From positions 60,795-124,794 of the forward strand of contig JAFEAR010000094.1 in NCBI GenBank assembly GCA_018266335.1: a DNA stretch of 64,000 nucleotides. The letters run 5' to 3'. Positions 1 to 64,000 of this stretch are shown one piece after another. The stretch's first letter is position 1. Each line of letters opens with the position of its first letter. The position numbers and the translations under genes were made by a program. Source of the stretch: Bdellovibrionales bacterium. Its GTDB lineage: Bacteria > Bdellovibrionota > UBA2428. The notes under the pieces are model-generated. The model did not search any database and was not told where the DNA came from. It worked only from the letters and a program-made list of their open reading frames with translations.

Positions 1-91
1 TGGCGTTAACGCGAACCTGATCGGGCATGTCTACCAGTGATTTCACAACGAATTCGATTAGGGATACCAAATGGTTTTCTTGATCGGACAT
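1..91 (-). CDS. khpA: KhpA-type KH-domain RNA-binding protein (N-terminal fragment)
   Basis: The frame opens at the ATG at 91-89 and runs off the left edge, so only about 30 residues are visible. They include IEFVVKSLVDMPDQVRVNA, which fits the start of the small KH protein KhpA (YlqC/UPF0109 family), where a block of the type VEFxxKxLVDxPDxVRVN is characteristic. Family members bind RNA, often with the partner KhpB, and are only about 75-90 residues long, so most of the gene lies outside the window. A GAGGTG Shine-Dalgarno is six bases before the ATG. The gene is divergent from the dap operon. The truncation is the main uncertainty. Confidence 0.7.
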   Translation of the reverse strand, partial: MSDQENHLVSLIEFVVKSLVDMPDQVRVNA

Positions 92-127
92 GCTCTTCAC
101 CTCAACTTGTATTCCGCAGTAACGAAC

Positions 128-157
128 TTAATACGCAGCGCTAAACTGTGCTATTTA
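128..157 (+). promoter_or_regulatory. Candidate promoter of the lptM-like/dapFAB operon
   Basis: TTAATA (128-133) and TATTTA (152-157) are 18 bases apart, and the second is preceded by TGC, giving an extended -10 look. The predicted start of transcription would fall at or a base or two before the ATG at 166, and no Shine-Dalgarno is visible before that ATG, so the first gene may be leaderless. The -35 match is weak. Confidence 0.3.
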
Positions 158-165
158 ACATTAAC

Positions 166-345
166 ATGGGTCGTCTTAACTCAAAACTGACTTGCATGCT
201 TCTCGTTCTCCTCGGCCTAGTGCGTTGCGGCGTCAAACTTCCGCCCAAACCCCAGCACGAACAAATGGGGCCCCTCTCGAGTTACGAAAAGCCTTCCCCT
301 TCCGAAGAAAAAGCGAAGGACGGACAGAAAGACAAAACCCCATGA
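166..345 (+). CDS. Small LptM-like (YifL-like) lipoprotein upstream of dapF
   Basis: 59 residues: a basic start (MGRLNSK), a hydrophobic stretch and then VRCGVKLPPKP, followed by a charged, Pro/Lys-rich tail. In enterobacteria the lipoprotein LptM (YifL), which helps mature the LPS translocon LptDE, is encoded directly upstream of dapF and has the same short plan with CGLKGP after the lipid cysteine. Both the position (ATGA overlap with dapF) and the CGxK..P block agree. Odd point: the residue before the cysteine is Arg, not the usual Gly/Ala/Ser, so lipidation is uncertain. A GTG at 148 is an alternative start, but the ATG at 166 fits the hydrophobic signal better. Assignment is by analogy. 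Confidence 0.55.
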   Translation: MGRLNSKLTCMLLVLLGLVRCGVKLPPKPQHEQMGPLSSYEKPSPSEEKAKDGQKDKTP

Positions 346-1181
346 AAAGTAGCTTGGACTTTTTCAAAGTTGAAGCTGCCGGCAACGACTTCATTCTTAT
401 TCCACAGTCGCCCCAAGGCCTGCCCTGGCTACAGGACTCAAAGGCAAGCTCCCGAATTCAAGCGCTCTGCCATGCCCATACGGGGATCGCCGCAGATGGT
501 CTGCTCTGCGTTTGGCCAGAGGGGGGCGCCTGGCAATGGCGCTTTTGGAATTCCGACGGGTCCGAAGCCGACATGTGCGGGAACGCCGCCCGGGCCGTTA
601 CCCTTTGGCTAGCCCAAACTCTACCGCCTGGCTCGGATCTTAGCTGGCAAGCAAGTCGGACGGTGGTTCACGGTCGCCTCGACTCGCAAGGCCGGCCCGA
701 AGTTCGCTGGTCTTTTCCCCAAACCGTAATGGCTCCTCCGCAAGACATCCGCGAAGCGGCCAAGAATTTGGCGGGCGAAAATCTAGATCGCATTTTTTTG
801 GTGAATTCCGGCGTCCCCCACTTGGTGTTGTTGGGCCGCGGCCTTTGGCCAGCCCACGTGCGCACCAGCACCGCCCCCTTTCTACGCTCCCACCCTTCAC
901 TCGGATCCGCCGGCGCCAATGTCACCTTCGTTGCGCAACCTCACTTTGAAACCGTTAGCTTCGAACGCGGCGTAGAAGCCGAAACACTGGCCTGCGGAAG
1001 CGGGGCCATGGCCGCCTTTTTAGCCCTCGAGTCCTTAGGGGCGCCCTTTGCCGGACGACCGCTGCAATTTAAATTTCCTGGCGGAACGCTCCAAGTTTCG
1101 CGGCAGACCGACGGAGTTTGGCTTGCCGGTCCGGCCCGCATCGTTTTCAAAGGACAAACCAACGTGGAGAATTTTGAATGA
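342..1181 (+). CDS. dapF: Diaminopimelate epimerase DapF
   Basis: Converts LL-2,6-diaminopimelate to meso-DAP, the precursor of lysine and the cross-linking residue of peptidoglycan. At 279 residues it has normal family length. The two catalytic cysteines are present: Cys79 in SDGSEADMCGNAARA and Cys218 in ETLACGSGA. The N-terminal GNDF block and the TGIAADG block are also recognisable. The segment before Cys218 reads ERGVEAET, one residue longer than the usual RGxGET. The start at 342 overlaps the stop of the upstream small gene (ATGA), and its own stop overlaps the dapA start in the same way, so the genes are translationally coupled. A longer frame from 192 exists but its extra residues do not look like DapF. 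Confidence 0.96.
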   Translation: MKSSLDFFKVEAAGNDFILIPQSPQGLPWLQDSKASSRIQALCHAHTGIAADGLLCVWPEGGAWQWRFWNSDGSEADMCGNAARAVTLWLAQTLPPGSDLSWQASRTVVHGRLDSQGRPEVRWSFPQTVMAPPQDIREAAKNLAGENLDRIFLVNSGVPHLVLLGRGLWPAHVRTSTAPFLRSHPSLGSAGANVTFVAQPHFETVSFERGVEAETLACGSGAMAAFLALESLGAPFAGRPLQFKFPGGTLQVSRQTDGVWLAGPARIVFKGQTNVENFE

Positions 1182-2083
1182 GCACAACCTCCCTCAAACA
1201 ACCCGCCGACTGGGCCGGCGTTTGGACGGCCCTCATTACTCCCCTGCGGCACGGACCTAAACTCGATCACCGCAGTCTGGAAGCCCTCATAAACGCGCAA
1301 ATTCAGCAGGGTGCACGCGGACTCGTGATTGCCGGTTCCACCGGTGAAGGCTCCCTGCTAGGCACCGCCCTCTACACCGAACTGTTACAAACGGCGCAGA
1401 AAATTGCGGCCGGACGCATCCCCTTAGTTGCGGGGCTGGGCATTGGCGGAACGGACGCCTGCTTACAAAACTTAGAAATTGCTCAGCGTCACGGTTACAA
1501 CGGCGTGCTCGCCTCGCCCCCCGCGTACATCAAAACGCCCCAGCGCGGCCTCGTAACGCATTTTCTGCGCATCGCCGAAGGCGGCATTCCGCTGTGCCTT
1601 TACGAAGTTGCTGGCCGTGCGGCCTCATCGCTCGAGGTAAACACCATCGTCGAAATCGTGGATGGGGCACAAGGCAAAGTGCCCGCCCTGAAGGATGCTT
1701 CGGGCGACGTGAATCGCACACGCGCCCTCCACTCTCGTCTGGGTGGCCGACTCGCCCAACTCACCGGCGACGACCCCACTTATTCGTCTTTCTTGCAAGC
1801 GGGCGGCGTGGGAGTCATCAGCGTAGTGAGCCACGTGGCACTGCCCGCGATGGTAAAAATTTTGGAATTGGTTCACGCAAATAAATTTGCGCTCGCCGAC
1901 GCCGAACAAGCGCGCTTGCTGCCACTCATCGAAGCCCTCTTCTGGGAATCCAACCCTATTCCCACCAAATCGCTGCTCGCCGCCCAGGGAAAAATCGCCG
2001 AAGCTACCTTCTGCGCTCCCCTCTGCGGCATGAAACCGGATCTCCTCGAAAAACTGCAAAAATTAGCCAAGGAAAGCGCATGA
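1178..2083 (+). CDS. dapA: 4-hydroxy-tetrahydrodipicolinate synthase DapA
   Basis: Condenses pyruvate with aspartate semialdehyde, the first committed step of DAP/lysine synthesis in the cytoplasm. The 301-residue TIM-barrel protein shows GSTGEG (53-58), the catalytic tyrosine in LYEVAGRA (Tyr142) and the Schiff-base lysine in PALKDASGD (Lys172). It overlaps dapF by four bases upstream and dapB by four bases downstream, in the order dapF-dapA-dapB. The Arg usually found in the YNVPxRT block is conserved here as YEVAGRA. No sign of truncation. Confidence 0.95.
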   Translation: MSTTSLKQPADWAGVWTALITPLRHGPKLDHRSLEALINAQIQQGARGLVIAGSTGEGSLLGTALYTELLQTAQKIAAGRIPLVAGLGIGGTDACLQNLEIAQRHGYNGVLASPPAYIKTPQRGLVTHFLRIAEGGIPLCLYEVAGRAASSLEVNTIVEIVDGAQGKVPALKDASGDVNRTRALHSRLGGRLAQLTGDDPTYSSFLQAGGVGVISVVSHVALPAMVKILELVHANKFALADAEQARLLPLIEALFWESNPIPTKSLLAAQGKIAEATFCAPLCGMKPDLLEKLQKLAKESA

Positions 2084-2766
2084 GCACACTCCCTCCCCTT
2101 CGTTGTCGCCTTATCGGAGCTTCGGGCCGCATGGGCCACGCGCTCATTGCGTTGTTAGAAAGCGACGCGGCGCTGGCCAAGCGATTCATCATTCAGGACC
2201 AAGGCCCCTGCGATGTGGTTATTGATTTTTCGGCGCCCGAAGGCAGTCTCGCAGCCGCGCGCGTGTGCGCCACGGAAAAAGTTCCCATGTTGGTTTGCAC
2301 CACTGGATTCACTCCGGTGCAAAAGGAAGAACTCACCACAATTCTCGCCGGCACCACGTGGGCTTTCACTCCCAACACGAGTCCGGGAGTCCTGGCCCTG
2401 CACGAAGCCGTGCGCGCCGCTCTGAATGTATTGCCCGCCGGGTACACGGTGAGCATCGTGGAATCGCACCACGCGCAGAAAAAAGACAAGCCCAGTGGCA
2501 CCGCCAAATCCCTGGCCGAAGCCATCGCCTCCGCCGGAAAGGAAAGCGACATTCACTCCCTCCGCGGCGGCAGCGATGCCGGCACGCACACCGTCACGCT
2601 CGCCGGCCATGGAGAAAGTTTGGAGTTCACTCACCGGGCTCAGGACCGTAGCTTGTTTGCTCGCGGCGCCTTTGAGCTGGCCGCAAAACTACATGCGGCT
2701 GCCAAACATTCGGCCCTCAACAAACGCAGTCCGCTTTCTGCGCACGATCTCTACAGTCTGCGCTGA
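2080..2766 (+). CDS. dapB: 4-hydroxy-tetrahydrodipicolinate reductase DapB
   Basis: Reduces the DapA product with NAD(P)H in DAP synthesis. The N-terminal Rossmann motif is GASGRMG, followed by DVVIDFS, and the catalytic and substrate-binding block ESHHAQKKDKPSGTA contains the two histidines, the lysine and the SGTA loop of the family. It has 228 residues, at the short end of the range (enterobacterial enzymes have about 270; thermophile enzymes about 215). The start overlaps the dapA stop (ATGA). The last 16 bases overlap the convergent membrane protein gene at 2751-3443. Confidence 0.94.
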   Translation: MSTLPPLRCRLIGASGRMGHALIALLESDAALAKRFIIQDQGPCDVVIDFSAPEGSLAAARVCATEKVPMLVCTTGFTPVQKEELTTILAGTTWAFTPNTSPGVLALHEAVRAALNVLPAGYTVSIVESHHAQKKDKPSGTAKSLAEAIASAGKESDIHSLRGGSDAGTHTVTLAGHGESLEFTHRAQDRSLFARGAFELAAKLHAAAKHSALNKRSPLSAHDLYSLR

Positions 2767-3443
2767 AGCGCCAAATCCGAAGCACTCACGGACGTTAAAA
2801 TCAGCAGCGGCCACGCGGCCCAGCCGATAATCGGAACGAGAGTGAAGAGGGCCGGCCCCAGACCCACGCCCAGCGCAAAGTTCCAGCGGGGATTTTCTAA
2901 AAAGGCGGGAATGTCTTCGCCATTCTGCCGGCACAGGCGACGCGCAGTGGCCAACGATTCGCTCCCCATGGACCACGCAAAAATTAAAACGCCCACCGGC
3001 ATCAGAAACGGAATGAGCAGCAACGGCCAAGCCACCAGCGAAAGCACCACTCCGCGCAGCGTTCGAAACCATTCGCCCCGCCGATCCGACCATAAAGCCG
3101 GTCGCAAGCCCACGACCTTAATGCCCCGGAGCGCCGACAAAAGTCCGCGCTCATCGACGGAGGAAGCAGACAAAGCGCCCATCAAAGAAACGGTCAGCGT
3201 TCCGGAAATAAAGAGCACCACCAGCACCCAAAGAATGGCCGCCACATTGGACCACCATCCCTGGCCCAAATGCGCAATCAACGCGGCGCCGCCCAAGAGC
3301 ACTCCCACGAGCAACAGTACGGCCAAGAAAAAACATTTCTTGAGTGCCCGCCAGAACCAAGCGCGCAAATCCGGAAACGCAACTACGCGTACCAAAGAGG
3401 ACACAAAGAGCCGCACGCCCGATCCCCATCCGAGTTCGTTCAC
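2751..3443 (-). CDS. EI24/CysZ-like integral membrane protein
   Basis: 230 residues with about four strongly hydrophobic segments, among them LAVLLLVGVLLGGAALIAHL and a late block, ALFTLVPIIGWAAWPLLILT. The latter resembles the last conserved segment of EI24-domain proteins (CysZ and relatives), which sit in the inner membrane; CysZ moves sulfate. The substrate here cannot be read from sequence. The start is GTG at 3443 and overlaps the stop of sua5 (GTGA), making it the last gene of the long minus-strand run. Its 3' end overlaps dapB on the other strand. Confidence 0.6.
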   Translation of the reverse strand: MNELGWGSGVRLFVSSLVRVVAFPDLRAWFWRALKKCFFLAVLLLVGVLLGGAALIAHLGQGWWSNVAAILWVLVVLFISGTLTVSLMGALSASSVDERGLLSALRGIKVVGLRPALWSDRRGEWFRTLRGVVLSLVAWPLLLIPFLMPVGVLIFAWSMGSESLATARRLCRQNGEDIPAFLENPRWNFALGVGLGPALFTLVPIIGWAAWPLLILTSVSASDLALQRRL

Positions 3444-4474
3444 GCGCCACCGCCCTTACCGGCCGCACGGCGCAAGCGATCGTTGATCGCCAATCCCAAT
3501 CCGGAATCGGGGCCCTTGAGGGCGTAGATTCGCTGCAAACCTTCGCCATCGAGAGCACGCATGTCGCGAAAAAGGTGCGCGGCGGCTTCTACGTCCGATC
3601 CCGTCTCGGACAACACGACAACTCGACGCCAAGGTAATTGGACCCAGGTTTTTTCATTCGCCTTGCGCGGAGGCGCAATCAACAGGAGCGCCGATTGCGC
3701 GGCTTCCCCATGAATGGTCGCCGAAGGCACCGCGGTGTCTTCAACAAAAATCAAAGGGGTGCGCGGAGCATAGTGCGAGGCCAGCAAACCCGGAGCCGAA
3801 GCCGCCGCTACGCTAACCGGCGCCTTCGCCACCATTTCAATTCCGGGACCGGCAACCGCACCCAACGACTCCCAGGCAATCGCGCCGGGGCGCAGAAGGA
3901 CGAGTCGCGTGGGATCGGAAGCATCCACGATAGTGCTTTCCACTCCGTGCTGACAAATGCCGCCATCCACCACGGCCTCGAGACCGTAGGGACCTAACTC
4001 GCGCACAACATCGTCCGCACTCGTGGGCGAAATGCGTCCAAAGCGATTGGCGCTGGGGGCGGCCAGCGGCTCGCCTAACAGCGTCAGCAGATGACGAAAA
4101 ACCGGGTGCGCCGGCGAGCGCAGCGCCACCAACGGACTGCCCGAGGTGCACAGATCAGAGACTGCCGGTCGTTTTTTGAATAAAATCGTGAGGGGGCCTG
4201 GCCAAAATTTTTGGATGAGCCGCTGCTGCAGCTCGTTCACTTCCGTCACAAGTTGCGCCGCAGACTCTGCATTTAAAACATGAACAATGAGCGGATCAAA
4301 ATGGGGCCGAGCCTTGAGCGAAAAAATACGCGAGAGCGCCAAGTCGCTACCGATTCGCGCGGCTAATCCGTAAACGGTTTCCGTGGGCAGGGCTACGGGT
4401 TCGTTACGCTGCAGAATGCGCAGCGCCGCCAGATCCTGCCCGGAACGTTGCGGATCGAGAATCAAACAACTCAT
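3440..4474 (-). CDS. sua5: Threonylcarbamoyl-AMP synthase, Sua5 type
   Basis: Makes threonylcarbamoyl-AMP from threonine, bicarbonate and ATP for the t6A37 modification of ANN-decoding tRNAs. Residues about 20-200 form the YrdC domain, with the signature blocks ALPTETVYGLAA and IFSLKARPHFDPLIVH and the SAN block in PLAAPSANRFGR. The extra C-terminal half, with LLASHYAPRTPL as linker, is the Sua5 domain, so this is the long TsaC2/Sua5 form rather than short TsaC. The gene lies 13 bases after the patatin-like lipoprotein gene in the same operon. Confidence 0.93.
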   Translation of the reverse strand: MSCLILDPQRSGQDLAALRILQRNEPVALPTETVYGLAARIGSDLALSRIFSLKARPHFDPLIVHVLNAESAAQLVTEVNELQQRLIQKFWPGPLTILFKKRPAVSDLCTSGSPLVALRSPAHPVFRHLLTLLGEPLAAPSANRFGRISPTSADDVVRELGPYGLEAVVDGGICQHGVESTIVDASDPTRLVLLRPGAIAWESLGAVAGPGIEMVAKAPVSVAAASAPGLLASHYAPRTPLIFVEDTAVPSATIHGEAAQSALLLIAPPRKANEKTWVQLPWRRVVVLSETGSDVEAAAHLFRDMRALDGEGLQRIYALKGPDSGLGLAINDRLRRAAGKGGGA

Positions 4475-4487
4475 GCGCGCACAAAAC

Positions 4488-5609
4488 TCAGTGGAAGAAA
4501 ATTTTGTTTTCGTCGCGATTTAAAAAAGTGTTGCCTACGCGCCGGCCTTCGAGCAGCCATTCGCGACGTTTTTCAAATTTTTGCACTTCGCTCGCGTCGC
4601 GGCCGCGGGGAGCAAGATCGACCAAAACCCATCGCGTTCCATCGCCCAAAGTTCCGCTGGCCGGCACGGCCGCATCGCTGCGTTCCGCCATCACTTCTTC
4701 CCAACCTTTGCTCCCCGCGCGTTCTTGGGCCGTACGGGTACGGAGCACAATCCAACCCGCAAAAGGGGCTTTGCTGCGATCGATGCCCGCCGAAAAAGCT
4801 TCGAGCTCGGCCGGCAGGGGAGTGCCGGCGGCTAGCCCGGAATAAACGGTGCCTTCAATTTTTTCGACGCCCAGAACGGGCAACTGAAACTGCTGCCAGA
4901 GCGCCGAAGTTAAATCGCTACTGCGCCCCGAAACAAGGTGCGAAGGCTGGCTCGCAGTAACGACCGCGCAGTCCGCGGGCAAAGCAAGTTTTTCAAAATT
5001 CTGTACCGGCAATAAGCGGTGCATGTCTTCTTCAAATTTTTTGCGCGAAGTTCCGCCGGTGAGTTTTCCGAGCAAGCCACTGCGGGGCAAATGCTCCCAG
5101 CTGGTCCACTTGAAAGTTTGCCACTCTCCACTGTTGCCGCTGTTTTCGATGGCCCAAGAAATGGCTACCCAGCAACCAAAGCCCGTGCCCACAACCTTCG
5201 CGGGTTTCCAACCGGCCTTTTCGAGTTCCTGCAAAAATCCCAGCGCTGCAATGGCTTCCAAGCCTGCTCCATCAATCCAAACGGCAAAAGATTTATTGGG
5301 TGCCAGAGCGGGCGGCGGCAATTCCACGGGCGCTACGGGCGTTGTCGCGCCGGGCGCGACGGCCGTGACTCCCTCCACCACGGGGGCCGGAGCGGGCGCT
5401 TCCGCCACGGGAGCAGGTGCGGGCGTAGGCGGTCGCAAATCTTGCACGGCTTCGCTCTTCGTGGGCGTCGCCTCGTTCGGTGCGGAGGAACGCTGCTGTG
5501 TGATCGTGTTTTTACTGGCGCAAGCGGCGAGCAAGCAGAGCGAGAGAACAAACGCTCCGCGCACCGGCCCTTTGGTTACGCGCTCTAAATTTTTTCTTTG
5601 CGAATCCAT
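4488..5609 (-). CDS. Patatin-like lipoprotein that has lost its catalytic residues
   Basis: 373 residues. The N-terminus has a signal and lipobox (LLAAC, Cys30) followed by a long Ala/Pro-rich linker to about residue 105. The remainder looks like a patatin (phospholipase A) fold: WIDGAGLEAIAALGFLQELE matches the oxyanion-hole and first-helix block, and AKVVGTGFGCWVAISWA matches the nucleophile elbow. The elbow reads G-T-G-F-G, with Gly143 where the catalytic Ser belongs, and the DGG of the dyad aspartate is replaced by SGL near residues 257-259. It is therefore probably a non-catalytic, envelope-anchored relative. The start overlaps the tlyA stop by 25 bases. Confidence 0.6.
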   Translation of the reverse strand: MDSQRKNLERVTKGPVRGAFVLSLCLLAACASKNTITQQRSSAPNEATPTKSEAVQDLRPPTPAPAPVAEAPAPAPVVEGVTAVAPGATTPVAPVELPPPALAPNKSFAVWIDGAGLEAIAALGFLQELEKAGWKPAKVVGTGFGCWVAISWAIENSGNSGEWQTFKWTSWEHLPRSGLLGKLTGGTSRKKFEEDMHRLLPVQNFEKLALPADCAVVTASQPSHLVSGRSSDLTSALWQQFQLPVLGVEKIEGTVYSGLAAGTPLPAELEAFSAGIDRSKAPFAGWIVLRTRTAQERAGSKGWEEVMAERSDAAVPASGTLGDGTRWVLVDLAPRGRDASEVQKFEKRREWLLEGRRVGNTFLNRDENKIFFH

Positions 5610-6364
5610 GCCAGAAACTCCTTATTCCCGTCGCCACCTTCAATGGGACTCTCAATGAGGTCCATCCAGCGCAGCGAAGAGTCTTGATCTACTAAAGATT
5701 TTACACCGAGAATCGCTTCCTCGCGAAACTCGGGCTTGCGAACAATGCCGCCGGGAGCCTTCTTGGGTCCTACTTCGAATTGGGGTTTGATGAGCACAAT
5801 CCACGAAGCTCCGGGGGCGAGCCAGGCTGATACCTGCGCAACCACTTTGGTCACCGAAATAAAGGACACATCGGTGACGATGAGATCAAAGGGCGGCGTC
5901 ACTCCAGCGGCCTGCCAGGTTGCGGCGTCCATGCGCAGCACATGGTGCTGCTCGAGCGAGAGCACGCGTGGATCGCTCCGTAATCGTTCGTGCAATTGAT
6001 TCGTGCCCACGTCGAGGGCCACAACCTTGCGGGCACTGTGTTCCAACAGCACCTGCGTAAACCCGCCAGTGCTGGCGCCAAAATCGAGCGCCCAAACTCC
6101 CTGCACCGGAATTTGACTCCAAACTTTGAGGGCCTGCCGAAGTTTTTGAGCACCACGGCCTACATCGCGGGCAGAAAGACTTTCGAGTTCCAGCTCGGCC
6201 TCGACCGGCAACATTTGTCCGGCCTTGCGTACCACCTCACGCTCGGCCTTGCCGGGCAGGCGCACGAACACTTCGCCCGCCATGATGCAGGCCTGCGCTT
6301 TGGTTCGGGACTCTACAAGTCCGCGAGCCACCACGAGTTCGTCGGCGCGACTTTTTGCGGCCAT
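5585..6364 (-). CDS. tlyA: TlyA-family rRNA 2'-O-methyltransferase
   Basis: 259 residues with an N-terminal S4 RNA-binding domain (RADELVVARGLVESRTKAQ... MAGEVFV) and a C-terminal FtsJ/RrmJ-like SAM methyltransferase (VWALDFGASTGGFTQVLLE as SAM motif I, DLIVTDVSFIS as motif IV, and the LIKPQFE block). TlyA proteins methylate ribose in 16S and 23S rRNA at the subunit interface and were once annotated as hemolysins. Catalytic Asp and Lys candidates are in place. It lies 18 bases downstream of ispA. Confidence 0.92.
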   Translation of the reverse strand: MAAKSRADELVVARGLVESRTKAQACIMAGEVFVRLPGKAEREVVRKAGQMLPVEAELELESLSARDVGRGAQKLRQALKVWSQIPVQGVWALDFGASTGGFTQVLLEHSARKVVALDVGTNQLHERLRSDPRVLSLEQHHVLRMDAATWQAAGVTPPFDLIVTDVSFISVTKVVAQVSAWLAPGASWIVLIKPQFEVGPKKAPGGIVRKPEFREEAILGVKSLVDQDSSLRWMDLIESPIEGGDGNKEFLAWIRKEKI

Positions 6365-6382
6365 GTTGTTACGAAACCCTTC

Positions 6383-7267
6383 CTAAACAGTGCGATGAAC
6401 AAAAAATTCCAGGAGCGAAGCCGTCGCCGCACTTTGAAAACCTAGTGCTTGCGCCTCGCGCGCTAACTCGGATTGTAAACGAACTGCGAGCTGACGCGTA
6501 GCTTCGAGCCCGAGCAAGTTAACAAAGTTCGGACCTTCATCGCCCTTCGCATCGGTGAGCGGATTAGCATCGAGGACATCGTCGACAACCTGAAACAAAA
6601 GTCCCAACTTAACGCCCCAGACCCGGGCGGCATTTAGCGTGGCGGGCTGCGGAGATTCGGTGGCGGCTAAGTAACCCAGTGCCAGGGCCGCGCCGAAGAG
6701 CGCCCCCGTTTTAAGATCGTGATTACGAGTCAGTGAATCGACGGTGTAGGCGCGTGATTTAAGATCTAAATCCATCATCTGGCCGGCCACCATGCCCGCG
6801 CCACCGGCCGCGCGACTTAGCTCGCCCACGGCACAGATTTGCGCGCGCGGCGAGACGGCCGATTGGGCGAGAATTTCAAACGCGCCCGTCAGCAGCGCAT
6901 CGCCCGCCAGCACGGCCACAGCCTCGCCTTCGATGCGGTGAAGCGTGGGGCGACCGCGGCGAAAATCGTCGTTGTCCATGCAGGGCAAGTCGTCGTGTAC
7001 GAGCGAATAGCTGTGGACAAATTCCAGCGCGAGCGCCAAATCCAGGGCCCCCTGCGGAGGTCTTCCGTCATTGCCGCTCCACTGCGCATAACTCCAAAAA
7101 ATGAGCGCCGGGCGAGCCGCCTTGCCTCCGCCCGTCACGACGTAACGCGCAGAAGATTCCATGCGTGGGTGCCACGCGAGCGAATGCAAAACGGTGTTTA
7201 AATGGGCATCCACCCACCCGCGCACGCGCGGCAGGAATTGCGCAAAGGAATCAGAGGGGTTTTTCAA
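6383..7267 (-). CDS. ispA: Short-chain polyprenyl diphosphate synthase (farnesyl/geranylgeranyl type)
   Basis: Condenses isopentenyl diphosphate with allylic primers, giving FPP or GGPP for quinone, undecaprenyl and terpenoid synthesis. The first aspartate-rich motif, SLVHDDLPCMDNDDFRRGRPT, is the bacterial DDxxxxD form, and the second is FQVVDDVLD. The 294-residue length and the GGGKAARPAL block near residue 45 are typical of IspA. The start is a TTG at 7267 that overlaps the end of xseB; the same xseB-ispA pairing is common in bacteria. Product chain length cannot be fixed from sequence alone. Confidence 0.9.
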   Translation of the reverse strand: MKNPSDSFAQFLPRVRGWVDAHLNTVLHSLAWHPRMESSARYVVTGGGKAARPALIFWSYAQWSGNDGRPPQGALDLALALEFVHSYSLVHDDLPCMDNDDFRRGRPTLHRIEGEAVAVLAGDALLTGAFEILAQSAVSPRAQICAVGELSRAAGGAGMVAGQMMDLDLKSRAYTVDSLTRNHDLKTGALFGAALALGYLAATESPQPATLNAARVWGVKLGLLFQVVDDVLDANPLTDAKGDEGPNFVNLLGLEATRQLAVRLQSELAREAQALGFQSAATASLLEFFVHRTV

Positions 7268-7454
7268 CGAGTTCTCCGGATGTCGACTCGATGATTTCTT
7301 TCACCCGAAGCTCTGCATCCTGCAGTGTCTTGGAACACTTGCGCACTAGCTGGATGCCTTCGTTGAAAAGTTCCAGCGTTTTTTCTAGAGCGAGATCGCC
7401 CGCTTCCATTTTCTTAGCGATTTCGTCGAGTTTTTTGATGTCTTCGTCGATCAT
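7251..7454 (-). CDS. xseB: Exodeoxyribonuclease VII small subunit
   Basis: 67 residues, starting at the ATG at 7454. The KKLDEIAKKMEAGDLALEKT stretch followed by LELFNEGIQLVRKCSKTLQDAE is the two-helix hairpin of XseB, which coats the large subunit XseA in the single-strand exonuclease. XseA is not in the window. A longer frame to 7523 exists, but XseB proteins begin close to this methionine. The 3' end overlaps the ispA start by 17 bases. Confidence 0.9.
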   Translation of the reverse strand: MIDEDIKKLDEIAKKMEAGDLALEKTLELFNEGIQLVRKCSKTLQDAELRVKEIIESTSGELVEKPL

Positions 7455-7491
7455 AGCGTGGGCCCAAAGTTCGTCGAGCCCACCGGCCCTG

Positions 7492-9072
7492 TCAACGGTT
7501 CTTCGGGGGGAAGAGCGCGGCAAAACGCTCGGCGAGCGCCGTAATGGTGAGGCTAGGATTCACCGCCAAGTTCACCGGAATCACGCTACCATCGCACACG
7601 TACAGACCCGGATGGCCGAAAACCTCATGCCGCGCATCGATCACCCCCCGATCCGGGCCATCGGCCATGCTGCAGCCACCCAGAATATGGGCCGTGGAGG
7701 GAGTTTTAAGCAAAACTTCGGAAGCCAGGTTAATGGGCTCGGCATCGTATTCCGCGCTAATGAGCGAAATGGCCTGCTGAGCGATGGGCAAGTAGCTTGG
7801 AATTGTTTTGCCGCCCGAGGCGCCGCCCACCAGTCCCCGCCGAAAGAAGCCGAGTACTGAACGTCCCAGTCCCAAACGCATGCGTGTATCGATGGACTGC
7901 ATAACCAGCAAAATGACCGTGCTCCGGGCCCAATCCCCCATCCACAACAGACGCAGCAAGCGGGGAAAACGATAAAGGCACTGCCGCAGCATTTTGAGGG
8001 GACGCGTGATGATTCCACCGTCGGGCGTGAGGGGTACGGCCAGCACTCGCATGAAGTCGCTACCCGCGGCGTATTTAACTGCTTCAATCTTCGTGACCGG
8101 ATCGGGATGAATGGCCGCACCAATCGCAATGCCTTCCGAAAAATTATGGTGCGGACGAAAACTCGTGGCGGCCAGCAGGCTTTCGCCGTTCGTGCGCACT
8201 CCTTCGCCCAGCAAAGGCGAAATTTTCGGCAGCGTTCCGTAGTCATCACGATTGCGAAGTAAAATTTCTGTAGTTCCCAACACGCCCGCCGCCAGAACAA
8301 CTTTCGGTGCACGAAAAGTGGGTCCGGAGCGACGCCACCACGAAGTAGAAGATTTGGTTTCCACCACGTACCCGCCATCGGCCTGGGGCACGAGGCGTGT
8401 CACCGTAGTTTCGGGAAAAATTTGCGCCCCCGCCTTTTCGGCAAAGTAAAGGTAGTTTTTATCGAGGGTGTTTTTGGCGTTATGGCGGCAACCCACCATG
8501 CAACCGCCGCAGTAAGTGCACCCACCCCGCGCGGGCCCTTTGCCTCCGAAGTACGGATCGGGCACCGTTTTGCCGGCTTCACCAAAGTGAATGCCCACTT
8601 CAGTCACGTGAAAGGTATCGGCCACGCCCATTCGCTCGCCGAGCACGCGAATCGCTTGCTCCGATTCAAAGAGACGTGGATTGGACGTAACCCCCAACAT
8701 GTAACGAGCCTGTTCGAAGTGCGGGTCGAGCTCACGGTTCCAATCTACGCCCTGTGGCCATTCAGGATCCTGAAATACATCCGGCAACGGCTTCATCAGC
8801 GTGTTGGCGTAAATCAAACTTCCTCCGCCCACACCGGAGCCGTGCAGAAGCATGAGGTGCTTGAGGAGAGTAATGCGCTGGGGACCAAAACAACGGAGGA
8901 GCGGAAACCATAGGTAGCGCCGCAAATTCCAGTTGCTCTTGGCGAAGTCTTCGGCGCGCCAACGCTTTCCGGTTTCGATGACGGCCACGCGGTAGCCCTT
9001 TTCGGCGAGGCGCATAGCACTTACGCTGCCCCCGAAACCGCTTCCGACGATGACGACGTCAAATTCCAACAT
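7492..9072 (-). CDS. GMC-family FAD oxidoreductase, cholesterol-oxidase-like (ChoD-like)
   Basis: 526 residues. FAD-binding GSGFGGS at residues 10-16, a GSGVGGGSLIYAN block at 78-90, and the C-terminal GMC signature NLAVNPSLTITALAERFA. A cysteine cluster C185-x2-C188-x2-C191-x3-C195 (GGCTYCGGCMVGCRHNAKNT) has ferredoxin spacing; a similar cluster occurs in the ChoD branch of GMC enzymes. It probably oxidises an alcohol, possibly of an isoprenoid or sterol-like lipid, but the substrate is not readable. It lies 6 bases after tolB and 37 bases before xseB, inside the tol-to-sua5 run. Confidence 0.75.
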   Translation of the reverse strand: MLEFDVVIVGSGFGGSVSAMRLAEKGYRVAVIETGKRWRAEDFAKSNWNLRRYLWFPLLRCFGPQRITLLKHLMLLHGSGVGGGSLIYANTLMKPLPDVFQDPEWPQGVDWNRELDPHFEQARYMLGVTSNPRLFESEQAIRVLGERMGVADTFHVTEVGIHFGEAGKTVPDPYFGGKGPARGGCTYCGGCMVGCRHNAKNTLDKNYLYFAEKAGAQIFPETTVTRLVPQADGGYVVETKSSTSWWRRSGPTFRAPKVVLAAGVLGTTEILLRNRDDYGTLPKISPLLGEGVRTNGESLLAATSFRPHHNFSEGIAIGAAIHPDPVTKIEAVKYAAGSDFMRVLAVPLTPDGGIITRPLKMLRQCLYRFPRLLRLLWMGDWARSTVILLVMQSIDTRMRLGLGRSVLGFFRRGLVGGASGGKTIPSYLPIAQQAISLISAEYDAEPINLASEVLLKTPSTAHILGGCSMADGPDRGVIDARHEVFGHPGLYVCDGSVIPVNLAVNPSLTITALAERFAALFPPKNR

Positions 9073-9078
9073 AAATAA

Positions 9079-10449
9079 CTAGAGTCGAGGCGACCAGGCC
9101 GGCTGTTTGCAGTTGCCCAACCCGCTCGGCGAGATCGTCCGCACTTTGTTTCCGCGCGCGGTCATCACGAAGATGCGATAGACGCCACCCTGTTGGTTGC
9201 TCGAGTAAACAATGTGCCGACCGTCCGGGCTGAAGGCCGGGTTCTCGCTGGACATGGAACCGTCCGTAAGGCGCACCAAGTTCGAACCACTGGGATCAAC
9301 CATAAACACGTTGAAGTTGTTGCCCGTGTTCTCTTGTCCCGAGAACACGATTTTATCGCCGCGGGGCGACCAGTTCGGCGAGCTGTTGTACACGCCCGCG
9401 AAGGTGAGGCGCTTTGCGTTGCTACCATTCGCATTGGCCACGTAGATGTGCGGATGACCCGTCATGCTGCTCGAATACACAATGCGCTGTCCGTCGGGCG
9501 ACCAGTTCGGTTCCACGCTGAAGTATTGTGTCTGCGTAATAGCCGTGCGCGTATTGGTTTTAAAATCGAGCACATAAATTTCGGGCTTGCCTTTCTGCGA
9601 GAAGGTGTAAGCAATTTTATCTTCCTTCGGATTAAAGACACCGCCCGTGTTCAATCCGCGAGCAGCGCTGATGAGTTTGCGCTGGTTCGTGATCAAATCG
9701 TAGAGGTAAAGGTTGGGGTTGAGCGGCCCGTTCGCCGTAGAAGGTTTGTACGAGGTAAACAACAAACGCTTGCCGTCCGGTGCCCACGAGGGCGAAAGCG
9801 CAAAGTTCCGGTCACGCGTGAGTTGACGCACGTTCTCGCCATCGAAATCCATAATGTAAATTTCTTTGGTGCGCTGACCACAGCTCATGAGAATGCGCGT
9901 ACGAAAAATTCCCGGCTCGCCGGTTAAGGAGTAAATAATGTCATTGCCGGAGTAATGGGCCAGTTCACGCGCCGGATTACCGGTGGTCGAAACGAAGGGA
10001 TACAGGCGACCCAAAATTTGCACACCCCGGGGTACGTCAATCAGACGAAGCTCTACCTCAATCGTATTACCCTTCACGTTCACCGCGCTCCGCACAAGGA
10101 ACTCCACGCCCAGGGCACGGTACGAACTCAAATCGCGATCCGCGGGAATTCGAGAGTCGGGTAAAAATTCGAAGAGGTCAGTGTAATCCATGTCGTTAGC
10201 CAGAGTCTGGTGGTACGCACTCGCCAAACCGCCGGGCCCCTGAGTGGGTTCAATGGCCATCAACACTTTGCGCACGCTGGGCGCACCCACCGAAATATAA
10301 ACGCGCTTATCGATGGTCTCCGCAGTCGTGCCCTCCTTCGGCGCCAAGTCCTCCGCATGAACGGGCATGACCGTGCCGAATAAAATGACTGCGGCCGCGA
10401 AGCGACCGAGGAAACCATACAAAGTATTAGGCACGCTCAGAATTCCCAT
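9079..10449 (-). CDS. tolB: Tol-Pal system periplasmic protein TolB
   Basis: 456 residues. A signal peptide ends at about residue 32 (VMPVHA/ED), then comes the TolB N-terminal domain and a six-bladed beta-propeller whose WSPDG/WAPDG repeats recur through the second half (PSWAPDGKRLLFTS, PNWSPDGQRIVYSS, PAFSPDGRHIVYSS). TolB acts in the periplasm with Pal and TolA to hold and constrict the outer membrane at division. It overlaps the tolA 3' end by 13 bases. Pal, usually the next gene, is absent; the GMC oxidoreductase follows instead. Confidence 0.95.
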   Translation of the reverse strand: MGILSVPNTLYGFLGRFAAAVILFGTVMPVHAEDLAPKEGTTAETIDKRVYISVGAPSVRKVLMAIEPTQGPGGLASAYHQTLANDMDYTDLFEFLPDSRIPADRDLSSYRALGVEFLVRSAVNVKGNTIEVELRLIDVPRGVQILGRLYPFVSTTGNPARELAHYSGNDIIYSLTGEPGIFRTRILMSCGQRTKEIYIMDFDGENVRQLTRDRNFALSPSWAPDGKRLLFTSYKPSTANGPLNPNLYLYDLITNQRKLISAARGLNTGGVFNPKEDKIAYTFSQKGKPEIYVLDFKTNTRTAITQTQYFSVEPNWSPDGQRIVYSSSMTGHPHIYVANANGSNAKRLTFAGVYNSSPNWSPRGDKIVFSGQENTGNNFNVFMVDPSGSNLVRLTDGSMSSENPAFSPDGRHIVYSSNQQGGVYRIFVMTARGNKVRTISPSGLGNCKQPAWSPRL

Positions 10450-11324
10450 TTTAAACCTTCCTCCATATAAAAAACTTTCAGCTCGGGCGGCGGCGGCGGA
10501 AAAGGATTCGACGATTCTATCGATCGTTTCACGTTGGCATCGTATTCATCGTTGCCGCTCTTCTTCTCGAATTCAAAACTTAGCACACGACCATCGGGCG
10601 CGATCTTAACCACCACGCGCGCCTGAAACTTCCCGGTCGTCATCCATCCGGGAACACTCCAGTGCTTGCGGATGTGATTCTTAATTTTACCGACGAAGGC
10701 ATTGTGCACGGTAGCCACATCGCCCGAGGTAGAATCGCCTTCGGACAACACGTTGCCCCCGAGCATGGGGCGACCACCTTCTTTGTCGCCCTTGAGTTTC
10801 TTCATGAGTTCCTGCCGGCGACCCTCGACCCGCATGGTGTCGCGCAGGGCCTTGAGCCGATCGAGGGCACTCTCTTTTTTCTTCTTCTCAGGCTTTTTCT
10901 TTTCTTCAGCCTTAGCCGTTTGCGTGCGATCGATCATGGCCGTTTCCGAAGGCTTGGATTTGGGCGGCTCGGGCTCGGCCTTGTTGGGCTTAACCGCACC
11001 AATATCTTCGGTAGCATCGACCTTCGCCAAATCATCTAGTTTCAAACTGGGCAAATCTACAATGTCCACGCGAATAGCGGACTTGGTTACTTGCTCGCGC
11101 AGGTAAGCTTCCTTGGATTTAGCGCTCTCAATGTGATTCGAAACGTAACCCTGCACCAGGGCCAGAATGATGAGGCCGCCGTGGAAGGCAAAGGAGCGAC
11201 GAATGCCTTTCTTAAAGTACGAAGGAACCGCTTTGCGCACGAGTTGACGCGGAGGAGGCGGAACCGGCGCCTGGTGGCCCCGAATCTTTCTGCTCAGCTC
11301 TTCCGTGAACTGCGGTTCTTTCAT
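10437..11324 (-). CDS. tolA: TolA/TonB-type energy-transducing protein
   Basis: 295 residues: one transmembrane helix near residues 44-62 (FAFHGGLIILALVQGYVSNH), a lysine-rich, coiled-coil-prone middle (EKKKPEKKKKESALDRLK), and a C-terminal domain with SVPGWMTTGKFQARVVVKIAPDG and NPFPPPPPELK, as in TolA/TonB C-terminal domains. Placement between tolR and tolB makes it TolA in function. The N-terminal cytoplasmic segment of about 40 residues before the helix is longer than in enteric TolA. Confidence 0.85.
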   Translation of the reverse strand: MKEPQFTEELSRKIRGHQAPVPPPPRQLVRKAVPSYFKKGIRRSFAFHGGLIILALVQGYVSNHIESAKSKEAYLREQVTKSAIRVDIVDLPSLKLDDLAKVDATEDIGAVKPNKAEPEPPKSKPSETAMIDRTQTAKAEEKKKPEKKKKESALDRLKALRDTMRVEGRRQELMKKLKGDKEGGRPMLGGNVLSEGDSTSGDVATVHNAFVGKIKNHIRKHWSVPGWMTTGKFQARVVVKIAPDGRVLSFEFEKKSGNDEYDANVKRSIESSNPFPPPPPELKVFYMEEGLKWEF

Positions 11325-11345
11325 TCATCTCCATAGGACCAGGGG

Positions 11346-11768
11346 TCATTGCGAGTCCGGCAATGTCACCAACCCTACCCTTTCGATACCCGCCGCCTGC
11401 ACGCGGGCCATAACTTCGGCCACGGCTCCGTAGGGAACTTCTTTGTCCGCGCGGACGAAGAGTTCTTTGGAAGCACGGTTTTTGAAAACTTCATTTAGCT
11501 TCTCTGCGAGTTGCGCGCGCGTAATGGGCGTTTCGCCCAAACGCAAATTGCGATCCTTCGCCACGTACAGCACGATGGGCGCTTCGGTTTGCGTCTTCTG
11601 CAGACTTTGTCCCGAGGCCACCGGTAATTCCACGTTCACGCCCTGCTCAAGGAAGGGGGCCGTCACCATCGAAATGATGAGCAGCACGAGCATGATATCG
11701 ACGAGGGGAATAACGTTGATGTCTGCCATCGGCGTATCATCGCCCCCGCCTCCCATGTTAAAAGCCAT
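11346..11768 (-). CDS. tolR: TolR/ExbD-family protein
   Basis: 140 residues with a cytoplasmic start, one transmembrane helix (INVIPLVDIMLVLLIISMVT) containing the conserved aspartate that carries the proton path with TolQ, and a periplasmic domain ending in ERVGLVTLPD. The YGAVAEVMARVQAAGI block is typical of the family. The gene is 12 bases downstream of tolQ. Confidence 0.93.
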   Translation of the reverse strand: MAFNMGGGGDDTPMADINVIPLVDIMLVLLIISMVTAPFLEQGVNVELPVASGQSLQKTQTEAPIVLYVAKDRNLRLGETPITRAQLAEKLNEVFKNRASKELFVRADKEVPYGAVAEVMARVQAAGIERVGLVTLPDSQ

Positions 11769-11780
11769 GTTGCCTCCGCC

Positions 11781-12464
11781 TCAACCGAGGTAATTACGTT
11801 TGAGGATGTTGGTGAAATCGGAACCGAAGGTTTCCATTTCGGCTTTCAAGGAACGCATCTTTTGCACGAACTGGTTGTAGGCCACCAGCGCCGGAATTGC
11901 GGCCGCCAAACCCACCGCCGTGGTCACGAGCGCTTCGGAAATACCGGGTGCTACGCGCGCCAGCGTGGCCGGACCACCCTGACCCAAGCCGTGGAAGGCG
12001 TTCATGATGCCCCAGACGGTACCGAAGAGACCAATGAAGGGCGCCACCGAGGCTACGGTCGCCAAGTAGGGCACCGATTTTTCGAGCTTCAGCGTTTCGT
12101 TCAAGAAAGTTTTGCGGAGCGTGCGCTCGACGTTCTCAATTCCCGGGCCGGCAATAACGGCGTTCGCCGCGCCCGTTTCTTGGCCCTTCGCTGTGACCTT
12201 CTGGAATTCCACGTAACCCGCCCGGAATAAGTTCGACACGGGACTCATGGAAAAGTTTTTGGTCTCGGCAAAGATGCTGTCGAGCGATTTAGCATTCCAG
12301 AACAAGTCCAAAAAGTGTTCCGTTTCCTTCCGACATTGCTTGAAGCTGAGCCACTTCGAAAAGATGATGGCCCACGACATCACCGAAGAGAAAATTAGGA
12401 TAATGAGTACCCCTCTGACGACGGGACCCGTGCTCATCAAAATGCTGAAGGTGTTTTGTTCCAT
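11781..12464 (-). CDS. tolQ: TolQ/ExbB-family proton channel protein
   Basis: 227 residues with three membrane segments: an N-terminal one (LIILIFSSVMSWAIIFSKWL) and a C-terminal pair (LATVASVAPFIGLFGTVWGI and ALVTTAVGLAAAIPALVAYN). The APFIGLFGTVWGIMNAF block is the MotA/TolQ/ExbB signature. It forms the proton-driven motor with TolR that energises TolA. It is the first clear tol gene in the minus-strand run. Confidence 0.95.
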   Translation of the reverse strand: MEQNTFSILMSTGPVVRGVLIILIFSSVMSWAIIFSKWLSFKQCRKETEHFLDLFWNAKSLDSIFAETKNFSMSPVSNLFRAGYVEFQKVTAKGQETGAANAVIAGPGIENVERTLRKTFLNETLKLEKSVPYLATVASVAPFIGLFGTVWGIMNAFHGLGQGGPATLARVAPGISEALVTTAVGLAAAIPALVAYNQFVQKMRSLKAEMETFGSDFTNILKRNYLG

Positions 12465-12514
12465 AATTCAAAGATTTTAACAGGAGATCGCAAAAGGGGA
12501 GGCGAGAGGCGCAG

Positions 12515-13456
12515 TCAAAAAATCTGCGGACTACGACGGAGAACACGTTGCAGCAAAAAGTTCACTGCCACCACAAGAAACAGCACGAGGAGCGACTGGC
12601 CCACAATGCCTGCGTTGGCGAGCGAACCCGTAGGCTCCGAGATAGGCCCCTGAAAAACCGTCACGACCGACATGGTCCGCGTGCCTCCGCCCAGCACCTG
12701 TCCGTAGACATGAACCAGGCTGGTCAAAAAGCCCATCACCGAGAACAAGCGCACAAGCATAGCCCGGTCGCGATTCCCGTGAACCAACTGACTCGATTCG
12801 AACCACAAGAGGTAAGCTCCCGCCGCCAACGCCGACACGAGCACGGTAAAGAACTGATCAAAGAGGTGCGGACTACCGTTCAAAATGCGAAAGAGCTGAT
12901 AGGCCCCCAAAGCCACCAAAACGAGACGCGTCTCGAGCGGACGACTGCCCCGGAGGACGAGTAGTTTCCACATGAATATCAATGATCTATCGAAGAGGAA
13001 GAGCCACAACGCCAAACCAAAAACTTGGCCAATAAAGGTGGGTGCAAAAACCCAAAGCTGGGCCATATCCCAATGCGGCCACTCGACCTTCACAAAGCCT
13101 AGGAACAAGGACATGGCGACGAGGCAACTCGAAACCAAAAATCCTTTGAACACGGAAGCGCTCATAATCCAGCTCGCCACATCGGGAGTGAAGGGAACGC
13201 GCGGCCAAAGGGAGCGCAGGAACTGCAGGAACGATCCCTTCTGTTGAATTTTAAAGGTGGCCCAAAGAGCACCAAATAGCGAGAATGATTGAAGAGTCAT
13301 CTCATTATCGGCCACGATAACTTCAATCGCAGCGTCGGAAGCACCCAGATACGAAACCAGCTCGCCCAGCGCAAAGGCACCCAAGGCCTTCATGAGCAAA
13401 TAGCTGCCCAGGAAAACCATGAAGTCCCGAGCTGGCCATTGTCTTGAGCGAACCAT
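12515..13456 (-). CDS. Uncharacterised multi-pass membrane protein upstream of tolQ
   Basis: 313 residues with about seven or eight hydrophobic segments, including GSYLLMKALGAFALGELV near the N-terminus, WVFAPTFIGQVFGLALWLFL in the middle, and LLVLFLVVAVNFLLQRVLRR at the end. I do not recognise the family. It begins the minus-strand run, 50 bases ahead of tolQ, and is divergent from trmFO across a 47-base gap. Its position suggests a role linked to the Tol motor or the envelope, but that is context only. Confidence 0.6.
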   Translation of the reverse strand: MVRSRQWPARDFMVFLGSYLLMKALGAFALGELVSYLGASDAAIEVIVADNEMTLQSFSLFGALWATFKIQQKGSFLQFLRSLWPRVPFTPDVASWIMSASVFKGFLVSSCLVAMSLFLGFVKVEWPHWDMAQLWVFAPTFIGQVFGLALWLFLFDRSLIFMWKLLVLRGSRPLETRLVLVALGAYQLFRILNGSPHLFDQFFTVLVSALAAGAYLLWFESSQLVHGNRDRAMLVRLFSVMGFLTSLVHVYGQVLGGGTRTMSVVTVFQGPISEPTGSLANAGIVGQSLLVLFLVVAVNFLLQRVLRRSPQIF

Positions 13457-13503
13457 TGGGGCTTGAATCTATGCGAACTCTATTTTAATTGCAACCTCGC
13501 GTC

Positions 13504-14895
13504 ATGACTTTGAAAATAAGCGACTTTTTGAAATCTTCCCCCTGCGACGTGGTCGTGGTCGGGGCCGGCTTGGCGGGTTCCGAGTGCGCATGGCAGCTCG
13601 CGGAACTGGGGCATAAGGTTGCCCTCATCGAGCAGCGTCCCGAACGCCAGACCGAAGCGCATACGGGTCCGCTCTTTGCCGAACTCGTTTGCAGCAATAG
13701 TTTGAAGTCGACCGACCCCGAGTCAGCGCCCGGATTATTTAAGGACGAACTCCGTCGCCTGAACTCGCTCGTGCTGCGCGCGGCCGACGAATCGATGTTG
13801 CCCGCTGGCCAGTCGCTCGCGGTGGACCGCGAGAAGTTTTCCCAGAGCATCACCGCCGCCCTCGAAGCGCATCCGAACGTAGAAATTTTGCGCGCGCACG
13901 TGCAGCACTACGAAGAACTCATCGTGGCCGGCCCCCAAGGAGTGCGCCCCATCGTGCTCGCCACGGGTCCGCTCACCTCGGAACCCCTGGCGAATAGTTT
14001 GAAGCCACTCGTGGGCGATCAGCTTTATTTTTACGACGCCATCGCACCCATCGTGAACGGCTCCACCGTGGACATGAATGTGGCTTTCACGCAGAACCGC
14101 TACAACAAGGGTGCAGACGGCGTGGTGGGCAGCGCCGATGAAGGCGACTACCTCAATTGCCCCTTCACGCAGGCGCAGTACGAAGCTTTCATTGCGGCGC
14201 TCGGCAGCGCCGAAAAAGTGCAACCCCACGATTTTGAAAAGGCCGTCTACTTCCAGGGCTGCCAGCCCATCGAAGCGCTGTTAGAGCGCGGGCCCATGAC
14301 TCTGGCCTTTGGTCCCATGAAACCCGTGGGCCTGGCCGATCCGCGCACGGGTGCACAACCCTACGCCGTGGTGCAATTGCGCAAGGAAGATTCCGAGGGC
14401 CGCGCCTGGAACATGGTGGGTTTTCAGACCAAGTTAAAATATCCGGAACAGAAAAAAGTATTCGCGCTTATTCCCGGTCTACAGAATGCGGAGTTTTACC
14501 GCTTCGGCAGCCTGCACCGGAACACCTACATTTGCTCACCATCCGTGCTGGACTCTAACTTTCGACTAAAGAATCTGCCCGCACTGCACTTTGCCGGACA
14601 AATCACTGGCGTGGAAGGCTACCTGGAAAGTTGTGGCATCGGCGCCTTAGTTGCGCGATTGCTCTCGCTCCGTTTGCGCGGTCTGCCGGAGGCACCGCTG
14701 CCTCCCGTCACCACGGCCATTGGCGCGCTCGCGCACGCCACGGTGAACGGCAAAGTGAAAAACTTTCAGCCCATGAACATCAACTGGGGCCTAGTGCCGC
14801 TCAACGAAATCAACGAGCGCGACAAAGCCAAGAAAACCAAAATGGTTGCCCGCGCCAAACGCCACTTCGAGCACTGGCTCGCGTTGTTCGGTTAA
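13504..14895 (+). CDS. trmFO: Methylenetetrahydrofolate-tRNA-(uracil-54-C5) methyltransferase TrmFO
   Basis: Methylates U54 in the T-loop of tRNA using methylenetetrahydrofolate and FADH2, in place of the SAM enzyme TrmA. The 463-residue protein has the GidA-related FAD site VVVGAGLAGSECAWQLAELG and the family blocks AELVCSNSLKS and GQITGVEGYLESCGIGA. A TTG five codons upstream (13489) is possible, but the ATG at 13504 fits the family start. No Shine-Dalgarno is visible, and TTTAAT at 13484-13489 could be a close -10 element. Distribution of TrmFO (Firmicutes, Delta- and Alphaproteobacteria) fits the proposed lineage. Confidence 0.94.
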   Translation: MTLKISDFLKSSPCDVVVVGAGLAGSECAWQLAELGHKVALIEQRPERQTEAHTGPLFAELVCSNSLKSTDPESAPGLFKDELRRLNSLVLRAADESMLPAGQSLAVDREKFSQSITAALEAHPNVEILRAHVQHYEELIVAGPQGVRPIVLATGPLTSEPLANSLKPLVGDQLYFYDAIAPIVNGSTVDMNVAFTQNRYNKGADGVVGSADEGDYLNCPFTQAQYEAFIAALGSAEKVQPHDFEKAVYFQGCQPIEALLERGPMTLAFGPMKPVGLADPRTGAQPYAVVQLRKEDSEGRAWNMVGFQTKLKYPEQKKVFALIPGLQNAEFYRFGSLHRNTYICSPSVLDSNFRLKNLPALHFAGQITGVEGYLESCGIGALVARLLSLRLRGLPEAPLPPVTTAIGALAHATVNGKVKNFQPMNINWGLVPLNEINERDKAKKTKMVARAKRHFEHWLALFG

Positions 14896-14916
14896 CGCGC
14901 AAGAGAGTGAATGGAT

Positions 14917-16083
14917 TTAGCGCGCCGAGACGGGGCGCCAGCTTTGGTTCTTTTGGCCCTGATATTCGCCGCGCGGACGATAGATGCGGTTGTTCGCGTA
15001 CTGCTCAAAGGCGTGCGCGCACCAACCCGCAATGCGACTCACGGCAAAGATGGGCGTGAACAAATCGTTCTCGATACCCATCGAGTCGTACACGGTGGCC
15101 GAATAAAAATCGACGTTGGGCATGAGGCCCTTTTTGTCCTGCATCGTTTGGTCAATGAGCACGCTCATTTCGTAGAGCTCGGGGCGGCCCACTTCGCGCG
15201 TTAGTTTTTGGCTGATGGATTTAAGAATTTTTGCGCGCGGATCGCCGTTTTTGTACACGCGGTGACCAATGCCCATGACCTTTTGTTTGCCGATGAGCGC
15301 CTGCTCCACGAAGCTCTGCGCTTTTTCGATGGAGCCAATTTCGCGCAGCATTTTCATGACCGCCTCGTTGGCGCCGCCGTGCAGAGGCCCCTTGAGTGTG
15401 CCAATGGCCGACACGATGGCCGAGTGCAAGTCGCTCAGGCTTGACGCTGTCACGCGGGTAGAAAAAGCACTGCAGTTAAGTTCGTGATCGGCGTGCAGAA
15501 TGAGGGCGGTGTCGAAAATTTTAACGTGCTCGGCCTGCGGCTCGCGACCAAAGAGCATGTGCAAGAAGTTCCAGGCCAGCGACTTAGCGGGATTGGGCGC
15601 GATCATTTCCTGGCCCTGGCGGAGACGGGCAAAACCCGCCACCAAAGTGCCCATCTTGGCCGTCAAGCGCAGCGCTTTGCGGTGCGTGGCGTCCAAGGAC
15701 ATATCATTTGCTTCGCTGTCGAAGGAGGCAAGCACGGACACGGCGGACCGCAAAAAATCCATGGGGTGCCCGTGTTTGGGAAACACCTTCATGAGCGCGC
15801 GCAGCGTATCAATCATTCCCGCCGGCAAAGACATCTCGGCCCGCAGCGTTTGCGAAAAGGATTCTAGCTCCGCCGCCGAAGGCAGGCGGTCGTTCCACAG
15901 CAAATAGATTGTTTCCTCGAAGGTTGAATGCTCCGCGAGATCTTCGATGGTGTAACCCCGGTAGCAGAGCGTCGAAACTTCGATGCTGCTCACCTTCGTA
16001 CTGCACGCCACCACGCCCTCTAGCCCCTTATCGATGGCATCGCGGTAGATTTTTACGGGAGCGGGCGTAGCGGGTGTCGACAT
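14917..16083 (-). CDS. gltA: Citrate synthase (short, type I-like)
   Basis: Condenses oxaloacetate and acetyl-CoA at the entry of the TCA cycle. The 388-residue protein has the catalytic histidines in LHADHELNCSAFSTR and GPLHGGANEAV, the GIGHRVYKNGDPRA block, and the catalytic aspartate in NVDFYSATVYDSMG. Length and motifs fit the compact citrate/2-methylcitrate synthase group, so methylcitrate synthase is an alternative, though no prp genes are nearby. The frame stays open 162 codons further upstream, but that part overlaps the divergent ABC gene and has no family similarity; the ATG at 16083 is the right start. Confidence 0.92.
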   Translation of the reverse strand: MSTPATPAPVKIYRDAIDKGLEGVVACSTKVSSIEVSTLCYRGYTIEDLAEHSTFEETIYLLWNDRLPSAAELESFSQTLRAEMSLPAGMIDTLRALMKVFPKHGHPMDFLRSAVSVLASFDSEANDMSLDATHRKALRLTAKMGTLVAGFARLRQGQEMIAPNPAKSLAWNFLHMLFGREPQAEHVKIFDTALILHADHELNCSAFSTRVTASSLSDLHSAIVSAIGTLKGPLHGGANEAVMKMLREIGSIEKAQSFVEQALIGKQKVMGIGHRVYKNGDPRAKILKSISQKLTREVGRPELYEMSVLIDQTMQDKKGLMPNVDFYSATVYDSMGIENDLFTPIFAVSRIAGWCAHAFEQYANNRIYRPRGEYQGQKNQSWRPVSAR

Positions 16084-16143
16084 TCCTTCAACTTTATTAC
16101 CGAAGGCGAGCCGGGCCAAGATGGCATCACGGGAAACTATGGA

Positions 16144-16149
16144 TATAAT
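16144..16149 (+). promoter_or_regulatory. Candidate -10 element (TATAAT) for the Mla-like operon
   Basis: A perfect TATAAT lies six bases before the ATG at 16156. Transcription would then begin at or next to the start codon, giving a leaderless message. The same spacing is seen at 20977-20982. No good -35 hexamer is visible 16-18 bases upstream. Confidence 0.4.
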
Positions 16150-16155
16150 TCCGGG

Positions 16156-16881
16156 ATGGGATGTGTACTGGAGGGGCGCGCGCTTTCGCAAACGCAGGGC
16201 GCCGAGCCTCACCTTCCCGTGCTCTTTACCGACGTCAGCTTTCGTTGGACGGCACCTTCCGTGCACGTCATCATGGGGCATTCGGGCGAAGGCAAATCCG
16301 CGCTGCTGAAATCCATGGGCGGGGTGTGGAAACCCCGTAGCGGGCAAGTGGTGGCCGACGGCAAAAACATGTGGGCCGAAAAGGCCTACATCCAGGATCC
16401 GCGCATCCTGACTCGCCTGGGTTTTGCTTTTCAGAACAACGCTCTTTTTAATTCGCTCCGCGTCCTGGAGAACCTGTGTTTTCCGCACCGGCAACGCTTC
16501 CCCAAGATGCCCGAGGCCGAGCGCCGCAGTCTGGCGCTCGACTGGCTGCACAAAGTAGGACTCGAGCAAACCGTAGCGCAGTATCCGTACGAGTTATCGG
16601 GCGGTATGCAAAAACGCCTGGCCATTGCCCGCACGCTGATTTTGGAGCCGGACTTTATTTTTTTGGACGATCCCACGGCCGGACTTGATCCCATCACTTC
16701 CAAGAAAATGTCCGACCTCATCGCCACCCTTCTAAAGGGACGCGAAGCGCTAGTGGTGATCGTAACCAACGACCCCGATCGCGCACTGGCCTGGGGTCCC
16801 AACATTCATTTCTTGGTGGACGGCCACTTGGTGTCGCCAGGAAGCTCCAACTACCACGCCGTCCGAAAGGTTTTCTTGTGA
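16156..16881 (+). CDS. ABC transporter ATPase, Mla-like (first of two)
   Basis: 241 residues. Walker A GHSGEGKSAL (residues about 38-47), signature ELSGGMQKRLAIART, and Walker B FIFLDDPTAGLDP, in which the catalytic Glu after the DD is replaced by Asp (LDDPTAG), as in a few weak ATPases. It heads a four-gene operon: this ATPase, a second ATPase, and two MlaE-type permeases, all joined by 4-base overlaps (the last by a GTG or a 2-base gap). The MlaE partners suggest a lipid transporter at the inner membrane. The N-terminal 25 residues are unlike other ATPases and the start is not certain. Confidence 0.8.
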   Translation: MGCVLEGRALSQTQGAEPHLPVLFTDVSFRWTAPSVHVIMGHSGEGKSALLKSMGGVWKPRSGQVVADGKNMWAEKAYIQDPRILTRLGFAFQNNALFNSLRVLENLCFPHRQRFPKMPEAERRSLALDWLHKVGLEQTVAQYPYELSGGMQKRLAIARTLILEPDFIFLDDPTAGLDPITSKKMSDLIATLLKGREALVVIVTNDPDRALAWGPNIHFLVDGHLVSPGSSNYHAVRKVFL

Positions 16882-17627
16882 TTATCTTTCGCGACGTGCA
16901 CAAGGCTTTCGGCCCCAAAAAGGTGCTCAACGGACTCAACCTAGAAATTCAGCGGGGCGAAATCTTTTTTATGCTGGGTCGCTCCGGTACCGGCAAAAGC
17001 GTGGCGCTAAAGCACCTCGTCGGGCTGCTGCGGGCGGACCGGGGCGAAATTGAACTCGACGGACAGCGCATCGAGCGACTGACCGAAAAAGAATTCGCTC
17101 CCGTGCGCCGCAAGTGTGGGCTCGTGTTTCAATTGCCGGCGCTTTTGGACTCGCGCACAATTCTGGAGAACATTACTTTCGGCATTCGCGACGTTCCGCT
17201 GAACACCCAAATTCAGAAGGCCGAGAAGGCGCTACGCGAAGTAAATCTGGACAAACTCGTGCCGGTGATGAACCAAAAGTATCCACCACAAATTAGTTAC
17301 GGCGAGCAAAAACGCGTGGCCCTGGCACGCACCCTGCTGGTGGACCCGGACTATATTCTTTACGACGAACCCACCACCGGACTCGACCCCGTCACCTCGC
17401 GTTCGGTGCACGAACTGATTCGTAACGTTTCGCGCCACCTGGGCAAAACGGCCTTGGTGGTGTCGCACGACATGCGCAACGCCCTAGAAACTGCCGACCG
17501 CATTGCCGTGCTCGATGCCGGCAAGGTCGTAGATTTGGGAACGCCTAAAGACATTCTTGCCAGCAAAGTCGAACTAACCTGCGAATTCTTGCGCGACGTG
17601 AAAGAAGCCGGAGGCTTGCGCCTATGA
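16878..17627 (+). CDS. mlaF: ABC transporter ATPase, MlaF-like (second of two)
   Basis: 249 residues, GTG start overlapping the preceding stop (GTGA). Walker A GRSGTGKSVALKHLVGL and Walker B YILYDEPTTGLDPVTS are close to MlaF of the phospholipid-trafficking Mla system, as is the D-loop/H-loop region VVSHDMRNALETADRIAVLD. The signature motif is ISYGEQKRVALAR rather than LSGG[QM], with Tyr in place of the first signature Gly. With the first ATPase carrying its own deviation in Walker B, a heterodimer with one or two impaired sites is possible. It couples to the two MlaE-like permeases downstream. Confidence 0.85.
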   Translation: MIIFRDVHKAFGPKKVLNGLNLEIQRGEIFFMLGRSGTGKSVALKHLVGLLRADRGEIELDGQRIERLTEKEFAPVRRKCGLVFQLPALLDSRTILENITFGIRDVPLNTQIQKAEKALREVNLDKLVPVMNQKYPPQISYGEQKRVALARTLLVDPDYILYDEPTTGLDPVTSRSVHELIRNVSRHLGKTALVVSHDMRNALETADRIAVLDAGKVVDLGTPKDILASKVELTCEFLRDVKEAGGLRL

Positions 17628-18388
17628 CCGACGCCCTCGTGAACCTCGGCGAACACTTGCAGTTCTTCGGCATGCTCGTGCGCGCGAGCGTGATGGAGCG
17701 ATTTGAAAAGCGCGAGTTCCTTACGCAGCTCTCGCAAATTTCGTGGCGCTCCTTGCCAACCACCATGACTGCCGGCCTGTTTACCGGCGCTATTTTGGCC
17801 GTGCAGTTTTACATGCAGATTCGCGACTTCGGTGCGGAGTCGGCACTCGGCGGATTGAACACTTCGGGCACCCTGCGCGAAGTAGGCCCCATCCTGATTG
17901 CTTTCATGCTCGCGGGTAAGGTGGGCGCGTTTACTTCGGCCGAAATTGGCACCATGAAAGTGACCGATCAAATCGAGGCCATTCGTTGCTTGGGCGTGAA
18001 TCCCGTTTCGTTTTTACTCGTGCCGCGTTTTTTGGCCGTAGTCATTAGCTCCACACTGCTATTAATTTTTGGTTTAGTTATTTCCGTGACGGGCGGCATT
18101 CTGGCTTCCTGGGCCAGCGGCGCCGTAAATCCGCAGCAGTACTTGCTCATGATTCCCAAATTCGCCACGCCGTCTTCTATCCTGCTGGCCCTCATTAAGT
18201 CCGTGGTGTTCGGCATCATCATGGGGCACATTTGCTGCGCGAATGGATATTGGGCCACCGGCGGCACTCAGGGTGTGGGCCAAGCTGTACGCAAGACCGC
18301 CGTGCAGAGCATGGTGCTAATTGTGGTTTCGGATTTTCTTATTTCTTGGACTCTATCGGCCTTTTTTCCGCTCATGGGAATTGCGTGA
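17624..18388 (+). CDS. mlaE: MlaE-family permease (first of two)
   Basis: 254 residues with about five membrane helices. The core EVGPILIAFMLAGKVGAFTSAEIGTMKVTDQIEAI, quoted in parts, is the MlaE/YrbE signature: an ExGP...AGKxG segment followed by EIGTMKVTxQIxA. E. coli MlaE forms the inner-membrane part of MlaFEDB, which moves phospholipids between membranes together with the MCE protein MlaD. No MCE protein is encoded nearby. The gene overlaps the ATPase upstream (ATGA). Confidence 0.9.
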   Translation: MTDALVNLGEHLQFFGMLVRASVMERFEKREFLTQLSQISWRSLPTTMTAGLFTGAILAVQFYMQIRDFGAESALGGLNTSGTLREVGPILIAFMLAGKVGAFTSAEIGTMKVTDQIEAIRCLGVNPVSFLLVPRFLAVVISSTLLLIFGLVISVTGGILASWASGAVNPQQYLLMIPKFATPSSILLALIKSVVFGIIMGHICCANGYWATGGTQGVGQAVRKTAVQSMVLIVVSDFLISWTLSAFFPLMGIA

Positions 18389-18390
18389 CC

Positions 18391-19146
18391 ATGGAACTTT
18401 CCGATCGCACTCCACTCCTCGCCCACCTGTTGCAAGTCCTGGGCAAGACTTCGTCTTCGATTTCGCGCCGGGCTTTTTCGTGGCGAGAAGTTATGAAGCA
18501 ATTGTTTGAGTTTGCGAACGGCTCGCTCGGCATTGTGGTCATGTGCGTTAGCTTTATCGGCGTCATCATCATGCTGGAGTACAGCTACCACGTGAAGCTC
18601 ATCATTAGTAACGACACGCTGGTGCCGGGCTTTGCCATGATCATGCTCACGCGCGAGCTGGTGCCGTCCGTAACGGCGCTCTTGATTGTGTCCAAAATGG
18701 GCGCCAGCATTGCGGCCGAACTCGGCGCCATGAAAACCACCGAGCAGCTCGACGCCTACCGTTTGCTGGGACTCAGCCCCATTGACCTCTTCGTTGCGCC
18801 GCGAGTGATTGCCGCGGCACTGGCCACGCTCATTCTATCGATCATCAGCCTACTCATTGCTTTGCTCGGCGGATGGATTTCGGCCGTGACCGTGCTGGGA
18901 TTTACTACCGGAACTTACTTCGGCAGCTTGTTTACCTTTACGAACGGTAGCGATTTTGTGCTGCTGGCCGCTAAGGCGCTGCTCTTTGGCGCTAGCATTC
19001 CCATTATCAGTGCAACCTACGGCTTTCGTTGTAAGTTCGGTGCGGAGGGCGTGGGCATCACCACCACGGACGCCGTCGTAGCGAGCTCCATTTGGATTAT
19101 CATTCTGGATTTTATCCTGACCTATATTTTCACTAAGCTCGTGTAA
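18391..19146 (+). CDS. mlaE: MlaE-family permease (second of two)
   Basis: 251 residues if started at the ATG at 18391; a GTG at 18385 overlapping the previous stop (GTGA) is equally plausible. The core RELVPSVTALLIVSKMGASI and AELGAMKTTEQLDAYRLLG match the MlaE/YrbE signature, though it is clearly diverged from the first permease. Two different MlaE subunits in one operon suggest a heterodimeric permease paired with the two ATPases. Four or five hydrophobic helices are visible. Confidence 0.88.
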   Translation: MELSDRTPLLAHLLQVLGKTSSSISRRAFSWREVMKQLFEFANGSLGIVVMCVSFIGVIIMLEYSYHVKLIISNDTLVPGFAMIMLTRELVPSVTALLIVSKMGASIAAELGAMKTTEQLDAYRLLGLSPIDLFVAPRVIAAALATLILSIISLLIALLGGWISAVTVLGFTTGTYFGSLFTFTNGSDFVLLAAKALLFGASIPIISATYGFRCKFGAEGVGITTTDAVVASSIWIIILDFILTYIFTKLV

Positions 19147-19237
19147 GTATTTGCCGCGACAATTTACTGACGCCGCGAATGGGAAAACGCGTTCTCAATT
19201 CCTCAAGCTCGTTGGCAAAAGTGTCGATAGAGAAGAC

Positions 19238-19609
19238 ATGGACGTTGGGAGCATCAACAAGATCAAGCCGATTGCGACCACCGTCGCTAGCACGGCTCGG
19301 AAGGGCGCCGGATCGGCGACCGACCGCGATGCTCAAGGCCATTCCGGCTACAAGCAACAAGAAAAACCCAAACACCTGACCATGATTCAGGAAGAAGAAG
19401 CACTTCGCGCGCTGAACGAGCTACCCGCTTTCTCGCGCAGCGGACTCAAAGCCGAACTCGTTAAGGAAGAAGGCAAAGCGCCCTTCATCGCCGTACGCGA
19501 TGCCGCCGGTGCCGTGATTCGCCACATTCCCTACGCCGACATGATTGAAATTTACATCAATCGCAAATCGGGCAACGACAAAGGTCAGCTCCTTAAGCGC
19601 GCAGCCTAA
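19238..19609 (+). CDS. FlaG-like small protein
   Basis: 123 residues from the ATG at 19238, which has a GAGAAG Shine-Dalgarno just upstream. The first half is polar and disordered-looking. The C-terminal part, VRDAAGAVIRHIPYADMIEI, resembles the end of the FlaG family (xDxxTGEVIRQIPxEExL), a flagellar protein that affects filament length. The assignment rests on this one block. A weak sigma-28-like element (TAAG at 19134-19137, 15 bases, GCCGCGAC at 19153-19160) lies upstream. It is 91 bases after the second MlaE gene. Confidence 0.45.
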   Translation: MDVGSINKIKPIATTVASTARKGAGSATDRDAQGHSGYKQQEKPKHLTMIQEEEALRALNELPAFSRSGLKAELVKEEGKAPFIAVRDAAGAVIRHIPYADMIEIYINRKSGNDKGQLLKRAA

Positions 19610-19620
19610 GCTAAGCCCCA

Positions 19621-19638
19621 AACTCCGAAGTCGGAGTT
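19621..19638. repeat. Small inverted repeat between convergent genes
   Basis: AACTCCG and CGGAGTT are separated by AAGT between the FlaG-like gene and asnS, which face each other. The hairpin is not followed by a T-run on either strand, so it is at most a weak terminator. Confidence 0.35.
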
Positions 19639-19643
19639 AAAAA

Positions 19644-20951
19644 TCAAGGATTCAAACGATTCAGTAGGCGCGGGAACGGAATGGTTTCGCGCACGTGTTG
19701 AATGCCGCAAATCCAGGCCGTGCAGCGTTCGATGCCCATGCCGAAGCCGGAATGGGGAACGGAGCCGAATCGCCGTAAGTCGAGGTACCACTCGAATACT
19801 TTTTGATCCAATCCGTGCGACGCGATTTTGCGCTTGAGCACGTCGATGCTTTCTTCGCGCTGCGAACCGCCAATGATTTCGCCGTAACCTTCGGGGGCGA
19901 GCAGATCGCACGAGAGGGTGTAGGTGGGATCCGTGGGATCTTCCTTCATGTAGAAAGCCTTAATCGCAGTGGGAAAACCGTGCACGAAGAAGGGCCGATC
20001 AAAGCGTTCGGCCAAAATGGTTTCGTCGCCACCGCCGAAGTCCATGCCCATTTTGAAGTTGTCTTTAGACTCTTTCTCCAAAATAGCGCCGGCTTCTTTG
20101 TAGTGAATGCGCGGGAACGGCGCTTTCACGACTTCCAGTTTGGTGAAGTCGCGCTCGAGGGCTTCGAGCTCGCGCCGCCGTGTGCGCAACACGCGCTCTA
20201 CGATGTGGCAAATCATGCCTTCGGCCAACTGCATGTTGCCCTCGAGGTCCATGAAGGCCACTTCGGGCTCGACCATCCAGAACTCCGTTAGGTGACGGCG
20301 AGTCTTGGATTTTTCGGCGCGGAAAGTGGGACCAAACACGTAGGCCTTGCCGAAGGCCATGGCTCCGGCTTCGCCGTAGAGCTGTCCACTCTGGGTGAGG
20401 TAAGCTTTGTCGTCGAAGTAGTTCACGCCGAAAAGTTCCGAGGTGCCTTCGCAGGCGTTGGGCGTAAAGATGGGTGCATCGAAGTTCACAAAACCGCGGT
20501 CATCAAAATACTCCCGCACGGCCGCAATGACTTCGGAACGAATGCGCAAAATAGCGTTCTGCATTTTGCTGCGAATCCACAGGTGACGATGATCGAGCAA
20601 AAAGGCCGGGCCATGTTCCTTGGGCGTGATGGGATAATCAACGGACGAACCGATGACTTTGAAGTTTTTGACCTGCAGCTCCCAACCACCGGCAGCTTTG
20701 GGCGACTTGGTCAGAAAGCCTTCCACTTCCAGGGCTGTTTCCTGCGTGAGCGTTTCGAAGGCCGCATAGGCGCCGGCATCGGTATTCGCCGGGAAGAGAA
20801 CGCACTGAATGATGCCTGTGCCATCGCGGAACAAAAGGAATTTCACCTTGCCGCTGGAACGCGTGTTGTAGACCCACCCCATGAGACGGACGGTGTCGTT
20901 TTCTTGACGGGCACCACGGAAAATATCTTCGACGTAGATTTCAGGCTGCAT
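19644..20951 (-). CDS. asnS: Asparaginyl-tRNA synthetase
   Basis: 435-residue class IIb synthetase. The N-terminal OB-fold anticodon-binding domain (VRLMGWVYNTRSSGKVKFLL) is followed by the catalytic core with motif 2 (GPTFRAEKSKTRRHLTEFWM) and motif 3 (HSGFGMGIERCTAWICG). PNACEGTSELFGV is typical of AsnS rather than AspS. Its presence means Asn-tRNA can be charged directly. The start at 20951 is divergent from the small gene at 20989. Confidence 0.95.
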   Translation of the reverse strand: MQPEIYVEDIFRGARQENDTVRLMGWVYNTRSSGKVKFLLFRDGTGIIQCVLFPANTDAGAYAAFETLTQETALEVEGFLTKSPKAAGGWELQVKNFKVIGSSVDYPITPKEHGPAFLLDHRHLWIRSKMQNAILRIRSEVIAAVREYFDDRGFVNFDAPIFTPNACEGTSELFGVNYFDDKAYLTQSGQLYGEAGAMAFGKAYVFGPTFRAEKSKTRRHLTEFWMVEPEVAFMDLEGNMQLAEGMICHIVERVLRTRRRELEALERDFTKLEVVKAPFPRIHYKEAGAILEKESKDNFKMGMDFGGGDETILAERFDRPFFVHGFPTAIKAFYMKEDPTDPTYTLSCDLLAPEGYGEIIGGSQREESIDVLKRKIASHGLDQKVFEWYLDLRRFGSVPHSGFGMGIERCTAWICGIQHVRETIPFPRLLNRLNP

Positions 20952-20976
20952 AGGACCTGTTTTACTTCGACGGCGC

Positions 20977-20982
20977 TATAAT
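20977..20982 (+). promoter_or_regulatory. Candidate -10 element (TATAAT) giving a leaderless start
   Basis: A perfect TATAAT is separated by six bases from the ATG at 20989. There is no Shine-Dalgarno, and the expected transcription start coincides with the start codon. The spacing matches that at 16144-16158. Confidence 0.45.
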
Positions 20983-20988
20983 GACCAT

Positions 20989-21231
20989 ATGAGCTTGTTT
21001 CTGAAATCACTTCTGACGGGTGCTTTTCGTCTCTTCGTGGTGTTTGTTGTCTTTACCGCGATGGGGCAAATTCCCTACCGGGGTGAAACCGTCGAAAGCC
21101 GTTACCACCAGTACGTGAATAGTGAGTCTTTTCAGCAGGGATTTACGGTGGCCGCACGCCCGATCACCTGGACCACCGAGAAGGTGGCCGACCTTATTCG
21201 GAGCGCAAAGGATCGCGGCGGTGCCCGATAA
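20989..21231 (+). CDS. Small single-pass membrane protein, unknown
   Basis: 80 residues: one hydrophobic helix (AFRLFVVFVVFTAMGQIP) and then a polar tail. I do not recognise the family. The evidence for it being real is the clean -10 element placed for a leaderless start, normal codon use and the tight fit between asnS and the gene at 21235. It could be a short envelope protein. Confidence 0.5.
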   Translation: MSLFLKSLLTGAFRLFVVFVVFTAMGQIPYRGETVESRYHQYVNSESFQQGFTVAARPITWTTEKVADLIRSAKDRGGAR

Positions 21232-21234
21232 TCG

Positions 21235-21657
21235 CTATCGGCTGGAGTGAGTGCCGGTGTTCTGCACGGCGGCGGGATCGGTCATGCCTTGGGGCACTTT
21301 ACCGCAGGGACCCTGCAAACCGTTCTGCGCAAAGCAGTTACAGAAAGTCATCACGGCCGCGCTGTCGTTGCGCTCGCCTAACATCGGTAAGCCCGAATTT
21401 ATGGACGGATTGTTTGCATACATGCCCGGCTGATAGGGGGAGTTGAGCGCGGGGTTCATGTAACCGTTGTTCATGGCCGCATTGGGGTACATTTGCCCCT
21501 GCACGGGATAGCCCATGGCCTGCCCCGGGAGTTGTTGTTGGACCATGCCCTGGTTCATCATCATGGGGTTGGTGCCCGAAAGCTGAATGGACTGAGCCAG
21601 AGCGGCCGAGGACACGAGTAGCGCGGAGATGGCCCAAAGGCCTCGCAAGCTGTTCAT
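21235..21657 (-). CDS. Secreted Met/Gln/Asn/Pro-rich low-complexity protein
   Basis: 140 residues with a signal peptide (SALLVSSAALAQ) and a mature part dominated by Met, Gln, Asn, Pro, Gly and Tyr (for example NPMMMNQGMVQQQLPGQAMG). Near the C-terminus is a short cysteine region, MTFCNCFAQNGLQGPCG. No known domain is visible. It resembles the upstream neighbour at 21804-22199 in layout and composition (signal, M/Q/G/P-rich body, an RND segment near a Cys), so the two look like diverged paralogues. It lies downstream of the RHS-like gene in the same direction. Confidence 0.6.
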   Translation of the reverse strand: MNSLRGLWAISALLVSSAALAQSIQLSGTNPMMMNQGMVQQQLPGQAMGYPVQGQMYPNAAMNNGYMNPALNSPYQPGMYANNPSINSGLPMLGERNDSAAVMTFCNCFAQNGLQGPCGKVPQGMTDPAAVQNTGTHSSR

Positions 21658-21803
21658 AGGAAAACCCCCTCTCCTAAGGGCTGCAGTGTCCGTGCCACGC
21701 GCCTTCGTTTCTATAAACTCAAAAAACCTAGGAGTATCAAATACTTAAATAAGCCAACTTGAAGTGGCCCTGTCTAAGCTCTGAACACTCCTCAGGATCC
21801 TAT

Positions 21804-22199
21804 TCAGTGCTGTCCGTTCGGAGCGACCTGCATCGGCATGCCGTTCACGTTCGAAACGCGCGTGTTGTCGTTACGACCCACGATGCAATTAATCGTGGAT
21901 CCCTGATTCGCCTGCTGTTCCATCACGCCCGAATTCTGCATGGTCGGCGTGCCGGTATAAGCGTTGGGCATGTAGAGCGGCTGGCCACCAGTCATTTGGT
22001 TATAGAGCGGCATGCCACCGCCCGGCTGAACCATTTGTCCCGGCTGACCCATCTGGAATTGCCCACTGGCCTGACCACCGAACTGGCCTTGCGGCGGCTG
22101 TTGTTGCTGGCCCTGACCCAAATTGATGTACTGGGCTTGCGCCATAACCGAAGCCAAAAGGCCCAGAGTTGCTAGCGTGTTACGCAATTGCTTCTTCAT
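21804..22199 (-). CDS. Secreted Gln/Gly/Met/Pro-rich low-complexity protein
   Basis: 131 residues. A signal peptide (LATLGLLASVMAQAQ) is followed by a Gln/Gly/Pro/Met-rich segment (GQGQQQQPPQGQFGGQ) and a C-terminal part with NCIVGRNDNTRVSN. No recognised domain. It begins only 3 bases after the RHS-like gene ends, so the two are almost certainly co-transcribed, and it shares its plan with the next gene, 146 bases further on. The composition is prion-like or adhesin-like; function unknown. Confidence 0.6.
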   Translation of the reverse strand: MKKQLRNTLATLGLLASVMAQAQYINLGQGQQQQPPQGQFGGQASGQFQMGQPGQMVQPGGGMPLYNQMTGGQPLYMPNAYTGTPTMQNSGVMEQQANQGSTINCIVGRNDNTRVSNVNGMPMQVAPNGQH

Positions 22200-22202
22200 G
22201 AC

Positions 22203-23786
22203 TCACCCTTCCGGCGTCAGCGAGACGCCCGCAGGCTGGACGATTTCCAGCAAGTTCTGGAATGTGGTGGCTACCCGACGTGCCGATTCCAACTCACGTT
22301 CCGAAGCCACGGCTCGGCCCTGCGCGTTCATGATGCTCTTCACTTCGCCGTTGTTGCCGTAGGCGACTTTGATGGAACCTTCGAAGGCGCCCGACTTTTC
22401 TTTGATTTCAACCGGGCGTCCGTCCGCGTTGTAGCGGAAGTACACCATTTTGGGAGCAGCCTTGTTGCCCGCGGCCCGCTCCTGAATAACCGTGATGCGG
22501 CCCTTCAAATCATAGGTCAAATCCATGCGACGGTTCTGGCCACCATCGAAGGCCCAGGCCAAGTTGCCGCGCTCGTCGTAGTTGTAATCAACTTTGTGAC
22601 CGTCGCGCACGACCGACGAAACTTTTTTGTGTTTCGGATCGTAAGCCAGGCTGGTGATGGCCCCATCGGCCGAGGTTTTCTTTTTCAGCAAACCATCGGG
22701 ATAGTATTCGAAATAGGTCGACTTCTTGTCCGTCGCCGCCACGGTCCAAGCGGCGTCGCCGCCCTTACCGTCGGTAGCTTTCCACTGCGAAATCACGGAG
22801 GGAGTGCCACAGCATTCGGTGAAAATGGTTTCGGTAACTACACCGCGAATCCAGGTAACGGCGCGGTAGTTGTAACGCGAGCCATCGGCGCGGCGGCGGA
22901 ACTCGTACCAAAAGCGCGAAGCGTCTTTTTCCGCCACGTTCGGAATCGTGCGGGTAACGTTGGTGCCGAATTTATTTTCGGGATCCAGTTTGTCGGCGTA
23001 GTAGTCGTAGCTGGTGGCAATGCCGTCGCGATCTTTGAACTTCACCACCCAGTCCCGGGCCTTGTTGTAGCTCATGTCCTTGGAGGTACCGTCCTGGTAC
23101 GCAATCTTGGTCATGTTGTGTTCGTCGTCGTAGGCATAGTCGTAAGGAACGCCGTCCATACCCGAAGCACGCACCAGGTCACCCAATTTGGAGTATTCGT
23201 AGCGCGCTTTTTTATCGCCCATCTCAATGAGCGTTACACGCGCTTGGCCACCAAAGTCGCCCCACTTGAGTTTGACTTGGTTGTTGAAGTTGTCCTTGAT
23301 CATGGCCAAGCGACCTTCGTTGTACACGAGGTCGATCATGTTCTTATTGCGATCGGAGATGTGCGCCAAACGACCTTTGTCGTTAAAGAAGAAGTCCTTC
23401 GCCTGGGCGGAGTGCAGCACGTAGCCTTCTTTGGTCTTCTGGATGGTTTGCAAACCGAACTGGCCGTTCGTCCACTCCTTGCCATTCGCAGCGAAGCGCA
23501 TGACGTTGCCGCCGCCGCCTTCGTAGTAAACGAGCGCGTCCTTATCCATGCTCAAGTAGCCTTCCAACTCCGAAGCCCAACCCACGCCGAAGTAACCCTT
23601 CACGTAGTTCGAGCGACTGTTGTAGGTACGGGAAATTTCGATGTTCAACCCCTGGGTCGGAACGAAGAAGTCCGTATAGGCAATGTAGAAGTTTCCGTTA
23701 TTAACGTTGATCCCCGCAAACGCCGGGATCGACGAATAAACGGACGAACAAACTCCAGCCAAAAGAATCCAAGAATTGAGACGCAT
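22203..23786 (-). CDS. Short secreted RHS/YD-repeat protein
   Basis: 527 residues with a signal peptide (ending near SSIPAFA). The mature N-terminus, NFYIAYTDFFVPTQGLNIEI with SRTYNSRS and FGVGWAS, matches the DUF6531 domain that opens RHS proteins, followed by many YD-type repeats (YEYSKLGDLVRASG, YDYAYDDEHNMTKIAY, YNYDERGNLAWAFDG). RHS proteins usually exceed 1,000 residues and end in a DPxG...RYYDP core plus a variable toxin. This one has neither: it ends after the repeats and is followed directly by a small secreted protein. It is therefore unlikely to be a classical toxin carrier. Confidence 0.8.
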   Translation of the reverse strand: MRLNSWILLAGVCSSVYSSIPAFAGINVNNGNFYIAYTDFFVPTQGLNIEISRTYNSRSNYVKGYFGVGWASELEGYLSMDKDALVYYEGGGGNVMRFAANGKEWTNGQFGLQTIQKTKEGYVLHSAQAKDFFFNDKGRLAHISDRNKNMIDLVYNEGRLAMIKDNFNNQVKLKWGDFGGQARVTLIEMGDKKARYEYSKLGDLVRASGMDGVPYDYAYDDEHNMTKIAYQDGTSKDMSYNKARDWVVKFKDRDGIATSYDYYADKLDPENKFGTNVTRTIPNVAEKDASRFWYEFRRRADGSRYNYRAVTWIRGVVTETIFTECCGTPSVISQWKATDGKGGDAAWTVAATDKKSTYFEYYPDGLLKKKTSADGAITSLAYDPKHKKVSSVVRDGHKVDYNYDERGNLAWAFDGGQNRRMDLTYDLKGRITVIQERAAGNKAAPKMVYFRYNADGRPVEIKEKSGAFEGSIKVAYGNNGEVKSIMNAQGRAVASERELESARRVATTFQNLLEIVQPAGVSLTPEG

Positions 23787-23855
23787 ACTCCCTCCAGTAT
23801 GGGTCTATCCTACCCGGCGGCTCGGGGAAGGGTAATGTCAATTTTTAGACAAATT

Positions 23856-23883
23856 TTGCCCTCCAGTGGACGGTCTTTATACA
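23856..23883 (+). promoter_or_regulatory. Candidate sigma-70-type promoter of the 23992 gene
   Basis: TTGCCC (23856-23861) and TATACA (23878-23883) are separated by 16 bases, about 100 bases before the ATG at 23992. It lies in the 205-base divergent region shared with the RHS-like gene. Confidence 0.4.
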
Positions 23884-23991
23884 GTCCCCCGCTCGTCATT
23901 CTGCCTACATAGCCCTGGCCCACGGCCTGCATAGCGTTCCGTGTCCCTAGTTGTAGTCCTTAACGTTGAAATTGATAAAGGAGTTCTAAAT

Positions 23992-24333
23992 ATGAAAAAG
24001 TTTCTTATAACCCTCGCCGTAGGCGGAATGGCCCTATCCAACTTGGCCAACGCAGCAGGCTCTTTCCAGAAAATCTCGAAAGACTGCATCGAGACCGCAG
24101 CGGCAGCCGCCAACAAGGCACGTCACTATGAAGGCAGCGAAGCCTATGGTGCTCGAGTGCTCCACGACGAAATCTTCGGAGCTGCTATCTTGGTGGGCAT
24201 TTCGGATGAAGTAGATCCTTCGACTTACGTGGTGTTGGTCGATAAGACGGATGATCGCTGCCGCATCAAGGGTGTGGTTCTTACTAACGAAGCGGACTCG
24301 ATTGAGTTTACCCCTGACGAACAGCTGAATTGA
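23992..24333 (+). CDS. Small exported protein, unknown
   Basis: 113 residues. AAGGAG is placed 8 bases before the ATG at 23992. A signal peptide (LAVGGMALSNLANA/AG) precedes a mature domain of about 90 residues with two cysteines (KDCIETAAAAANKARHY and DDRCRIKGVVL), which may form a disulfide. I do not recognise the family. It has its own promoter and a strong terminator, so it is a single-gene unit. Confidence 0.65.
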   Translation: MKKFLITLAVGGMALSNLANAAGSFQKISKDCIETAAAAANKARHYEGSEAYGARVLHDEIFGAAILVGISDEVDPSTYVVLVDKTDDRCRIKGVVLTNEADSIEFTPDEQLN

Positions 24334-24352
24334 CTTTAGTTTTTCCTACATT

Positions 24353-24397
24353 AACCCGGGAGTCTCTCCATTAAGGAGAGACTCCCGGTTCCATTTT
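24353..24397 (+). terminator. Rho-independent terminator
   Basis: Arms AACCCGGGAGTCTCTCC and GGAGAGACTCCCGGTT pair across ATTAA with one bulged C, followed by CCATTTTT. It ends the gene at 23992-24333 and separates it from the convergent Tad locus. Confidence 0.85.
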
Positions 24398-24400
24398 TAG

Positions 24401-25267
24401 TCAAACGCGGATTGTAACCATCTTCACGATGACGAAGAAGCCGATGGCCTCCAGGAGCGTGATGACGATGAGGATGAGCCAACCCGGAATGGTCGTAAAG
24501 AGCGGAGCCATGGTGTCGGCGTCCACAAAGTAGAGCATGGCACCCAAACCCCAGGGCATGATGCCCACGATGACGGCCGAGGTCATGCCCTGCGCGGTCA
24601 TGGCCGAAATCTTGGATTGCAGCTTCATGCGCTCGCGAATGGTCATCACAATGGTTTGGAAAGTTTCTGCGATGTTACCGCCCGTTTCGCGCAAAATATT
24701 GACGCTCGTTACGAACATCACCACGTCTTCGGATGGAATGCGCTTGCCGAGGTTCTCGAAGGCCTTTTCCAGCGAGAGACCGATTTTGTTTTCCGACAGC
24801 ACCAGATTGAACTCCTGGCGGATGGGATCCTTCATTTCGTCGACCACGATTTGCAGCGTCTGCGGCACGTTGAGGCCCGATTTCATGCCGTTGGCCATGA
24901 GCGTAAGTCCATCCACCATTTGCACCGAAAAGGCCTTAATGCGACTCGGCCGCACAAACTTATTCAGGTAAACAAGCGGCAAGCGCCACGCGAAGTAAAA
25001 AGTAAAGGCGCTCGAGATAACCGCAAAGATAGGGTGCTTCAAAAAAATGAGAAACATGAGCAAGGCAAAGACGCCAGCCGTAATGCAATGCTCGGCCAGA
25101 ACCCGCTCCGGAGTTTTTTGAATAAACAATTCTTCCTGCAGGGCTTTGGTCTGGTCGCGCACCGCTAGCATTTTGAGCCACACGCGCGCGTACCAGTAGT
25201 CGAAGGATAAATAGAGGGACAAGAAGAAGAACACGCCGCTGAATACGCTGATCAGTACGGAACCCAT
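24401..25267 (-). CDS. tadB: Tad pilus inner-membrane protein TadB (GspF family)
   Basis: 288 residues with an N-terminal membrane segment, a cytoplasmic region with the GspF/TadB pattern (DGLTLMANGMKSGLNVPQTL, LGKRIPSEDVVMFVTSVNIL, ETGGNIAETFQTIVMTIRER) and two C-terminal helices. It forms the membrane platform on which the TadA ATPase acts. It is the last gene of the Tad operon. The usual second platform protein, TadC, is not next to it and is not in the window. Confidence 0.85.
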   Translation of the reverse strand: MGSVLISVFSGVFFFLSLYLSFDYWYARVWLKMLAVRDQTKALQEELFIQKTPERVLAEHCITAGVFALLMFLIFLKHPIFAVISSAFTFYFAWRLPLVYLNKFVRPSRIKAFSVQMVDGLTLMANGMKSGLNVPQTLQIVVDEMKDPIRQEFNLVLSENKIGLSLEKAFENLGKRIPSEDVVMFVTSVNILRETGGNIAETFQTIVMTIRERMKLQSKISAMTAQGMTSAVIVGIMPWGLGAMLYFVDADTMAPLFTTIPGWLILIVITLLEAIGFFVIVKMVTIRV

Positions 25268-25288
25268 GCTTGCCCTCCTTCCCCAGGC

Positions 25289-27496
25289 TTAAGCCGCCTT
25301 GAACAAACCGCGCGGAATTTTAATGCCGAGCGCCTCGATTTTTTCAATGAACTTCGGAATAAAGCCGGTCGCTACGTGCTTACCGATAACTTTACGGTTG
25401 GCATCGAGACCCTGCTGACGAAATACGAAAATGTCCTGCAGTGTAACGACATCGCCCTGCATCCCGGAAATTTCGGTTACGTGAGTGATCTTACGCGAGC
25501 CATCCGAGAGGCGCGAAGCTTGCACGATGAGGTTCACCGCGCCGGCGATTTGTTCGCGAATCGCTTTGGCGGGCAAATCCATACCGGCCATCATAACGAG
25601 CGTTTCCAAACGACCAATCGCATCGCGCGGGTTGTTCGAGTGCACAGTGGCCATGGAGCCATCGTGACCCGTGTTCATGGCCTGGAGCATGTCCATGGCG
25701 GCGCCGTCGCGCACCTCACCGATGATGATGCGGTCCGGACGCATACGCAGCGTTTGCTTAACAAGGTCGCGGATGGTTACGGCACCCGTGCCCTCAATGC
25801 TGGGCGGGCGAGCTTCCAAACGACCCACGTGCTCCTGCCCCAATTGCAATTCGGCCGCGTCCTCGACCGTAAGGATACGCTCGGTCGCAGGAATAAAACT
25901 GCTCAGCACGTTGAGGAGCGTGGTTTTACCGGAACCGGTACCACCACTAATGACCACGTTGAGCTTGGCCTCGATGCAGGCGCGCAAGAAGTCCATCATT
26001 TCCGGCGTCATGGAATTCCACTTGAGCAGCGTTTCCGGCGTCGGACGAACTTTGGGAAATTTACGAATGGTGATCATGGGCCCGTCGATGGACAACGGGG
26101 GAATAATGGCGTGCACCCGGCTACCGTCGGCCAAACGCGCGTCCACGTAGGGACTTTGCTCGTCGATGCGGCGACCCAGCGGGTTCACGATGCGCTCGAT
26201 CGTGGACATAAGCTGCACGTTGCTGGAAAAAGTAACGGGCGATTTCTGAATGCGGCCGCCTTTTTCAATGTAGATAAGGTCGGCACGGTTCACCATGACT
26301 TCCTTCACCTCGTCGTCGGCGAGCAAATCTTCGAGCGGTCCAAGCGCCAGGGCTTCGTCGAGAACTTCCTTCACAAGCGGACCAAAAGATTCGCGGGCTT
26401 TCCACGGATGATCTTCACGGTTCAAAATTTCGGTGACGATCTTTAGGGCCTTTTCGCGCAGCTCGGCTTTTTTCTCGGGGCTCAGCGCCCGATCGAGCTG
26501 CTCTTTTTTGAGATCCATTTTATCGATGAGCTGGGCATGGACCCGCAGTTTAAGAATACTGCGCGGATCCTGCGGCTCTTTGCCAAAGCGGCTGCGTCCC
26601 TGCGGAGCGGCCATCGGAATAACCTTGCCACCTTCGGGAGCAGCCTCTTTGCGCACGGGACGTGCCGCTTGCGAAAGAGTTTCGAGCATGCGCTTTTCAA
26701 TGATGGTGCGGCTCAGCTGAAACAGAGCTTTGGTGGCCGTCGACTGTGGAGCGGCCGAAACCAAGGGCACGCCCTTGGACAATGCCGCCGTTGCCGCCGC
26801 CGTGTCTTCGGGAATCACCGCCACCACTTGGCGTTTGAGAGTTTGCTCGATGAACTGCGGGTTATACGGATTACCGGCCGGATAGCGATTGAGCACAATT
26901 TTGGTCATGTCGGGCGGAAAGAGCGATGTCTGGAGTTTATCCAGAATCTTTTTGGTTTGGTTGAGCACGAGAATCTCGGGGTTCGTCACTACCAAGATGA
27001 GCGAAGACAAATCCAAAATACGCAGCACGGCTCCATCAATACGGTTGCCGCAATCCACGATGGTGACCGGAAAAGTCCGGCGCATCATTTTAAAGGCGAG
27101 CTCCACCTTGTCTTCGTCCATCGCGAGCAAGCGCTCGGGGTTAGACAAGAGTTGTAGGGTGTAGAGCAAAGCGCCCGGCTGGCCAGCGGCAATGGAGGTC
27201 ATGTACTGCTTGAGCGCATTGGCATCGGGCACTTTGCCGTCGAGCACTTGATCGCCGTAACCCTTCGCCTGTTTAACACCGAGAATGAGGTTCACATCGC
27301 CCGTTCCGTACGGATCGCAGTCGATCATCGCCGGACCGTTCTTTGCATCGGCGGCCATGGCGAGCGCGAGGTTTGCGGAGAAAACTGATTTACCCACCCC
27401 GCCCTTACCGCCGACCACGGCGATGATATGGCCGGTCAGTCCGTTGGACGGAGCCGCTACGGCCGCTTTGGGTGCGTTGGGGTTAGGTGCGTTCAT
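25289..27496 (-). CDS. Fused TadZ/CpaE-like and TadA/CpaF-like ATPase of the Tad pilus
   Basis: 735 residues joining two proteins that are normally separate. Residues about 20-270 are a MinD/ParA-like domain with the deviant Walker A GGKGGVGKS (29-37) and a VDCGNR Walker B region, as in TadZ/CpaE, which places the pilus machine in the cell. Residues about 310-735 are a type II/IV secretion ATPase: Walker A SGGTGSGKTTLLN (about 517-529), IIIGEVRDGAAMDMLQAMNTGHDGS-type Walker B and His-box region, and the CpaF N-terminal part with EVMVNRADLIYIE. A fused linker of about 40 residues (AAPEGGKVIPMAAP) joins them. The CpaE receiver domain is missing. Confidence 0.9.
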   Translation of the reverse strand: MNAPNPNAPKAAVAAPSNGLTGHIIAVVGGKGGVGKSVFSANLALAMAADAKNGPAMIDCDPYGTGDVNLILGVKQAKGYGDQVLDGKVPDANALKQYMTSIAAGQPGALLYTLQLLSNPERLLAMDEDKVELAFKMMRRTFPVTIVDCGNRIDGAVLRILDLSSLILVVTNPEILVLNQTKKILDKLQTSLFPPDMTKIVLNRYPAGNPYNPQFIEQTLKRQVVAVIPEDTAAATAALSKGVPLVSAAPQSTATKALFQLSRTIIEKRMLETLSQAARPVRKEAAPEGGKVIPMAAPQGRSRFGKEPQDPRSILKLRVHAQLIDKMDLKKEQLDRALSPEKKAELREKALKIVTEILNREDHPWKARESFGPLVKEVLDEALALGPLEDLLADDEVKEVMVNRADLIYIEKGGRIQKSPVTFSSNVQLMSTIERIVNPLGRRIDEQSPYVDARLADGSRVHAIIPPLSIDGPMITIRKFPKVRPTPETLLKWNSMTPEMMDFLRACIEAKLNVVISGGTGSGKTTLLNVLSSFIPATERILTVEDAAELQLGQEHVGRLEARPPSIEGTGAVTIRDLVKQTLRMRPDRIIIGEVRDGAAMDMLQAMNTGHDGSMATVHSNNPRDAIGRLETLVMMAGMDLPAKAIREQIAGAVNLIVQASRLSDGSRKITHVTEISGMQGDVVTLQDIFVFRQQGLDANRKVIGKHVATGFIPKFIEKIEALGIKIPRGLFKAA

Positions 27497-27503
27497 GGGG
27501 CGC

Positions 27504-29333
27504 TCACTTCCTCAACCGAAACTTACGCTTAAGTGTTTCGGTGCCCTCGGTGGGACTACGGAGTTTCGTGGGCGTCACGAAGATAATGAATTGAGTTTTG
27601 TCGTCATTGAACGAGTGGCTGCGCCCCAACTCGAACAAATGAAATCCTACTTTATTGCCGGCCGCGTCTTTTTCGTTAGCAGGATCGCGCGTTATATCCA
27701 CGTTACGACGCTCGGTAATTAATCCACCCAGCGCGGCGCTTTCGCCGTTGGAAACCACGATGCTCGTTTTGACGTCAGTGGAATACGTGGTCGGACCACC
27801 ACCACTACCATCGCTCGAGCTTCCCGTCCCCGCACTCTTGAGTTCGGATTGCACGGCGTAGACATCCATATTGATTTTGTCGGTGCCGGGCACGGACTTC
27901 GCCCGTACGGATACTTTGGTGTTCACCGGCACGGCTTGGTAACTGGCCGGTGTGTTCGCCGTGCCCTGCACCAGCACGTACAACTGCAGCGTTTCGTTCA
28001 AGGTGGCTTCGGGCGGTGCCCCCTTGTCGCCTGCCTTCTCGCCGTCGCGCACTAGCAGCTGTGCGGACTTCAATACGCGCGCATAGCCGTGGCTTGCGGC
28101 CGTATCGAGGGAAGGAAACAAACTCGAAATCGTCGCAGTGAAGCTCGTTAGGAACTTACCGGTGTCGGTGCTGTACTGCGAGTTACCCGAGGTCGTCAGA
28201 CCCGGCGCCCACTTGAAGTCGAAGAGCTTCATGTAACTACGCGAGAGGGTCACGAAATCCACGCGCACGTGGAGAATCGGATCGGGCTCCTGCGGTTGGC
28301 CGGCCCGGCGACGAATCATGGAGATACATTCGCCGAGACCTTCGAACTTAGGCACTTCTAATTTGCCGCTCGGATCTTTCGGCTCGAGCGAGTATTTTTC
28401 GGACACATAAGCCAAACAGATTTTTTCGGCTTCGGCCTTTTGCCAATCGGTGTCGACGGAGCCTTCCAAGAAGAAACGTCCATTGAGCACTTTAACTTTC
28501 ACATCGCGCGGCCGATCTTTACCGCCGGCGATTTCTTCTTCCATTTTCTCGCCCAGCAGCTTCATGGTGACGGGCGAGATTTCGGCCAAGTTAATGACCG
28601 GCTTCTTCTCGGCCATAAACTTACCGGTCACTGCCAGTACGCGGCGCATTTCCTTGGGCACCAGCACCGCGCCATCCACAATGACCTGCGAGCCCACGAT
28701 GCGAATTTCCAAACCTTCCACATCGCCAATGAGCGCCTTGAGCTCTTGCATGAGAGTGATGAGGTCTTCGTTGGTAACGGTTACACGATAGACTTTGAGG
28801 AGCTTACCGCGTTCCGGTCGGCCTTCGGTGCTAGACTTATTTTCGTAAATCAAAATTTGCGTCGAGGCAGCCACGTTGCCGGCCACAATGCGTTCGCCAC
28901 CCGACACGGCATCGCGCCGCGAGTCGGCCACCACCCCTTGAGTGGTGGACAGAAAGGTAAGATCTTTGCGGGTGTAACCCGGCAAGTTTTGTAGATCGAG
29001 AATCGCACTCGATCCCTTAGTCAAAAAGAGATCCTCAAACCCGTATTCCGGCTTGAGGAGTTCTTTACTCTCCATCACCTTCATGACGTTCGTGTCGGCA
29101 ATGGACCCTTCGGTGTCGACTTCCTGGTCGTCGACGCTCGGCGAAGGCGTGTTAATGATGGACGTAGCCGTAGGCGCTGCGGAGTTGGCCGAAGCTTCAC
29201 TACCCGCTTTGGCCGCACTCGGCAAACCATCGCCCGGCGCCGGCGGCGTTTGCGCGCGCACCGTCGTTAGCGCAGAGCCCAGCACGATGAGCGATGCCGT
29301 CGCCATCAAAAACGTAAGACGTTTAGTTTGCAA
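27504..29333 (-). CDS. cpaC: Tad/Flp pilus outer-membrane secretin CpaC/RcpA
   Basis: 609 residues. The start is a TTG at 29333 with AGGAGG just upstream, followed by a signal peptide (LMATASLIVLGSALTTVRAQ). The middle holds BON/N-domain-like segments (KVLNGRFFLEGSVDTDWQKAE). The C-terminal third is the secretin core, with VSVRAKSVPGTDKINMDV, the block SNGESAALGGLITERR, and FIIFVTPTKLRSP at the end. It forms the outer-membrane channel for the pilus. It overlaps cpaB by 11 bases. Confidence 0.9.
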   Translation of the reverse strand: MQTKRLTFLMATASLIVLGSALTTVRAQTPPAPGDGLPSAAKAGSEASANSAAPTATSIINTPSPSVDDQEVDTEGSIADTNVMKVMESKELLKPEYGFEDLFLTKGSSAILDLQNLPGYTRKDLTFLSTTQGVVADSRRDAVSGGERIVAGNVAASTQILIYENKSSTEGRPERGKLLKVYRVTVTNEDLITLMQELKALIGDVEGLEIRIVGSQVIVDGAVLVPKEMRRVLAVTGKFMAEKKPVINLAEISPVTMKLLGEKMEEEIAGGKDRPRDVKVKVLNGRFFLEGSVDTDWQKAEAEKICLAYVSEKYSLEPKDPSGKLEVPKFEGLGECISMIRRRAGQPQEPDPILHVRVDFVTLSRSYMKLFDFKWAPGLTTSGNSQYSTDTGKFLTSFTATISSLFPSLDTAASHGYARVLKSAQLLVRDGEKAGDKGAPPEATLNETLQLYVLVQGTANTPASYQAVPVNTKVSVRAKSVPGTDKINMDVYAVQSELKSAGTGSSSDGSGGGPTTYSTDVKTSIVVSNGESAALGGLITERRNVDITRDPANEKDAAGNKVGFHLFELGRSHSFNDDKTQFIIFVTPTKLRSPTEGTETLKRKFRLRK

Positions 29334-30213
29334 AACTTCCTCCTCCCATCTGCCACGGGTTCGGAGGCGGAGGCGGCGGAGCCACCCTTACCGCCGCGGG
29401 GGCAGGAGGAGCGGGCCGGTTGCGACGTTCCATTTCGGCTTTTTTGGAGTTCGGGCCCAACACCTCGTCCACCGTTGTGGTCGGGATAGAAGCGATCACG
29501 CGGTCCACGGGGTTGCGCAGACTCATAAAGAGTTCGGCCCCGCTCTGCATAACGAGAATAAGCGATTGCGCATCGTTCGGCGTCACTTCCACGGTGACAG
29601 TGTTGAAGGTGCGATTGCCGCGTAGGTTTACGGCTTTGCGCGTGCCCGCCACGGGGTCATCCTCGAAGGCCGAGGGAATGTTGTTCTGAATCAGCTCACC
29701 CACCGCCAGCACGTGCACGTCCTGCATGATGGTTTTCACTTCGGACTCGGGTCCGGTGGGAGTGCGGTAAGTGATGTTAGAAATTAAGTCGATGCGATCG
29801 CCCGGTTTCAACAGGCGTGTCACCCCGGACACGTCGTTGACGGGCACGGAAAGCGCGCGGCGAGTGACGGCCACTTGCGAGGCCAATCCCGTCTCGGCGC
29901 CCTTGAGCAAAACTTTGGTCATCAGCACTTGCTCGCCCTGACGAACGGGCGAAGCGGCTACGGAACCTTCGAAAGTTTTCTTGTCGCCATTTGCACCGGG
30001 TTGCGCGAATTTTTTGGGCACTTCAATCACCTGCAGCATGTTGGCCTGAATTTGCTCCATCTCGTTGATGTCGCGCGAGGCGACCACGACGGGAACCTTG
30101 GAACCGAATTCGGCGTTGAGCGAGTCCTCACGCTGCGAGACATAGAAGTACACGAGAATCATGGCGAGACCGGCAAACGCAATACTCGTAATAAACGCTT
30201 TCGATTGGTTCAC
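29323..30213 (-). CDS. cpaB: Flp pilus assembly protein CpaB/RcpC
   Basis: 296 residues. GTG start with GAGAGGAGG six bases upstream. One N-terminal membrane helix (SIAFAGLAMILVYFYVSQ), then the SAF domain (VPVVVASRDINEMEQIQANM) and the RcpC region (RALSVPVNDVSGVTRLLKPGD). The end is a Pro/Ala-rich tail. CpaB is periplasmic and supports the secretin. Position directly before the secretin gene is the standard Tad order. Confidence 0.92.
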   Translation of the reverse strand: MNQSKAFITSIAFAGLAMILVYFYVSQREDSLNAEFGSKVPVVVASRDINEMEQIQANMLQVIEVPKKFAQPGANGDKKTFEGSVAASPVRQGEQVLMTKVLLKGAETGLASQVAVTRRALSVPVNDVSGVTRLLKPGDRIDLISNITYRTPTGPESEVKTIMQDVHVLAVGELIQNNIPSAFEDDPVAGTRKAVNLRGNRTFNTVTVEVTPNDAQSLILVMQSGAELFMSLRNPVDRVIASIPTTTVDEVLGPNSKKAEMERRNRPAPPAPAAVRVAPPPPPPNPWQMGGGSFAN

Positions 30214-30277
30214 GTACGGCCTCCTCTCAACTCACATTCTCATCGGCGGATCCTGCAAAAATCTTGAAGGGACCCGC

Positions 30278-30694
30278 TTACTTGCGACAGACCACCGCGT
30301 ACGTGCTGATTGTGACGGGGGTGTCGCTAGAGGCCCCGTACCTATATGTAATATCGAGCTTTTTTTGCGCCTGACCGCCGGGGATGACACTGAAACACTG
30401 CGCGTCACGTCCGACGAAGGGGTTGCTCTGATCATTCATGGCGGGAATCGCCACCCCTTCGATGTTAATGGCCACGGCGGCGGCGCTGCGACCGGCGTCC
30501 GGGCTATCGATGGTCGTCAAAGTTCCGGCGTTATCAATTTTGGCGAAGGCCAAGTTGCGCGCAGCTTCCTGGCGCAGAGAGGCTGCGCGCATCACACGAA
30601 AGTACGCCAGACCCGCCGACATGATGAGAATAAAAATCATAACGGCCGGTAAGAATTCGACCATTGCCTGACCGCGGCGGGAGGAGTTCAACAT
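30278..30694 (-). CDS. tadF: TadF-like pseudopilin
   Basis: 138 residues from the ATG at 30694, which overlaps the end of the TadE-like gene by 7 bases. It has a prepilin-type leader, SRRGQAMVEFLPAVMIFILI: Gly then the hydrophobic helix with Glu at +5, as in Flp/TadE/TadF proteins. The C-terminal domain has two cysteines (AQCFSVIPG and AVVCRK). It is likely a minor pilin-like component processed by the prepilin peptidase. TadE and TadF are hard to tell apart; the label follows gene order. Confidence 0.75.
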   Translation of the reverse strand: MLNSSRRGQAMVEFLPAVMIFILIMSAGLAYFRVMRAASLRQEAARNLAFAKIDNAGTLTTIDSPDAGRSAAAVAINIEGVAIPAMNDQSNPFVGRDAQCFSVIPGGQAQKKLDITYRYGASSDTPVTISTYAVVCRK

Positions 30695-31317
30695 CCGTTG
30701 TCCTCCATGCTGTGCCACAAATCATTGGGACCACCGCTCGAGCTTTTGAGTCCGGGAGCACCCGCGCTCCGAATGGGTTCAATGATTGCCGAGAAACGAC
30801 GCTGAAAAAATCCCTTACATTCCTGCACGGTGACTTCGCGGCCGAGTGCACTCTTAGCGGTGAGCGAAATGCGGGCCATTTCTTTGCCCACGGCCGAACC
30901 CAGCGGCAATTCGGCGAAGGGAACTTCGAATTCGACGGTGATCCCCGAGGGGCCGCGAAACCCCACCAGATCTTCCTGCGGCGGAACAATTCGCACCGCC
31001 GTGATGTTAGCGAGGGCTTTACGCTTAGTGAACTGCGGGAAAAAAACCTTATGCGACATTTGCGGCGCAATTTGGTTGGCCGTCAGATCGGGAATGTACT
31101 GTGCAAGGGTGGCCTTGGCGTTAGCGACTTGCGTTTGCGGAGAATCAGCCGAAGCCTGATACGCGCGGGCCGCCATGAATACCGCATAGGACATGTACTG
31201 ATGCACCGTGAACGCCAGAATGGCATTGAAGGTGAGCACCAGCATGAACACGAAGAGCACCGACACGAATACAAATTCGATGATGGTCTGCCCCGAGCGG
31301 GTGCGCCTAGCCTTCAT
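30688..31317 (-). CDS. tadE: TadE-like pseudopilin
   Basis: 209 residues. The leader RRTRSGQTIIEFVFVSVLFV has the Gly/X4/Glu processing pattern and a long hydrophobic helix, followed by an extracytoplasmic domain with GITVEFEVPFAELPLGSAVG and a C-terminal region with two cysteines. It starts in an ATGA overlap with the third pilin gene. Probably a minor pilin that initiates or tips the Tad fibre. Confidence 0.78.
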   Translation of the reverse strand: MKARRTRSGQTIIEFVFVSVLFVFMLVLTFNAILAFTVHQYMSYAVFMAARAYQASADSPQTQVANAKATLAQYIPDLTANQIAPQMSHKVFFPQFTKRKALANITAVRIVPPQEDLVGFRGPSGITVEFEVPFAELPLGSAVGKEMARISLTAKSALGREVTVQECKGFFQRRFSAIIEPIRSAGAPGLKSSSGGPNDLWHSMEDNGC

Positions 31318-31553
31318 GGTGCCTCCGGAACGGAGAGCGACTTAGAATAGTAAGTAGCCGGGTTGGTGGAGCCACCCGACGCAGCTTCGCCCGAGATGGC
31401 ATCGCGCGTTTCGGGCAAAGTTTTTACGAACATGCCTTCGAGCACGAGCTTCTTAACGCTCACCACCATAAAGGCCGCAGCGGCCATGAGCATGATGTAT
31501 TCGAGCGTAGTTTGACCTTTAGATTTACGGCGGCGACGAGTGTGCTGGTTCAT
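31314..31553 (-). CDS. Flp-type pilin-like protein (third)
   Basis: 79 residues from the ATG at 31553, which forms an ATGA overlap with the preceding pilin gene; an ATG two codons upstream is also possible. The leader RRRRKSKGQTTLEYIMLMAA contains the class Flp cleavage pattern G/XXXXEY. The mature part is a hydrophobic helix plus a short, Ser/Gly-rich tail of about 35 residues, longer than in major Flp pilins, so it may be a minor pilin. Confidence 0.75.
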   Translation of the reverse strand: MNQHTRRRRKSKGQTTLEYIMLMAAAAFMVVSVKKLVLEGMFVKTLPETRDAISGEAASGGSTNPATYYSKSLSVPEAP

Positions 31554-31759
31554 GAGCATTCCCCCGGAGCCGGGCCGTGCGAAATGCACGGACTCACTTT
31601 AGCGGGCAAGCGCTTGAGACCGTAGCCCAACACCTCACGACCATAAAATTTTGCGAAAGCCGCCGACAGCGTGGCGAGCATCGCGGTCATGAGAATGTAC
31701 TCTATGAGTGACTGTCCCCGACGGTGCCTTTGCGGGGCAGCCGTCGATCGAGTTGCCAT
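31550..31759 (-). CDS. Flp-type pilin-like protein (second)
   Basis: 69 residues with the leader QRHRRGQSLIEYILMTAM, matching the Flp G/XXXXEY site, a hydrophobic helix, and a tail with two cysteines (SPCISHGPAPGECS), which may form a disulfide loop. It starts 2 bases after the first pilin gene and overlaps the third (ATGA). Confidence 0.75.
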   Translation of the reverse strand: MATRSTAAPQRHRRGQSLIEYILMTAMLATLSAAFAKFYGREVLGYGLKRLPAKVSPCISHGPAPGECS

Positions 31760-31761
31760 AG

Positions 31762-31950
31762 TTACTTCGTGAGACCTTCGATGCCTTTGCTCACGCCTCC
31801 GAAAAGTTCGTTGGTAACGCCTTCAATGCGCGTGCGGAATTGTTTACCGAAAGCGAGAATAACGCCCACGATAACGGCGATGATGAGAATGTATTCCACC
31901 GACGTTTGACCGCGTTTCTTGAGTTTTTTGAGCATGTTTTTGTTTGCCAT
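31762..31950 (-). CDS. flp: Flp major pilin (first)
   Basis: 62 residues, the usual size for Flp. The leader KKLKKRGQTSVEYILIIAVI has the G/XXXXEY cleavage site; the mature peptide is almost entirely one helix and ends with a short polar tail. A strong AAGGGGGG Shine-Dalgarno lies just before the ATG. As the first gene of the Tad operon with the strongest initiation signals, it is the best candidate for the major pilin. Confidence 0.88.
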   Translation of the reverse strand: MANKNMLKKLKKRGQTSVEYILIIAVIVGVILAFGKQFRTRIEGVTNELFGGVSKGIEGLTK

Positions 31951-31972
31951 GATGCCCCCCTTGTCGGGTTCC

Positions 31973-31984
31973 TTTCGGCCGAAA
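31973..31984. repeat. Perfect palindrome in the flp leader region
   Basis: TTTCGGCCGAAA is a perfect 12-base palindrome 23 bases upstream of the flp start codon. It could be a regulator site or an RNA hairpin near the Shine-Dalgarno. No regulator is identified. Confidence 0.35.
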
Positions 31985-32050
31985 CGCGCGAAAACTGTAC
32001 CCCTGCCCCCATTTTACCTGCGCGCACTAACGCGTAGGGTTAAGTTTTGG

Positions 32051-33916
32051 TTAATTCGCGGTGCAGAAGCTCTCGGTGCCCGTTGCCGACGTCGTGAGCG
32101 ACTGGGTAACCGTTTGAATTAGGTAGGAACTCGTCGCCGAAGCGTTGTAGCGACGCATGTAAATTTGGAAGGTGGCCGATGCCGACGTAGCGTAAGAGTT
32201 GGGAGCGCGCACAATCCAGCCCAACTCCGACGGATAATAGGTCGAGCTTAATTTTTGGGTAAGGTACGCGCCATTCTGCGCATCGTACCAACGCGAAGCC
32301 GAGTTGCCGGTGTAGAAGTTAACCAAGGAGTCAGAGGATTCTCCCGGTGCCAACCAACCCAAAATTTTCTTGCTGGGCGAAGTCGTCACCGTCTCTACAG
32401 GGGTTGTGCTACCGGAGGGGACCAGGTTCGTAAACCCGCTGATACCCGTGAGCACCACCGTGATATCGAAAATAGATTCCGTGGCGTTTACGTTCACCAT
32501 GTTCGGATAAATGAGCACCACTTCGCACGGGTTCAACTCGGAGTCCGTGTTCGCAAAACCCGTGTCGTTAGGAAAGGGCATGAATCCGAGTTGGCCAAAA
32601 CGCACATCAGGACTGCCCGAAGCAGCAGGCGATAACCCCGTCGCCGACCCAATCGTGCCGGCCGTGACCCCCACCAAAATGGTCGCATTGTTGGCAGACA
32701 TGGAACTCGACTTCAAACCCCGTCCGTCGAGAATCGAAACCAAAGCGGCGCGCACCGTTGCATCGTCGCCGCACCAAGTACCCACATTGCTGTCGTTATC
32801 GCAGCGATCGAGCAGCAAATTCGCGAACTGAAAAAAAGTGACGGTCGTAGAGGCCTGCTGGTAGGCGCGGTAACCCAGTTCCATCATGCGATCGAAAGCC
32901 GTGGTGCTGGAGACCGTGTTGGCCGTGAGTTTAAGACTCGTGCAGCTCGAGGTACAACCGGGCGGCTCCGTTACGGTTTCGCCCGCCAGCACCCGTCGAA
33001 AATCGTTCAGCGCTCCAGAGATCACTCGTCCATCTAGGTGTGCCTGGCGCACGTAGGCATTCGGAAATTTAAGTGTGTTCCGAGTTGATCGCCGGTAAGC
33101 GGCGTTACCCGTGCGATAGTTCGTGGGCAAAAAGGACGGCAGGTTTGCCGAAAGATAAGGAAGAATCGTGTCGTCTTGTGCCACCGCGGCGGCATCGACA
33201 TCGGCAAGGCCCTCGAGAATCGAATCCAAATCGCGGTTGGCAGGGTACACATCCAAAAAAGCAGCCACGGCCGTATTGATCGCCGTGTGATTAAGCGCAT
33301 CCTGCACGGCGTGACCAAACTCGTGGTAAACCGCGTCGGCTTCATCGGCAATGCGGAAGTTGGGCAGCGCGCCCTTGGCATCGTGATACAGCTGAATAGT
33401 TTTTGCGGAGGGATCGTAGTTCGAGGCCGTGACCGATCCACTTTCCATTGCGTAGACCGTGAGGGGCAACACGGCGTTGCCGGTGGCCGCAAAGTTCACA
33501 TCGGTGAACATATTCTTGGCGTGATCCTTCGCCTTCGTTGCGTGGTAGTAGGACATGAGAATTTGAAAATCTGAATTCGTGGTGGGCACATCTAGGCCCG
33601 CCCACTCGTAAAAAGTTGGCGCTTGCTTGCTCGAGGACGATTCGTAGACGGTAATTTCGGAGCTTGCCACCGCCGACTTCAAACCCGTTAGCCCCGAAAA
33701 CACGAGCGAGGTGCGCGGAATGGTGTCTAAGTCCGTGCTGGCCGTGACGGAGGAATTTCCGGAATCAACAATCGGGCTGCGCTTCCACAAGCTCAGCGTC
33801 ATGTTGTCGATGTCAGATTGTTTGCGTGCGGCGGCATCGAAGCTTGTCGACAAATCACTTTGCCCACAGGCCGTAAGCAAAATCGCCAGCATAGACGCAC
33901 GTAGGGCCGATCCCAT
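32051..33916 (-). CDS. Exported lipoprotein with a gluzincin-type metallopeptidase motif
   Basis: 621 residues. The N-terminus has a lipobox (LLTAC, Cys17). The zinc motif is AVYHEFGHAVQDAL (His198, Glu199, His202), and a likely third ligand follows in ILEGLADVDA (Glu235), the HExxH...E arrangement of M4/M36-type peptidases. The C-terminal half contains several beta-rich, Ser/Thr-rich segments and four or more cysteines. Substrate is unknown; an extracellular or surface protease is likely. It lies 77 bases downstream of murE on the same strand. Confidence 0.7.
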   Translation of the reverse strand: MGSALRASMLAILLTACGQSDLSTSFDAAARKQSDIDNMTLSLWKRSPIVDSGNSSVTASTDLDTIPRTSLVFSGLTGLKSAVASSEITVYESSSSKQAPTFYEWAGLDVPTTNSDFQILMSYYHATKAKDHAKNMFTDVNFAATGNAVLPLTVYAMESGSVTASNYDPSAKTIQLYHDAKGALPNFRIADEADAVYHEFGHAVQDALNHTAINTAVAAFLDVYPANRDLDSILEGLADVDAAAVAQDDTILPYLSANLPSFLPTNYRTGNAAYRRSTRNTLKFPNAYVRQAHLDGRVISGALNDFRRVLAGETVTEPPGCTSSCTSLKLTANTVSSTTAFDRMMELGYRAYQQASTTVTFFQFANLLLDRCDNDSNVGTWCGDDATVRAALVSILDGRGLKSSSMSANNATILVGVTAGTIGSATGLSPAASGSPDVRFGQLGFMPFPNDTGFANTDSELNPCEVVLIYPNMVNVNATESIFDITVVLTGISGFTNLVPSGSTTPVETVTTSPSKKILGWLAPGESSDSLVNFYTGNSASRWYDAQNGAYLTQKLSSTYYPSELGWIVRAPNSYATSASATFQIYMRRYNASATSSYLIQTVTQSLTTSATGTESFCTAN

Positions 33917-33993
33917 CTTCTATATTGTCGGAGTTTTGCGCGGGCCACGATAGCCAATTTACTATGATGATTGTGTTAAGAACCGATGAATAT

Positions 33994-35424
33994 TTAAATC
34001 GTGGAAGTAGACGCGAGCGCCGCCCGGCACTCTTCCGCATCGGAAAAGTGAAGTCTCTGCTGACCTACAATTTGGTAAGTCTCGTGGCCCTTGCCCGCCA
34101 CGAGGCACACGTCGCCGGAGTGTAACCGCGCGATGGCCCCACGAATAGCGACGCGACGATCCGCCTCCACCCGCACTTTCGTAAGGTCCGGAATTCCGGT
34201 CAGAATGTCGTCTAGAATAGCTTGGGGATTTTCCGTACGCGGATTATCCGAGGTCACGACCACTTCGTCCGCAATTTCGTGGGCTAATTTTCCCATGATG
34301 GGTCGCTTGGTTTTGTCGCGATCTCCACCGCAGCCGAAAACCACACTGAGCCGCGCACCCGGCGCCTTGGACCGCTGCAGAACGCGCAGGGCTTTTTCGA
34401 GGGCATCGGGAGTGTGTGCGTAATCTACGAATACGTAGCGACCATCCGCGGATGGAATTTTTTCCATCCGCCCGGTGGGTCCGGTGTAGCTGCTCAAGGC
34501 CTGGTGCACCGTGCGCATCCAGTGCTCATCGCCCACTAGGTCGCCGGCCAGGAGCACGGCTCCCACCAGGTTTTCGGCGTTGTAATCGCCCACCATGCTG
34601 GATTCGATAACGTCGCCGGAGTCTAAAACAATGCGCAGCCCCGCGAGCGAATTACGCTCGAGCTTAAATGTCTTGCCCGCCACGAAGGCCTCGGCCCGAA
34701 TTCCGAGCGGCAAGTGGGCAAGAATGCGGGCACCGGCTGCATCGCCAGCGTTAATAACCACACATTTGCGTTTCGTGGAGTGGGCGCGCGGCAAGTAACG
34801 CGTGAAGAGCGAGGCCTTGGCTCGCTCGTAAGCGCTCATGGTGCCGTGAAAATCTAAATGATCCTGCGTTAAATTCGTAAACAACGCGCCATCAAAATCT
34901 ACGCCCGCAATGCGGCCCAGCTCCATCGCGTGACTGCTGGCCTCCATCGCCACGTGGGTGATGCCCGCGCGGAGCAACTGCGCAAAGAGATGATGCAGCG
35001 TGGGCGCTTCCGGAGTGGTAAAGCCCGTTTCCAAATGCAAGTACGGCGTGTTCTGTCCGGCCCGGTAGAGTCCCACCCCGAGCGTGCCGATTTCGGCAGT
35101 AGCGTGGCCCGCCGCTACAAACAGCCGGCGCAGAATTTGTGCACTGCTAGTCTTACCATTGGTTCCGGTGACCGCCACCACGCAGAGTTTGCTCGCCGGA
35201 TTGCCTAGCGCCAGCGAGGCTTCTTCACCCAGCTGCGCACGCGCTCCCGAAGTTACAAACTCGGCATTCGTCCGGGCCAGCAATTCGGCCCGCACTTTTT
35301 CGTCGACATAATCCTGCGGCACGAAGACTCGCTCCGCCCGACCGTCGGGCAATTGGCGAGAATCCCAAATGAGGCGTTTGCCCTGCCACACGAGATCCGG
35401 AAATTTTTCGATCGTTAACGTCAT
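33994..35424 (-). CDS. murE: UDP-N-acetylmuramoyl-tripeptide synthetase MurE, meso-DAP type
   Basis: Adds the third residue to UDP-MurNAc-dipeptide in the cytoplasm. The ATP site is VAVTGTNGKTSS, substrate blocks are TTPEAPTLHH and MEASSHAMELGR, and VVTSDNPRTENP carries the DNPR motif that selects meso-diaminopimelate over lysine. This agrees with the dap operon in the same window. The protein has 476 residues and its N-terminal domain is slightly short. The ATG overlaps the ftsI stop (ATGA). murF and mraY, which normally follow, are missing here. Confidence 0.95.
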   Translation of the reverse strand: MTLTIEKFPDLVWQGKRLIWDSRQLPDGRAERVFVPQDYVDEKVRAELLARTNAEFVTSGARAQLGEEASLALGNPASKLCVVAVTGTNGKTSSAQILRRLFVAAGHATAEIGTLGVGLYRAGQNTPYLHLETGFTTPEAPTLHHLFAQLLRAGITHVAMEASSHAMELGRIAGVDFDGALFTNLTQDHLDFHGTMSAYERAKASLFTRYLPRAHSTKRKCVVINAGDAAGARILAHLPLGIRAEAFVAGKTFKLERNSLAGLRIVLDSGDVIESSMVGDYNAENLVGAVLLAGDLVGDEHWMRTVHQALSSYTGPTGRMEKIPSADGRYVFVDYAHTPDALEKALRVLQRSKAPGARLSVVFGCGGDRDKTKRPIMGKLAHEIADEVVVTSDNPRTENPQAILDDILTGIPDLTKVRVEADRRVAIRGAIARLHSGDVCLVAGKGHETYQIVGQQRLHFSDAEECRAALASTSTI

Positions 35425-37406
35425 CGGAGCTTGAGGTAAATTTTACGGCTCGCCTCGGCCTTCGTTCCCGCCGGCGGCAATTGTTCAACGACGTGGTCGC
35501 CTTCGCCCATCAGTTCCATTTTAAATCCGTACGACGCCAAAGTACGCAGCGCCTGGGCCAGGGGCAGGTTGGTCACGTCCGGCACATGGGCCAAATTTAA
35601 ATTTTCTTTGCTTTCGCGTTCCTTCGCGGGCGTAAGTTTTTTTGCCACGACCGGCAGAACCACGGTGGTGCCGGCCAACGCAGGGAGAGGCTTCTTCGTT
35701 TCGGGGGCCGCCGCGGGAATCATTTGCAGGGCAGCGCGCGCGATTTTAGCAAAAACGGGCGCGGCCACGACGCCGCCGTAGTAACCGCCCTTTTTAGGTT
35801 TATCGACCATTACATAAATTACAAAGCGCGGAGCGCGCGAGGGAACAAAACCCGAAAAAGAAGACCAGTAAGCTCCGTGTTCGTAGCCACCCTGCTGGAA
35901 ATCGATGCGCTGGGCCGTACCGGTTTTGCCGGCCACCGGAAAAGATTCAATGCGAGCGGCCACGCCGGTGCCTTCGTTCTCCACAACTTTTTCTAGAATC
36001 ACGCGCATTTTTTGCGCGGTCGCTTCGCTGAACACGCGGGGAAGCGCGTCGGGCTTGGCGGCGGGAGACTCTTCTTCGGCCTCGTTGCTTTCAACGTTGC
36101 GAATCAAGTGCGGTCGCACCCGCATGCCACCATTGGCGATGGTGCTATAGGCTGTGGCAATTTGCAGCGGCGTGAGCGCCAATCCTTGACCAAAACTCAT
36201 CGTCGCACGCTGCAAAAGTTGCTTCGGTGTAGTCATAGGAAAGATGCCGCGCGATTCTCCGCCCAGATCAATTCCCAGCAAGGAACCGAATCCCAACTTA
36301 CGGTAGGTGTCTTCCACCCGTTCCCAGCCCATCTTCTGCTGAAGGGTAACGGTGGCAACGTTCGAGGAAATGCGAATGAGATCCGTTACGCTGATGTATT
36401 TGAAGCGGTGTTTTTTATCGGCCTCGCCGATGGTCTTATTGCCCACTTTAATAAATCCATCCCCGCCGGAGATCATCGAATCTGGCGTGACGACATGATC
36501 TTCCAATGCGCGGGCAACCACAAAGGGCTTCACCACACTGCCGGGTTCGATGGGATCCGTGATGGCGCGATTGCGCCGTGCCGTTAGGGAAGAAGTACCC
36601 GGGGAATTGGGATCAAATGTAGGATAGTTCGCCAGCACCAGCACTTCGCCGCTTTTGGGATCCATCACAATGGCCGTGCCACCCACCGCTTCGTGTGTTT
36701 CTACGGCTTCGCGTAGCGCGCGTTCGGCAACGAACTGCAAGTTAGAATCGAGTGTGAGCTCAACGTCGTCGCCATGCGCGAGCTCCAAACGAATTTGGTC
36801 GTTCGCACCAAAGATGGGCCGGCCCTTGGCGTCGCGCCGTAGCTCCACAAAGTTTTTGTCGCCAAGCAACCGGCTATCCAAATGCTTTTCGATGCCCTCA
36901 ATGCCATTGCCATCGACGGAACTAAATCCGAGCACGTGGGCCGCTAAGCTTCCCTGCGGATATTCCCGGCGAAACTCCGGCAGAATCCCCACGCCCGCCA
37001 GATTCTTAAGATCGATTTTATCGAGCATGGCCATTTGCCGGGACTTCAGCTGACGACCGAGCCAAATGAAGCGCTTGTCCGCAGCGTCCTGCAGGCGACT
37101 GCGAATGGATGACTCCGACACGCCTAAAATGGGCGCCAGTTTGTGCGCGACCTCGCTCGCATCTTTAACGAGCTGCGGGTTCACGAAGAGCGAAACCGAG
37201 TTGGTAGATACGGCCAATTCGCGTCCGTCGCGATCCTTAATGGTGCCCCGCCGGCCAACGATCTCGATGCGCCGACTCAACTGACGACGCGCCAAGCGAG
37301 CTACATTTTCCGTAGGTAAAATTTGCAACTGGAAGGCGCGAAAGAGCACACCGCCAAAACCACAAATCAGCAGACTCGCAAGGATGAAGAGTCGAAACCG
37401 AATCAT
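35421..37406 (-). CDS. ftsI: Septal peptidoglycan transpeptidase FtsI (PBP3) with C-terminal PASTA domain
   Basis: 661 residues. One N-terminal membrane helix (LFILASLLICGFGGVLFRAF), the dimerisation domain with RGTIKDRDGRELA, then the transpeptidase domain: SxxK in EPGSVVKPF, SxN in RISSNVATV, and KTG in AGKTGTAQR. The last 60 residues form one PASTA domain (VPDVTNLPLAQALRTLASYG), as in the Spo VD/PBP2x-like and deltaproteobacterial FtsI forms. It cross-links septal peptidoglycan with FtsW. It overlaps ftsL and murE by 4 bases each. Confidence 0.95.
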   Translation of the reverse strand: MIRFRLFILASLLICGFGGVLFRAFQLQILPTENVARLARRQLSRRIEIVGRRGTIKDRDGRELAVSTNSVSLFVNPQLVKDASEVAHKLAPILGVSESSIRSRLQDAADKRFIWLGRQLKSRQMAMLDKIDLKNLAGVGILPEFRREYPQGSLAAHVLGFSSVDGNGIEGIEKHLDSRLLGDKNFVELRRDAKGRPIFGANDQIRLELAHGDDVELTLDSNLQFVAERALREAVETHEAVGGTAIVMDPKSGEVLVLANYPTFDPNSPGTSSLTARRNRAITDPIEPGSVVKPFVVARALEDHVVTPDSMISGGDGFIKVGNKTIGEADKKHRFKYISVTDLIRISSNVATVTLQQKMGWERVEDTYRKLGFGSLLGIDLGGESRGIFPMTTPKQLLQRATMSFGQGLALTPLQIATAYSTIANGGMRVRPHLIRNVESNEAEEESPAAKPDALPRVFSEATAQKMRVILEKVVENEGTGVAARIESFPVAGKTGTAQRIDFQQGGYEHGAYWSSFSGFVPSRAPRFVIYVMVDKPKKGGYYGGVVAAPVFAKIARAALQMIPAAAPETKKPLPALAGTTVVLPVVAKKLTPAKERESKENLNLAHVPDVTNLPLAQALRTLASYGFKMELMGEGDHVVEQLPPAGTKAEASRKIYLKLR

Positions 37407-37708
37407 GGCTTCGACGTCGCGTAGATGAGCTGGGCGGATTGCGGCGCCCGGAACACGGAACCCTGTTCGGCGAAATCCGCCACGAGCCGCTGCAAACTCT
37501 CCGGTCCCATCAACCGGTTTTGATCGACGCGTTCGCGGGAGAGGTCGGATTCCAGTTTAAGCACATCGCGGCGCAAGGCGCCGACTTCATAGCCAGTGGT
37601 TACGGACAGGGTGCGCATCCAAATATGAAAGAGAAAGAAGAACGTACACATGAGCACGAGCAGCGACACGCGAAACAAATCGTGTTGCCAAAGCCTGCGT
37701 AGATTCAC
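37403..37708 (-). CDS. ftsL: Cell division protein FtsL
   Basis: 101 residues, GTG start overlapping the rsmH stop (GTGA). Short cytoplasmic start, one membrane helix (RVSLLVLMCTFFFLFHIWMR) and a periplasmic coiled-coil (ALRRDVLKLESDLSRERVDQ). FtsL joins FtsB and FtsQ and activates FtsWI. Sequence is poorly conserved in this family, so the call depends on topology and position between rsmH and ftsI. Confidence 0.85.
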   Translation of the reverse strand: MNLRRLWQHDLFRVSLLVLMCTFFFLFHIWMRTLSVTTGYEVGALRRDVLKLESDLSRERVDQNRLMGPESLQRLVADFAEQGSVFRAPQSAQLIYATSKP

Positions 37709-38595
37709 CCGGCCCCTTTCTCGATGACCCGGAGCTTGGCGCTGCGGGCCCGCGGATTCGCCGCTTCTTCCCCATCCTGGGGTCCGAGCGGCTTCTTCGT
37801 CAGAATAACGAAATCCTCCGAGGCGGCCAAGGCGCGGAACGCATTTTTAACGATCCGATCTTCGAGCGAGTGAAAAGAAATGATGGCCAGGCGCCCGCCG
37901 GGCTTCAGGGCCCGCGGCGCCCACGCCAGCAAACGCTCTAACTCACCCAGCTCGTCATTCACCGCAATGCGCAGGGCCTGAAACACGCGCGTAGCCGGAT
38001 GCGTGCGACTGGGCGTGTTGTAACCTAGCGTGGCTTTCACGCGATCGGCCAGCACACGGGCCGAGGTAAAGGTGTCGTCGCCCCAGCTTTTCATTTCTTT
38101 GGCTATGCGCTTGGCTTTGGGTTCTTCGCCGTAGTTCTCAAAGATGCGCGTCAGTTCGATTTCGGAGGTTTTGCGCAACCAGTCCCGAAAGGGCAGCCCC
38201 GTGGTGGGATCCATGCGAAAGTCCGGCGCCACCTCGGATTTAAAACTCAGTCCCCGGCTGGGATCGTCCAACTGAAAGGAGGAAACGCCGATGTCCGCCA
38301 ATATATAGTCACAGGCGGGGAGCTGCGCCGGAGCGTCACCAAAGCGACGGCGTTGAAAGCCAAACTCGCGGCCCTCCGAATGGGCCCGCACGCGGGCCTC
38401 TGCGTCGGGGTCACGATCCCAACATTCACCCGTCCAACCGGGCCGAGTCCTTAATATAGAGAAGAAATGTCCCCCCGCTCCGGCGGTCACATCGAGCAAA
38501 AAACCTCGTTCGCGCGCCGGCACGAACGAAATAACTTCATCCAGCAAAACCGAGACGTGTTGTAATTCCTGATTCGTTGCAGACACTTTACGCAT
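37705..38595 (-). CDS. rsmH: 16S rRNA (cytosine-1402-N4) methyltransferase RsmH (MraW)
   Basis: 296 residues from the ATG at 38595. N-terminal HVSVLLDEVI, SAM motif DVTAGAGGHFFSIL, ADIGVSSFQLDDPSRGLSF, and the C-terminal ISFHSLEDRIVKNAF are all RsmH signatures. It methylates C1402 in the ribosomal P site. It opens a small division cluster; mraZ, usually just upstream, is absent and the next gene is a divergent flagellin. A TTG ten codons upstream is possible but less likely. Confidence 0.95.
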   Translation of the reverse strand: MRKVSATNQELQHVSVLLDEVISFVPARERGFLLDVTAGAGGHFFSILRTRPGWTGECWDRDPDAEARVRAHSEGREFGFQRRRFGDAPAQLPACDYILADIGVSSFQLDDPSRGLSFKSEVAPDFRMDPTTGLPFRDWLRKTSEIELTRIFENYGEEPKAKRIAKEMKSWGDDTFTSARVLADRVKATLGYNTPSRTHPATRVFQALRIAVNDELGELERLLAWAPRALKPGGRLAIISFHSLEDRIVKNAFRALAASEDFVILTKKPLGPQDGEEAANPRARSAKLRVIEKGAG

Positions 38596-38643
38596 CGCAT
38601 AACATTTCTGCCCGCAAGTCGTCAAAATTCTTTCATTTTTTCC

Positions 38644-38670
38644 TCAAGTCGGGCGTCAAATTCCCGATAG
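38644..38670 (+). promoter_or_regulatory. Sigma-28-type promoter of flagellin 1
   Basis: TCAAGTCG (38644-38651) and CCCGATAG (38663-38670) fit the flagellar sigma-28 consensus TAAAGTTT-N11-GCCGATAA with the correct spacing (15 bases between the TCAA and the -10 block). It lies 172 bases upstream of the flagellin ATG. Confidence 0.6.
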
Positions 38671-38675
38671 CTAGA

Positions 38676-38689
38676 TTGTGACGTCACAA
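38676..38689. promoter_or_regulatory. Palindromic operator candidate at the flagellin 1 transcription start
   Basis: TTGTGACGTCACAA is a perfect 14-base palindrome. It begins 5 bases after the predicted -10 element, so it would cover the transcription start. It also lies in the shared region with the divergent rsmH gene. The binding protein is unknown. Confidence 0.45.
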
Positions 38690-38738
38690 AAATGACGGAG
38701 CACTGTTGAAGTTGAGAATTGCTGAGCGGAAACAAAAC

Positions 38739-38756
38739 CGGACCCGGAGTGGTCCG
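38739..38756 (+). promoter_or_regulatory. Leader hairpin of flagellin 1 with GGA in the loop
   Basis: CGGACC and GGTCCG pair around the loop CGGAGT in the 5' leader. A nearly identical element (GGACC, loop ACGGA, GGTCC) is in the leader of flagellin 2 at 44147-44161. A GGA in a hairpin loop is the core of CsrA (RsmA) RNA sites. Role inferred. Confidence 0.5.
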
Positions 38757-38842
38757 CCCCAACGAACGCCCCGGCAGAGGCGATCGCGAAGGCCAGCGTA
38801 GGAACGCAGGGAATAACAATTTGTCACAGGGGAGAGAAAAAA

Positions 38843-39676
38843 ATGGGAATGAGAATTAACACGAACATGACCTCCGTGAACGCCCAGCGTAACTTGCGTC
38901 TCAACAACGCACAGTTGGGTGGCTCAGCTGAAAAGCTGGCCTCGGGCTCGCGGATCAACAAGTCGGCGGACGACGCTGCAGGTCTCGCAATTAGCGAAAA
39001 CCTGGGCGGTAACATCCGTAGCTTGCAACAATCGGGTCGCAACGCACAGGACGGTATCTCCTTCATTCAGGTCGCTGAAGGCGGCATGAACGAAGTGGGC
39101 AACATGATCATCCGTCTGCGTGAGTTGGGCGTCCAGGCCGCTTCCGACACCGTCGGAGAGAACGAGCGCGGATACCTCGATAAAGAAGCACAACAATTGA
39201 AGCTGGAAGTCGCGCGGATTGCGCAAGGTACCGAATATAACGGCACCAAGCTGCTGAACGGCGAAGGCACTCAGTTGGATTTCCAAATCGGCATCAAGAA
39301 CGACGAATTCTTGGACCGTATCTCCTACAACCCGGGCCAAACGAATATCACGGCCGATGCCTTGGGCATCAGTGATATCGATTTCTCGAAAAAAGAAGGC
39401 GCCCAAGGGGCCCTTAGCAACTTGGACAACGCCCTCGTGGTATTGAACGCCAACCGCGCTAACCTGGGCGCCCTGCAAAACCGCCTGCAGTCGACAATCA
39501 ACAACACCGAAGTGTCCGTGGAGAACTTCACGGCCGCTAAGAGCCGGATTAAAGACGCCGACTTCGGTGCCGTTTCGGCCGACTTGGCTCGCGACACCGT
39601 CAAAACTCAGGCTACGGCCTCGGTTTTGGCCCAAGCGAACAACACGACCGGCATGGCCTTGAAGCTTCTCGGATAA
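38843..39676 (+). CDS. fliC: Flagellin 1
   Basis: 277 residues, made only of the conserved D0 and D1 regions. The N-terminus [18 protein letters not shown], the [19 protein letters not shown] block, [13 protein letters not shown], and the C-terminal [17 protein letters not shown] and [15 protein letters not shown] are all diagnostic. The exposed central D2/D3 domains of longer flagellins are absent. AGGGGAGAG lies just before the ATG. It is about four-fifths identical to flagellin 2 (44236) and has the same length, so the two arose by duplication. It has its own sigma-28-type promoter and terminator. Confidence 0.97.
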
Positions 39677-39713
39677 TTGACTGTCCACCGCGGGTTAACA
39701 CCCGCTCTTTGCG

Positions 39714-39759
39714 GAGTTGAAGCGGAAGCAGCACGTTTGCTGAGTTGAAGCAGAAGCAG
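39714..39759 (+). repeat. Short direct repeat after flagellin 1
   Basis: GAGTTGAAGCGGAAGCAG (39714-39731) recurs as GAGTTGAAGCAGAAGCAG (39742-39759), one mismatch in 18, just before the terminator. Confidence 0.6.
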
Positions 39760-39763
39760 AATA

Positions 39764-39804
39764 GAAGTCCCGGATCTCGTCAGAGATCCGGGACTTCTTG
39801 TTTT
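39764..39804 (+). terminator. Rho-independent terminator of flagellin 1
   Basis: GAAGTCCCGGATCT (39764-39777) pairs perfectly with AGATCCGGGACTTC (39784-39797) around a six-base loop, followed by TTGTTTT. Confidence 0.92.
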
Positions 39805-39830
39805 CAGAAAAAACCCCTAAACTAAAGCCT

Positions 39831-39848
39831 CAAAACAGGGAGGTTTTG
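39831..39848 (+). promoter_or_regulatory. Possible hairpin presenting the Shine-Dalgarno of the 39853 gene
   Basis: CAAAAC and GTTTTG flank AGGGAG, so the ribosome binding site (AGGGAGG) lies in the loop of a weak 6-base-pair stem, directly ahead of the ATG at 39853. Confidence 0.25.
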
Positions 39849-39852
39849 GTAG

Positions 39853-41913
39853 ATGAAGATTTTCAATTCTCGAGCAACATGGATTCTCTTAACCAGTAGC
39901 GCGGCCCTTTTTGCTGCCTGCACCTCGCACGACCACGGAGTCGCAAAGAACGGTGACAACACCGGTCGGACCCCAGCGAGCGCCCTCCTATCCCAACGCG
40001 ATGGTGATTTCGTGGTGGACGGTCCCTTCACCTTTAACGTGCAGGGTATTCGAAATGCTTACAACGCGCCGACGTTTAGGTTCGGCACCTACCAACTCAT
40101 CATGCCGGATGGCAAACCACTTATGAATCCGGATGGGCAAAAGCCGCACATCGTGCGCGATCTGCACTACCGCCTTTACCAAAACGGCAGCGTTCGCGCC
40201 GGCAAACACAACGAATTGCTTCCTCGCCACGTAGTACGCCGCAAGGAAGATTACTTGGGCGCGGGCATTCGTCCCATTCCGGTAACCGATGGTGCCTACA
40301 AGACTCTCGCCGAAGCACCGTCTTCACCAACCGCCGCCAATGCTCAGGGAAAAACCATCAACGTGCGCGGCTCCGAGCTGATGGATAAGTATCTGCGCAG
40401 CGCTTACGGTTACGAAGGCGACGATTTGCAGAATGGTCCCATCTTCGCCCTCATCGCCTACATTCACCCCGAGATGTTCCGCGGTACGTTGTCGGACGCC
40501 ATCGGCGGCGGACTTCGCCTCGAGGGCGGAACCACTCACCTGGGTGCATACATCGGCAACGGCACCACCCGAAACTCTCCGGTTGGGTACCATAACTGGC
40601 ACTGGGAAAACACAGGTTACCCAGCCAACGTGAGCGTGCTCTCGTACCGGGGCGCCAAAACCCAGAAAATCTTTAACACGAACGCGCTCATCGCCTTGAA
40701 GATTCTGAACGAACCCAACAACGGCCCAACTTTTCCGAGCGACTACAAGTTCGATTACTTCCGTTCCATCTCGCTCAAGGAAACGCTGGATTTTTTCCAC
40801 GGCTGGCTAGATCCCGACTGGATTCGCCCCGGCGATACGGTTTCCTTCCTGAAGAAACTCAAGTCGGATAACACCTATGCCACCTACTGCGCTGAACACA
40901 TGACCATCGTCACCAACATTGCTCTCAACGTGGCCCAGAACGAACAGGGCTACAAAGATATCTGGGGTGACGAAGTGGGCACAGCCCTCTGGCAAAAAGC
41001 TCAAAGTCGTTGGAGCGAACGCACTTTCGGTAACGGCACCGAAGGCGGTTACACCATGGCCACGCTCGAAGGCATTCCCTCTGGCGACGCAAACTTCACG
41101 CCGCTGTGGAAGCTCAAAGGTATTCGCACCATCACCCAGAACGGCAAGAACGAAGGCATCATGAAGAACAGCAAGATTACCAAGCTGGGATTCTCCCTTG
41201 CCTGGCCCCCCGAAACTACGCTCGATCTGATGCGTGACTTCGTAGAACAGTACGCGCACTGGAGCTACGTGGGGCCCGTCATGAGCACGAGTGTGGTGGT
41301 TGGCTTCCAAGCCCTCGCGGGCGATCGCATGGGCATGTCCGCCGCGGACTACATGAAGCTCGCGATGCCGGTCATCGTTCCCATGTTCCAGTACCACATG
41401 GCGGCGCAATTGGCCGCAGTTCCGGAAGCGGGCCGCAGTCAGGCCTTCGAAGACATCACCAAAAAATATAGCGAAGGACTGAAGGTTGCACTCGCTCCTA
41501 AACAACCGGGGCAAGCCGACATGTCCGCGCAAGTCATTGACCCCGTCGTCACCGCGCTCCAAGCCAAAAAAGATTGGGCCCTCAAGAAGGCGGCCAGCTA
41601 CACGCAAGACAAGAGCGTGAATGCTCGCATGCAGTGGGCGCGCGATGAATACAAACGCGAAATCACAGACGCCGTAGATGCTGCCCGCCGGGCGCCGATT
41701 GCCGTGCCCATCGACCAACAGTCGAACAAGAAGTACGTGCAGTACTACTCGCCCCCCGCAGTGGTTTACCGTGTAATCAACGGCATCCACGAACACGAAA
41801 ATCAATTCCTGCGCATTTCGACCATCGCCACGGCTATGAATCCGGCCGAGCTTGAATTGCTGCCAGAAGGGACTCCGAACGTGAAGCTCGATCCCACCCA
41901 ATCTGCGGACTAA
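39853..41913 (+). CDS. Large exported lipoprotein of unknown function, first of a tandem pair
   Basis: 686 residues with a lipobox (LFAAC, Cys23). It is closely related over its whole length to the next gene. Two blocks stand out: GGTTHLGAYIGNGTTRNSP (His229) and, about 115 residues later, YATYCAEHMTIVTNIALN (Cys346, His349). An HxGxYxGNG strand followed later by a Cys-x-Glu-His helix is the order seen in circularly permuted NlpC/P60 enzymes (LRAT, YiiX/YaeF), which use that His and Cys. A peptidoglycan or lipid acyl hydrolase or transferase is thus possible. The C-terminal 250 residues show no known domain. It stands between two flagellin genes. Confidence 0.6.
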   Translation: MKIFNSRATWILLTSSAALFAACTSHDHGVAKNGDNTGRTPASALLSQRDGDFVVDGPFTFNVQGIRNAYNAPTFRFGTYQLIMPDGKPLMNPDGQKPHIVRDLHYRLYQNGSVRAGKHNELLPRHVVRRKEDYLGAGIRPIPVTDGAYKTLAEAPSSPTAANAQGKTINVRGSELMDKYLRSAYGYEGDDLQNGPIFALIAYIHPEMFRGTLSDAIGGGLRLEGGTTHLGAYIGNGTTRNSPVGYHNWHWENTGYPANVSVLSYRGAKTQKIFNTNALIALKILNEPNNGPTFPSDYKFDYFRSISLKETLDFFHGWLDPDWIRPGDTVSFLKKLKSDNTYATYCAEHMTIVTNIALNVAQNEQGYKDIWGDEVGTALWQKAQSRWSERTFGNGTEGGYTMATLEGIPSGDANFTPLWKLKGIRTITQNGKNEGIMKNSKITKLGFSLAWPPETTLDLMRDFVEQYAHWSYVGPVMSTSVVVGFQALAGDRMGMSAADYMKLAMPVIVPMFQYHMAAQLAAVPEAGRSQAFEDITKKYSEGLKVALAPKQPGQADMSAQVIDPVVTALQAKKDWALKKAASYTQDKSVNARMQWARDEYKREITDAVDAARRAPIAVPIDQQSNKKYVQYYSPPAVVYRVINGIHEHENQFLRISTIATAMNPAELELLPEGTPNVKLDPTQSAD

Positions 41914-41919
41914 TTGGCG

Positions 41920-43866
41920 ATGCAAAAAATTTCGCGATCGTTACTAAGGTACAGCTCCATCGTCGCCCTCGCGGCGATGGGGTCCCTAGCCTCGGCGAAG
42001 GCTCTCCTCTCCCAGCGGACCGGAGACTTTGTCCTGGACGGACCCTTCACACTGAACCCCAAAGCGGTCGCGGAAATTTATTCGGGATTGCCCGTTTTTC
42101 GTTTCGGCACCTTTGAAATCACGATGCCGGACGACAAGCCGCTCATGGATCCGGATGGAAAAAAGATTCATATCGTTCGCGATCTGCACTACCGACTCTA
42201 TAAATTAGGCACCAAAGAAAAACTCGGCTTTGGTCTGCGCTTTATTCCCGTCGCCGACGGCGCCTACACCACTCTCGATCAAGCCGCGACCACCCAAACG
42301 GCTCCGAACGCCCAGGGCCAACGCGTAACCTTCAAAGGTTCGGAAAAAATGGACGAGTTCCTGCGCCGCGCGTACGGTTACGAGGGCGACGATCTGCAGA
42401 ATGGCCCTATCTACGCCATCCTCGCTTACATGCGACCCAAGGCCTTCCGCGCTAAATTCACCGATCTTCCAAACAATCGCACTTTCCGATTGGAAGGTGG
42501 CATGAACCACATGGGCGTGTACCTGGGGAACGGGACGACTCGCAACTCTCCCGTCGACTATCACAACTGGTCCTGGGAAATCAGCGCTTATCCCGCGCAC
42601 GTCAGCACCGTGGCCTTCAAGGGCGCGGCTTCGCAAAAAATCTTCAACACCAACGCCATCATCACGCTTAAAATTTTGAACGAGCTCAATGGTGGCCCGC
42701 TGTTTCCGAACGAATTCAAATCGGATTTATTCCGCGCCGTAAACCTTAAGGAGACCATGGACTTCTACCATGGCTGGCTCGATCCCCTGTGGGTGCGCCC
42801 CGGCGACACGGGGCCCTACCTGAAGAAATTAAAAATGGACGACAGCTACGCCGTTTACTGCGCCGAGCACGTCACCATCGCCCTGAACGCCGCGCTTAAC
42901 CTGGCGCAAAACGAACAAGGCTACCGCGAAGTCTGGGGCGACGAAGTGGGTTCAGCACTTTGGAAAAAAGCACAGCAACGTTGGAAGACGCGAAATCTAG
43001 GCGGAGGCACCGAGGGTTCACTAGTGCTTTCGTCCCTTGCCGGCATTCCCTCGGGCGATGCCAATTACACTCCACTTTGGAAACTCAAGGGCATCAAGCC
43101 GGTCGTCGTAAACGGCAAACAACAAGGCATTTTGGCCGACGCACGCGCGCAGCAAGTAGGATTCTCTCTCGCGTGGCCGCCCGAAACCACCGCCGACATC
43201 ATTCGCGATTTTGTGTTGCAGTATGCTGACTGGACTTACGTGGGTCCGGTGCTCAGCAGCGCCACCGTCATGGGCTTTATTCCCGTGGCCAAACAACGCA
43301 TGGGGGTAGAGGCACCGGCATTCACCGCGCTCGCCCTTCCCATCATCACTCCTATGTTCCGCTTTCATGCGGCCACTCAACTAGCGGCGCTCCCCGAAGA
43401 TCAACGGGCCGCGACTTTAGACTCCCTCGCCGATAAATATTCACAGGGCCTCGCCGCAGCTAATCTGGACTCGCTCACCTCCGCCGTAGTCGCCGACATC
43501 AAGGCCAACCGTGCGTGGATCCTGGGCCAGGCCAGGACTTATGCTTCCACGGAGGATTTGAACACGCGCATGGCTAACGCGGGGACCGACTACCGCAACA
43601 GCGTGAAGACAGACTTTCTGCGTGCGACCGTCGTGGATCCGAACGGTGCACCTCCGGCCCCCGAACCGGGCGAGACGCCCACTTACTACGTAAAATATTA
43701 CACTCCACCCGCCGTCATTGAACGAATCGTTAACGGCTGGCACGAATCGGAACGACGCTTCGTCAGAATTTCTACGGTCGCCACCGCCATCGAAGCCGAG
43801 AGCGTCGAACCTTTGCCGGACGGACAGAGCTCTACCAGTTACGATCCGACGCAGCCCGTAAACTAA
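41920..43866 (+). CDS. Large exported protein of unknown function, second of a tandem pair
   Basis: 648 residues from the ATG at 41920, six bases after the stop of its paralogue. It has an ordinary signal peptide (SIVALAAMGSLASA) instead of a lipobox, so the two copies probably differ in location: anchored versus soluble. Both key blocks are kept: GGMNHMGVYLGNGTTRNSP (His197) and YAVYCAEHVTIALNAALN (Cys314, His317). Other strongly shared blocks are AYGYEGDDLQNGPI and HGWLDP.WxRPGDT. Conservation of the same motifs in both copies supports a catalytic role under selection. Function not known. Confidence 0.6.
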   Translation: MQKISRSLLRYSSIVALAAMGSLASAKALLSQRTGDFVLDGPFTLNPKAVAEIYSGLPVFRFGTFEITMPDDKPLMDPDGKKIHIVRDLHYRLYKLGTKEKLGFGLRFIPVADGAYTTLDQAATTQTAPNAQGQRVTFKGSEKMDEFLRRAYGYEGDDLQNGPIYAILAYMRPKAFRAKFTDLPNNRTFRLEGGMNHMGVYLGNGTTRNSPVDYHNWSWEISAYPAHVSTVAFKGAASQKIFNTNAIITLKILNELNGGPLFPNEFKSDLFRAVNLKETMDFYHGWLDPLWVRPGDTGPYLKKLKMDDSYAVYCAEHVTIALNAALNLAQNEQGYREVWGDEVGSALWKKAQQRWKTRNLGGGTEGSLVLSSLAGIPSGDANYTPLWKLKGIKPVVVNGKQQGILADARAQQVGFSLAWPPETTADIIRDFVLQYADWTYVGPVLSSATVMGFIPVAKQRMGVEAPAFTALALPIITPMFRFHAATQLAALPEDQRAATLDSLADKYSQGLAAANLDSLTSAVVADIKANRAWILGQARTYASTEDLNTRMANAGTDYRNSVKTDFLRATVVDPNGAPPAPEPGETPTYYVKYYTPPAVIERIVNGWHESERRFVRISTVATAIEAESVEPLPDGQSSTSYDPTQPVN

Positions 43867-43915
43867 AAAAACCAAGCAAATCGCGAGTCTCGTACACGAC
43901 GTATTATTGACGGCG

Positions 43916-43943
43916 TCAACGCTCAAGTGATTCATGCCAAAAA
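43916..43943 (+). promoter_or_regulatory. Weak sigma-28-like promoter candidate of flagellin 2
   Basis: TCAA (43916-43919) and GCCAAAAA (43936-43943) are separated by 16 bases; the -10 block matches 6 of 8 consensus positions. It is weaker than the elements of flagellins 1 and 3. Confidence 0.3.
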
Positions 43944-44146
43944 TCCGAAGGGCTATTTATAGATCGCCAAGAACCCGGCTTCTCGGGAGCCAAAAAGCGA
44001 TCGCTCCGGGATGGTCCGGAGAATGGAAGGAGGCATGGACGACAGTAAGGCAACTGAAGACTACGGATGGACTCCTCGTCCGCGTGGATGCGCGACCGAG
44101 GCTGTCAGAAAATACCTAACCTGAACTTATAAATTTGTAACCAATC

Positions 44147-44161
44147 GGACCACGGAGGTCC
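44147..44161 (+). promoter_or_regulatory. Leader hairpin of flagellin 2 with an ACGGA loop
   Basis: GGACC and GGTCC enclose the loop ACGGA, an exact ANGGA, the core RNA motif bound by CsrA. The same stem and a related loop occur in the flagellin 1 leader (38739-38756). It is about 38 bases before the first Shine-Dalgarno. Confidence 0.5.
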
Positions 44162-44162
44162 A

Positions 44163-44192
44163 GGTACCAAAAAGCTCGGCAGAGCCGGTACC
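44163..44192 (+). promoter_or_regulatory. Second leader hairpin of flagellin 2
   Basis: Two GGTACC blocks (44163-44168 and 44187-44192, each self-complementary) and an inner GCTC/GAGC pair around GGCA can fold into an extended hairpin immediately after the ACGGA hairpin. Confidence 0.4.
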
Positions 44193-44209
44193 AACACCAA
44201 GGAGGTGAA

Positions 44210-44233
44210 ATGAAAAAATTTGAAGGAGATTAA
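44210..44233 (+). CDS. Seven-codon leader peptide upstream of flagellin 2
   Basis: ATG AAA AAA TTT GAA GGA GAT TAA encodes MKKFEGD. It is preceded by a near-perfect AAGGAGGTG. The stop ends two bases before the flagellin ATG at 44236, and the flagellin Shine-Dalgarno (GAAGGAGA) lies inside this ORF. Translation of the leader should affect access to the flagellin site, either by coupling or by occlusion. Existence as a translated ORF is inferred. Confidence 0.4.
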   Translation: MKKFEGD

Positions 44234-44235
44234 AA

Positions 44236-45069
44236 ATGGGAATGAGAATTAACACCAACATGACGTCTGTGAACGCTCAGCGCAACTTGCGCCTGAACAA
44301 CTCGGCACTGGGTGCTTCGTCCGAGAAGCTCTCGTCCGGTTCACGGATCAACAAGTCCGCCGATGACGCTGCCGGCCTCGCAATCAGCGAGAACCTCAAC
44401 GGTAGCATTCGCAGCTTCCAACAATCGGGTCGTAACGCCCAGGACGGTATCTCGTTCATTCAAGTCGCTGAAGGCGGCATGAACGAAGTTTCCTCCATGG
44501 TGACGCGTCTCCGTGAATTGGGCGTGCAAGCGGCTTCCGACACCATCGGTCAGAACGAACGTGGCTACCTCGATAAAGAAGCTCAACAGCTGAAACTCGA
44601 GATTCAACGTATCGCTCAAGGTACCGAATACAACGGAACCAAGCTGCTCAACGGCGAAGGCGAAAAACTTGATTTCCAAATTGGTATCAAGAACGACGAA
44701 TTCCTCGACCGTATTTCGTATAACCCCGCTGAAACCAACGTCGGAGTCGACGCTTTGGGTCTCTCGGGTATCGATTACACCAGCAAGACCGGCGCTCAAG
44801 AAGCTCTGTCGCAGCTGGATGCATCTTTGATCGTGTTGAACGGCAACCGCGCTAGTCTCGGTGCCTTGCAAAACCGTCTAGTTTCGACGATTGCCAACAC
44901 GGAAGTTGCCGTCGAAAACTTCTCCGCCGCTAAGAGCCGTATCCGCGATGCCGACTTCGGCGAAGTGAGCGCGAACTTGGCTCGTGATACCGTTAAGACC
45001 CAGGCTACGACCTCGATCTTGGCGCAAGCGAACCAGTCCACCGGTATGGCGCTCAAACTTCTTGGTTGA
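44236..45069 (+). CDS. fliC: Flagellin 2
   Basis: 277 residues, with the same D0/D1-only plan as flagellin 1. It shows [18 protein letters not shown] at the N-terminus and SRIRDADFGEVSANLAR and QATTSILAQANQSTG at the C-terminus. Differences from flagellin 1 concentrate in the middle third (residues about 165-205). The gene has an unusually long structured leader with a small upstream ORF, and a strong terminator. Its leader and signals suggest post-transcriptional control not shared with flagellin 3. Confidence 0.97.
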   Translation: MGMRINTNMTSVNAQRNLRLNNSALGASSEKLSSGSRINKSADDAAGLAISENLNGSIRSFQQSGRNAQDGISFIQVAEGGMNEVSSMVTRLRELGVQAASDTIGQNERGYLDKEAQQLKLEIQRIAQGTEYNGTKLLNGEGEKLDFQIGIKNDEFLDRISYNPAETNVGVDALGLSGIDYTSKTGAQEALSQLDASLIVLNGNRASLGALQNRLVSTIANTEVAVENFSAAKSRIRDADFGEVSANLARDTVKTQATTSILAQANQSTGMALKLLG

Positions 45070-45140
45070 TTCGCAACCTAGCAGTTGTTCGGTGCTCTAG
45101 TAGTTGTTGAACGGATGTTGGAAAAATTAGAAATGGGTTG

Positions 45141-45181
45141 AAGCCCCGGGGTTCGGCAGGACCCCGGGGCTTGTTGTTTTT
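45141..45181 (+). terminator. Rho-independent terminator of flagellin 2
   Basis: AAGCCCCGGGGT (45141-45152) pairs with ACCCCGGGGCTT (45161-45172) around a short loop, followed by GTTGTTTTT. Confidence 0.92.
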
Positions 45182-45206
45182 CAAAATGCCTTCTACTCTG
45201 CGTAGC

Positions 45207-45887
45207 ATGAAGCCTTGGTTCGTAGGCCTCCTGGCGTGTCTCTTCCTAGGGGTCCACACCGTCCACGCTGAAGTGGCCCAGTCCGGAAGTTTCTGGCCCA
45301 CCTTAGTGGTGCGCACGCGCGGCACCTGGTCCCTTTATTTAGAAACCCAGGGTCAGTGGCGCTTTGAAGGCACCGGCGGCGATGAACTTCAGATACGCCC
45401 CGGCCTCTTTTACAATGTAGATCCCGACACATCCTTTGCCATTGGATACATGGATGATTTCTCCCACAACCCCAGCTGGAAAATTGTCGAGCGTTTGGCC
45501 TGGGAACAATTCGAAATCCGATGGAACTTTTCTGATTGGTCGCTAACGAACCGTCTAAGGCTAGAAGAGCGCTACATCTTAGCCTCCGACGAATGGCGCT
45601 ATCGCCTGCGCGAGCAACTACGCGTGCTAGTCCCCTTCGATGCAGATTCAGCATGGGCCTTTTCTTTGCCCCTCGAAGTTTTTTTTAGTCTCAATGGCTC
45701 AGCCGACGGCAAACAAAGCAGTGGAATGGATCAGGTGCGAGCCGCGGTCGGATTCCGATACGTCTATTCCCCCGAATTCAATACAGAATTCGACTATTTA
45801 GCTCAGTTAAACTACGCCCCCCCCACAACCCTTACTAGGGTGAATCATGTGGCCCTTGTGACCTTGAACTACACCCTCCCGGAATAA
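45207..45887 (+). CDS. DUF2490-family outer-membrane beta-barrel protein
   Basis: 226 residues from the ATG at 45207, which gives a clean signal peptide (VGLLACLFLGVHTVHA/E). An ATG at 45186 would add seven residues, and longer frames run into the flagellin 2 terminator. The body matches the DUF2490 pattern: WSLYLETQGQWRF, LQIRPGLFYNVDPDTSFAIG, ERLAWEQFEIRW, RLRLEERYI, WRYRLREQLRVLVPF, and PEFNTEFDYLAQLNY, with alternating hydrophobic strands throughout and a final strand NHVALVTLNYTLPE. The family is an outer-membrane barrel with no fixed function. Confidence 0.75.
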   Translation: MKPWFVGLLACLFLGVHTVHAEVAQSGSFWPTLVVRTRGTWSLYLETQGQWRFEGTGGDELQIRPGLFYNVDPDTSFAIGYMDDFSHNPSWKIVERLAWEQFEIRWNFSDWSLTNRLRLEERYILASDEWRYRLREQLRVLVPFDADSAWAFSLPLEVFFSLNGSADGKQSSGMDQVRAAVGFRYVYSPEFNTEFDYLAQLNYAPPTTLTRVNHVALVTLNYTLPE

Positions 45888-45967
45888 CTCCGTAAAAAAA
45901 ACTCAACAGGAACTATTTGATTTTATTAACTTAATTCCGACTGTGGAATTATTTTAACGCATTGCAC

Positions 45968-45994
45968 TAAAGTTATTACGCGCCGTGTCGATAG
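45968..45994 (+). promoter_or_regulatory. Sigma-28-type promoter of flagellin 3
   Basis: TAAAGTTA (45968-45975), 11 bases, GTCGATAG (45987-45994): close to the consensus TAAAGTTT-N11-GCCGATAA in both boxes and exact in spacing. It lies 92 bases before the flagellin ATG. Confidence 0.75.
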
Positions 45995-46086
45995 GTTTAT
46001 TAGTTAGTTTAACGCGGCGCAGTGCGATTTCCGGACTGTGCCCATTTAACAACGGTGCTCACGCACCATTCGGGAGGGTTAGTTAT

Positions 46087-46914
46087 ATGGGATTGAGGAT
46101 TCAAACGAACATTGCGAGCGTAAACGCTCAGCGAAACCTGCGGACCAACTCCGCTGGTTTGGAAAAAGCCATGGAGCGCTTGTCGAGCGGTTACCGCATC
46201 AACAAGTCCATGGACGACGTCGCCGGTCTGGCGATTTCCGAAAACATGCGCGGCGCTCTGAAAGGCCTCGGCCAAGCAGAACGCAACGCCCAGGACGGTA
46301 TCTCGTTCGTGCAGGTGGCTGAAGGTGGCCTGAGCGAAACGTCGAACATCTTGGTGCGTATGCGCGAATTGTCGACGCAAGCTGCGTCGGACACGATTTC
46401 CGACACGGAACGCGGATTCGTAAACGTCGAGGTTCAACAGCTCAAGGCTGAAATGGACCGTATCGCACAAACCACGGAATACTCGGGCACCAAATTGCTG
46501 AACGGAAGCGGCAAAACCCTGGATTTCCAAATCGGTATCCGCGGCGACGAAAACAACGTGATCACCTTCGATGCTGGTGCAGCCGATGCGCAAGCCGGTA
46601 CGCTCAACGTGGACGGCATTAGTGTGGCCGAAAAAGGCGACGCCCGTGACGGCCTCGAAAAACTCGACGGCGCTATCCAAAAGGTAGCCGAAATGCGCGC
46701 CAGCTTCGGTGCCATTCAGAGTCGTATGAGCACCACGGTGAACAACATCGAAGTCTATAAAGAGAACTTGTCCGCAGCTAACAGCCGTATCCGCGATGCA
46801 GACATGGCGGAAGAAGCTGCGAACTTGGCTAAAACGAACGTGCTTCAGCAAGCCGGTACCGCCACGTTGGCACAAGCTAACATGAGCAACAACCTGGCGC
46901 TGAAACTGATCTAA
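46087..46914 (+). CDS. fliC: Flagellin 3
   Basis: 275 residues from the ATG at 46087, with GGGAGG 8 bases upstream. [51 protein letters not shown] and the C-terminal SRIRDADMAEEAANLAK mark it as a flagellin, but it is clearly more distant from flagellins 1 and 2 than they are from each other. It lacks the [13 protein letters not shown] block of the other two. It has the best sigma-28 promoter of the three and a perfect terminator, so it may be the most strongly flagellar-class-controlled filament subunit. Confidence 0.97.
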   Translation: MGLRIQTNIASVNAQRNLRTNSAGLEKAMERLSSGYRINKSMDDVAGLAISENMRGALKGLGQAERNAQDGISFVQVAEGGLSETSNILVRMRELSTQAASDTISDTERGFVNVEVQQLKAEMDRIAQTTEYSGTKLLNGSGKTLDFQIGIRGDENNVITFDAGAADAQAGTLNVDGISVAEKGDARDGLEKLDGAIQKVAEMRASFGAIQSRMSTTVNNIEVYKENLSAANSRIRDADMAEEAANLAKTNVLQQAGTATLAQANMSNNLALKLI

Positions 46915-47050
46915 GGTGTGAAGTAACGGTTTGGGCAGAGGTTCGTCCCGGCTCGCAAGGATTGCGTCGGACGCGGGAGAACCTCCCTTCTTCTGAAGTG
47001 CAGGTGTAGTCCTTGCAACCGGCCCCGAACTTCCGCCCAGATTGTACCTA

Positions 47051-47106
47051 ACCGTGCTCCGGGAAGGCCCCCGCCATTATGGCGGTTCCCGGAGTGCGGT
47101 TTTTTT
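47051..47106 (+). terminator. Rho-independent terminator of flagellin 3
   Basis: ACCGTGCTCCGGGAA pairs with TTCCCGGAGTGCGGT (one G-T type mismatch), enclosing an inner CCGCCA/TGGCGG hairpin, and is followed by a run of seven T. Confidence 0.9.
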
Positions 47107-47135
47107 CGTGCTCTTGGCCGAGGAGATTTTAAATC

Positions 47136-47831
47136 ATGCTCCGTAATTTAAGTGTTCTCCGTAAGTACCTTTGGCTCTCACTCTTCGCTGCGGCTTTTGC
47201 CCGCGCCGAAGATTATCCCTACGAATCCGACGACACGGCGAACACGGCCGAGAAGGAAGCAGCCCCTTCCGAACCCACGGCTGCCCCGATTCCGCGCGAG
47301 AAGCCCAGCGCCAGCGCGGCTCCTAAAAAAAATCGTATCCCCGCACTCTTTCGCTACGCCGCTAAAATCGGCGGAGAATTTGCCGTTTTCCAACCCCTCG
47401 GGTCCAGCACAACCACCACCGGCACCACCAGTTCTTCGACCACCGACTATGGTTTAGGTTTTGATTTTCTCGTCTCCGGCGGCTGGGATTTGCCCTACCA
47501 ACCTATCTTTCTAGAATTGGAAACAGGTTACCGCGCGCAATTCATTAACTACGATCAAAAAACGCATGTTTTCCCACTCCGCGCCGGCGTGTTCAAACGC
47601 GAGCGCACCGGCCGCGACACGCTCTTCAAGTACGGTCTCATTGGCGCCATTGATATCAAATACGAATCGGACGGACTCGGAGGCAACACTTTCGGCGTCG
47701 CTCCGTCAATGAGCCTGGCCGCCGTGTGGGAATTCGGCAGTTTCCTTTTTCAACCGGAACTCAACATTTATCGTTTGGGAGCGTCGAAAAACTTCTTCGC
47801 CCTTACGGGCTTAGCGGGCATTCGATTCTAA
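47136..47831 (+). CDS. Outer-membrane beta-barrel-like protein
   Basis: 231 residues. AGGAG precedes the ATG. A signal peptide (LWLSLFAAAFARAE) is followed by an acidic, Pro/Ala-rich linker (to about residue 60) and then a domain of alternating strands (GGEFAVFQPLGSS, YQPIFLELETGYRAQF, FLFQPELNIYRLGASKNFF) that ends in the typical C-terminal barrel residue Phe (LAGIRF). No family recognised. It is read from the same strand as flagellin 3 but after a strong terminator, so it is a separate unit, and it is convergent with the receiver gene. Confidence 0.6.
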   Translation: MLRNLSVLRKYLWLSLFAAAFARAEDYPYESDDTANTAEKEAAPSEPTAAPIPREKPSASAAPKKNRIPALFRYAAKIGGEFAVFQPLGSSTTTTGTTSSSTTDYGLGFDFLVSGGWDLPYQPIFLELETGYRAQFINYDQKTHVFPLRAGVFKRERTGRDTLFKYGLIGAIDIKYESDGLGGNTFGVAPSMSLAAVWEFGSFLFQPELNIYRLGASKNFFALTGLAGIRF

Positions 47832-47841
47832 GCAAAGTGGC

Positions 47842-48267
47842 TTATTTGGCGAGAACAATGCTTTTGCGCAGCTGGCTGGTTTCGGCGCGTCGCATATCCC
47901 CCAAACGTGCCAAGAGCCGTTCGAGTCGTTTCTCCGCAATGGGTTTCTGGACAATGGCGTGGGCCCCCGCGGACAAGGCCTGCATTTCGATTTCGTTGGC
48001 CAAGAATCCCGTAAAGGAATGCAGCAAAATTCCCCTCGCCGGCGAAAACAGCTCGTGCGCCTTATTGATGCAAAAAATTCCGTCCCGCTTAGGCAGGGAA
48101 TATTCCGCCAGGAAGAAATCGGGACGCAGCTTTTGGAAGGCGGCAATCCAGCCGGTGCCACTCACGGACCATTCCTTGATTTCGATATCGAATTTATGGA
48201 GCAGAGTGCGCGTTTGGGACGCCGACTCCGAAGAAGCATCTAAAAGCATAGCCGTGAACTCGCCCAT
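47842..48267 (-). CDS. Stand-alone receiver-domain protein with Glu at the phosphorylation site
   Basis: 141 residues forming a single CheY-like domain. The strand-3 block PDFFLAEYSLPKRDG aligns with PDLVLLDxxMPxxDG, putting Glu55 where the phospho-accepting Asp should be. Conserved Lys108 in IVQKPI and Ser84 at the switch position are present, but the N-terminal acidic pair is reduced to one (MLLDASSE). It therefore cannot be phosphorylated in the normal way and may mimic the active state. It is divergent from the histidine kinase gene across only 18 bases. Confidence 0.75.
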   Translation of the reverse strand: MGEFTAMLLDASSESASQTRTLLHKFDIEIKEWSVSGTGWIAAFQKLRPDFFLAEYSLPKRDGIFCINKAHELFSPARGILLHSFTGFLANEIEMQALSAGAHAIVQKPIAEKRLERLLARLGDMRRAETSQLRKSIVLAK

Positions 48268-48285
48268 CTCCTATAAGGTTATCAC

Positions 48286-49914
48286 ATGAAATTCCGGTTG
48301 AATCCCCGCTCCATCGCCCGATTGCTCCCCGCGGTGGCCGTGGCCCTTCTGCCGTTCGGGCTCTTGGATGCCGCTCTGCTTAAAGCAAAATATGCTCTCC
48401 GCGGTCCCCTTCCCCTGCCCGCCTCCCAACAAATCGTGGTGGCCCGCTCGGCGACGGAACTTTATCGCCTGGGAGTCCTGGCCGAAAAAATGCCCGGCAT
48501 CGATCACTGCGTGATGATTTCAAGTTCCCTACCCGACGATCATCCCTGCGCCGGACTTAGCGTGGGCAACCTCTACCGACTGGCCGATTTCGAAACGGCA
48601 CTTAAACACCGCGCCTTTTTTTACGGTCCCCTTAAATCTTTTCCCACTCTGGACGGCGAAGCGCTACTCATTCGGGCCAATCGCCCTTCTCCGGACACCA
48701 AAACTCTCGTCCTCGTGGATTCTTCCGCCGAACCCAAAGTGCCGATCGACACGCCCCTGGGACAATTGCTGCCCGTGGAAGTCGCCGCCAACTTAGCCCT
48801 CAGCCAAATCAACGGCGTACAACCACAAACGGCGCCGCCCGGCGTGCGACAAGCCCTGGCCCTGGGCATGATGCTCGTGGCTGCGGCCATTGTGTATACC
48901 TACCCCACACTGCTCGCGATGATCTTCGTTTTCGTGCTGGGGGCTACAGAATTCGCCTTCGCCTTTATGCTCTTCGAAAATTCCGCCTATGAGTTGCCGG
49001 TCTTTGCTTCGTGGGCCGCGATGCTTGCCGTGGTGATTCTGGGCATGAGCGATCGCCTGGACCGGCGGGAACGCCGCGAATGGGAAATCGAACACACGGC
49101 CGAAAATCTCAAATCCCTCGACGAAATGCGCAACAACTTTCTGTCGTTGGTGTCGCACGACCTCAAAACGCCCATTGCGAAAATCCTTTCCATGCTCGAT
49201 CGTCTGAACCGCGGTGAGTTCGGAACTATTTCGCCGCAGCAGCATCTAGCGCTGGATCGCATCGTCTCCACGAGCGGCTACTTGCAACGCACAATCTCCA
49301 CTCTGCTCCTATTGGGCCGCATCGAGACCAAAGATTTTCAAATTCGGCGCCAGCCCACTGACCTCACCCATTTGCTCCACACCGCCGCAGAACAACACCG
49401 CAACGCGGCACTCGATCGCGGCCTCCGCGTGGAGCTCGAAATCGAACCCCTTTTCCTGGTGGATCTTGATCCGGATCTCATCGCCCAAGTGGTCAACAAT
49501 CTCATCGACAACGCCATGAAGTATTCGCCGGCCGGTAGCCGAGTGATCGTTCGCTGCGGCGAATCCGAGAACTGCGTTGAACTTTCGCCACCCCAACCGG
49601 GTGTTTGGTTCGAAGTGCAAGATGAAGGCCCCGGCATTCCGGCGGCCGATCGAGGACGGGTGCTCGAAAAATTTGTCCGCGGCGCCAACGAAAGTACGGC
49701 CGCGGACCAGTCCGTGAAGGGAACGGGACTGGGGCTTTACCTCAGCCGCTTCTTCGTGGAGAAGCATGGGGGCCGATTGAGCCTCGTTTCCAAGACGGTC
49801 GACGAGGATCTTCGGCCGGGCAGCAGCAATGCCGCCTACTTTTCTAGGGGTCAGAGCGGAACCGTTATTCGCATCGTGTTGCCACTCGAAGCACCCCCCA
49901 TCGAAGTCGGTTGA
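48286..49914 (+). CDS. Membrane sensor histidine kinase
   Basis: 542 residues. N-terminal membrane helix, then an extracytoplasmic domain of about 150 residues with CHASE2-like features (PIDTPLGQLLPVEVAANLAL), two or three membrane helices (residues about 190-255), then DHp with SHDLKTPIAKI (His291), and the ATPase domain with N-box VVNNLIDNAMKYSP, G1 DEGPGIP and G2 GTGLGLYLSR. It probably phosphorylates the NtrC-type regulator that starts 31 bases downstream. TATAAG is 8 bases before the ATG and overlaps a weak AAGG. Confidence 0.88.
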   Translation: MKFRLNPRSIARLLPAVAVALLPFGLLDAALLKAKYALRGPLPLPASQQIVVARSATELYRLGVLAEKMPGIDHCVMISSSLPDDHPCAGLSVGNLYRLADFETALKHRAFFYGPLKSFPTLDGEALLIRANRPSPDTKTLVLVDSSAEPKVPIDTPLGQLLPVEVAANLALSQINGVQPQTAPPGVRQALALGMMLVAAAIVYTYPTLLAMIFVFVLGATEFAFAFMLFENSAYELPVFASWAAMLAVVILGMSDRLDRRERREWEIEHTAENLKSLDEMRNNFLSLVSHDLKTPIAKILSMLDRLNRGEFGTISPQQHLALDRIVSTSGYLQRTISTLLLLGRIETKDFQIRRQPTDLTHLLHTAAEQHRNAALDRGLRVELEIEPLFLVDLDPDLIAQVVNNLIDNAMKYSPAGSRVIVRCGESENCVELSPPQPGVWFEVQDEGPGIPAADRGRVLEKFVRGANESTAADQSVKGTGLGLYLSRFFVEKHGGRLSLVSKTVDEDLRPGSSNAAYFSRGQSGTVIRIVLPLEAPPIEVG

Positions 49915-49945
49915 CGGTTGGCCAGACGGGCCCGATGATGGACGC

Positions 49946-51385
49946 ATGTCGCTCCGAATCCTCATTGCCGATGACGAAGCCGAACTCCGCCTAGGTATTC
50001 GCGGTCAGATTCAATCTCGCGGTTTCGTAATCGACGAAGCTTCCGATGGGCAGCGCGCCTGGGACATGATCCAAAAAAATCCCTACGACCTGGTCCTGCT
50101 CGATGTGCGCATGCCCGTGCTCGATGGCATCGAAGTTCTTTCGCGACTCAAAGAATCGCACCCCAGCACCACCGTTGCGGTGATCACCGCGCACGCCAAC
50201 GTGCAGGATGCCGTGAAGGCCATTCACCTGGGCGCCTTCGACTACATCGAAAAACCCGTGCGCCCCGAACGTCTGGACGAACTCGTCGACAAGGCCCTCG
50301 CGGCCCGTAGCCTGGTGGAACAAATTGCCTTTTCGAGTCCGAGAGAAACCGATGCGCCCGGCGAAGCGAATTCCCGGCCCGATTTTATTGGCCACTCCGA
50401 GCCCATGCGCCGAATTTTTAAACTCATCGATCGACTAGCAAAAGTAAGCACGAGTGTGCTGATTCGGGGCGAGAACGGCACGGGCAAAGAACTTGTCGCC
50501 AAAGCCATTCACTTTAACTCGCCCCGCAAACACCGGCCCTTCACGGCCGTAAACTGCGGCGCCATTCCCGAAGCCCTCATCGAAAGCGAGCTCTTCGGCC
50601 ACGAGAAAGGAGCCTTCACCGGCGCCGCGGCCCGTAAAATTGGCATGTTCCAACACGCTTCCGGCGGCACGCTCTTTCTGGACGAAATCGGCGATCTGCC
50701 CCTGCAGATGCAGGTCAAATTGCTCCGCGCCCTCCAGGAGCAAAAAATTACTCCCGTAGGTTCCACGCGCGAAATGAACGTCGACGTGCGCATCATTGCC
50801 GCCACCAATCGCGATCTAGAAACCATGATGACCCGCGGCGACTTTCGGCAGGATCTTTTCTACCGCCTCAACGTAATGCCCGTGTTCTTGCCACCGCTCC
50901 GCGAACGCGCGCAGGACATTCCGCACCTCGTGCAACACTTCATTGCCAAATTCAACCAGAAGCATGGACGTCAGGTAAGCGGCGTGGAGGCCGACGCCCT
51001 TAGCAAGTTGCAGCGCTATTCATGGCCCGGGAACATTCGTGAACTCGAAAACGCCGTCGAACATGCCTTCGTTGTGGACACGGGCGAAGTGCTCGCGTTC
51101 GCTAGCTTTCCGGATCACATCCAAGAGTCGATCCTGGATCAAGAAGAAGGTTGGCATCTGCCGAGCACGAATGAAAACTCTGCCCCCGTGGAAGCCCGCG
51201 CCGAAATGACGTTCTCGCTGGACTACCACAAGGACAAGGAACGCTTCGAGCGAGAGTTCATCATTCAGGCCCTCAAACGCAACGGCGGCCGCATTAATCA
51301 GACCTGCGAGAACACCAACATTCCCAAGAACACCTTGCTCCGTAAAATTAAAAAGTACGGCATCACGGCAAAGGACTACGAATGA
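49946..51385 (+). CDS. NtrC-family sigma-54-dependent response regulator
   Basis: 479 residues from the ATG at 49946. Receiver domain with Asp53 (VLLDVRMPVLDG) and Lys103 (IEKPV); AAA+ domain with Walker A GENGTGKE (175-182), the sigma-54-contacting GAFTGA loop (222-227) and GGTLFLDEIGDLP; C-terminal Fis-type helix-turn-helix (INQTCENTNIPKNTLLRKIK). It activates sigma-54 promoters when phosphorylated by the upstream kinase. Its target is not evident; nearby flagellin genes are a reasonable guess, though they have sigma-28 promoters. A frame 39 codons longer begins inside the kinase gene and is not credible. Confidence 0.93.
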   Translation: MSLRILIADDEAELRLGIRGQIQSRGFVIDEASDGQRAWDMIQKNPYDLVLLDVRMPVLDGIEVLSRLKESHPSTTVAVITAHANVQDAVKAIHLGAFDYIEKPVRPERLDELVDKALAARSLVEQIAFSSPRETDAPGEANSRPDFIGHSEPMRRIFKLIDRLAKVSTSVLIRGENGTGKELVAKAIHFNSPRKHRPFTAVNCGAIPEALIESELFGHEKGAFTGAAARKIGMFQHASGGTLFLDEIGDLPLQMQVKLLRALQEQKITPVGSTREMNVDVRIIAATNRDLETMMTRGDFRQDLFYRLNVMPVFLPPLRERAQDIPHLVQHFIAKFNQKHGRQVSGVEADALSKLQRYSWPGNIRELENAVEHAFVVDTGEVLAFASFPDHIQESILDQEEGWHLPSTNENSAPVEARAEMTFSLDYHKDKERFEREFIIQALKRNGGRINQTCENTNIPKNTLLRKIKKYGITAKDYE

Positions 51386-51837
51386 GCGACGATCCCAAAA
51401 AAAAGAAAACCCCCGCTTATCAACCGCCCATTTCTAGCAAATTGGCCGGCACGCCCATCAATCATTTCATGAGCCGCAAGGTCATTTACGCCACCCCCAC
51501 CACCTCGGTACGAGTGGCCATGGAAATGATGCTCACCCATAAAATCAGCGGGCTTGTAGTGATCGACGACACGGAATCGTGCCTGGGCGTGTACTCCGAA
51601 ATGGATGCCATGCTCCAGGGCGCGAGCCAATCGTTGGCCGTGCCGATTCGCTACACCAAACCTCCGTTAGTAGTGCACCCCGAAACGATCTTTCGCGAAG
51701 TGCTCGTGCTCATGGTTCAGAAAAAACTCAAACGCTTGCCCGTCGTGGACAAGAAGAAGAAAGTCGTCGGCATCATTAGTCGCCGCGATCTCATGCGCGC
51801 TATTCACGACGACACCCAACAAGAAACGCCGGTATAA
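51382..51837 (+). CDS. CBS-domain pair protein
   Basis: 151 residues with two CBS motifs: INHFMSRKVIYATPTTSVRV with ISGLVVIDD, and RYTKPPLVVHPETIFREVLV with LKRLPVVDKKKKVVGIISRRD. CBS pairs bind adenine nucleotides and act as sensors, often with a partner. There is no attached catalytic domain. It begins in an ATGA overlap with the regulator gene and ends 2 bases before asparaginase. The SRRDLMRAI ending is typical of stand-alone CBS proteins. Confidence 0.9.
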   Translation: MSDDPKKKKTPAYQPPISSKLAGTPINHFMSRKVIYATPTTSVRVAMEMMLTHKISGLVVIDDTESCLGVYSEMDAMLQGASQSLAVPIRYTKPPLVVHPETIFREVLVLMVQKKLKRLPVVDKKKKVVGIISRRDLMRAIHDDTQQETPV

Positions 51838-51839
51838 GC

Positions 51840-52841
51840 ATGTCCACGCGAAAAAAAATTCTCATTCTGCACACGGGCGGCACACTCGGAATGACCCTAG
51901 CCGGCACGCCCGACGATGAAGAAAGTTTTACCCGGGCTCTAAAACAGTATGCTCCCCGCATCTTCGAAACGGCCGACGTTAAACTCGAAATTTTGCTGAA
52001 CAAAGATTCGAGCAACATTTGCCCCCGGGACTGGGTGCTACTCAGTCAATCCATCCACAAACGTATGAACGATTGGGATGGATTCGTGGTGACCCACGGA
52101 ACGGACACCCTCGCCTTTACCGCGAGTGTGCTGAGTTTTATTCTGGCTCACGCACCCAAGCCCATTATCCTCACGGGCTCCCAACGCCCACTGGCCGATC
52201 CGAATTCCGATGCCCCCCGCAACATCATCAACGCCGTGGAGATGGCCGCCTGTGGTCGCACGCAGGAAGTTTGCATTTTCTTCGACTCCGTTTTGCTCCG
52301 AGGCAACCGCGCTAAAAAAGTTTCGATTCCCAGTTTCGGCGCCTTCGACAGCCCCAACCATCCGCCCCTCGCCCGCATCGGGATGAAGACGGAATTCTTG
52401 GCTCCGGGCGCGCCCGTCCCGGCCGGCAGATACACCTTCGACCCCCGCCTCGAAACCAATGTGCTCTCGTTCCCACTCTTTCCCGGCATCAATACAGAAT
52501 TTTTCTTTCCGCTCATTGATCGCGGCCTCAAGGGCCTAGTCCTTCAGGCCTTTGGTCCGGGCGATATTCCCCTCGAGGAAACCTCCGTCGTGCATCTCAT
52601 TCGTTCCCTCACCGAACGCGGCGTGCCCACCGTCATATGCTCGCAGGCCGTGTTCGGCGCGGTGGACATCAGCCTGTACGAAACCGGCCGCGCCGCACGC
52701 GACGCCGGAGCCATTTCGGCGGGCGACATGACCTGGGAAACTTGCATGACCAAAATGATGGCCCTCTTGGGCCGCGGCCATTCGCTGCGCACGTTCAGCA
52801 CGGAGTTTCAAAAAAATCTGGTGGGAGAACTCACCGAATGA
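51840..52841 (+). CDS. ansA: L-asparaginase, cytoplasmic type I
   Basis: Hydrolyses asparagine to aspartate and ammonia. The 333-residue protein carries the first active-site block ILHTGGTLGMT with the nucleophile Thr and the second, VVTHGTDTLAFTASVLSF, with the Thr-Lys-Asp triad elements. There is no signal peptide, which points to the cytoplasmic AnsA form rather than the secreted AnsB form. It sits between a CBS protein and an inositol-phosphatase family gene, joined to the latter by ATGA. Confidence 0.93.
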   Translation: MSTRKKILILHTGGTLGMTLAGTPDDEESFTRALKQYAPRIFETADVKLEILLNKDSSNICPRDWVLLSQSIHKRMNDWDGFVVTHGTDTLAFTASVLSFILAHAPKPIILTGSQRPLADPNSDAPRNIINAVEMAACGRTQEVCIFFDSVLLRGNRAKKVSIPSFGAFDSPNHPPLARIGMKTEFLAPGAPVPAGRYTFDPRLETNVLSFPLFPGINTEFFFPLIDRGLKGLVLQAFGPGDIPLEETSVVHLIRSLTERGVPTVICSQAVFGAVDISLYETGRAARDAGAISAGDMTWETCMTKMMALLGRGHSLRTFSTEFQKNLVGELTE

Positions 52842-53707
52842 GCGCCACCGAACTTCTGCATCGTCGGCACACGCTGGAAAAAATTCTTCAGCGCGCCACA
52901 CCCCTCATGCTCGAAGGCTACAGCGCCACCCCGGGTGCAGACCTGCGGCGACGCGAACGACTAGGCACGCAACAAAAAAGTTCGCACCGCGATCTCGTGA
53001 CGCATTTCGATAAGCGCGTAGAAACTTTTTTGCTCGCGGAATTTGCGCGCGAGTTTCCCGGCGACGTCGTGGTCGGCGAAGAAGGCGCTTCGGGACAGGG
53101 CTCGGCCCAAGCTCTGTGCGAGAAACACGACGCCTTTTGGGTGCTGGACCCCATCGACGGCACCACGAACTACAGCAAGGCCTATCCGTACTTTTGCACG
53201 ACGGCCGCCTATGTGACGCGCACGCCCCAGGGCTACCAGAGCCAAGTGGGTGCCGTTTGGGACCCCGTGCGTTCGGAACTTTTTTCGGCCGCCCGCGGGT
53301 CGGGGGCCTGGCTCAATCGCCAGCAACTTAAGACCACCGAGGTGAAGGAGCCCCGCGAAGCCCTTCTCACTACGGGCTTCGCCGTGGCCAAAAATGCCGA
53401 TCTCGACCGGGCCTTTGCCCTTTTCGCCCAAATTACCCAACTAACGCTAGGCGTCAGAAGAGACGGCTCCGCAGCGCTCGACCTAGCCTACGTAGCGGCC
53501 GGTCGAACCGACGGCTATTGGGAGCGCGGTCTTTCGCCCTGGGATGTCTGCGCAGGGGTTTTGCTCATTGAGGAAGCCGGCGGCCGAGTGACCCGCCACA
53601 ATGCCCAGCAACTCGAGCTTTTGAGTGGAGAAATCCTGGCCTCCAACGGTCCCCTCCACGATTGGCTGAGCCAACAAATCCAAAGTACAAAAAATACGGG
53701 CCTTTGA
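52838..53707 (+). CDS. Inositol monophosphatase-family phosphatase
   Basis: 289 residues from the ATG at 52838, overlapping the asparaginase stop. Metal-binding motifs are GEEGA, WVLDPIDGTTNYSKAYPYF and the C-terminal GLSPWDVCAGVLLIEEAGG. The family (SuhB, CysQ, IMPase) dephosphorylates sugar or nucleotide phosphates with Mg2+ or Li+-sensitive chemistry. The substrate cannot be decided from these motifs. The N-terminal 45 residues are more basic than in SuhB. Confidence 0.9.
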   Translation: MSATELLHRRHTLEKILQRATPLMLEGYSATPGADLRRRERLGTQQKSSHRDLVTHFDKRVETFLLAEFAREFPGDVVVGEEGASGQGSAQALCEKHDAFWVLDPIDGTTNYSKAYPYFCTTAAYVTRTPQGYQSQVGAVWDPVRSELFSAARGSGAWLNRQQLKTTEVKEPREALLTTGFAVAKNADLDRAFALFAQITQLTLGVRRDGSAALDLAYVAAGRTDGYWERGLSPWDVCAGVLLIEEAGGRVTRHNAQQLELLSGEILASNGPLHDWLSQQIQSTKNTGL

Positions 53708-53748
53708 ACCTTGCCCCCGTTCTGTGGGGGGGTTATGAAAAAGCCAGA

Positions 53749-54033
53749 ATGAATCAGTACGATATCAAACAAGAGCTGGTGAACTATTCCCGCGAAGCCG
53801 ATCTTCGCAACGTTCAGCAATGGTTAAAGGACGCCGTTCGCTCTTGGATTGAGGCCGTTGAACTCAACCAAGATGAGTTCACCTATTACAACGTAGACAA
53901 AGCCAAGATCTCCGCGCGCACGGATTACCTGTCGCTCGATAACTTGCTCGAACTCGACGAGAGCTACGACAAGTTCCGCGATTGGTTCAACCGCCAGAAG
54001 GCGCGCTTTGATCGTTCCTACCGGAACCTATAG
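53749..54033 (+). CDS. Small conserved-looking protein, unknown
   Basis: 94 residues, acidic and helical, with many aromatic residues (VRSWIEAVELNQDEFTYYNV, DYLSLDNLLELDESYDKFRD). No signal peptide or membrane helix. I do not recognise it. The ATG at 53749 is chosen because it follows the IMPase stop; a frame from 53662 is longer but overlaps that gene. It lies 9 bases before plsC in the same direction. Confidence 0.55.
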   Translation: MNQYDIKQELVNYSREADLRNVQQWLKDAVRSWIEAVELNQDEFTYYNVDKAKISARTDYLSLDNLLELDESYDKFRDWFNRQKARFDRSYRNL

Positions 54034-54042
54034 GGTGCCGCG

Positions 54043-54816
54043 ATGAGGCGCCTATTCGCGGTTAGCGGATTCGTCGCCTCAACAGCCCTCTGCGGGCTTA
54101 TCATCACTCCCATCTCACTTTTGCCCGACCGCCAGCGCTATCGTTGGTCAGGACGAGTGCTCCAGCTATGGGCTAAATTCGTTTTAGGCTTGTTTCGAAT
54201 TCGCATTCACGAACGACCTGCCTCCGATGCCGTCGCTCATTCTCCCCGCGTGATCATCGCTAACCACGTCAGCTACCTAGACATTCCCGTGCTCCTCAGC
54301 CGTGGGCCCTGCGTGTTCATTGCCAAACACGAGGTGTCGCAATGGCCCCTTCTGGGCTGGGTCGCGCGCCGGGCCGGCGTGGTGTTCGTAAAACGCGGCA
54401 AGCTTTGGAGCCGGGCTTCGGCCTTGCTCCATCTACAATCCCGACTGCAGCTGGGCTTAGACATCGTCATCTTTCCCGAAGGCTCTACGTCCATTGACGG
54501 CCCCCGGCGTCGCAGCGCAAATTTTTTCAGCGGAGCCTTCCGCATTGCACGCATGGAGTCCGCACCCGTAGAGAGCGTTTACATCGATTACACCGATGTT
54601 GAGCGCTGCGCTTGGCTCGACGACCAAGATTTTGCTCCCCACGTTTGGCGTCTCTACAGCCCCAAGGGCACTCGCGTGAGTTTACGCAGCGAAGTCATCA
54701 CCGCGGTCACCACGCGAGCCGAACAACGCGAAGCCCTCGCCTTTTGCCGCAGCTGGCTCCTGGAAGGGGGCCGTAATTTTAATTTGGTTTCTAAGCCTCA
54801 GAACCGATGGGCGTAA
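54043..54816 (+). CDS. plsC: 1-acyl-glycerol-3-phosphate acyltransferase PlsC-like
   Basis: 257 residues. N-terminal hydrophobic segment (VASTALCGLIITPISLLP) and the acyltransferase motifs NHVSYLDIP (motif I, Hx4D), KRGKLW (motif II region) and FPEGSTSIDGP (motif III). It acylates lysophosphatidic acid at the inner membrane in phospholipid synthesis. The insertion after motif III is short. Stop overlaps the convergent barrel gene by 19 bases. Confidence 0.88.
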   Translation: MRRLFAVSGFVASTALCGLIITPISLLPDRQRYRWSGRVLQLWAKFVLGLFRIRIHERPASDAVAHSPRVIIANHVSYLDIPVLLSRGPCVFIAKHEVSQWPLLGWVARRAGVVFVKRGKLWSRASALLHLQSRLQLGLDIVIFPEGSTSIDGPRRRSANFFSGAFRIARMESAPVESVYIDYTDVERCAWLDDQDFAPHVWRLYSPKGTRVSLRSEVITAVTTRAEQREALAFCRSWLLEGGRNFNLVSKPQNRWA

Positions 54817-56447
54817 CCCACGAAGTAATTCGTAAGCGAAATCGAGTTCGATAGCGCCGCCGTCGTACGTGTTCCCGTGCCCGTAAAATTCGAGGACGAA
54901 CTCATCGACTGAATCCCCCCCGTAAGGAACGAATCGGGCTGGACTTGATAAGCCAGGCCCGCCTCAAAGGACCAAAAAGCATCGTCCGTGCTCGCTGCCC
55001 CCGTCGTTTTGGGCGACTCGGTGAGCGAAAGGCTTACGATGCGCGTAACCCCACCGAAGACCGAAAACTTCTCCACCACGGGCACTCGCACCTGCAAACC
55101 AAAATCTAATCCGGAGTAAGACTTGCTCACCGGCGCAAGCGCCTTGTCCGACTGTCCAACGGAAAAATTAAAACTCTGGTAACCCACGCTGAACGAAAAT
55201 TCACCCGGGGTGTTGGGATCTTCTAAAAAGATAAATCGGTACGCCGGGGCAATGCGAAAGTTCATAACGTGCGCGCTAAGCGAATCGGTACCAATCAAGT
55301 TGGACGAATCGGAGAGCGCCACCTGACTGAACCCAAAGTGCGCATCCACCACCCAAGTGCGGGTGATGTAGCCACGCAAAACGGCATCGAGGCCTACTCC
55401 GGAGCCCGACATCGTGGGATTCCCGGCGCTCGTGGTTTCGTTGTGCGTGAGGCTGCTCCAGGTTAGCCGTCCCGTGACATCGATGATCTTGGCCGGACTC
55501 GAGGCCGGCTCCTGATCATCACTTACGTTCTCATCTTCTTCCTCAGCATCCTTAGCGGACTTCTTTTTTTTATCGCCCAACAACGGCATGATCACCCGAC
55601 CGTCGGCCGTCTTCACTTGCTCCGTCTTAGCTTCGGCGCCCGGAGCCGCTCCGGGAAGCGCCGGTTGCGTACCGGCTGCCGGACGAATGTCGTAGCGATC
55701 GCCCTCTTGAATCGGATCGGCGCTCGATTCGAAATCAATTTTTGCTGTCGAAAAGGGTTCATCCACCTGTGTCACCGTGGCCAAACCCGACATGCTCGAA
55801 CTAATGCCAATGAGCGTTTTGAGCAGCGGATGCCGCCGCGCTTGCTCCAAGCGCCGAATTTCGAGTGTGTCGCCTACCTTCACTCCGGCCGCCGCCGCAC
55901 CCTCGATGTTCAGGGTGGTCATATCGCGCTTAACGACGTAACCACGCCCCGGGATGCGCAACCAAATATCCTCAACCCAATCGGAGATGCGCTTCTTGCG
56001 CAAATTCTCTTCCTCGGGGCGAGGACCCGCCGCCGGAAGTTTGACGTTTTCAAAGAAAAGCGGCTCACCGTCGGCCGTGCCGTACCAGCGCAAATCGATT
56101 TCCATGCCCTTTTGTCGCAAAAGCACAACACCGTCGACTTTGTAACGCAGCCCGAGCTGCTTAACCGAAAGCGAGGACTGCCATGGGAAGTCGCGAGGGA
56201 TCTCAACCGGTACAATCTGCCCCCGTCCGCCCCGCTGAAACACCCAACGAACCCGGCCCCGACGCACAAAAACGTCCAAAACCTGGGCCGTAGTCAAATC
56301 ATCGGGAAAGTCATTGCCTTCCGTCTTCGCGAGCAAGATTGTCCGCTGGTCAAAGGGCCACGACCCCGCAGCTTCGACCCGAAAAGAACTCAACAACGCG
56401 GAGCAAACCGCGAAAATAGACAAAACCTGCAAACGCATGAGGTTCAT
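54798..56447 (-). CDS. Exported protein with C-terminal beta-barrel-like domain
   Basis: 549 residues with a signal peptide (LSIFAVCSALLSSFRVEA). Residues about 30-170 and a GVKVGDTLEI...PIQEGDRYDIRP segment resemble the FlgT/CsgG-type region found in periplasmic proteins. A charged linker (KKKKSAKDAEEEDENVSDDQ) is followed by about 230 residues of alternating strands ending in YFVGYAHRF, with Phe at the end as in Bam substrates. Function unknown. The start is only 18 bases from the divergent LptC/LptA-like gene, so both promoters must lie inside coding sequence. Confidence 0.6.
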   Translation of the reverse strand: MNLMRLQVLSIFAVCSALLSSFRVEAAGSWPFDQRTILLAKTEGNDFPDDLTTAQVLDVFVRRGRVRWVFQRGGRGQIVPVEIPRDFPWQSSLSVKQLGLRYKVDGVVLLRQKGMEIDLRWYGTADGEPLFFENVKLPAAGPRPEEENLRKKRISDWVEDIWLRIPGRGYVVKRDMTTLNIEGAAAAGVKVGDTLEIRRLEQARRHPLLKTLIGISSSMSGLATVTQVDEPFSTAKIDFESSADPIQEGDRYDIRPAAGTQPALPGAAPGAEAKTEQVKTADGRVIMPLLGDKKKKSAKDAEEEDENVSDDQEPASSPAKIIDVTGRLTWSSLTHNETTSAGNPTMSGSGVGLDAVLRGYITRTWVVDAHFGFSQVALSDSSNLIGTDSLSAHVMNFRIAPAYRFIFLEDPNTPGEFSFSVGYQSFNFSVGQSDKALAPVSKSYSGLDFGLQVRVPVVEKFSVFGGVTRIVSLSLTESPKTTGAASTDDAFWSFEAGLAYQVQPDSFLTGGIQSMSSSSNFTGTGTRTTAALSNSISLTNYFVGYAHRF

Positions 56448-56465
56448 TGTAAATTAAAAACCGCA

Positions 56466-57617
56466 ATGATGAGAGGCCCCACACGAATCAAGCGTCCGAT
56501 TATGGCGGCCCTCTGGGCCGTCATGGCCATGCCGCAGGGTCGCCCCTCCATCGAAATCAACGGCTTTCACCTGGTTGAGGCACAAACCGAGAAGCGCACC
56601 ATGGAGATCGAAGCCCGTAAGGCCAAGGTCTACCGCGAAGAGAAGCTCATGACCCTGGATGCCGTCAGAACTTTGGTCTGGGGCCAAGGGCCTAAGCCCT
56701 TCGAGGTGCGTGGCGACATGGCCATTGTGAATTCTGACACGCAGGACATGGAAATTCACAAGAACGCACGGGTGCTAAGCCCGGACGGATTTATTTTCCG
56801 TACCGACATTTTGTACTACGACGCCACCAACCGTCTCATTCAGAGTGAAGAGCCTGTAGAGGGAACACAGACGGGCAATCGTAATGGATCGGATTTACGC
56901 ATCGTAGGTCGCGGCCTGCTCATCAACCTCAAGAAGAACAGTTACGAGATCAAACGCAACGTACGCACGGATCAGCGTATTTCCAAGAACAAGTCCCTCA
57001 ATATCGTCGCCAACAATCTCGTGATCGATCCCGACGCACACTTGGCCGTTTTTACGCGCAAAGTTCAGGTGAAGGCCACGGATTTTCAACTTAAGGGCGA
57101 GCGGCTTATCGCCGACTTTCAAAAGAAAGACGATCAATCTCCCCTCACCGTGCGCGAACTCAAACTCGACTCGCCCCACGCCACGAAGCCGAATGCGCCC
57201 GGACAAAGAATCAGCGCCGACCTCAAATCCATGAAGGTACGCTCGCGGGGTCTGAATATTTTAATGGACCCCGAGCAGGGCTCGATGAGTCGGGCCGAGG
57301 CCATTGGCGAGGCCGAAGCCGAAACCAGCGACGGCACCAAAATGCACTCGGACACGCTCATTTCCGACACCGACAACGGACGCAATCGCGTTCGCATGCA
57401 TGGCCACGTCACCATCTACACCGGCGAACGCAAAGGCATGTGCGAAGAGGCCGTTTTCTATCCCGATTCCGGCGACATCGTACTGGAGCGCGTCGCGAGC
57501 GTTACCAACGACAAGCAGGTGCTCGAGGGCGAAAAGATCCGCTTTTCCACCAAGACCTCGGACATTTTCGTGGAACGAGCCCGGGGCAGCATGGACCGCA
57601 AAGACCTCTCGCACTAA
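56466..57617 (+). CDS. LptC-LptA-like fused LPS-transport protein
   Basis: 383 residues from the ATG at 56466. A short N-terminal hydrophobic segment is followed by an LptC-like part (MEIEARKAKVYREE, VRGDMAIVNSDTQDMEIHKN, GFIFRTDILYYDATNRLIQS, RIVGRGLLINLKKNSYEIKR). The second half is OstA/LptA-like (KMHSDTLISDTDNGRNRVRM, HGHVTIYTGERKGMCEEAVF, LERVASVTNDKQVLEGEKIRF in part). In most bacteria these are two proteins of about 190 residues each that bridge LPS from the inner to the outer membrane. A fused bridge is unusual. Much longer upstream frames are not supported. Confidence 0.7.
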   Translation: MMRGPTRIKRPIMAALWAVMAMPQGRPSIEINGFHLVEAQTEKRTMEIEARKAKVYREEKLMTLDAVRTLVWGQGPKPFEVRGDMAIVNSDTQDMEIHKNARVLSPDGFIFRTDILYYDATNRLIQSEEPVEGTQTGNRNGSDLRIVGRGLLINLKKNSYEIKRNVRTDQRISKNKSLNIVANNLVIDPDAHLAVFTRKVQVKATDFQLKGERLIADFQKKDDQSPLTVRELKLDSPHATKPNAPGQRISADLKSMKVRSRGLNILMDPEQGSMSRAEAIGEAEAETSDGTKMHSDTLISDTDNGRNRVRMHGHVTIYTGERKGMCEEAVFYPDSGDIVLERVASVTNDKQVLEGEKIRFSTKTSDIFVERARGSMDRKDLSH

Positions 57618-57626
57618 AGTTGGCGC

Positions 57627-58646
57627 ATGAGTAAATTACTATCGTTCTTTCTCGTTGGCCTCGCCGGCACAGCGCACGCCGCCAGCTCCCCCGATTTCCA
57701 AGTGCGCACCACTCGTTACGCACGCCCCGAGTTCTCTGCGCCCACCGACTGTCGCGCCCAAATTAAAGTCGCCATGTGTTTGGTCGACCGCGAAGTCGTC
57801 GGCACCGACCCGCTCGCGCGCACCTGCCTAGCGGGCGGAGAAAACTACGCGCACTTTTTTGAGGAGCTCTACGATACTTTTCCCTCGGCGCTACAGGGCG
57901 CGTTCTGCTCCATGCGCCGAATTTTTATTGAGAAAGAACTCAGCTCAACGGCCTACGCCAACGCACTCCACACTGCGGATGGCGCGAGTGCAGGTGCCGT
58001 AGTGGGCATTCGCCAGTCACTGCTCGATCAAAAATTTTCGCTGCACGAATGGGCTTCCTGGAAGGAGGAACTTTCCTTCGGTGGCCACGCAGATTCCTAC
58101 CAACTCACCGACGGGCTGCCATTCGTGATCGCGTCGACCACGGGCATTGCCGATGGATTCCTCTACTTCGTGATGGCCCACGAAATTGGTCACATTCTGG
58201 ATTTTGCTAACGGCGTGAACCAATTCGACTGTCCCAATAACCAAAATCAAAACCTCGATTGTTCTGCTCGTTCGGGTAGCTGGTCAGCCCTGAGTTGGGA
58301 AACTCCCGACATTGTCCGCGCGGAGTCGGAATTCTACGGCCGGGATGAACTTTGTTTTTACGAATGCACACCGAAGGATCCGGAATTCGACCGCCTCAAC
58401 GAAATTTATGACGGCCTCTGGCGCTCCAACTTCATTAGCGCCTACGCTGCCACCAATCCCTACGACGATTTTGCGGAGAGCCTCACGTACACGCTTTCAT
58501 CGCAACTCAACGGAATGAGTTACGAAGTGCACACGGGCCAAGGAACCTACGACAATTCAGTAGAAAAATTGGGACGCGATGTTTTCGCAACGAAACGCGA
58601 ATGGATCAAAAACTTTTTGGCCAAGCCAGACTTAAAGTACCCCTAA
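57627..58646 (+). CDS. Exported metallopeptidase-like protein (HEIGH motif)
   Basis: 339 residues. A signal peptide (LSFFLVGLAGTAHA) and a zinc motif VMAHEIGHILDFA (His185, Glu186, His189). A likely third acidic residue lies about 100 positions later (DDFAESLTYTL). At least eight cysteines suggest disulfides in the periplasm or outside. It begins 9 bases after the LptC/LptA-like gene. A periplasmic or secreted peptidase is likely; substrate unknown. Confidence 0.65.
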   Translation: MSKLLSFFLVGLAGTAHAASSPDFQVRTTRYARPEFSAPTDCRAQIKVAMCLVDREVVGTDPLARTCLAGGENYAHFFEELYDTFPSALQGAFCSMRRIFIEKELSSTAYANALHTADGASAGAVVGIRQSLLDQKFSLHEWASWKEELSFGGHADSYQLTDGLPFVIASTTGIADGFLYFVMAHEIGHILDFANGVNQFDCPNNQNQNLDCSARSGSWSALSWETPDIVRAESEFYGRDELCFYECTPKDPEFDRLNEIYDGLWRSNFISAYAATNPYDDFAESLTYTLSSQLNGMSYEVHTGQGTYDNSVEKLGRDVFATKREWIKNFLAKPDLKYP

Positions 58647-58653
58647 TCTAAAA

Positions 58654-58854
58654 TTAAATATGATTGGGGGGAGCAACGTCGTCTTTGTTCGCCGTTTTGG
58701 TACCCGTCGTGGAGGGCGGCAGCTCTTCGCCTTCGAGGCCCTTCTTGAAGCCACGCACCGCGCGACCTAACGAGACGCCGATGCCTTCGAGTTTTTGGGG
58801 CCCGACGACCAGTAGGACGATAAAGAAAAGCAGAAGAAGGTGCCAAATGCTCAT
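58654..58854 (-). CDS. tatA: Twin-arginine translocase protein TatA
   Basis: 66 residues with one N-terminal membrane helix (MSIWHLLLLFFIVLLVVGPQ) that runs into the amphipathic helix KLEGIGVSLGRAVRGFKKGL, the hallmark of TatA/TatE, and a Pro/Lys-rich tail. The FG usually found at the hinge is GP here. An ATG three codons upstream (58863) is possible. TatB and TatC are not in the window. Stop lies 7 bases from the convergent metallopeptidase gene. Confidence 0.88.
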   Translation of the reverse strand: MSIWHLLLLFFIVLLVVGPQKLEGIGVSLGRAVRGFKKGLEGEELPPSTTGTKTANKDDVAPPNHI

Positions 58855-58917
58855 AGGGCGCATGCTAGAACCGCCTGCCCCCTCGACGCAATAGTTATTG
58901 GGCCCTAGAAAGGCACT

Positions 58918-59409
58918 ATGGTTATGAATTTGCTCTTCGGCAGTCCCCTCAAAGCCGGCATGCCGGCCCCCGCCTTTTCGCTCCCCGACCAAACTGGCAA
59001 GACTCGGCAACTGGCCGACTTCCGGGGCCGATGGCTGGTCCTATTTTTCTATCCCAAGGACGATTCTTTCGCCTGCACCCGCGAGGCCTGTAGTTTTCGC
59101 GATGAATCCGAACTCTTCCGGCAGCTGGGCGCAGAGGTGCTGGGCATAAGCACCGACGACACCCCCTCGCACCTTAAGTTCGCCGAAAAACATGCTCTCT
59201 CCTACCCCCTACTTTCAGACGTTAAGCTAGAGGTTTCCAAGGCCTATGGCGTGCTGCTACCCGGAGGCATTTCGAATCGAGTCACGTTCTTGATCGACCC
59301 GCAGGGCAAAGTGGCCGACCGCTTGGACTGGGTGAACTGGTTTAATTACGGCAAGAGTGTGGCCGACCGTCTAAAGGCGCTTCAAACCACCAAAGAGGCT
59401 AAGATCTGA
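58918..59409 (+). CDS. bcp: Bcp/AhpC-type peroxiredoxin
   Basis: 163 residues. The peroxidatic cysteine is in PKDDSFACTREACSFRD: the canonical TPGCTxEA(C) block with Ser-Phe-Ala instead of Thr-Pro-Gly around it, and the resolving-type second Cys five residues on. It reduces peroxides using thioredoxin. The ATG at 58918 is chosen; one at 58924 is possible. The 3' end overlaps the convergent squalene-synthase-like gene by 28 bases. Confidence 0.88.
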   Translation: MVMNLLFGSPLKAGMPAPAFSLPDQTGKTRQLADFRGRWLVLFFYPKDDSFACTREACSFRDESELFRQLGAEVLGISTDDTPSHLKFAEKHALSYPLLSDVKLEVSKAYGVLLPGGISNRVTFLIDPQGKVADRLDWVNWFNYGKSVADRLKALQTTKEAKI

Positions 59410-60362
59410 GCGACTTCTAGGCGACTCACTTTAAAGGTGCCGCCTTCGCGCAGCCACGACATATCTGCGGCGGCCCGCTCCAGCGTAGCTTCAGCCATTT
59501 TTAGGGGAAACGCGCAAAAGAAGGTTAAATCGCGCCGAGCCTCACCCAGCTGAGCAATGTAGCGCCGAGCCGAAACCAAGTAGCCCGCAAAGCAATTTCG
59601 CAATTCACTAAAAATCTTCTCTAAATCCACATTGGCCGGCAAAGCCGTATTCCGCGCAAGCGGAAGAGGAATTCCCGGCCAGTAACAGCGTCCTTCAACC
59701 CAGTCTTTGTGAAAATCCTTCATAATGTTCACCAGCTGCAGCGCTTTACCGAATTCAATACTGTCCCGACGCAAAGACTGAGCATCGGAAATATTCGCAA
59801 AGGCTCCCTGCTCGCGGAAGAGGCCCGTCAGCAAAATTCCCACCGTGCCGGCCACGGCGTAGCAATACTCATCGGTCTGGGCCAAGGTGCGCGGCTGCGG
59901 ATCGAGCTCCAGTTGCCGGCGCTGCACCTCGTTGGCCATGCCATCAATCATATCGAGTAGGGACTCACGAAAGGACCTGCGCACATTCACCGACAAGAGC
60001 AAAATTTCGCGCCACATGCGCTCGCCGGCCCGTAGAAGGCGATGCTCCCAGGGGTCCGGATGGGCTGATTCGGTCCAACGACCGCCAAACTCGTGCCAGT
60101 CTGCCCAGTGCGCGAGAAGGGCTTCGGCCCGGGAGGGCTCGTCGATCGCAAGCAAAATATCTCGGGAGCGCTGCAAACATTGTAGACGTAGATCGGCCGG
60201 AATCACGAGGGTGTCTTCGTAGGTGTCCAGCACTCGGCACAACAAGTAGCCCAGAGTCACTTCATCGCGCAGCGGCTGCGCGAGCCCCTTGATGCCCAAA
60301 GAAAAACTGCGGCTGGTATGCCCCAACAATTCCACAAATTCGGCCCGAACGGACTCATGCAT
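59382..60362 (-). CDS. Squalene/phytoene synthase-family enzyme, squalene-synthase-like
   Basis: 326 residues. The first aspartate motif is YLLCRVLDTYEDTL, with the DTxED form found in eukaryotic-type squalene synthases, and the second is LQLVNIMKDFHKDWVEGRCYWP, again close to squalene synthase (N-I-x-x-D-x-x-x-D...R.xWP). It would join two farnesyl diphosphates head to head. It fits with the ispA gene in this window and could feed sterol, hopanoid or carotenoid synthesis, but no cyclase or desaturase is nearby. Confidence 0.82.
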   Translation of the reverse strand: MHESVRAEFVELLGHTSRSFSLGIKGLAQPLRDEVTLGYLLCRVLDTYEDTLVIPADLRLQCLQRSRDILLAIDEPSRAEALLAHWADWHEFGGRWTESAHPDPWEHRLLRAGERMWREILLLSVNVRRSFRESLLDMIDGMANEVQRRQLELDPQPRTLAQTDEYCYAVAGTVGILLTGLFREQGAFANISDAQSLRRDSIEFGKALQLVNIMKDFHKDWVEGRCYWPGIPLPLARNTALPANVDLEKIFSELRNCFAGYLVSARRYIAQLGEARRDLTFFCAFPLKMAEATLERAAADMSWLREGGTFKVSRLEVAQILASLVV

Positions 60363-60412
60363 GCCCTTCCTCAGCTAGCCGCCGCGGCGTTTTGAGTCTA
60401 GGCTATCTAGGC

Positions 60413-61081
60413 ATGAATAAGTTTTTATCTCTTCTCATTCTGGCTTCTCTTTCGGCACCCTTGGCGCGGGCCGAGGACGACAACGAGCGCGACAATGGAC
60501 CCGATTTTCGCAAGCAGGGCGTCCGCATGGACGTTAACGAAGACATCACTCCCGCGCGCCTTTATCACCACTCTACAAAGCTCACGATTGGCGTGGGCTA
60601 CGTACAATCTACCTGGAGCAAACTCGATTCGTCGCTGAAGGATGGATCGCAGGTCTTTAACGTGGGCATCGCCAAGGGCCTCGGCAGTTCCGTAGAATTG
60701 GCTCTGAACTTTACCCTGCTCAATGGCAGCGATCGCGCTGGCAACAGCAGCACCATTTCGCGCGACACGCTCTCGGTGGATGGTCGCTGGTACTTCACGC
60801 AGGGCACTTTCCGTCTCTTCGCCGGGGCCGGCTTGGGCTTCGGATCGTACCGCGCTTGGAGTTTAGCCAACGAAGACGACAACAGCGTGCTCTACGCCAA
60901 ACACGGCAGCGGCTATTTGATTTCGTTTATTCCTACCGTAGGATTTCGCTTCCCCATCGCCGACAATCTCGGCATCGACGTAGCGGCCCTCGCGAATCTC
61001 GATGCGCCCCGTGCAGCAGCTAAGTCCGGCGGATTTGGCTTGCTCGTCTCGCTCGTCATGGCGACGCACGGCTGGCGCTAA
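60413..61081 (+). CDS. Outer-membrane barrel-like protein
   Basis: 222 residues from the ATG at 60413. A signal peptide (LLILASLSAPLARAE) is followed by a domain of alternating strands: TIGVGYVQSTWSKLD, NVGIAKGLGSSVELALNFTLL, RWYFTQGTFRLFAGAGLGFG, IPTVGFRFPIADNLGIDVAA. The C-terminal GLLVSLVMATHGWR lacks the terminal Phe. The small barrel resembles OmpW/porin-like families, but I cannot name it. The gap before it contains a CTAGGC-TAT-CTAGGC repeat. Confidence 0.55.
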   Translation: MNKFLSLLILASLSAPLARAEDDNERDNGPDFRKQGVRMDVNEDITPARLYHHSTKLTIGVGYVQSTWSKLDSSLKDGSQVFNVGIAKGLGSSVELALNFTLLNGSDRAGNSSTISRDTLSVDGRWYFTQGTFRLFAGAGLGFGSYRAWSLANEDDNSVLYAKHGSGYLISFIPTVGFRFPIADNLGIDVAALANLDAPRAAAKSGGFGLLVSLVMATHGWR

Positions 61082-61116
61082 ATAAAAAGGGCGTCCCGCC
61101 AAAGTGCGGAACGCCC
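61081..61116 (-). terminator. Rho-independent terminator of the 61160-62074 gene
   Basis: Read on the minus strand, GGGCGTTCCGC and GCGGGACGCCC pair around a short loop and are followed by TTTTTATT. It lies between the two convergent genes. Confidence 0.8.
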
Positions 61117-61159
61117 CACCTGATGCCCGAGGGAGTCGGGCTCGTTATAGAACCTTAGA

Positions 61160-62074
61160 TCAGTAGAAAATACGGTTCGGGTTACCCAAGAAACCGTTCA
61201 TCAACTTCAGACTCGAGCTCTTCGGATTGAACCAACAATACGGACGCGAACCCGTGCCCGAAGCGCAAGTGCCTTGCGCGTAGTCGGTGTTGCTGAGGGC
61301 CGCCGTGGGGCTAGCGGTGCAGAGTGCGCCCGCAAAGTAGGTGTCCAAACGGCACTGCGCTGCGGGATGCTCATCGTTGGTCGTGCCCACTACGCTCGTA
61401 TCGGGCGTAGCGAAGCTAACGGCACCCGTGCCACCCAAATCACCCAGCACGCTGCTAATCACGTAACCCGCCATGGAGATACGCTCGCACAGAGCTTCCG
61501 CCTTAACGTCGGAGAACTGGTGACGGCACTGGGCCGCTACGATGGGATCCACTTGCATGTTGCGCACGATGCTGACGTTGTCGTCCTGAGCAAAAATGTT
61601 CTTCGCGCACTGCAAGTTAGCAAAGTAGTCGGACTCACCTTCGTTGGAAGCCCAACTGCCGCCCACTTTCGGCGCGCCACCCAAGTGGTGACCCGTTTCG
61701 TGACAAGCCACGAGCGTGAAGCCGTCGGAGGTCATCATCGGATGACGGGCCAACCCGCCATACATGTTGATCACGTAATAAAAAATAAAGCGCTGCGCAG
61801 AGGCGTTGACGGTGTTATCCGTCCACTTCCGGTTGATATAGAAGCTGCCGTATTTCTTTTTGATCACCGGCGAATAATAAGCCGACACGCGATCCAGCAC
61901 CTGGTTAAATTCGTCCTGGCTAATGCCCGAAGCCGCAGCACCGAAGCTGGCCGGAATTTGCCGATCGTTTTGCGGCGCAAAGAAATCTTCTTTCTCGTGC
62001 GTGAACGCGAGCGTCGCGCCCAGGCCCAGAACCGCGAGTGTGGCGGCCGCCATTTTGGTTGATATCAGTTTCAT
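61160..62074 (-). CDS. Secreted metallopeptidase-like protein (HETGH ... E)
   Basis: 304 residues with an exported N-terminus (LAVLGLGATLAFTHE). LVACHETGHHLGGAP (His125, Glu126, His129) and the third ligand in NEGESDYFA (Glu145 with Asp149 four residues later) reproduce the HExxH...ExxxD layout of thermolysin-like gluzincins. The C-terminal part contains several cysteines (CSASPT region, TCASGTGSRPYCW). It may be secreted through the outer membrane. A terminator follows. Confidence 0.7.
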   Translation of the reverse strand: MKLISTKMAAATLAVLGLGATLAFTHEKEDFFAPQNDRQIPASFGAAASGISQDEFNQVLDRVSAYYSPVIKKKYGSFYINRKWTDNTVNASAQRFIFYYVINMYGGLARHPMMTSDGFTLVACHETGHHLGGAPKVGGSWASNEGESDYFANLQCAKNIFAQDDNVSIVRNMQVDPIVAAQCRHQFSDVKAEALCERISMAGYVISSVLGDLGGTGAVSFATPDTSVVGTTNDEHPAAQCRLDTYFAGALCTASPTAALSNTDYAQGTCASGTGSRPYCWFNPKSSSLKLMNGFLGNPNRIFY

Positions 62075-62178
62075 TTACTTCCCCCTTTAGATCAAACGAC
62101 GCATGTCGCTCGTATCTTTCATTGTTCGGTGTATTCGGGGAAAACTCGACTGAAAGTATCTGTACAAAAACAATTTAT

Positions 62179-62196
62179 CGTTAACGCCTGTTAACG
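62179..62196. repeat. Perfect inverted repeat upstream of the 61160-62074 gene
   Basis: CGTTAAC and GTTAACG, separated by GCCT, lie about 105 bases before the peptidase start and 30 bases after the recG stop. It is not followed by a T-run and may be an operator. Confidence 0.35.
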
Positions 62197-62224
62197 AGTC
62201 GTCAAAATACCAACCGCACGCAAC

Positions 62225-64000
62225 TCAACCGCTGAGCGTAAGTTCGATCCGACCACGCCACCATTTTTGCAGCAAGGTTCGCAGCGATGCATGTTCGGGA
62301 AGTTTTAATTGTGGATCGCTTTCCAAAATCCGCCGCGCTTCATCTCGGGAAATCTCGAGCAAATCCACATCGCGCACCAACTGCGCCACGCGAAAACCCA
62401 GCAAACCACTCTGACGGCGACCCAAAAATTCGCCAGGTCCACGGAGCTGCAAATCCTTCTCCGCAATATCAAAACCATCTTCGCTACGTTCCAGAATTTG
62501 CAGGCGTTCTCCCACATCCGGCCCCGGACGATCGGGGCCCACGAGCACGCAAAAACTCTCGCGCGCGCCGCGCCCAACGCGGCCACGCAACTGATGCAAC
62601 TGAGAAAGTCCAAAGCGTTCGGCATGTTCAATGACAATCACGCTCGCATTGGGAACATCAACCCCCACTTCAATGACGGTCGTAGCCACGAGCACCTGAG
62701 TTTCGCCCGCCTTGAAGGCACGCATGGCCGCTTCCTTCTCGGCCGACTTCATACGACCATGAAGCAATCCCACCTTGTAGCCCGCAAGTGCCTGAGCCCA
62801 TTCGCGGTGACCATTCTGCACGTCCTTAAGGTCGAGCTCCTCGGACTCCTCCACGAGGGGGTACACGATATAAATTTGACGGCCCTCTTCGACGAACTGC
62901 TTGATGCGCGCCGCAAGGGCCGGTGCAGCCCGCCGCTTAACCACGTGCGTACGAATGGGAGTGCGTCCGGCCGGCTTTTCGCGAATGAGGCTCGTGTTCA
63001 AATCGCCGTAGTAGGTCAATGCAAGCGAGCGCGGAATCGGCGTAGCCGTCATCACGAGGAGATGAGGAATCAGATCTTCCGATTGCTCCTTAAGACCCAC
63101 GCGTTGCTGCACGCCAAAGCGATGTTGCTCGTCGATGATCACCAGGGCCAAACGATTGAAGATTGTGCTGTCCGTTAGCAAAGCCTGTGTGCCGATCACA
63201 AAACGGGCGCGACCATCGTGCAACGCGGCCCGAGCTTCGCGCTTTTGTTTTTCCTTGAGCGCACCCTTTAACAGCAACACTTCGTGCGCTCGCTCGGGAA
63301 AGAGTTTGGTGAAATTCAAATAGTGCTGGTCAGCCAGGATTTCGGTGGGCGCCATAAAGGCGGCCTGAAATCCGGCTTCCATCGCCGCGAGGGCAGCGAA
63401 AAAGGCCACCACCGTCTTACCGCTGCCGACGTCACCCTGTACGAGGCGATGCATGGAGAGCGGCCCGGCCACTTGCGAGAGATCGTCAAAAATTTCATTC
63501 ACCGCGCGGCGCTGATCGCCGGTGAGCGCAAAGGGCAAAGCCGATTCCCATTTTGCCCGATCCTCGGCACGCACCGCGATGCGCGGAATACGACGCGCTT
63601 CCTTAGCCTCTTCGTGCTTCCACTGCGCGCGCCGCAAATGCAACGCCAGCGCCATCATGAAAAGCTCTTCGAAGGCCACGCGCCGCAAATAGGGTCCGGA
63701 CGGATGCGGATCGTGTTCATCGGGTTCCCATTTTTTGGGAAAGTGCAATTCACGCAGCGATTCGCGAAAGGGCGGCAGTTTTAAGCGGCGACAAACATCG
63801 GGAGGCAGAGCTTCGGGCAGCGCCATAAACTCGGGACGCTCCAGGGCCGCCACCAAAATTCGACGCAGCACGCGCGTGGAGATTCCCAAAACCTCGCGGT
63901 ACACCGGAATAAATCCGCCGTGCTCCCAGTAAGGCAGCACGCCATCGGCGCGCTGAAATTCCGGATGCACAATTTGCAAACGGCCACGATAACTTTGCGG
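62225..64000 (-). CDS. recG: ATP-dependent DNA helicase RecG (N-terminal part cut off)
   Basis: About 590 residues visible; the frame continues past the right edge, and the first visible residues, YRGRLQIVHPEF, belong to the wedge domain of RecG. The helicase motifs are clear: GDVGSGKTVVA (Walker A), IIDEQHRF (DExH box), VMTATPIPRSLALTYYG (motif III), TTVIEVGVDVPNASVIVIE and QLHQLRGRVGRG (motifs V and VI). The C-terminal region with GPGEFLGRRQSG is typical. It remodels stalled replication forks and branched DNA. About 100 residues of the N-terminus are missing from view. Confidence 0.96.
   Translation of the reverse strand, partial: PQSYRGRLQIVHPEFQRADGVLPYWEHGGFIPVYREVLGISTRVLRRILVAALERPEFMALPEALPPDVCRRLKLPPFRESLRELHFPKKWEPDEHDPHPSGPYLRRVAFEELFMMALALHLRRAQWKHEEAKEARRIPRIAVRAEDRAKWESALPFALTGDQRRAVNEIFDDLSQVAGPLSMHRLVQGDVGSGKTVVAFFAALAAMEAGFQAAFMAPTEILADQHYLNFTKLFPERAHEVLLLKGALKEKQKREARAALHDGRARFVIGTQALLTDSTIFNRLALVIIDEQHRFGVQQRVGLKEQSEDLIPHLLVMTATPIPRSLALTYYGDLNTSLIREKPAGRTPIRTHVVKRRAAPALAARIKQFVEEGRQIYIVYPLVEESEELDLKDVQNGHREWAQALAGYKVGLLHGRMKSAEKEAAMRAFKAGETQVLVATTVIEVGVDVPNASVIVIEHAERFGLSQLHQLRGRVGRGARESFCVLVGPDRPGPDVGERLQILERSEDGFDIAEKDLQLRGPGEFLGRRQSGLLGFRVAQLVRDVDLLEISRDEARRILESDPQLKLPEHASLRTLLQKWWRGRIELTLSG

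What the first reader, a model, noticed from the sequence alone, without database searches (positions are those of the whole stretch)
39853..43866. Tandem exported proteins with a permuted NlpC/P60-like signature between flagellin genes
The two 650-690 residue paralogues share HxGxYxGNGTTRNSP and, 115 residues on, a [T/V]YCAEH block. In permuted NlpC/P60 enzymes the catalytic His lies on a HxGxYxG strand and the Cys on a later N/Y-C-x-E-H helix, as in LRAT and YiiX. Both copies keep these residues though overall divergence is high. One copy is a lipoprotein, the other secreted. They stand inside a flagellin island, so a role in cell-wall or filament passage, or in lipid modification of the surface, is possible. 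I know of no description.
Basis: partly seen in the sequence, partly recalled or inferred. Interest (0 to 1): 0.75.

Follow-up and report, generated by a model that had tools for sequence, protein, structure and literature searches.

The report
Undescribed exported cysteine-enzyme family, tandem pair
Two neighbouring genes encode exported proteins that look like a so far unnamed family of cysteine enzymes, built around a core like that of the lipid-binding E. coli protein YiiX; their place between flagellin genes looks accidental.

The parts
39853..41913 (+). gene A, 686 aa, predicted lipoprotein (LFAAC lipobox by eye, Cys23)
   Evidence: one search finds a near-identical protein (P0001) on another public contig
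41920..43866 (+). gene B, 648 aa (ATG at 41920; a TTG in frame at 41914 directly follows the stop of A), predicted secreted by signal peptidase I (by eye)
   Evidence: P0003 starts at this ATG, but it is marked as the window's own protein and so is no independent support
40369..41052 (+). catalytic-core domain of A, residues 173-400, folded alone
40537..40539 (+). A His229, putative catalytic His on strand 227-233
   Evidence: 59/59 in family, 121/121 in sister family; strand
40573..40575 (+). A Asn241, putative third (polar) residue, 12 after the His
   Evidence: 57/59 (His in L047, Ile in distant L053); aligned Asn 119/121 in sister family
40744..40746 (+). A Tyr298 (FPxDY), candidate for the conserved Tyr of the superfamily
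   Evidence: 58/59 in family, 121/121 in sister family; assignment to the catalytic Tyr is inference
40888..40890 (+). A Cys346, putative nucleophile at the start of helix 346-359
   Evidence: 59/59 and 121/121; DSSP; register on YiiX Cys128
42508..42510 (+). B His (residue 199 of the 650-aa ORF)
42544..42546 (+). B Asn, third-residue position
42715..42717 (+). B Phe at the Tyr298 position (FPNEF): the only non-Tyr among 59 family rows
42859..42861 (+). B Cys (residue 316 of the 650-aa ORF)
39763..39798 (+). terminator-like hairpin (16 pairs) between flagellin 1 and gene A
   Evidence: 15 sites found against 12.1 expected in shuffles; this one with 16 pairs and 45141-45172 with 14 stand out, the others have 5 or 6
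38843..39676 (+). flagellin 1 (neighbour, not part of the system)
44236..45069 (+). flagellin 2 (neighbour)
   Evidence: same relatives' genes as flagellin 1
46087..46914 (+). flagellin 3 (neighbour; ATG at 46087)

Best explanation
Genes A and B are a tandem duplicate of one exported enzyme of a previously unnamed family with a circularly permuted NlpC/P60-like catalytic core (residues about 190-360 of A) set between a beta-rich N-terminal part and a long helical C-terminal part. Cys346, at the N-terminus of a helix, is the nucleophile; His229, on a strand, activates it; Asn241 orients the His; Tyr298 helps to hold the substrate carbonyl. The reaction goes through a thioester acyl-enzyme. The most likely substrates are fatty-acyl groups of envelope phospholipids or lipoproteins (hydrolysis or acyl transfer), as for several known permuted members; A acts while anchored in a membrane, B free or with changed activity (its Tyr298 is Phe). 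Shown here: the sequences, the conservation, the predicted secondary structure and fold match, the remote relationships. Inferred: the roles of the residues, the chemistry, the substrate and the localisation.
Confidence: 0.55

Rival explanations
1. Same permuted core, but the substrate is peptidoglycan: the enzymes cleave or remodel wall peptides (own wall or prey wall).
For: Asn/His as third residue resembles canonical NlpC/P60 enzymes more than the Glu of YiiX; one Myxococcaceae member carries an N-terminal LysM; in three Myxococcota loci (L006, L007, L009) a gene of the PG_binding_1 + NLPC_P60 kind lies within about 4 kb (Pfam run on the L007 copy only).
Against: Solved permuted members have a hydrophobic S1 pocket (PMC3142127); only 1 of 37 members scanned has LysM; no wall-binding domain found in the window copies.
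Confidence: 0.22
2. The fold is right but copy B is no longer an enzyme of the same kind and serves as a partner or decoy of A (Tyr298 to Phe). Not exclusive of the other readings.
For: B is the only one of 59 with Phe at 298; A and B are sister copies in the tree (support 0.944) and abut each other.
Against: B keeps His, Asn and Cys and most other conserved positions.
Confidence: 0.15
3. A role tied to the flagellum (filament passage through the wall or flagellin modification).
For: The pair stands between flagellin genes 1 and 2.
Against: Flagellins 1 and 2 find nothing in the 26 related loci; the synteny block is without the pair in G376 and has an unrelated 654-aa ORF in a flagellin gap in G373; a terminator-like hairpin separates flagellin 1 from A; a sigma-28-like site was found before flagellin 3 but none before A (consensus recalled, and 5 of 100 shuffles reach the count).
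Confidence: 0.06
4. A different fold altogether in which the conserved His and Cys serve metal binding or structure.
Against: Superfamily order His - polar - Tyr - Cys with Cys at a helix start; YiiX best for the core by a margin; sister-family bridge to C92.
Confidence: 0.15

Closest known systems
YiiX / Peptidase_C92 (PF05708), permuted NlpC/P60
   Different: About 550-800 aa with extra N- and C-terminal parts; Asn, not Glu, as third residue; no Pfam hit; no GD motif in the window copies
LRAT / HRASLS (PF04970)
   Same: Permuted order and a C-E-H motif at the Cys in LRAT (NCEH, recalled) against C-A-E-H here
   Different: No Pfam hit; His as third residue in LRAT (recalled); LRAT proteins ring in only 2 of 58 Myxococcota genomes
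Lnb / DUF4105 (PF13387), lipoprotein N-acyltransferase of Bacteroides
   Same: Permuted core (PMC12994826 passages); proteins of 600-670 aa in Bdellovibrionota (over cut-off in 64 of 97 genomes); NCxxH at the Cys of the 20 copies aligned
   Different: hhalign shows no relation (prob 0.2-0.3%); Lnt over its cut-off is present in 15 of 19 genomes that hold the window family, so no general displacement of Lnt
Canonical NlpC/P60 hydrolases (PF00877)
   Same: His and polar residue 12 apart, as in BcYkfC His291/His303 (PMC3142127)
   Different: Canonical order is Cys before His; here His comes 117 residues before Cys
PPPDE / DeSI (PF05903)
   Same: Permuted papain-like enzymes (PMC10318531 passages)
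   Different: Isopeptidases of ubiquitin or SUMO; no Pfam hit here

Membership tests
Permuted NlpC/P60 superfamily | His on a strand, polar residue after it, Cys at the N-terminus of a later helix | tested here: met
   (DSSP)
Permuted NlpC/P60 superfamily | Core superposes on a solved permuted member | tested here: inconclusive
Permuted NlpC/P60 superfamily | Conserved Tyr between His and Cys | tested here: inconclusive
   Tyr298 58/59 and 121/121, but 48 residues before the Cys, and equivalence to YiiX Tyr115 was not shown (one search is one residue off)
Permuted NlpC/P60 superfamily | GD motif at strand 1 | tested here: not met
   the strand before the His strand (my assignment, 199-204) reads NGPIFALIAY / NGPIYAILAY in the window copies; the family consensus has DPIFALIAY, no GD
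Permuted NlpC/P60 superfamily | Significant profile similarity | tested here: inconclusive
   window family to C92 not significant; sister family to short C92 set prob 77%, E 2e-5, other sets 1-56%; window to sister prob 99.1%
Permuted NlpC/P60 superfamily | His and Cys within catalytic distance; hydrophobic S1 pocket | not testable with these tools
   model coordinates are not returned
Peptidase_C92 (PF05708) | Pfam model match | tested here: not met
   both window proteins; 0 of 37 members; 0 of 3 distant members; 0 of 40 sister members
Peptidase_C92 (PF05708) | Glu as third catalytic residue | tested here: not met
   Asn in 57/59 at the position 12 after the His; that this is the third residue is inference
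LRAT (PF04970) | Pfam model match | tested here: not met
Lnb / DUF4105 (PF13387) | Pfam or profile match | tested here: not met
Canonical NlpC/P60 (PF00877) | Cys N-terminal to His | tested here: not met

The most novel reading that the evidence does not exclude
The window family and its sister family form a separate, undescribed branch of permuted papain-like enzymes, exported as lipoproteins or with adhesion modules, found mostly in Bdellovibrionota and Myxococcota, phyla with many predatory members. They would be acyl hydrolases or transferases that remodel lipids or lipoproteins of their own or of prey envelopes, a class of envelope or predation enzyme not yet on record.
Probability: 0.3. 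Interest if true: 0.7.

Novelty: new variant of a known kind. Interest (0 to 1): 0.5.

Why it matters
It gives a testable function to two groups of 'hypothetical proteins' (37 proteins and 195, both lower bounds because candidates were capped) that Pfam and NCBIfam do not name, in phyla where enzymes acting on envelopes matter for predation. It would add a branch with Asn as third residue to a superfamily whose bacterial members are mostly of unknown function, and offers a natural Tyr/Phe comparison in one tandem pair.

Tried and rejected

Counting notes: the 59 family rows are 2 window proteins, 34 of the 37 hits (P0001 left out as a near copy of A, P0003 as B itself, P0034 for a shifted tail) and 23 locus proteins. 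L068, a fragment, was dropped before counts; L005 equals P0017. Of the 26 loci, 12 were not added (L006-L010, L012, L014-L017, L019, L026), nor were the loci that repeat or cut these genes (L027-L035, L037-L046, L054-L067, L071). The loci were found with patterns made from the two motifs themselves, so those rows lean towards keeping them; the rows (word and HMM search) and (profile search) much less so. The sister set is 120 of 195 hits (those listed) plus L069, which is also one of the 59. Structure alignment A1 held 37 rows, A2 36 (P0034 left out). In one search the flagellin 3 query was out of frame, so only flagellins 1 and 2 count there.

Full report
What is there. The window holds two tandem genes on the + strand, A at 39853-41913 (686 aa) and B at 41914/41920-43866 (650 or 648 aa), between flagellin 1 (38843-39676) and flagellin 2 (44236-45069). 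A ends its signal in LFAAC (lipobox-like, by eye), B in ASA|KA. The His-to-Cys spacing is 117 in both.

The family. No Pfam, NCBIfam or PADLOC model matches the two proteins; Pfam over 37 members shows one LysM of note. A genome scan gives 26 loci whose record titles are mostly Bdellovibrionales/Bacteriovoracaceae, Myxococcota groups and 'Deltaproteobacteria' or 'Proteobacteria', with single ones labelled Qipengyuania, Sphingobacteriales, Aquificaceae and Leucothrix. Profile searches ring in 12 of 368 genomes of the phylum of G011 (Bdellovibrionaceae, phylum Bdellovibrionota by recall), one of them distant (L053), and in 18 of 195 of the phylum of G005 (Myxococcaceae), two of these (G379, G393) being sister-family members. 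The distribution is sporadic. Nothing was found in viral contigs, phages or plasmids.

Conservation. In 59 rows (make-up in Tried and rejected) with median pairwise identity 32%, His229, Gly235, Phe294, Tyr345, Cys346 and Pro635 are in 59/59, Tyr298 58/59, Asn241 57/59, Glu348 57/59, His349 52/59. So the last His of YCAEH is not essential, whereas His229 and Cys346 are kept throughout. At 241 one member (L047) has His, a polar swap of the kind expected at a third catalytic position. The one row without Tyr298 is window copy B (Phe).

A sister family. Distant rows L069 and L070 led to a second family of 195 proteins, of which 120 were listed. Its profile matches the window family over 499 columns with probability 99.1% and E 7e-19, His266 on His229 and Cys393 on Cys346. 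In 121 aligned sister rows the His, the FPxDY Tyr, the Tyr-Cys pair and the Glu two after the Cys are in 121/121 each, the Asn in 119/121. Of 40 scanned, 8 carry Somatomedin_B, 6 PPC and 2 LTD domains; I take these as modules of extracellular proteins.

Sequence bridge to YiiX/C92. Against C92 profiles built from 27 Bdellovibrionota proteins the window family alone is not significant: probability 0.3 to 2.3%, and the reversed short set scores slightly higher than the real one. The best alignment with the short set puts His on His and Cys on Cys, which 0 of 200 column shuffles do; two other sets align one of the two, and all 27 together align off both motifs. The sister family does match the short set: probability 77%, E 2e-5, score 41.3 against a maximum of 27.9 in 200 shuffles and 12.1 reversed, Cys on Cys. 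That match covers 34 columns at the Cys and not the His; the other sets give 56%, 9% and 1%, E. coli YiiX alone 0.5%. No relation to Lnb is seen.

How it most likely works. From the order His - polar - Tyr - Cys, the order of the permuted NlpC/P60 enzymes (His49, Glu64, Tyr127, Cys154 in BcPPNE; PMC3142127, Results parts 1 and 2 of 3 and Discussion read), I infer a Cys346 thiolate activated by His229 with Asn241 orienting it, and Tyr298 near the substrate carbonyl. Because several permuted members act on or bind lipids (YiiX holds a putative fatty acid, PMC3142127; Tox-Act1 is a phospholipase, PMC12994826, passages; LnsA is needed for lipoprotein N-acylation, PMC7387801, passages), acyl groups of phospholipids or lipoproteins are the likeliest substrate. 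Peptidoglycan is the main rival, and permuted PPPDE/DeSI proteins act on protein conjugates (PMC10318531, passages). These steps are inference; no activity was tested.

Context. In the nearest held relatives by FtsI (G376 57%, G373 54% identity) the block rsmH - flagellins - kinase - NtrC - asparaginase is kept without A/B. In G376 the gap between the corresponding flagellins holds only small ORFs, in G373 a flagellin gap holds an unrelated 654-aa ORF, and the family profile finds nothing in G373, G375 or G376 even at E 10. Flagellins 1 and 2 find nothing in the loci (many flanks are short). A terminator-like hairpin lies at 39763-39798 before gene A. The pair therefore looks like a separate unit set into, or lost from, an older flagellin block. 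In a tree A and B are sisters (support 0.944) with P0002 next (0.962), so they probably arose by duplication in this lineage.

Print. Searches for permuted NlpC enzymes with YiiX, Bdellovibrio, Myxococcus, LRAT, papain-like and Somatomedin B (listed 20 of 27, 2 of 2, 10 of 16, 2 of 2, 7 of 7 and 0) show no title or abstract start that describes this family. PMC10318531, a classification of papain-like families, was read in passages only, so an entry there cannot be excluded. Verdict: a new variant of a known kind, resting on a structural and remote-homology argument.

Noticed in passing
L106-L125: Lnb_N (PF13387, lipoprotein N-acyltransferase of Bacteroides) is over its cut-off in 64 of 97 Bdellovibrionota genomes, up to 6 matches per genome. 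Lnt was checked in 11 Bdellovibrionota genomes with the window family and is over cut-off in 10; both were looked for in the same genome only in G011, which has both. What Lnb-like proteins do beside Lnt is open.
   Followed up: partly
L072-L098: C92/YiiX-like proteins are common in Bdellovibrionota (matches in 34 of 59 genomes, 28 over cut-off), many of them 450-600 aa, up to 8 matches per genome.
   Followed up: partly
L139:12337-14301: In G373 a gap between flagellins, near the place where A/B stand in the window, holds an unrelated 654-aa ORF without Pfam match; the flagellin cluster may be a slot for variable cargo.
   Followed up: no
window 45968-45994 and 46087: A sigma-28-like site (3 mismatches to a recalled consensus) stands before flagellin 3, whose real start is probably the ATG at 46087, not the GTG at 45985.
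   Followed up: no
window 45138-45887: DUF2490 protein between flagellins 2 and 3.
   Followed up: no
window 32051-33916 (-): 621-aa exported protein with HEFGHAV, a metallopeptidase-like motif by eye, but no Pfam match.
   Followed up: no
L006, L007, L009, L015: In four Myxococcota loci a PmbA/TldD-type gene lies within about 2.2 kb of the family gene, with a PG_binding_1 + NLPC_P60-type gene beyond it in L006, L007 and L009 (Pfam run on the L007 genes only).
   Followed up: partly
window, residue 288 of gene A (40714-40716): The window reads NEPN where the near-identical public copy P0001, copy B and several close relatives read NELN: a strain difference or an error.
   Followed up: no
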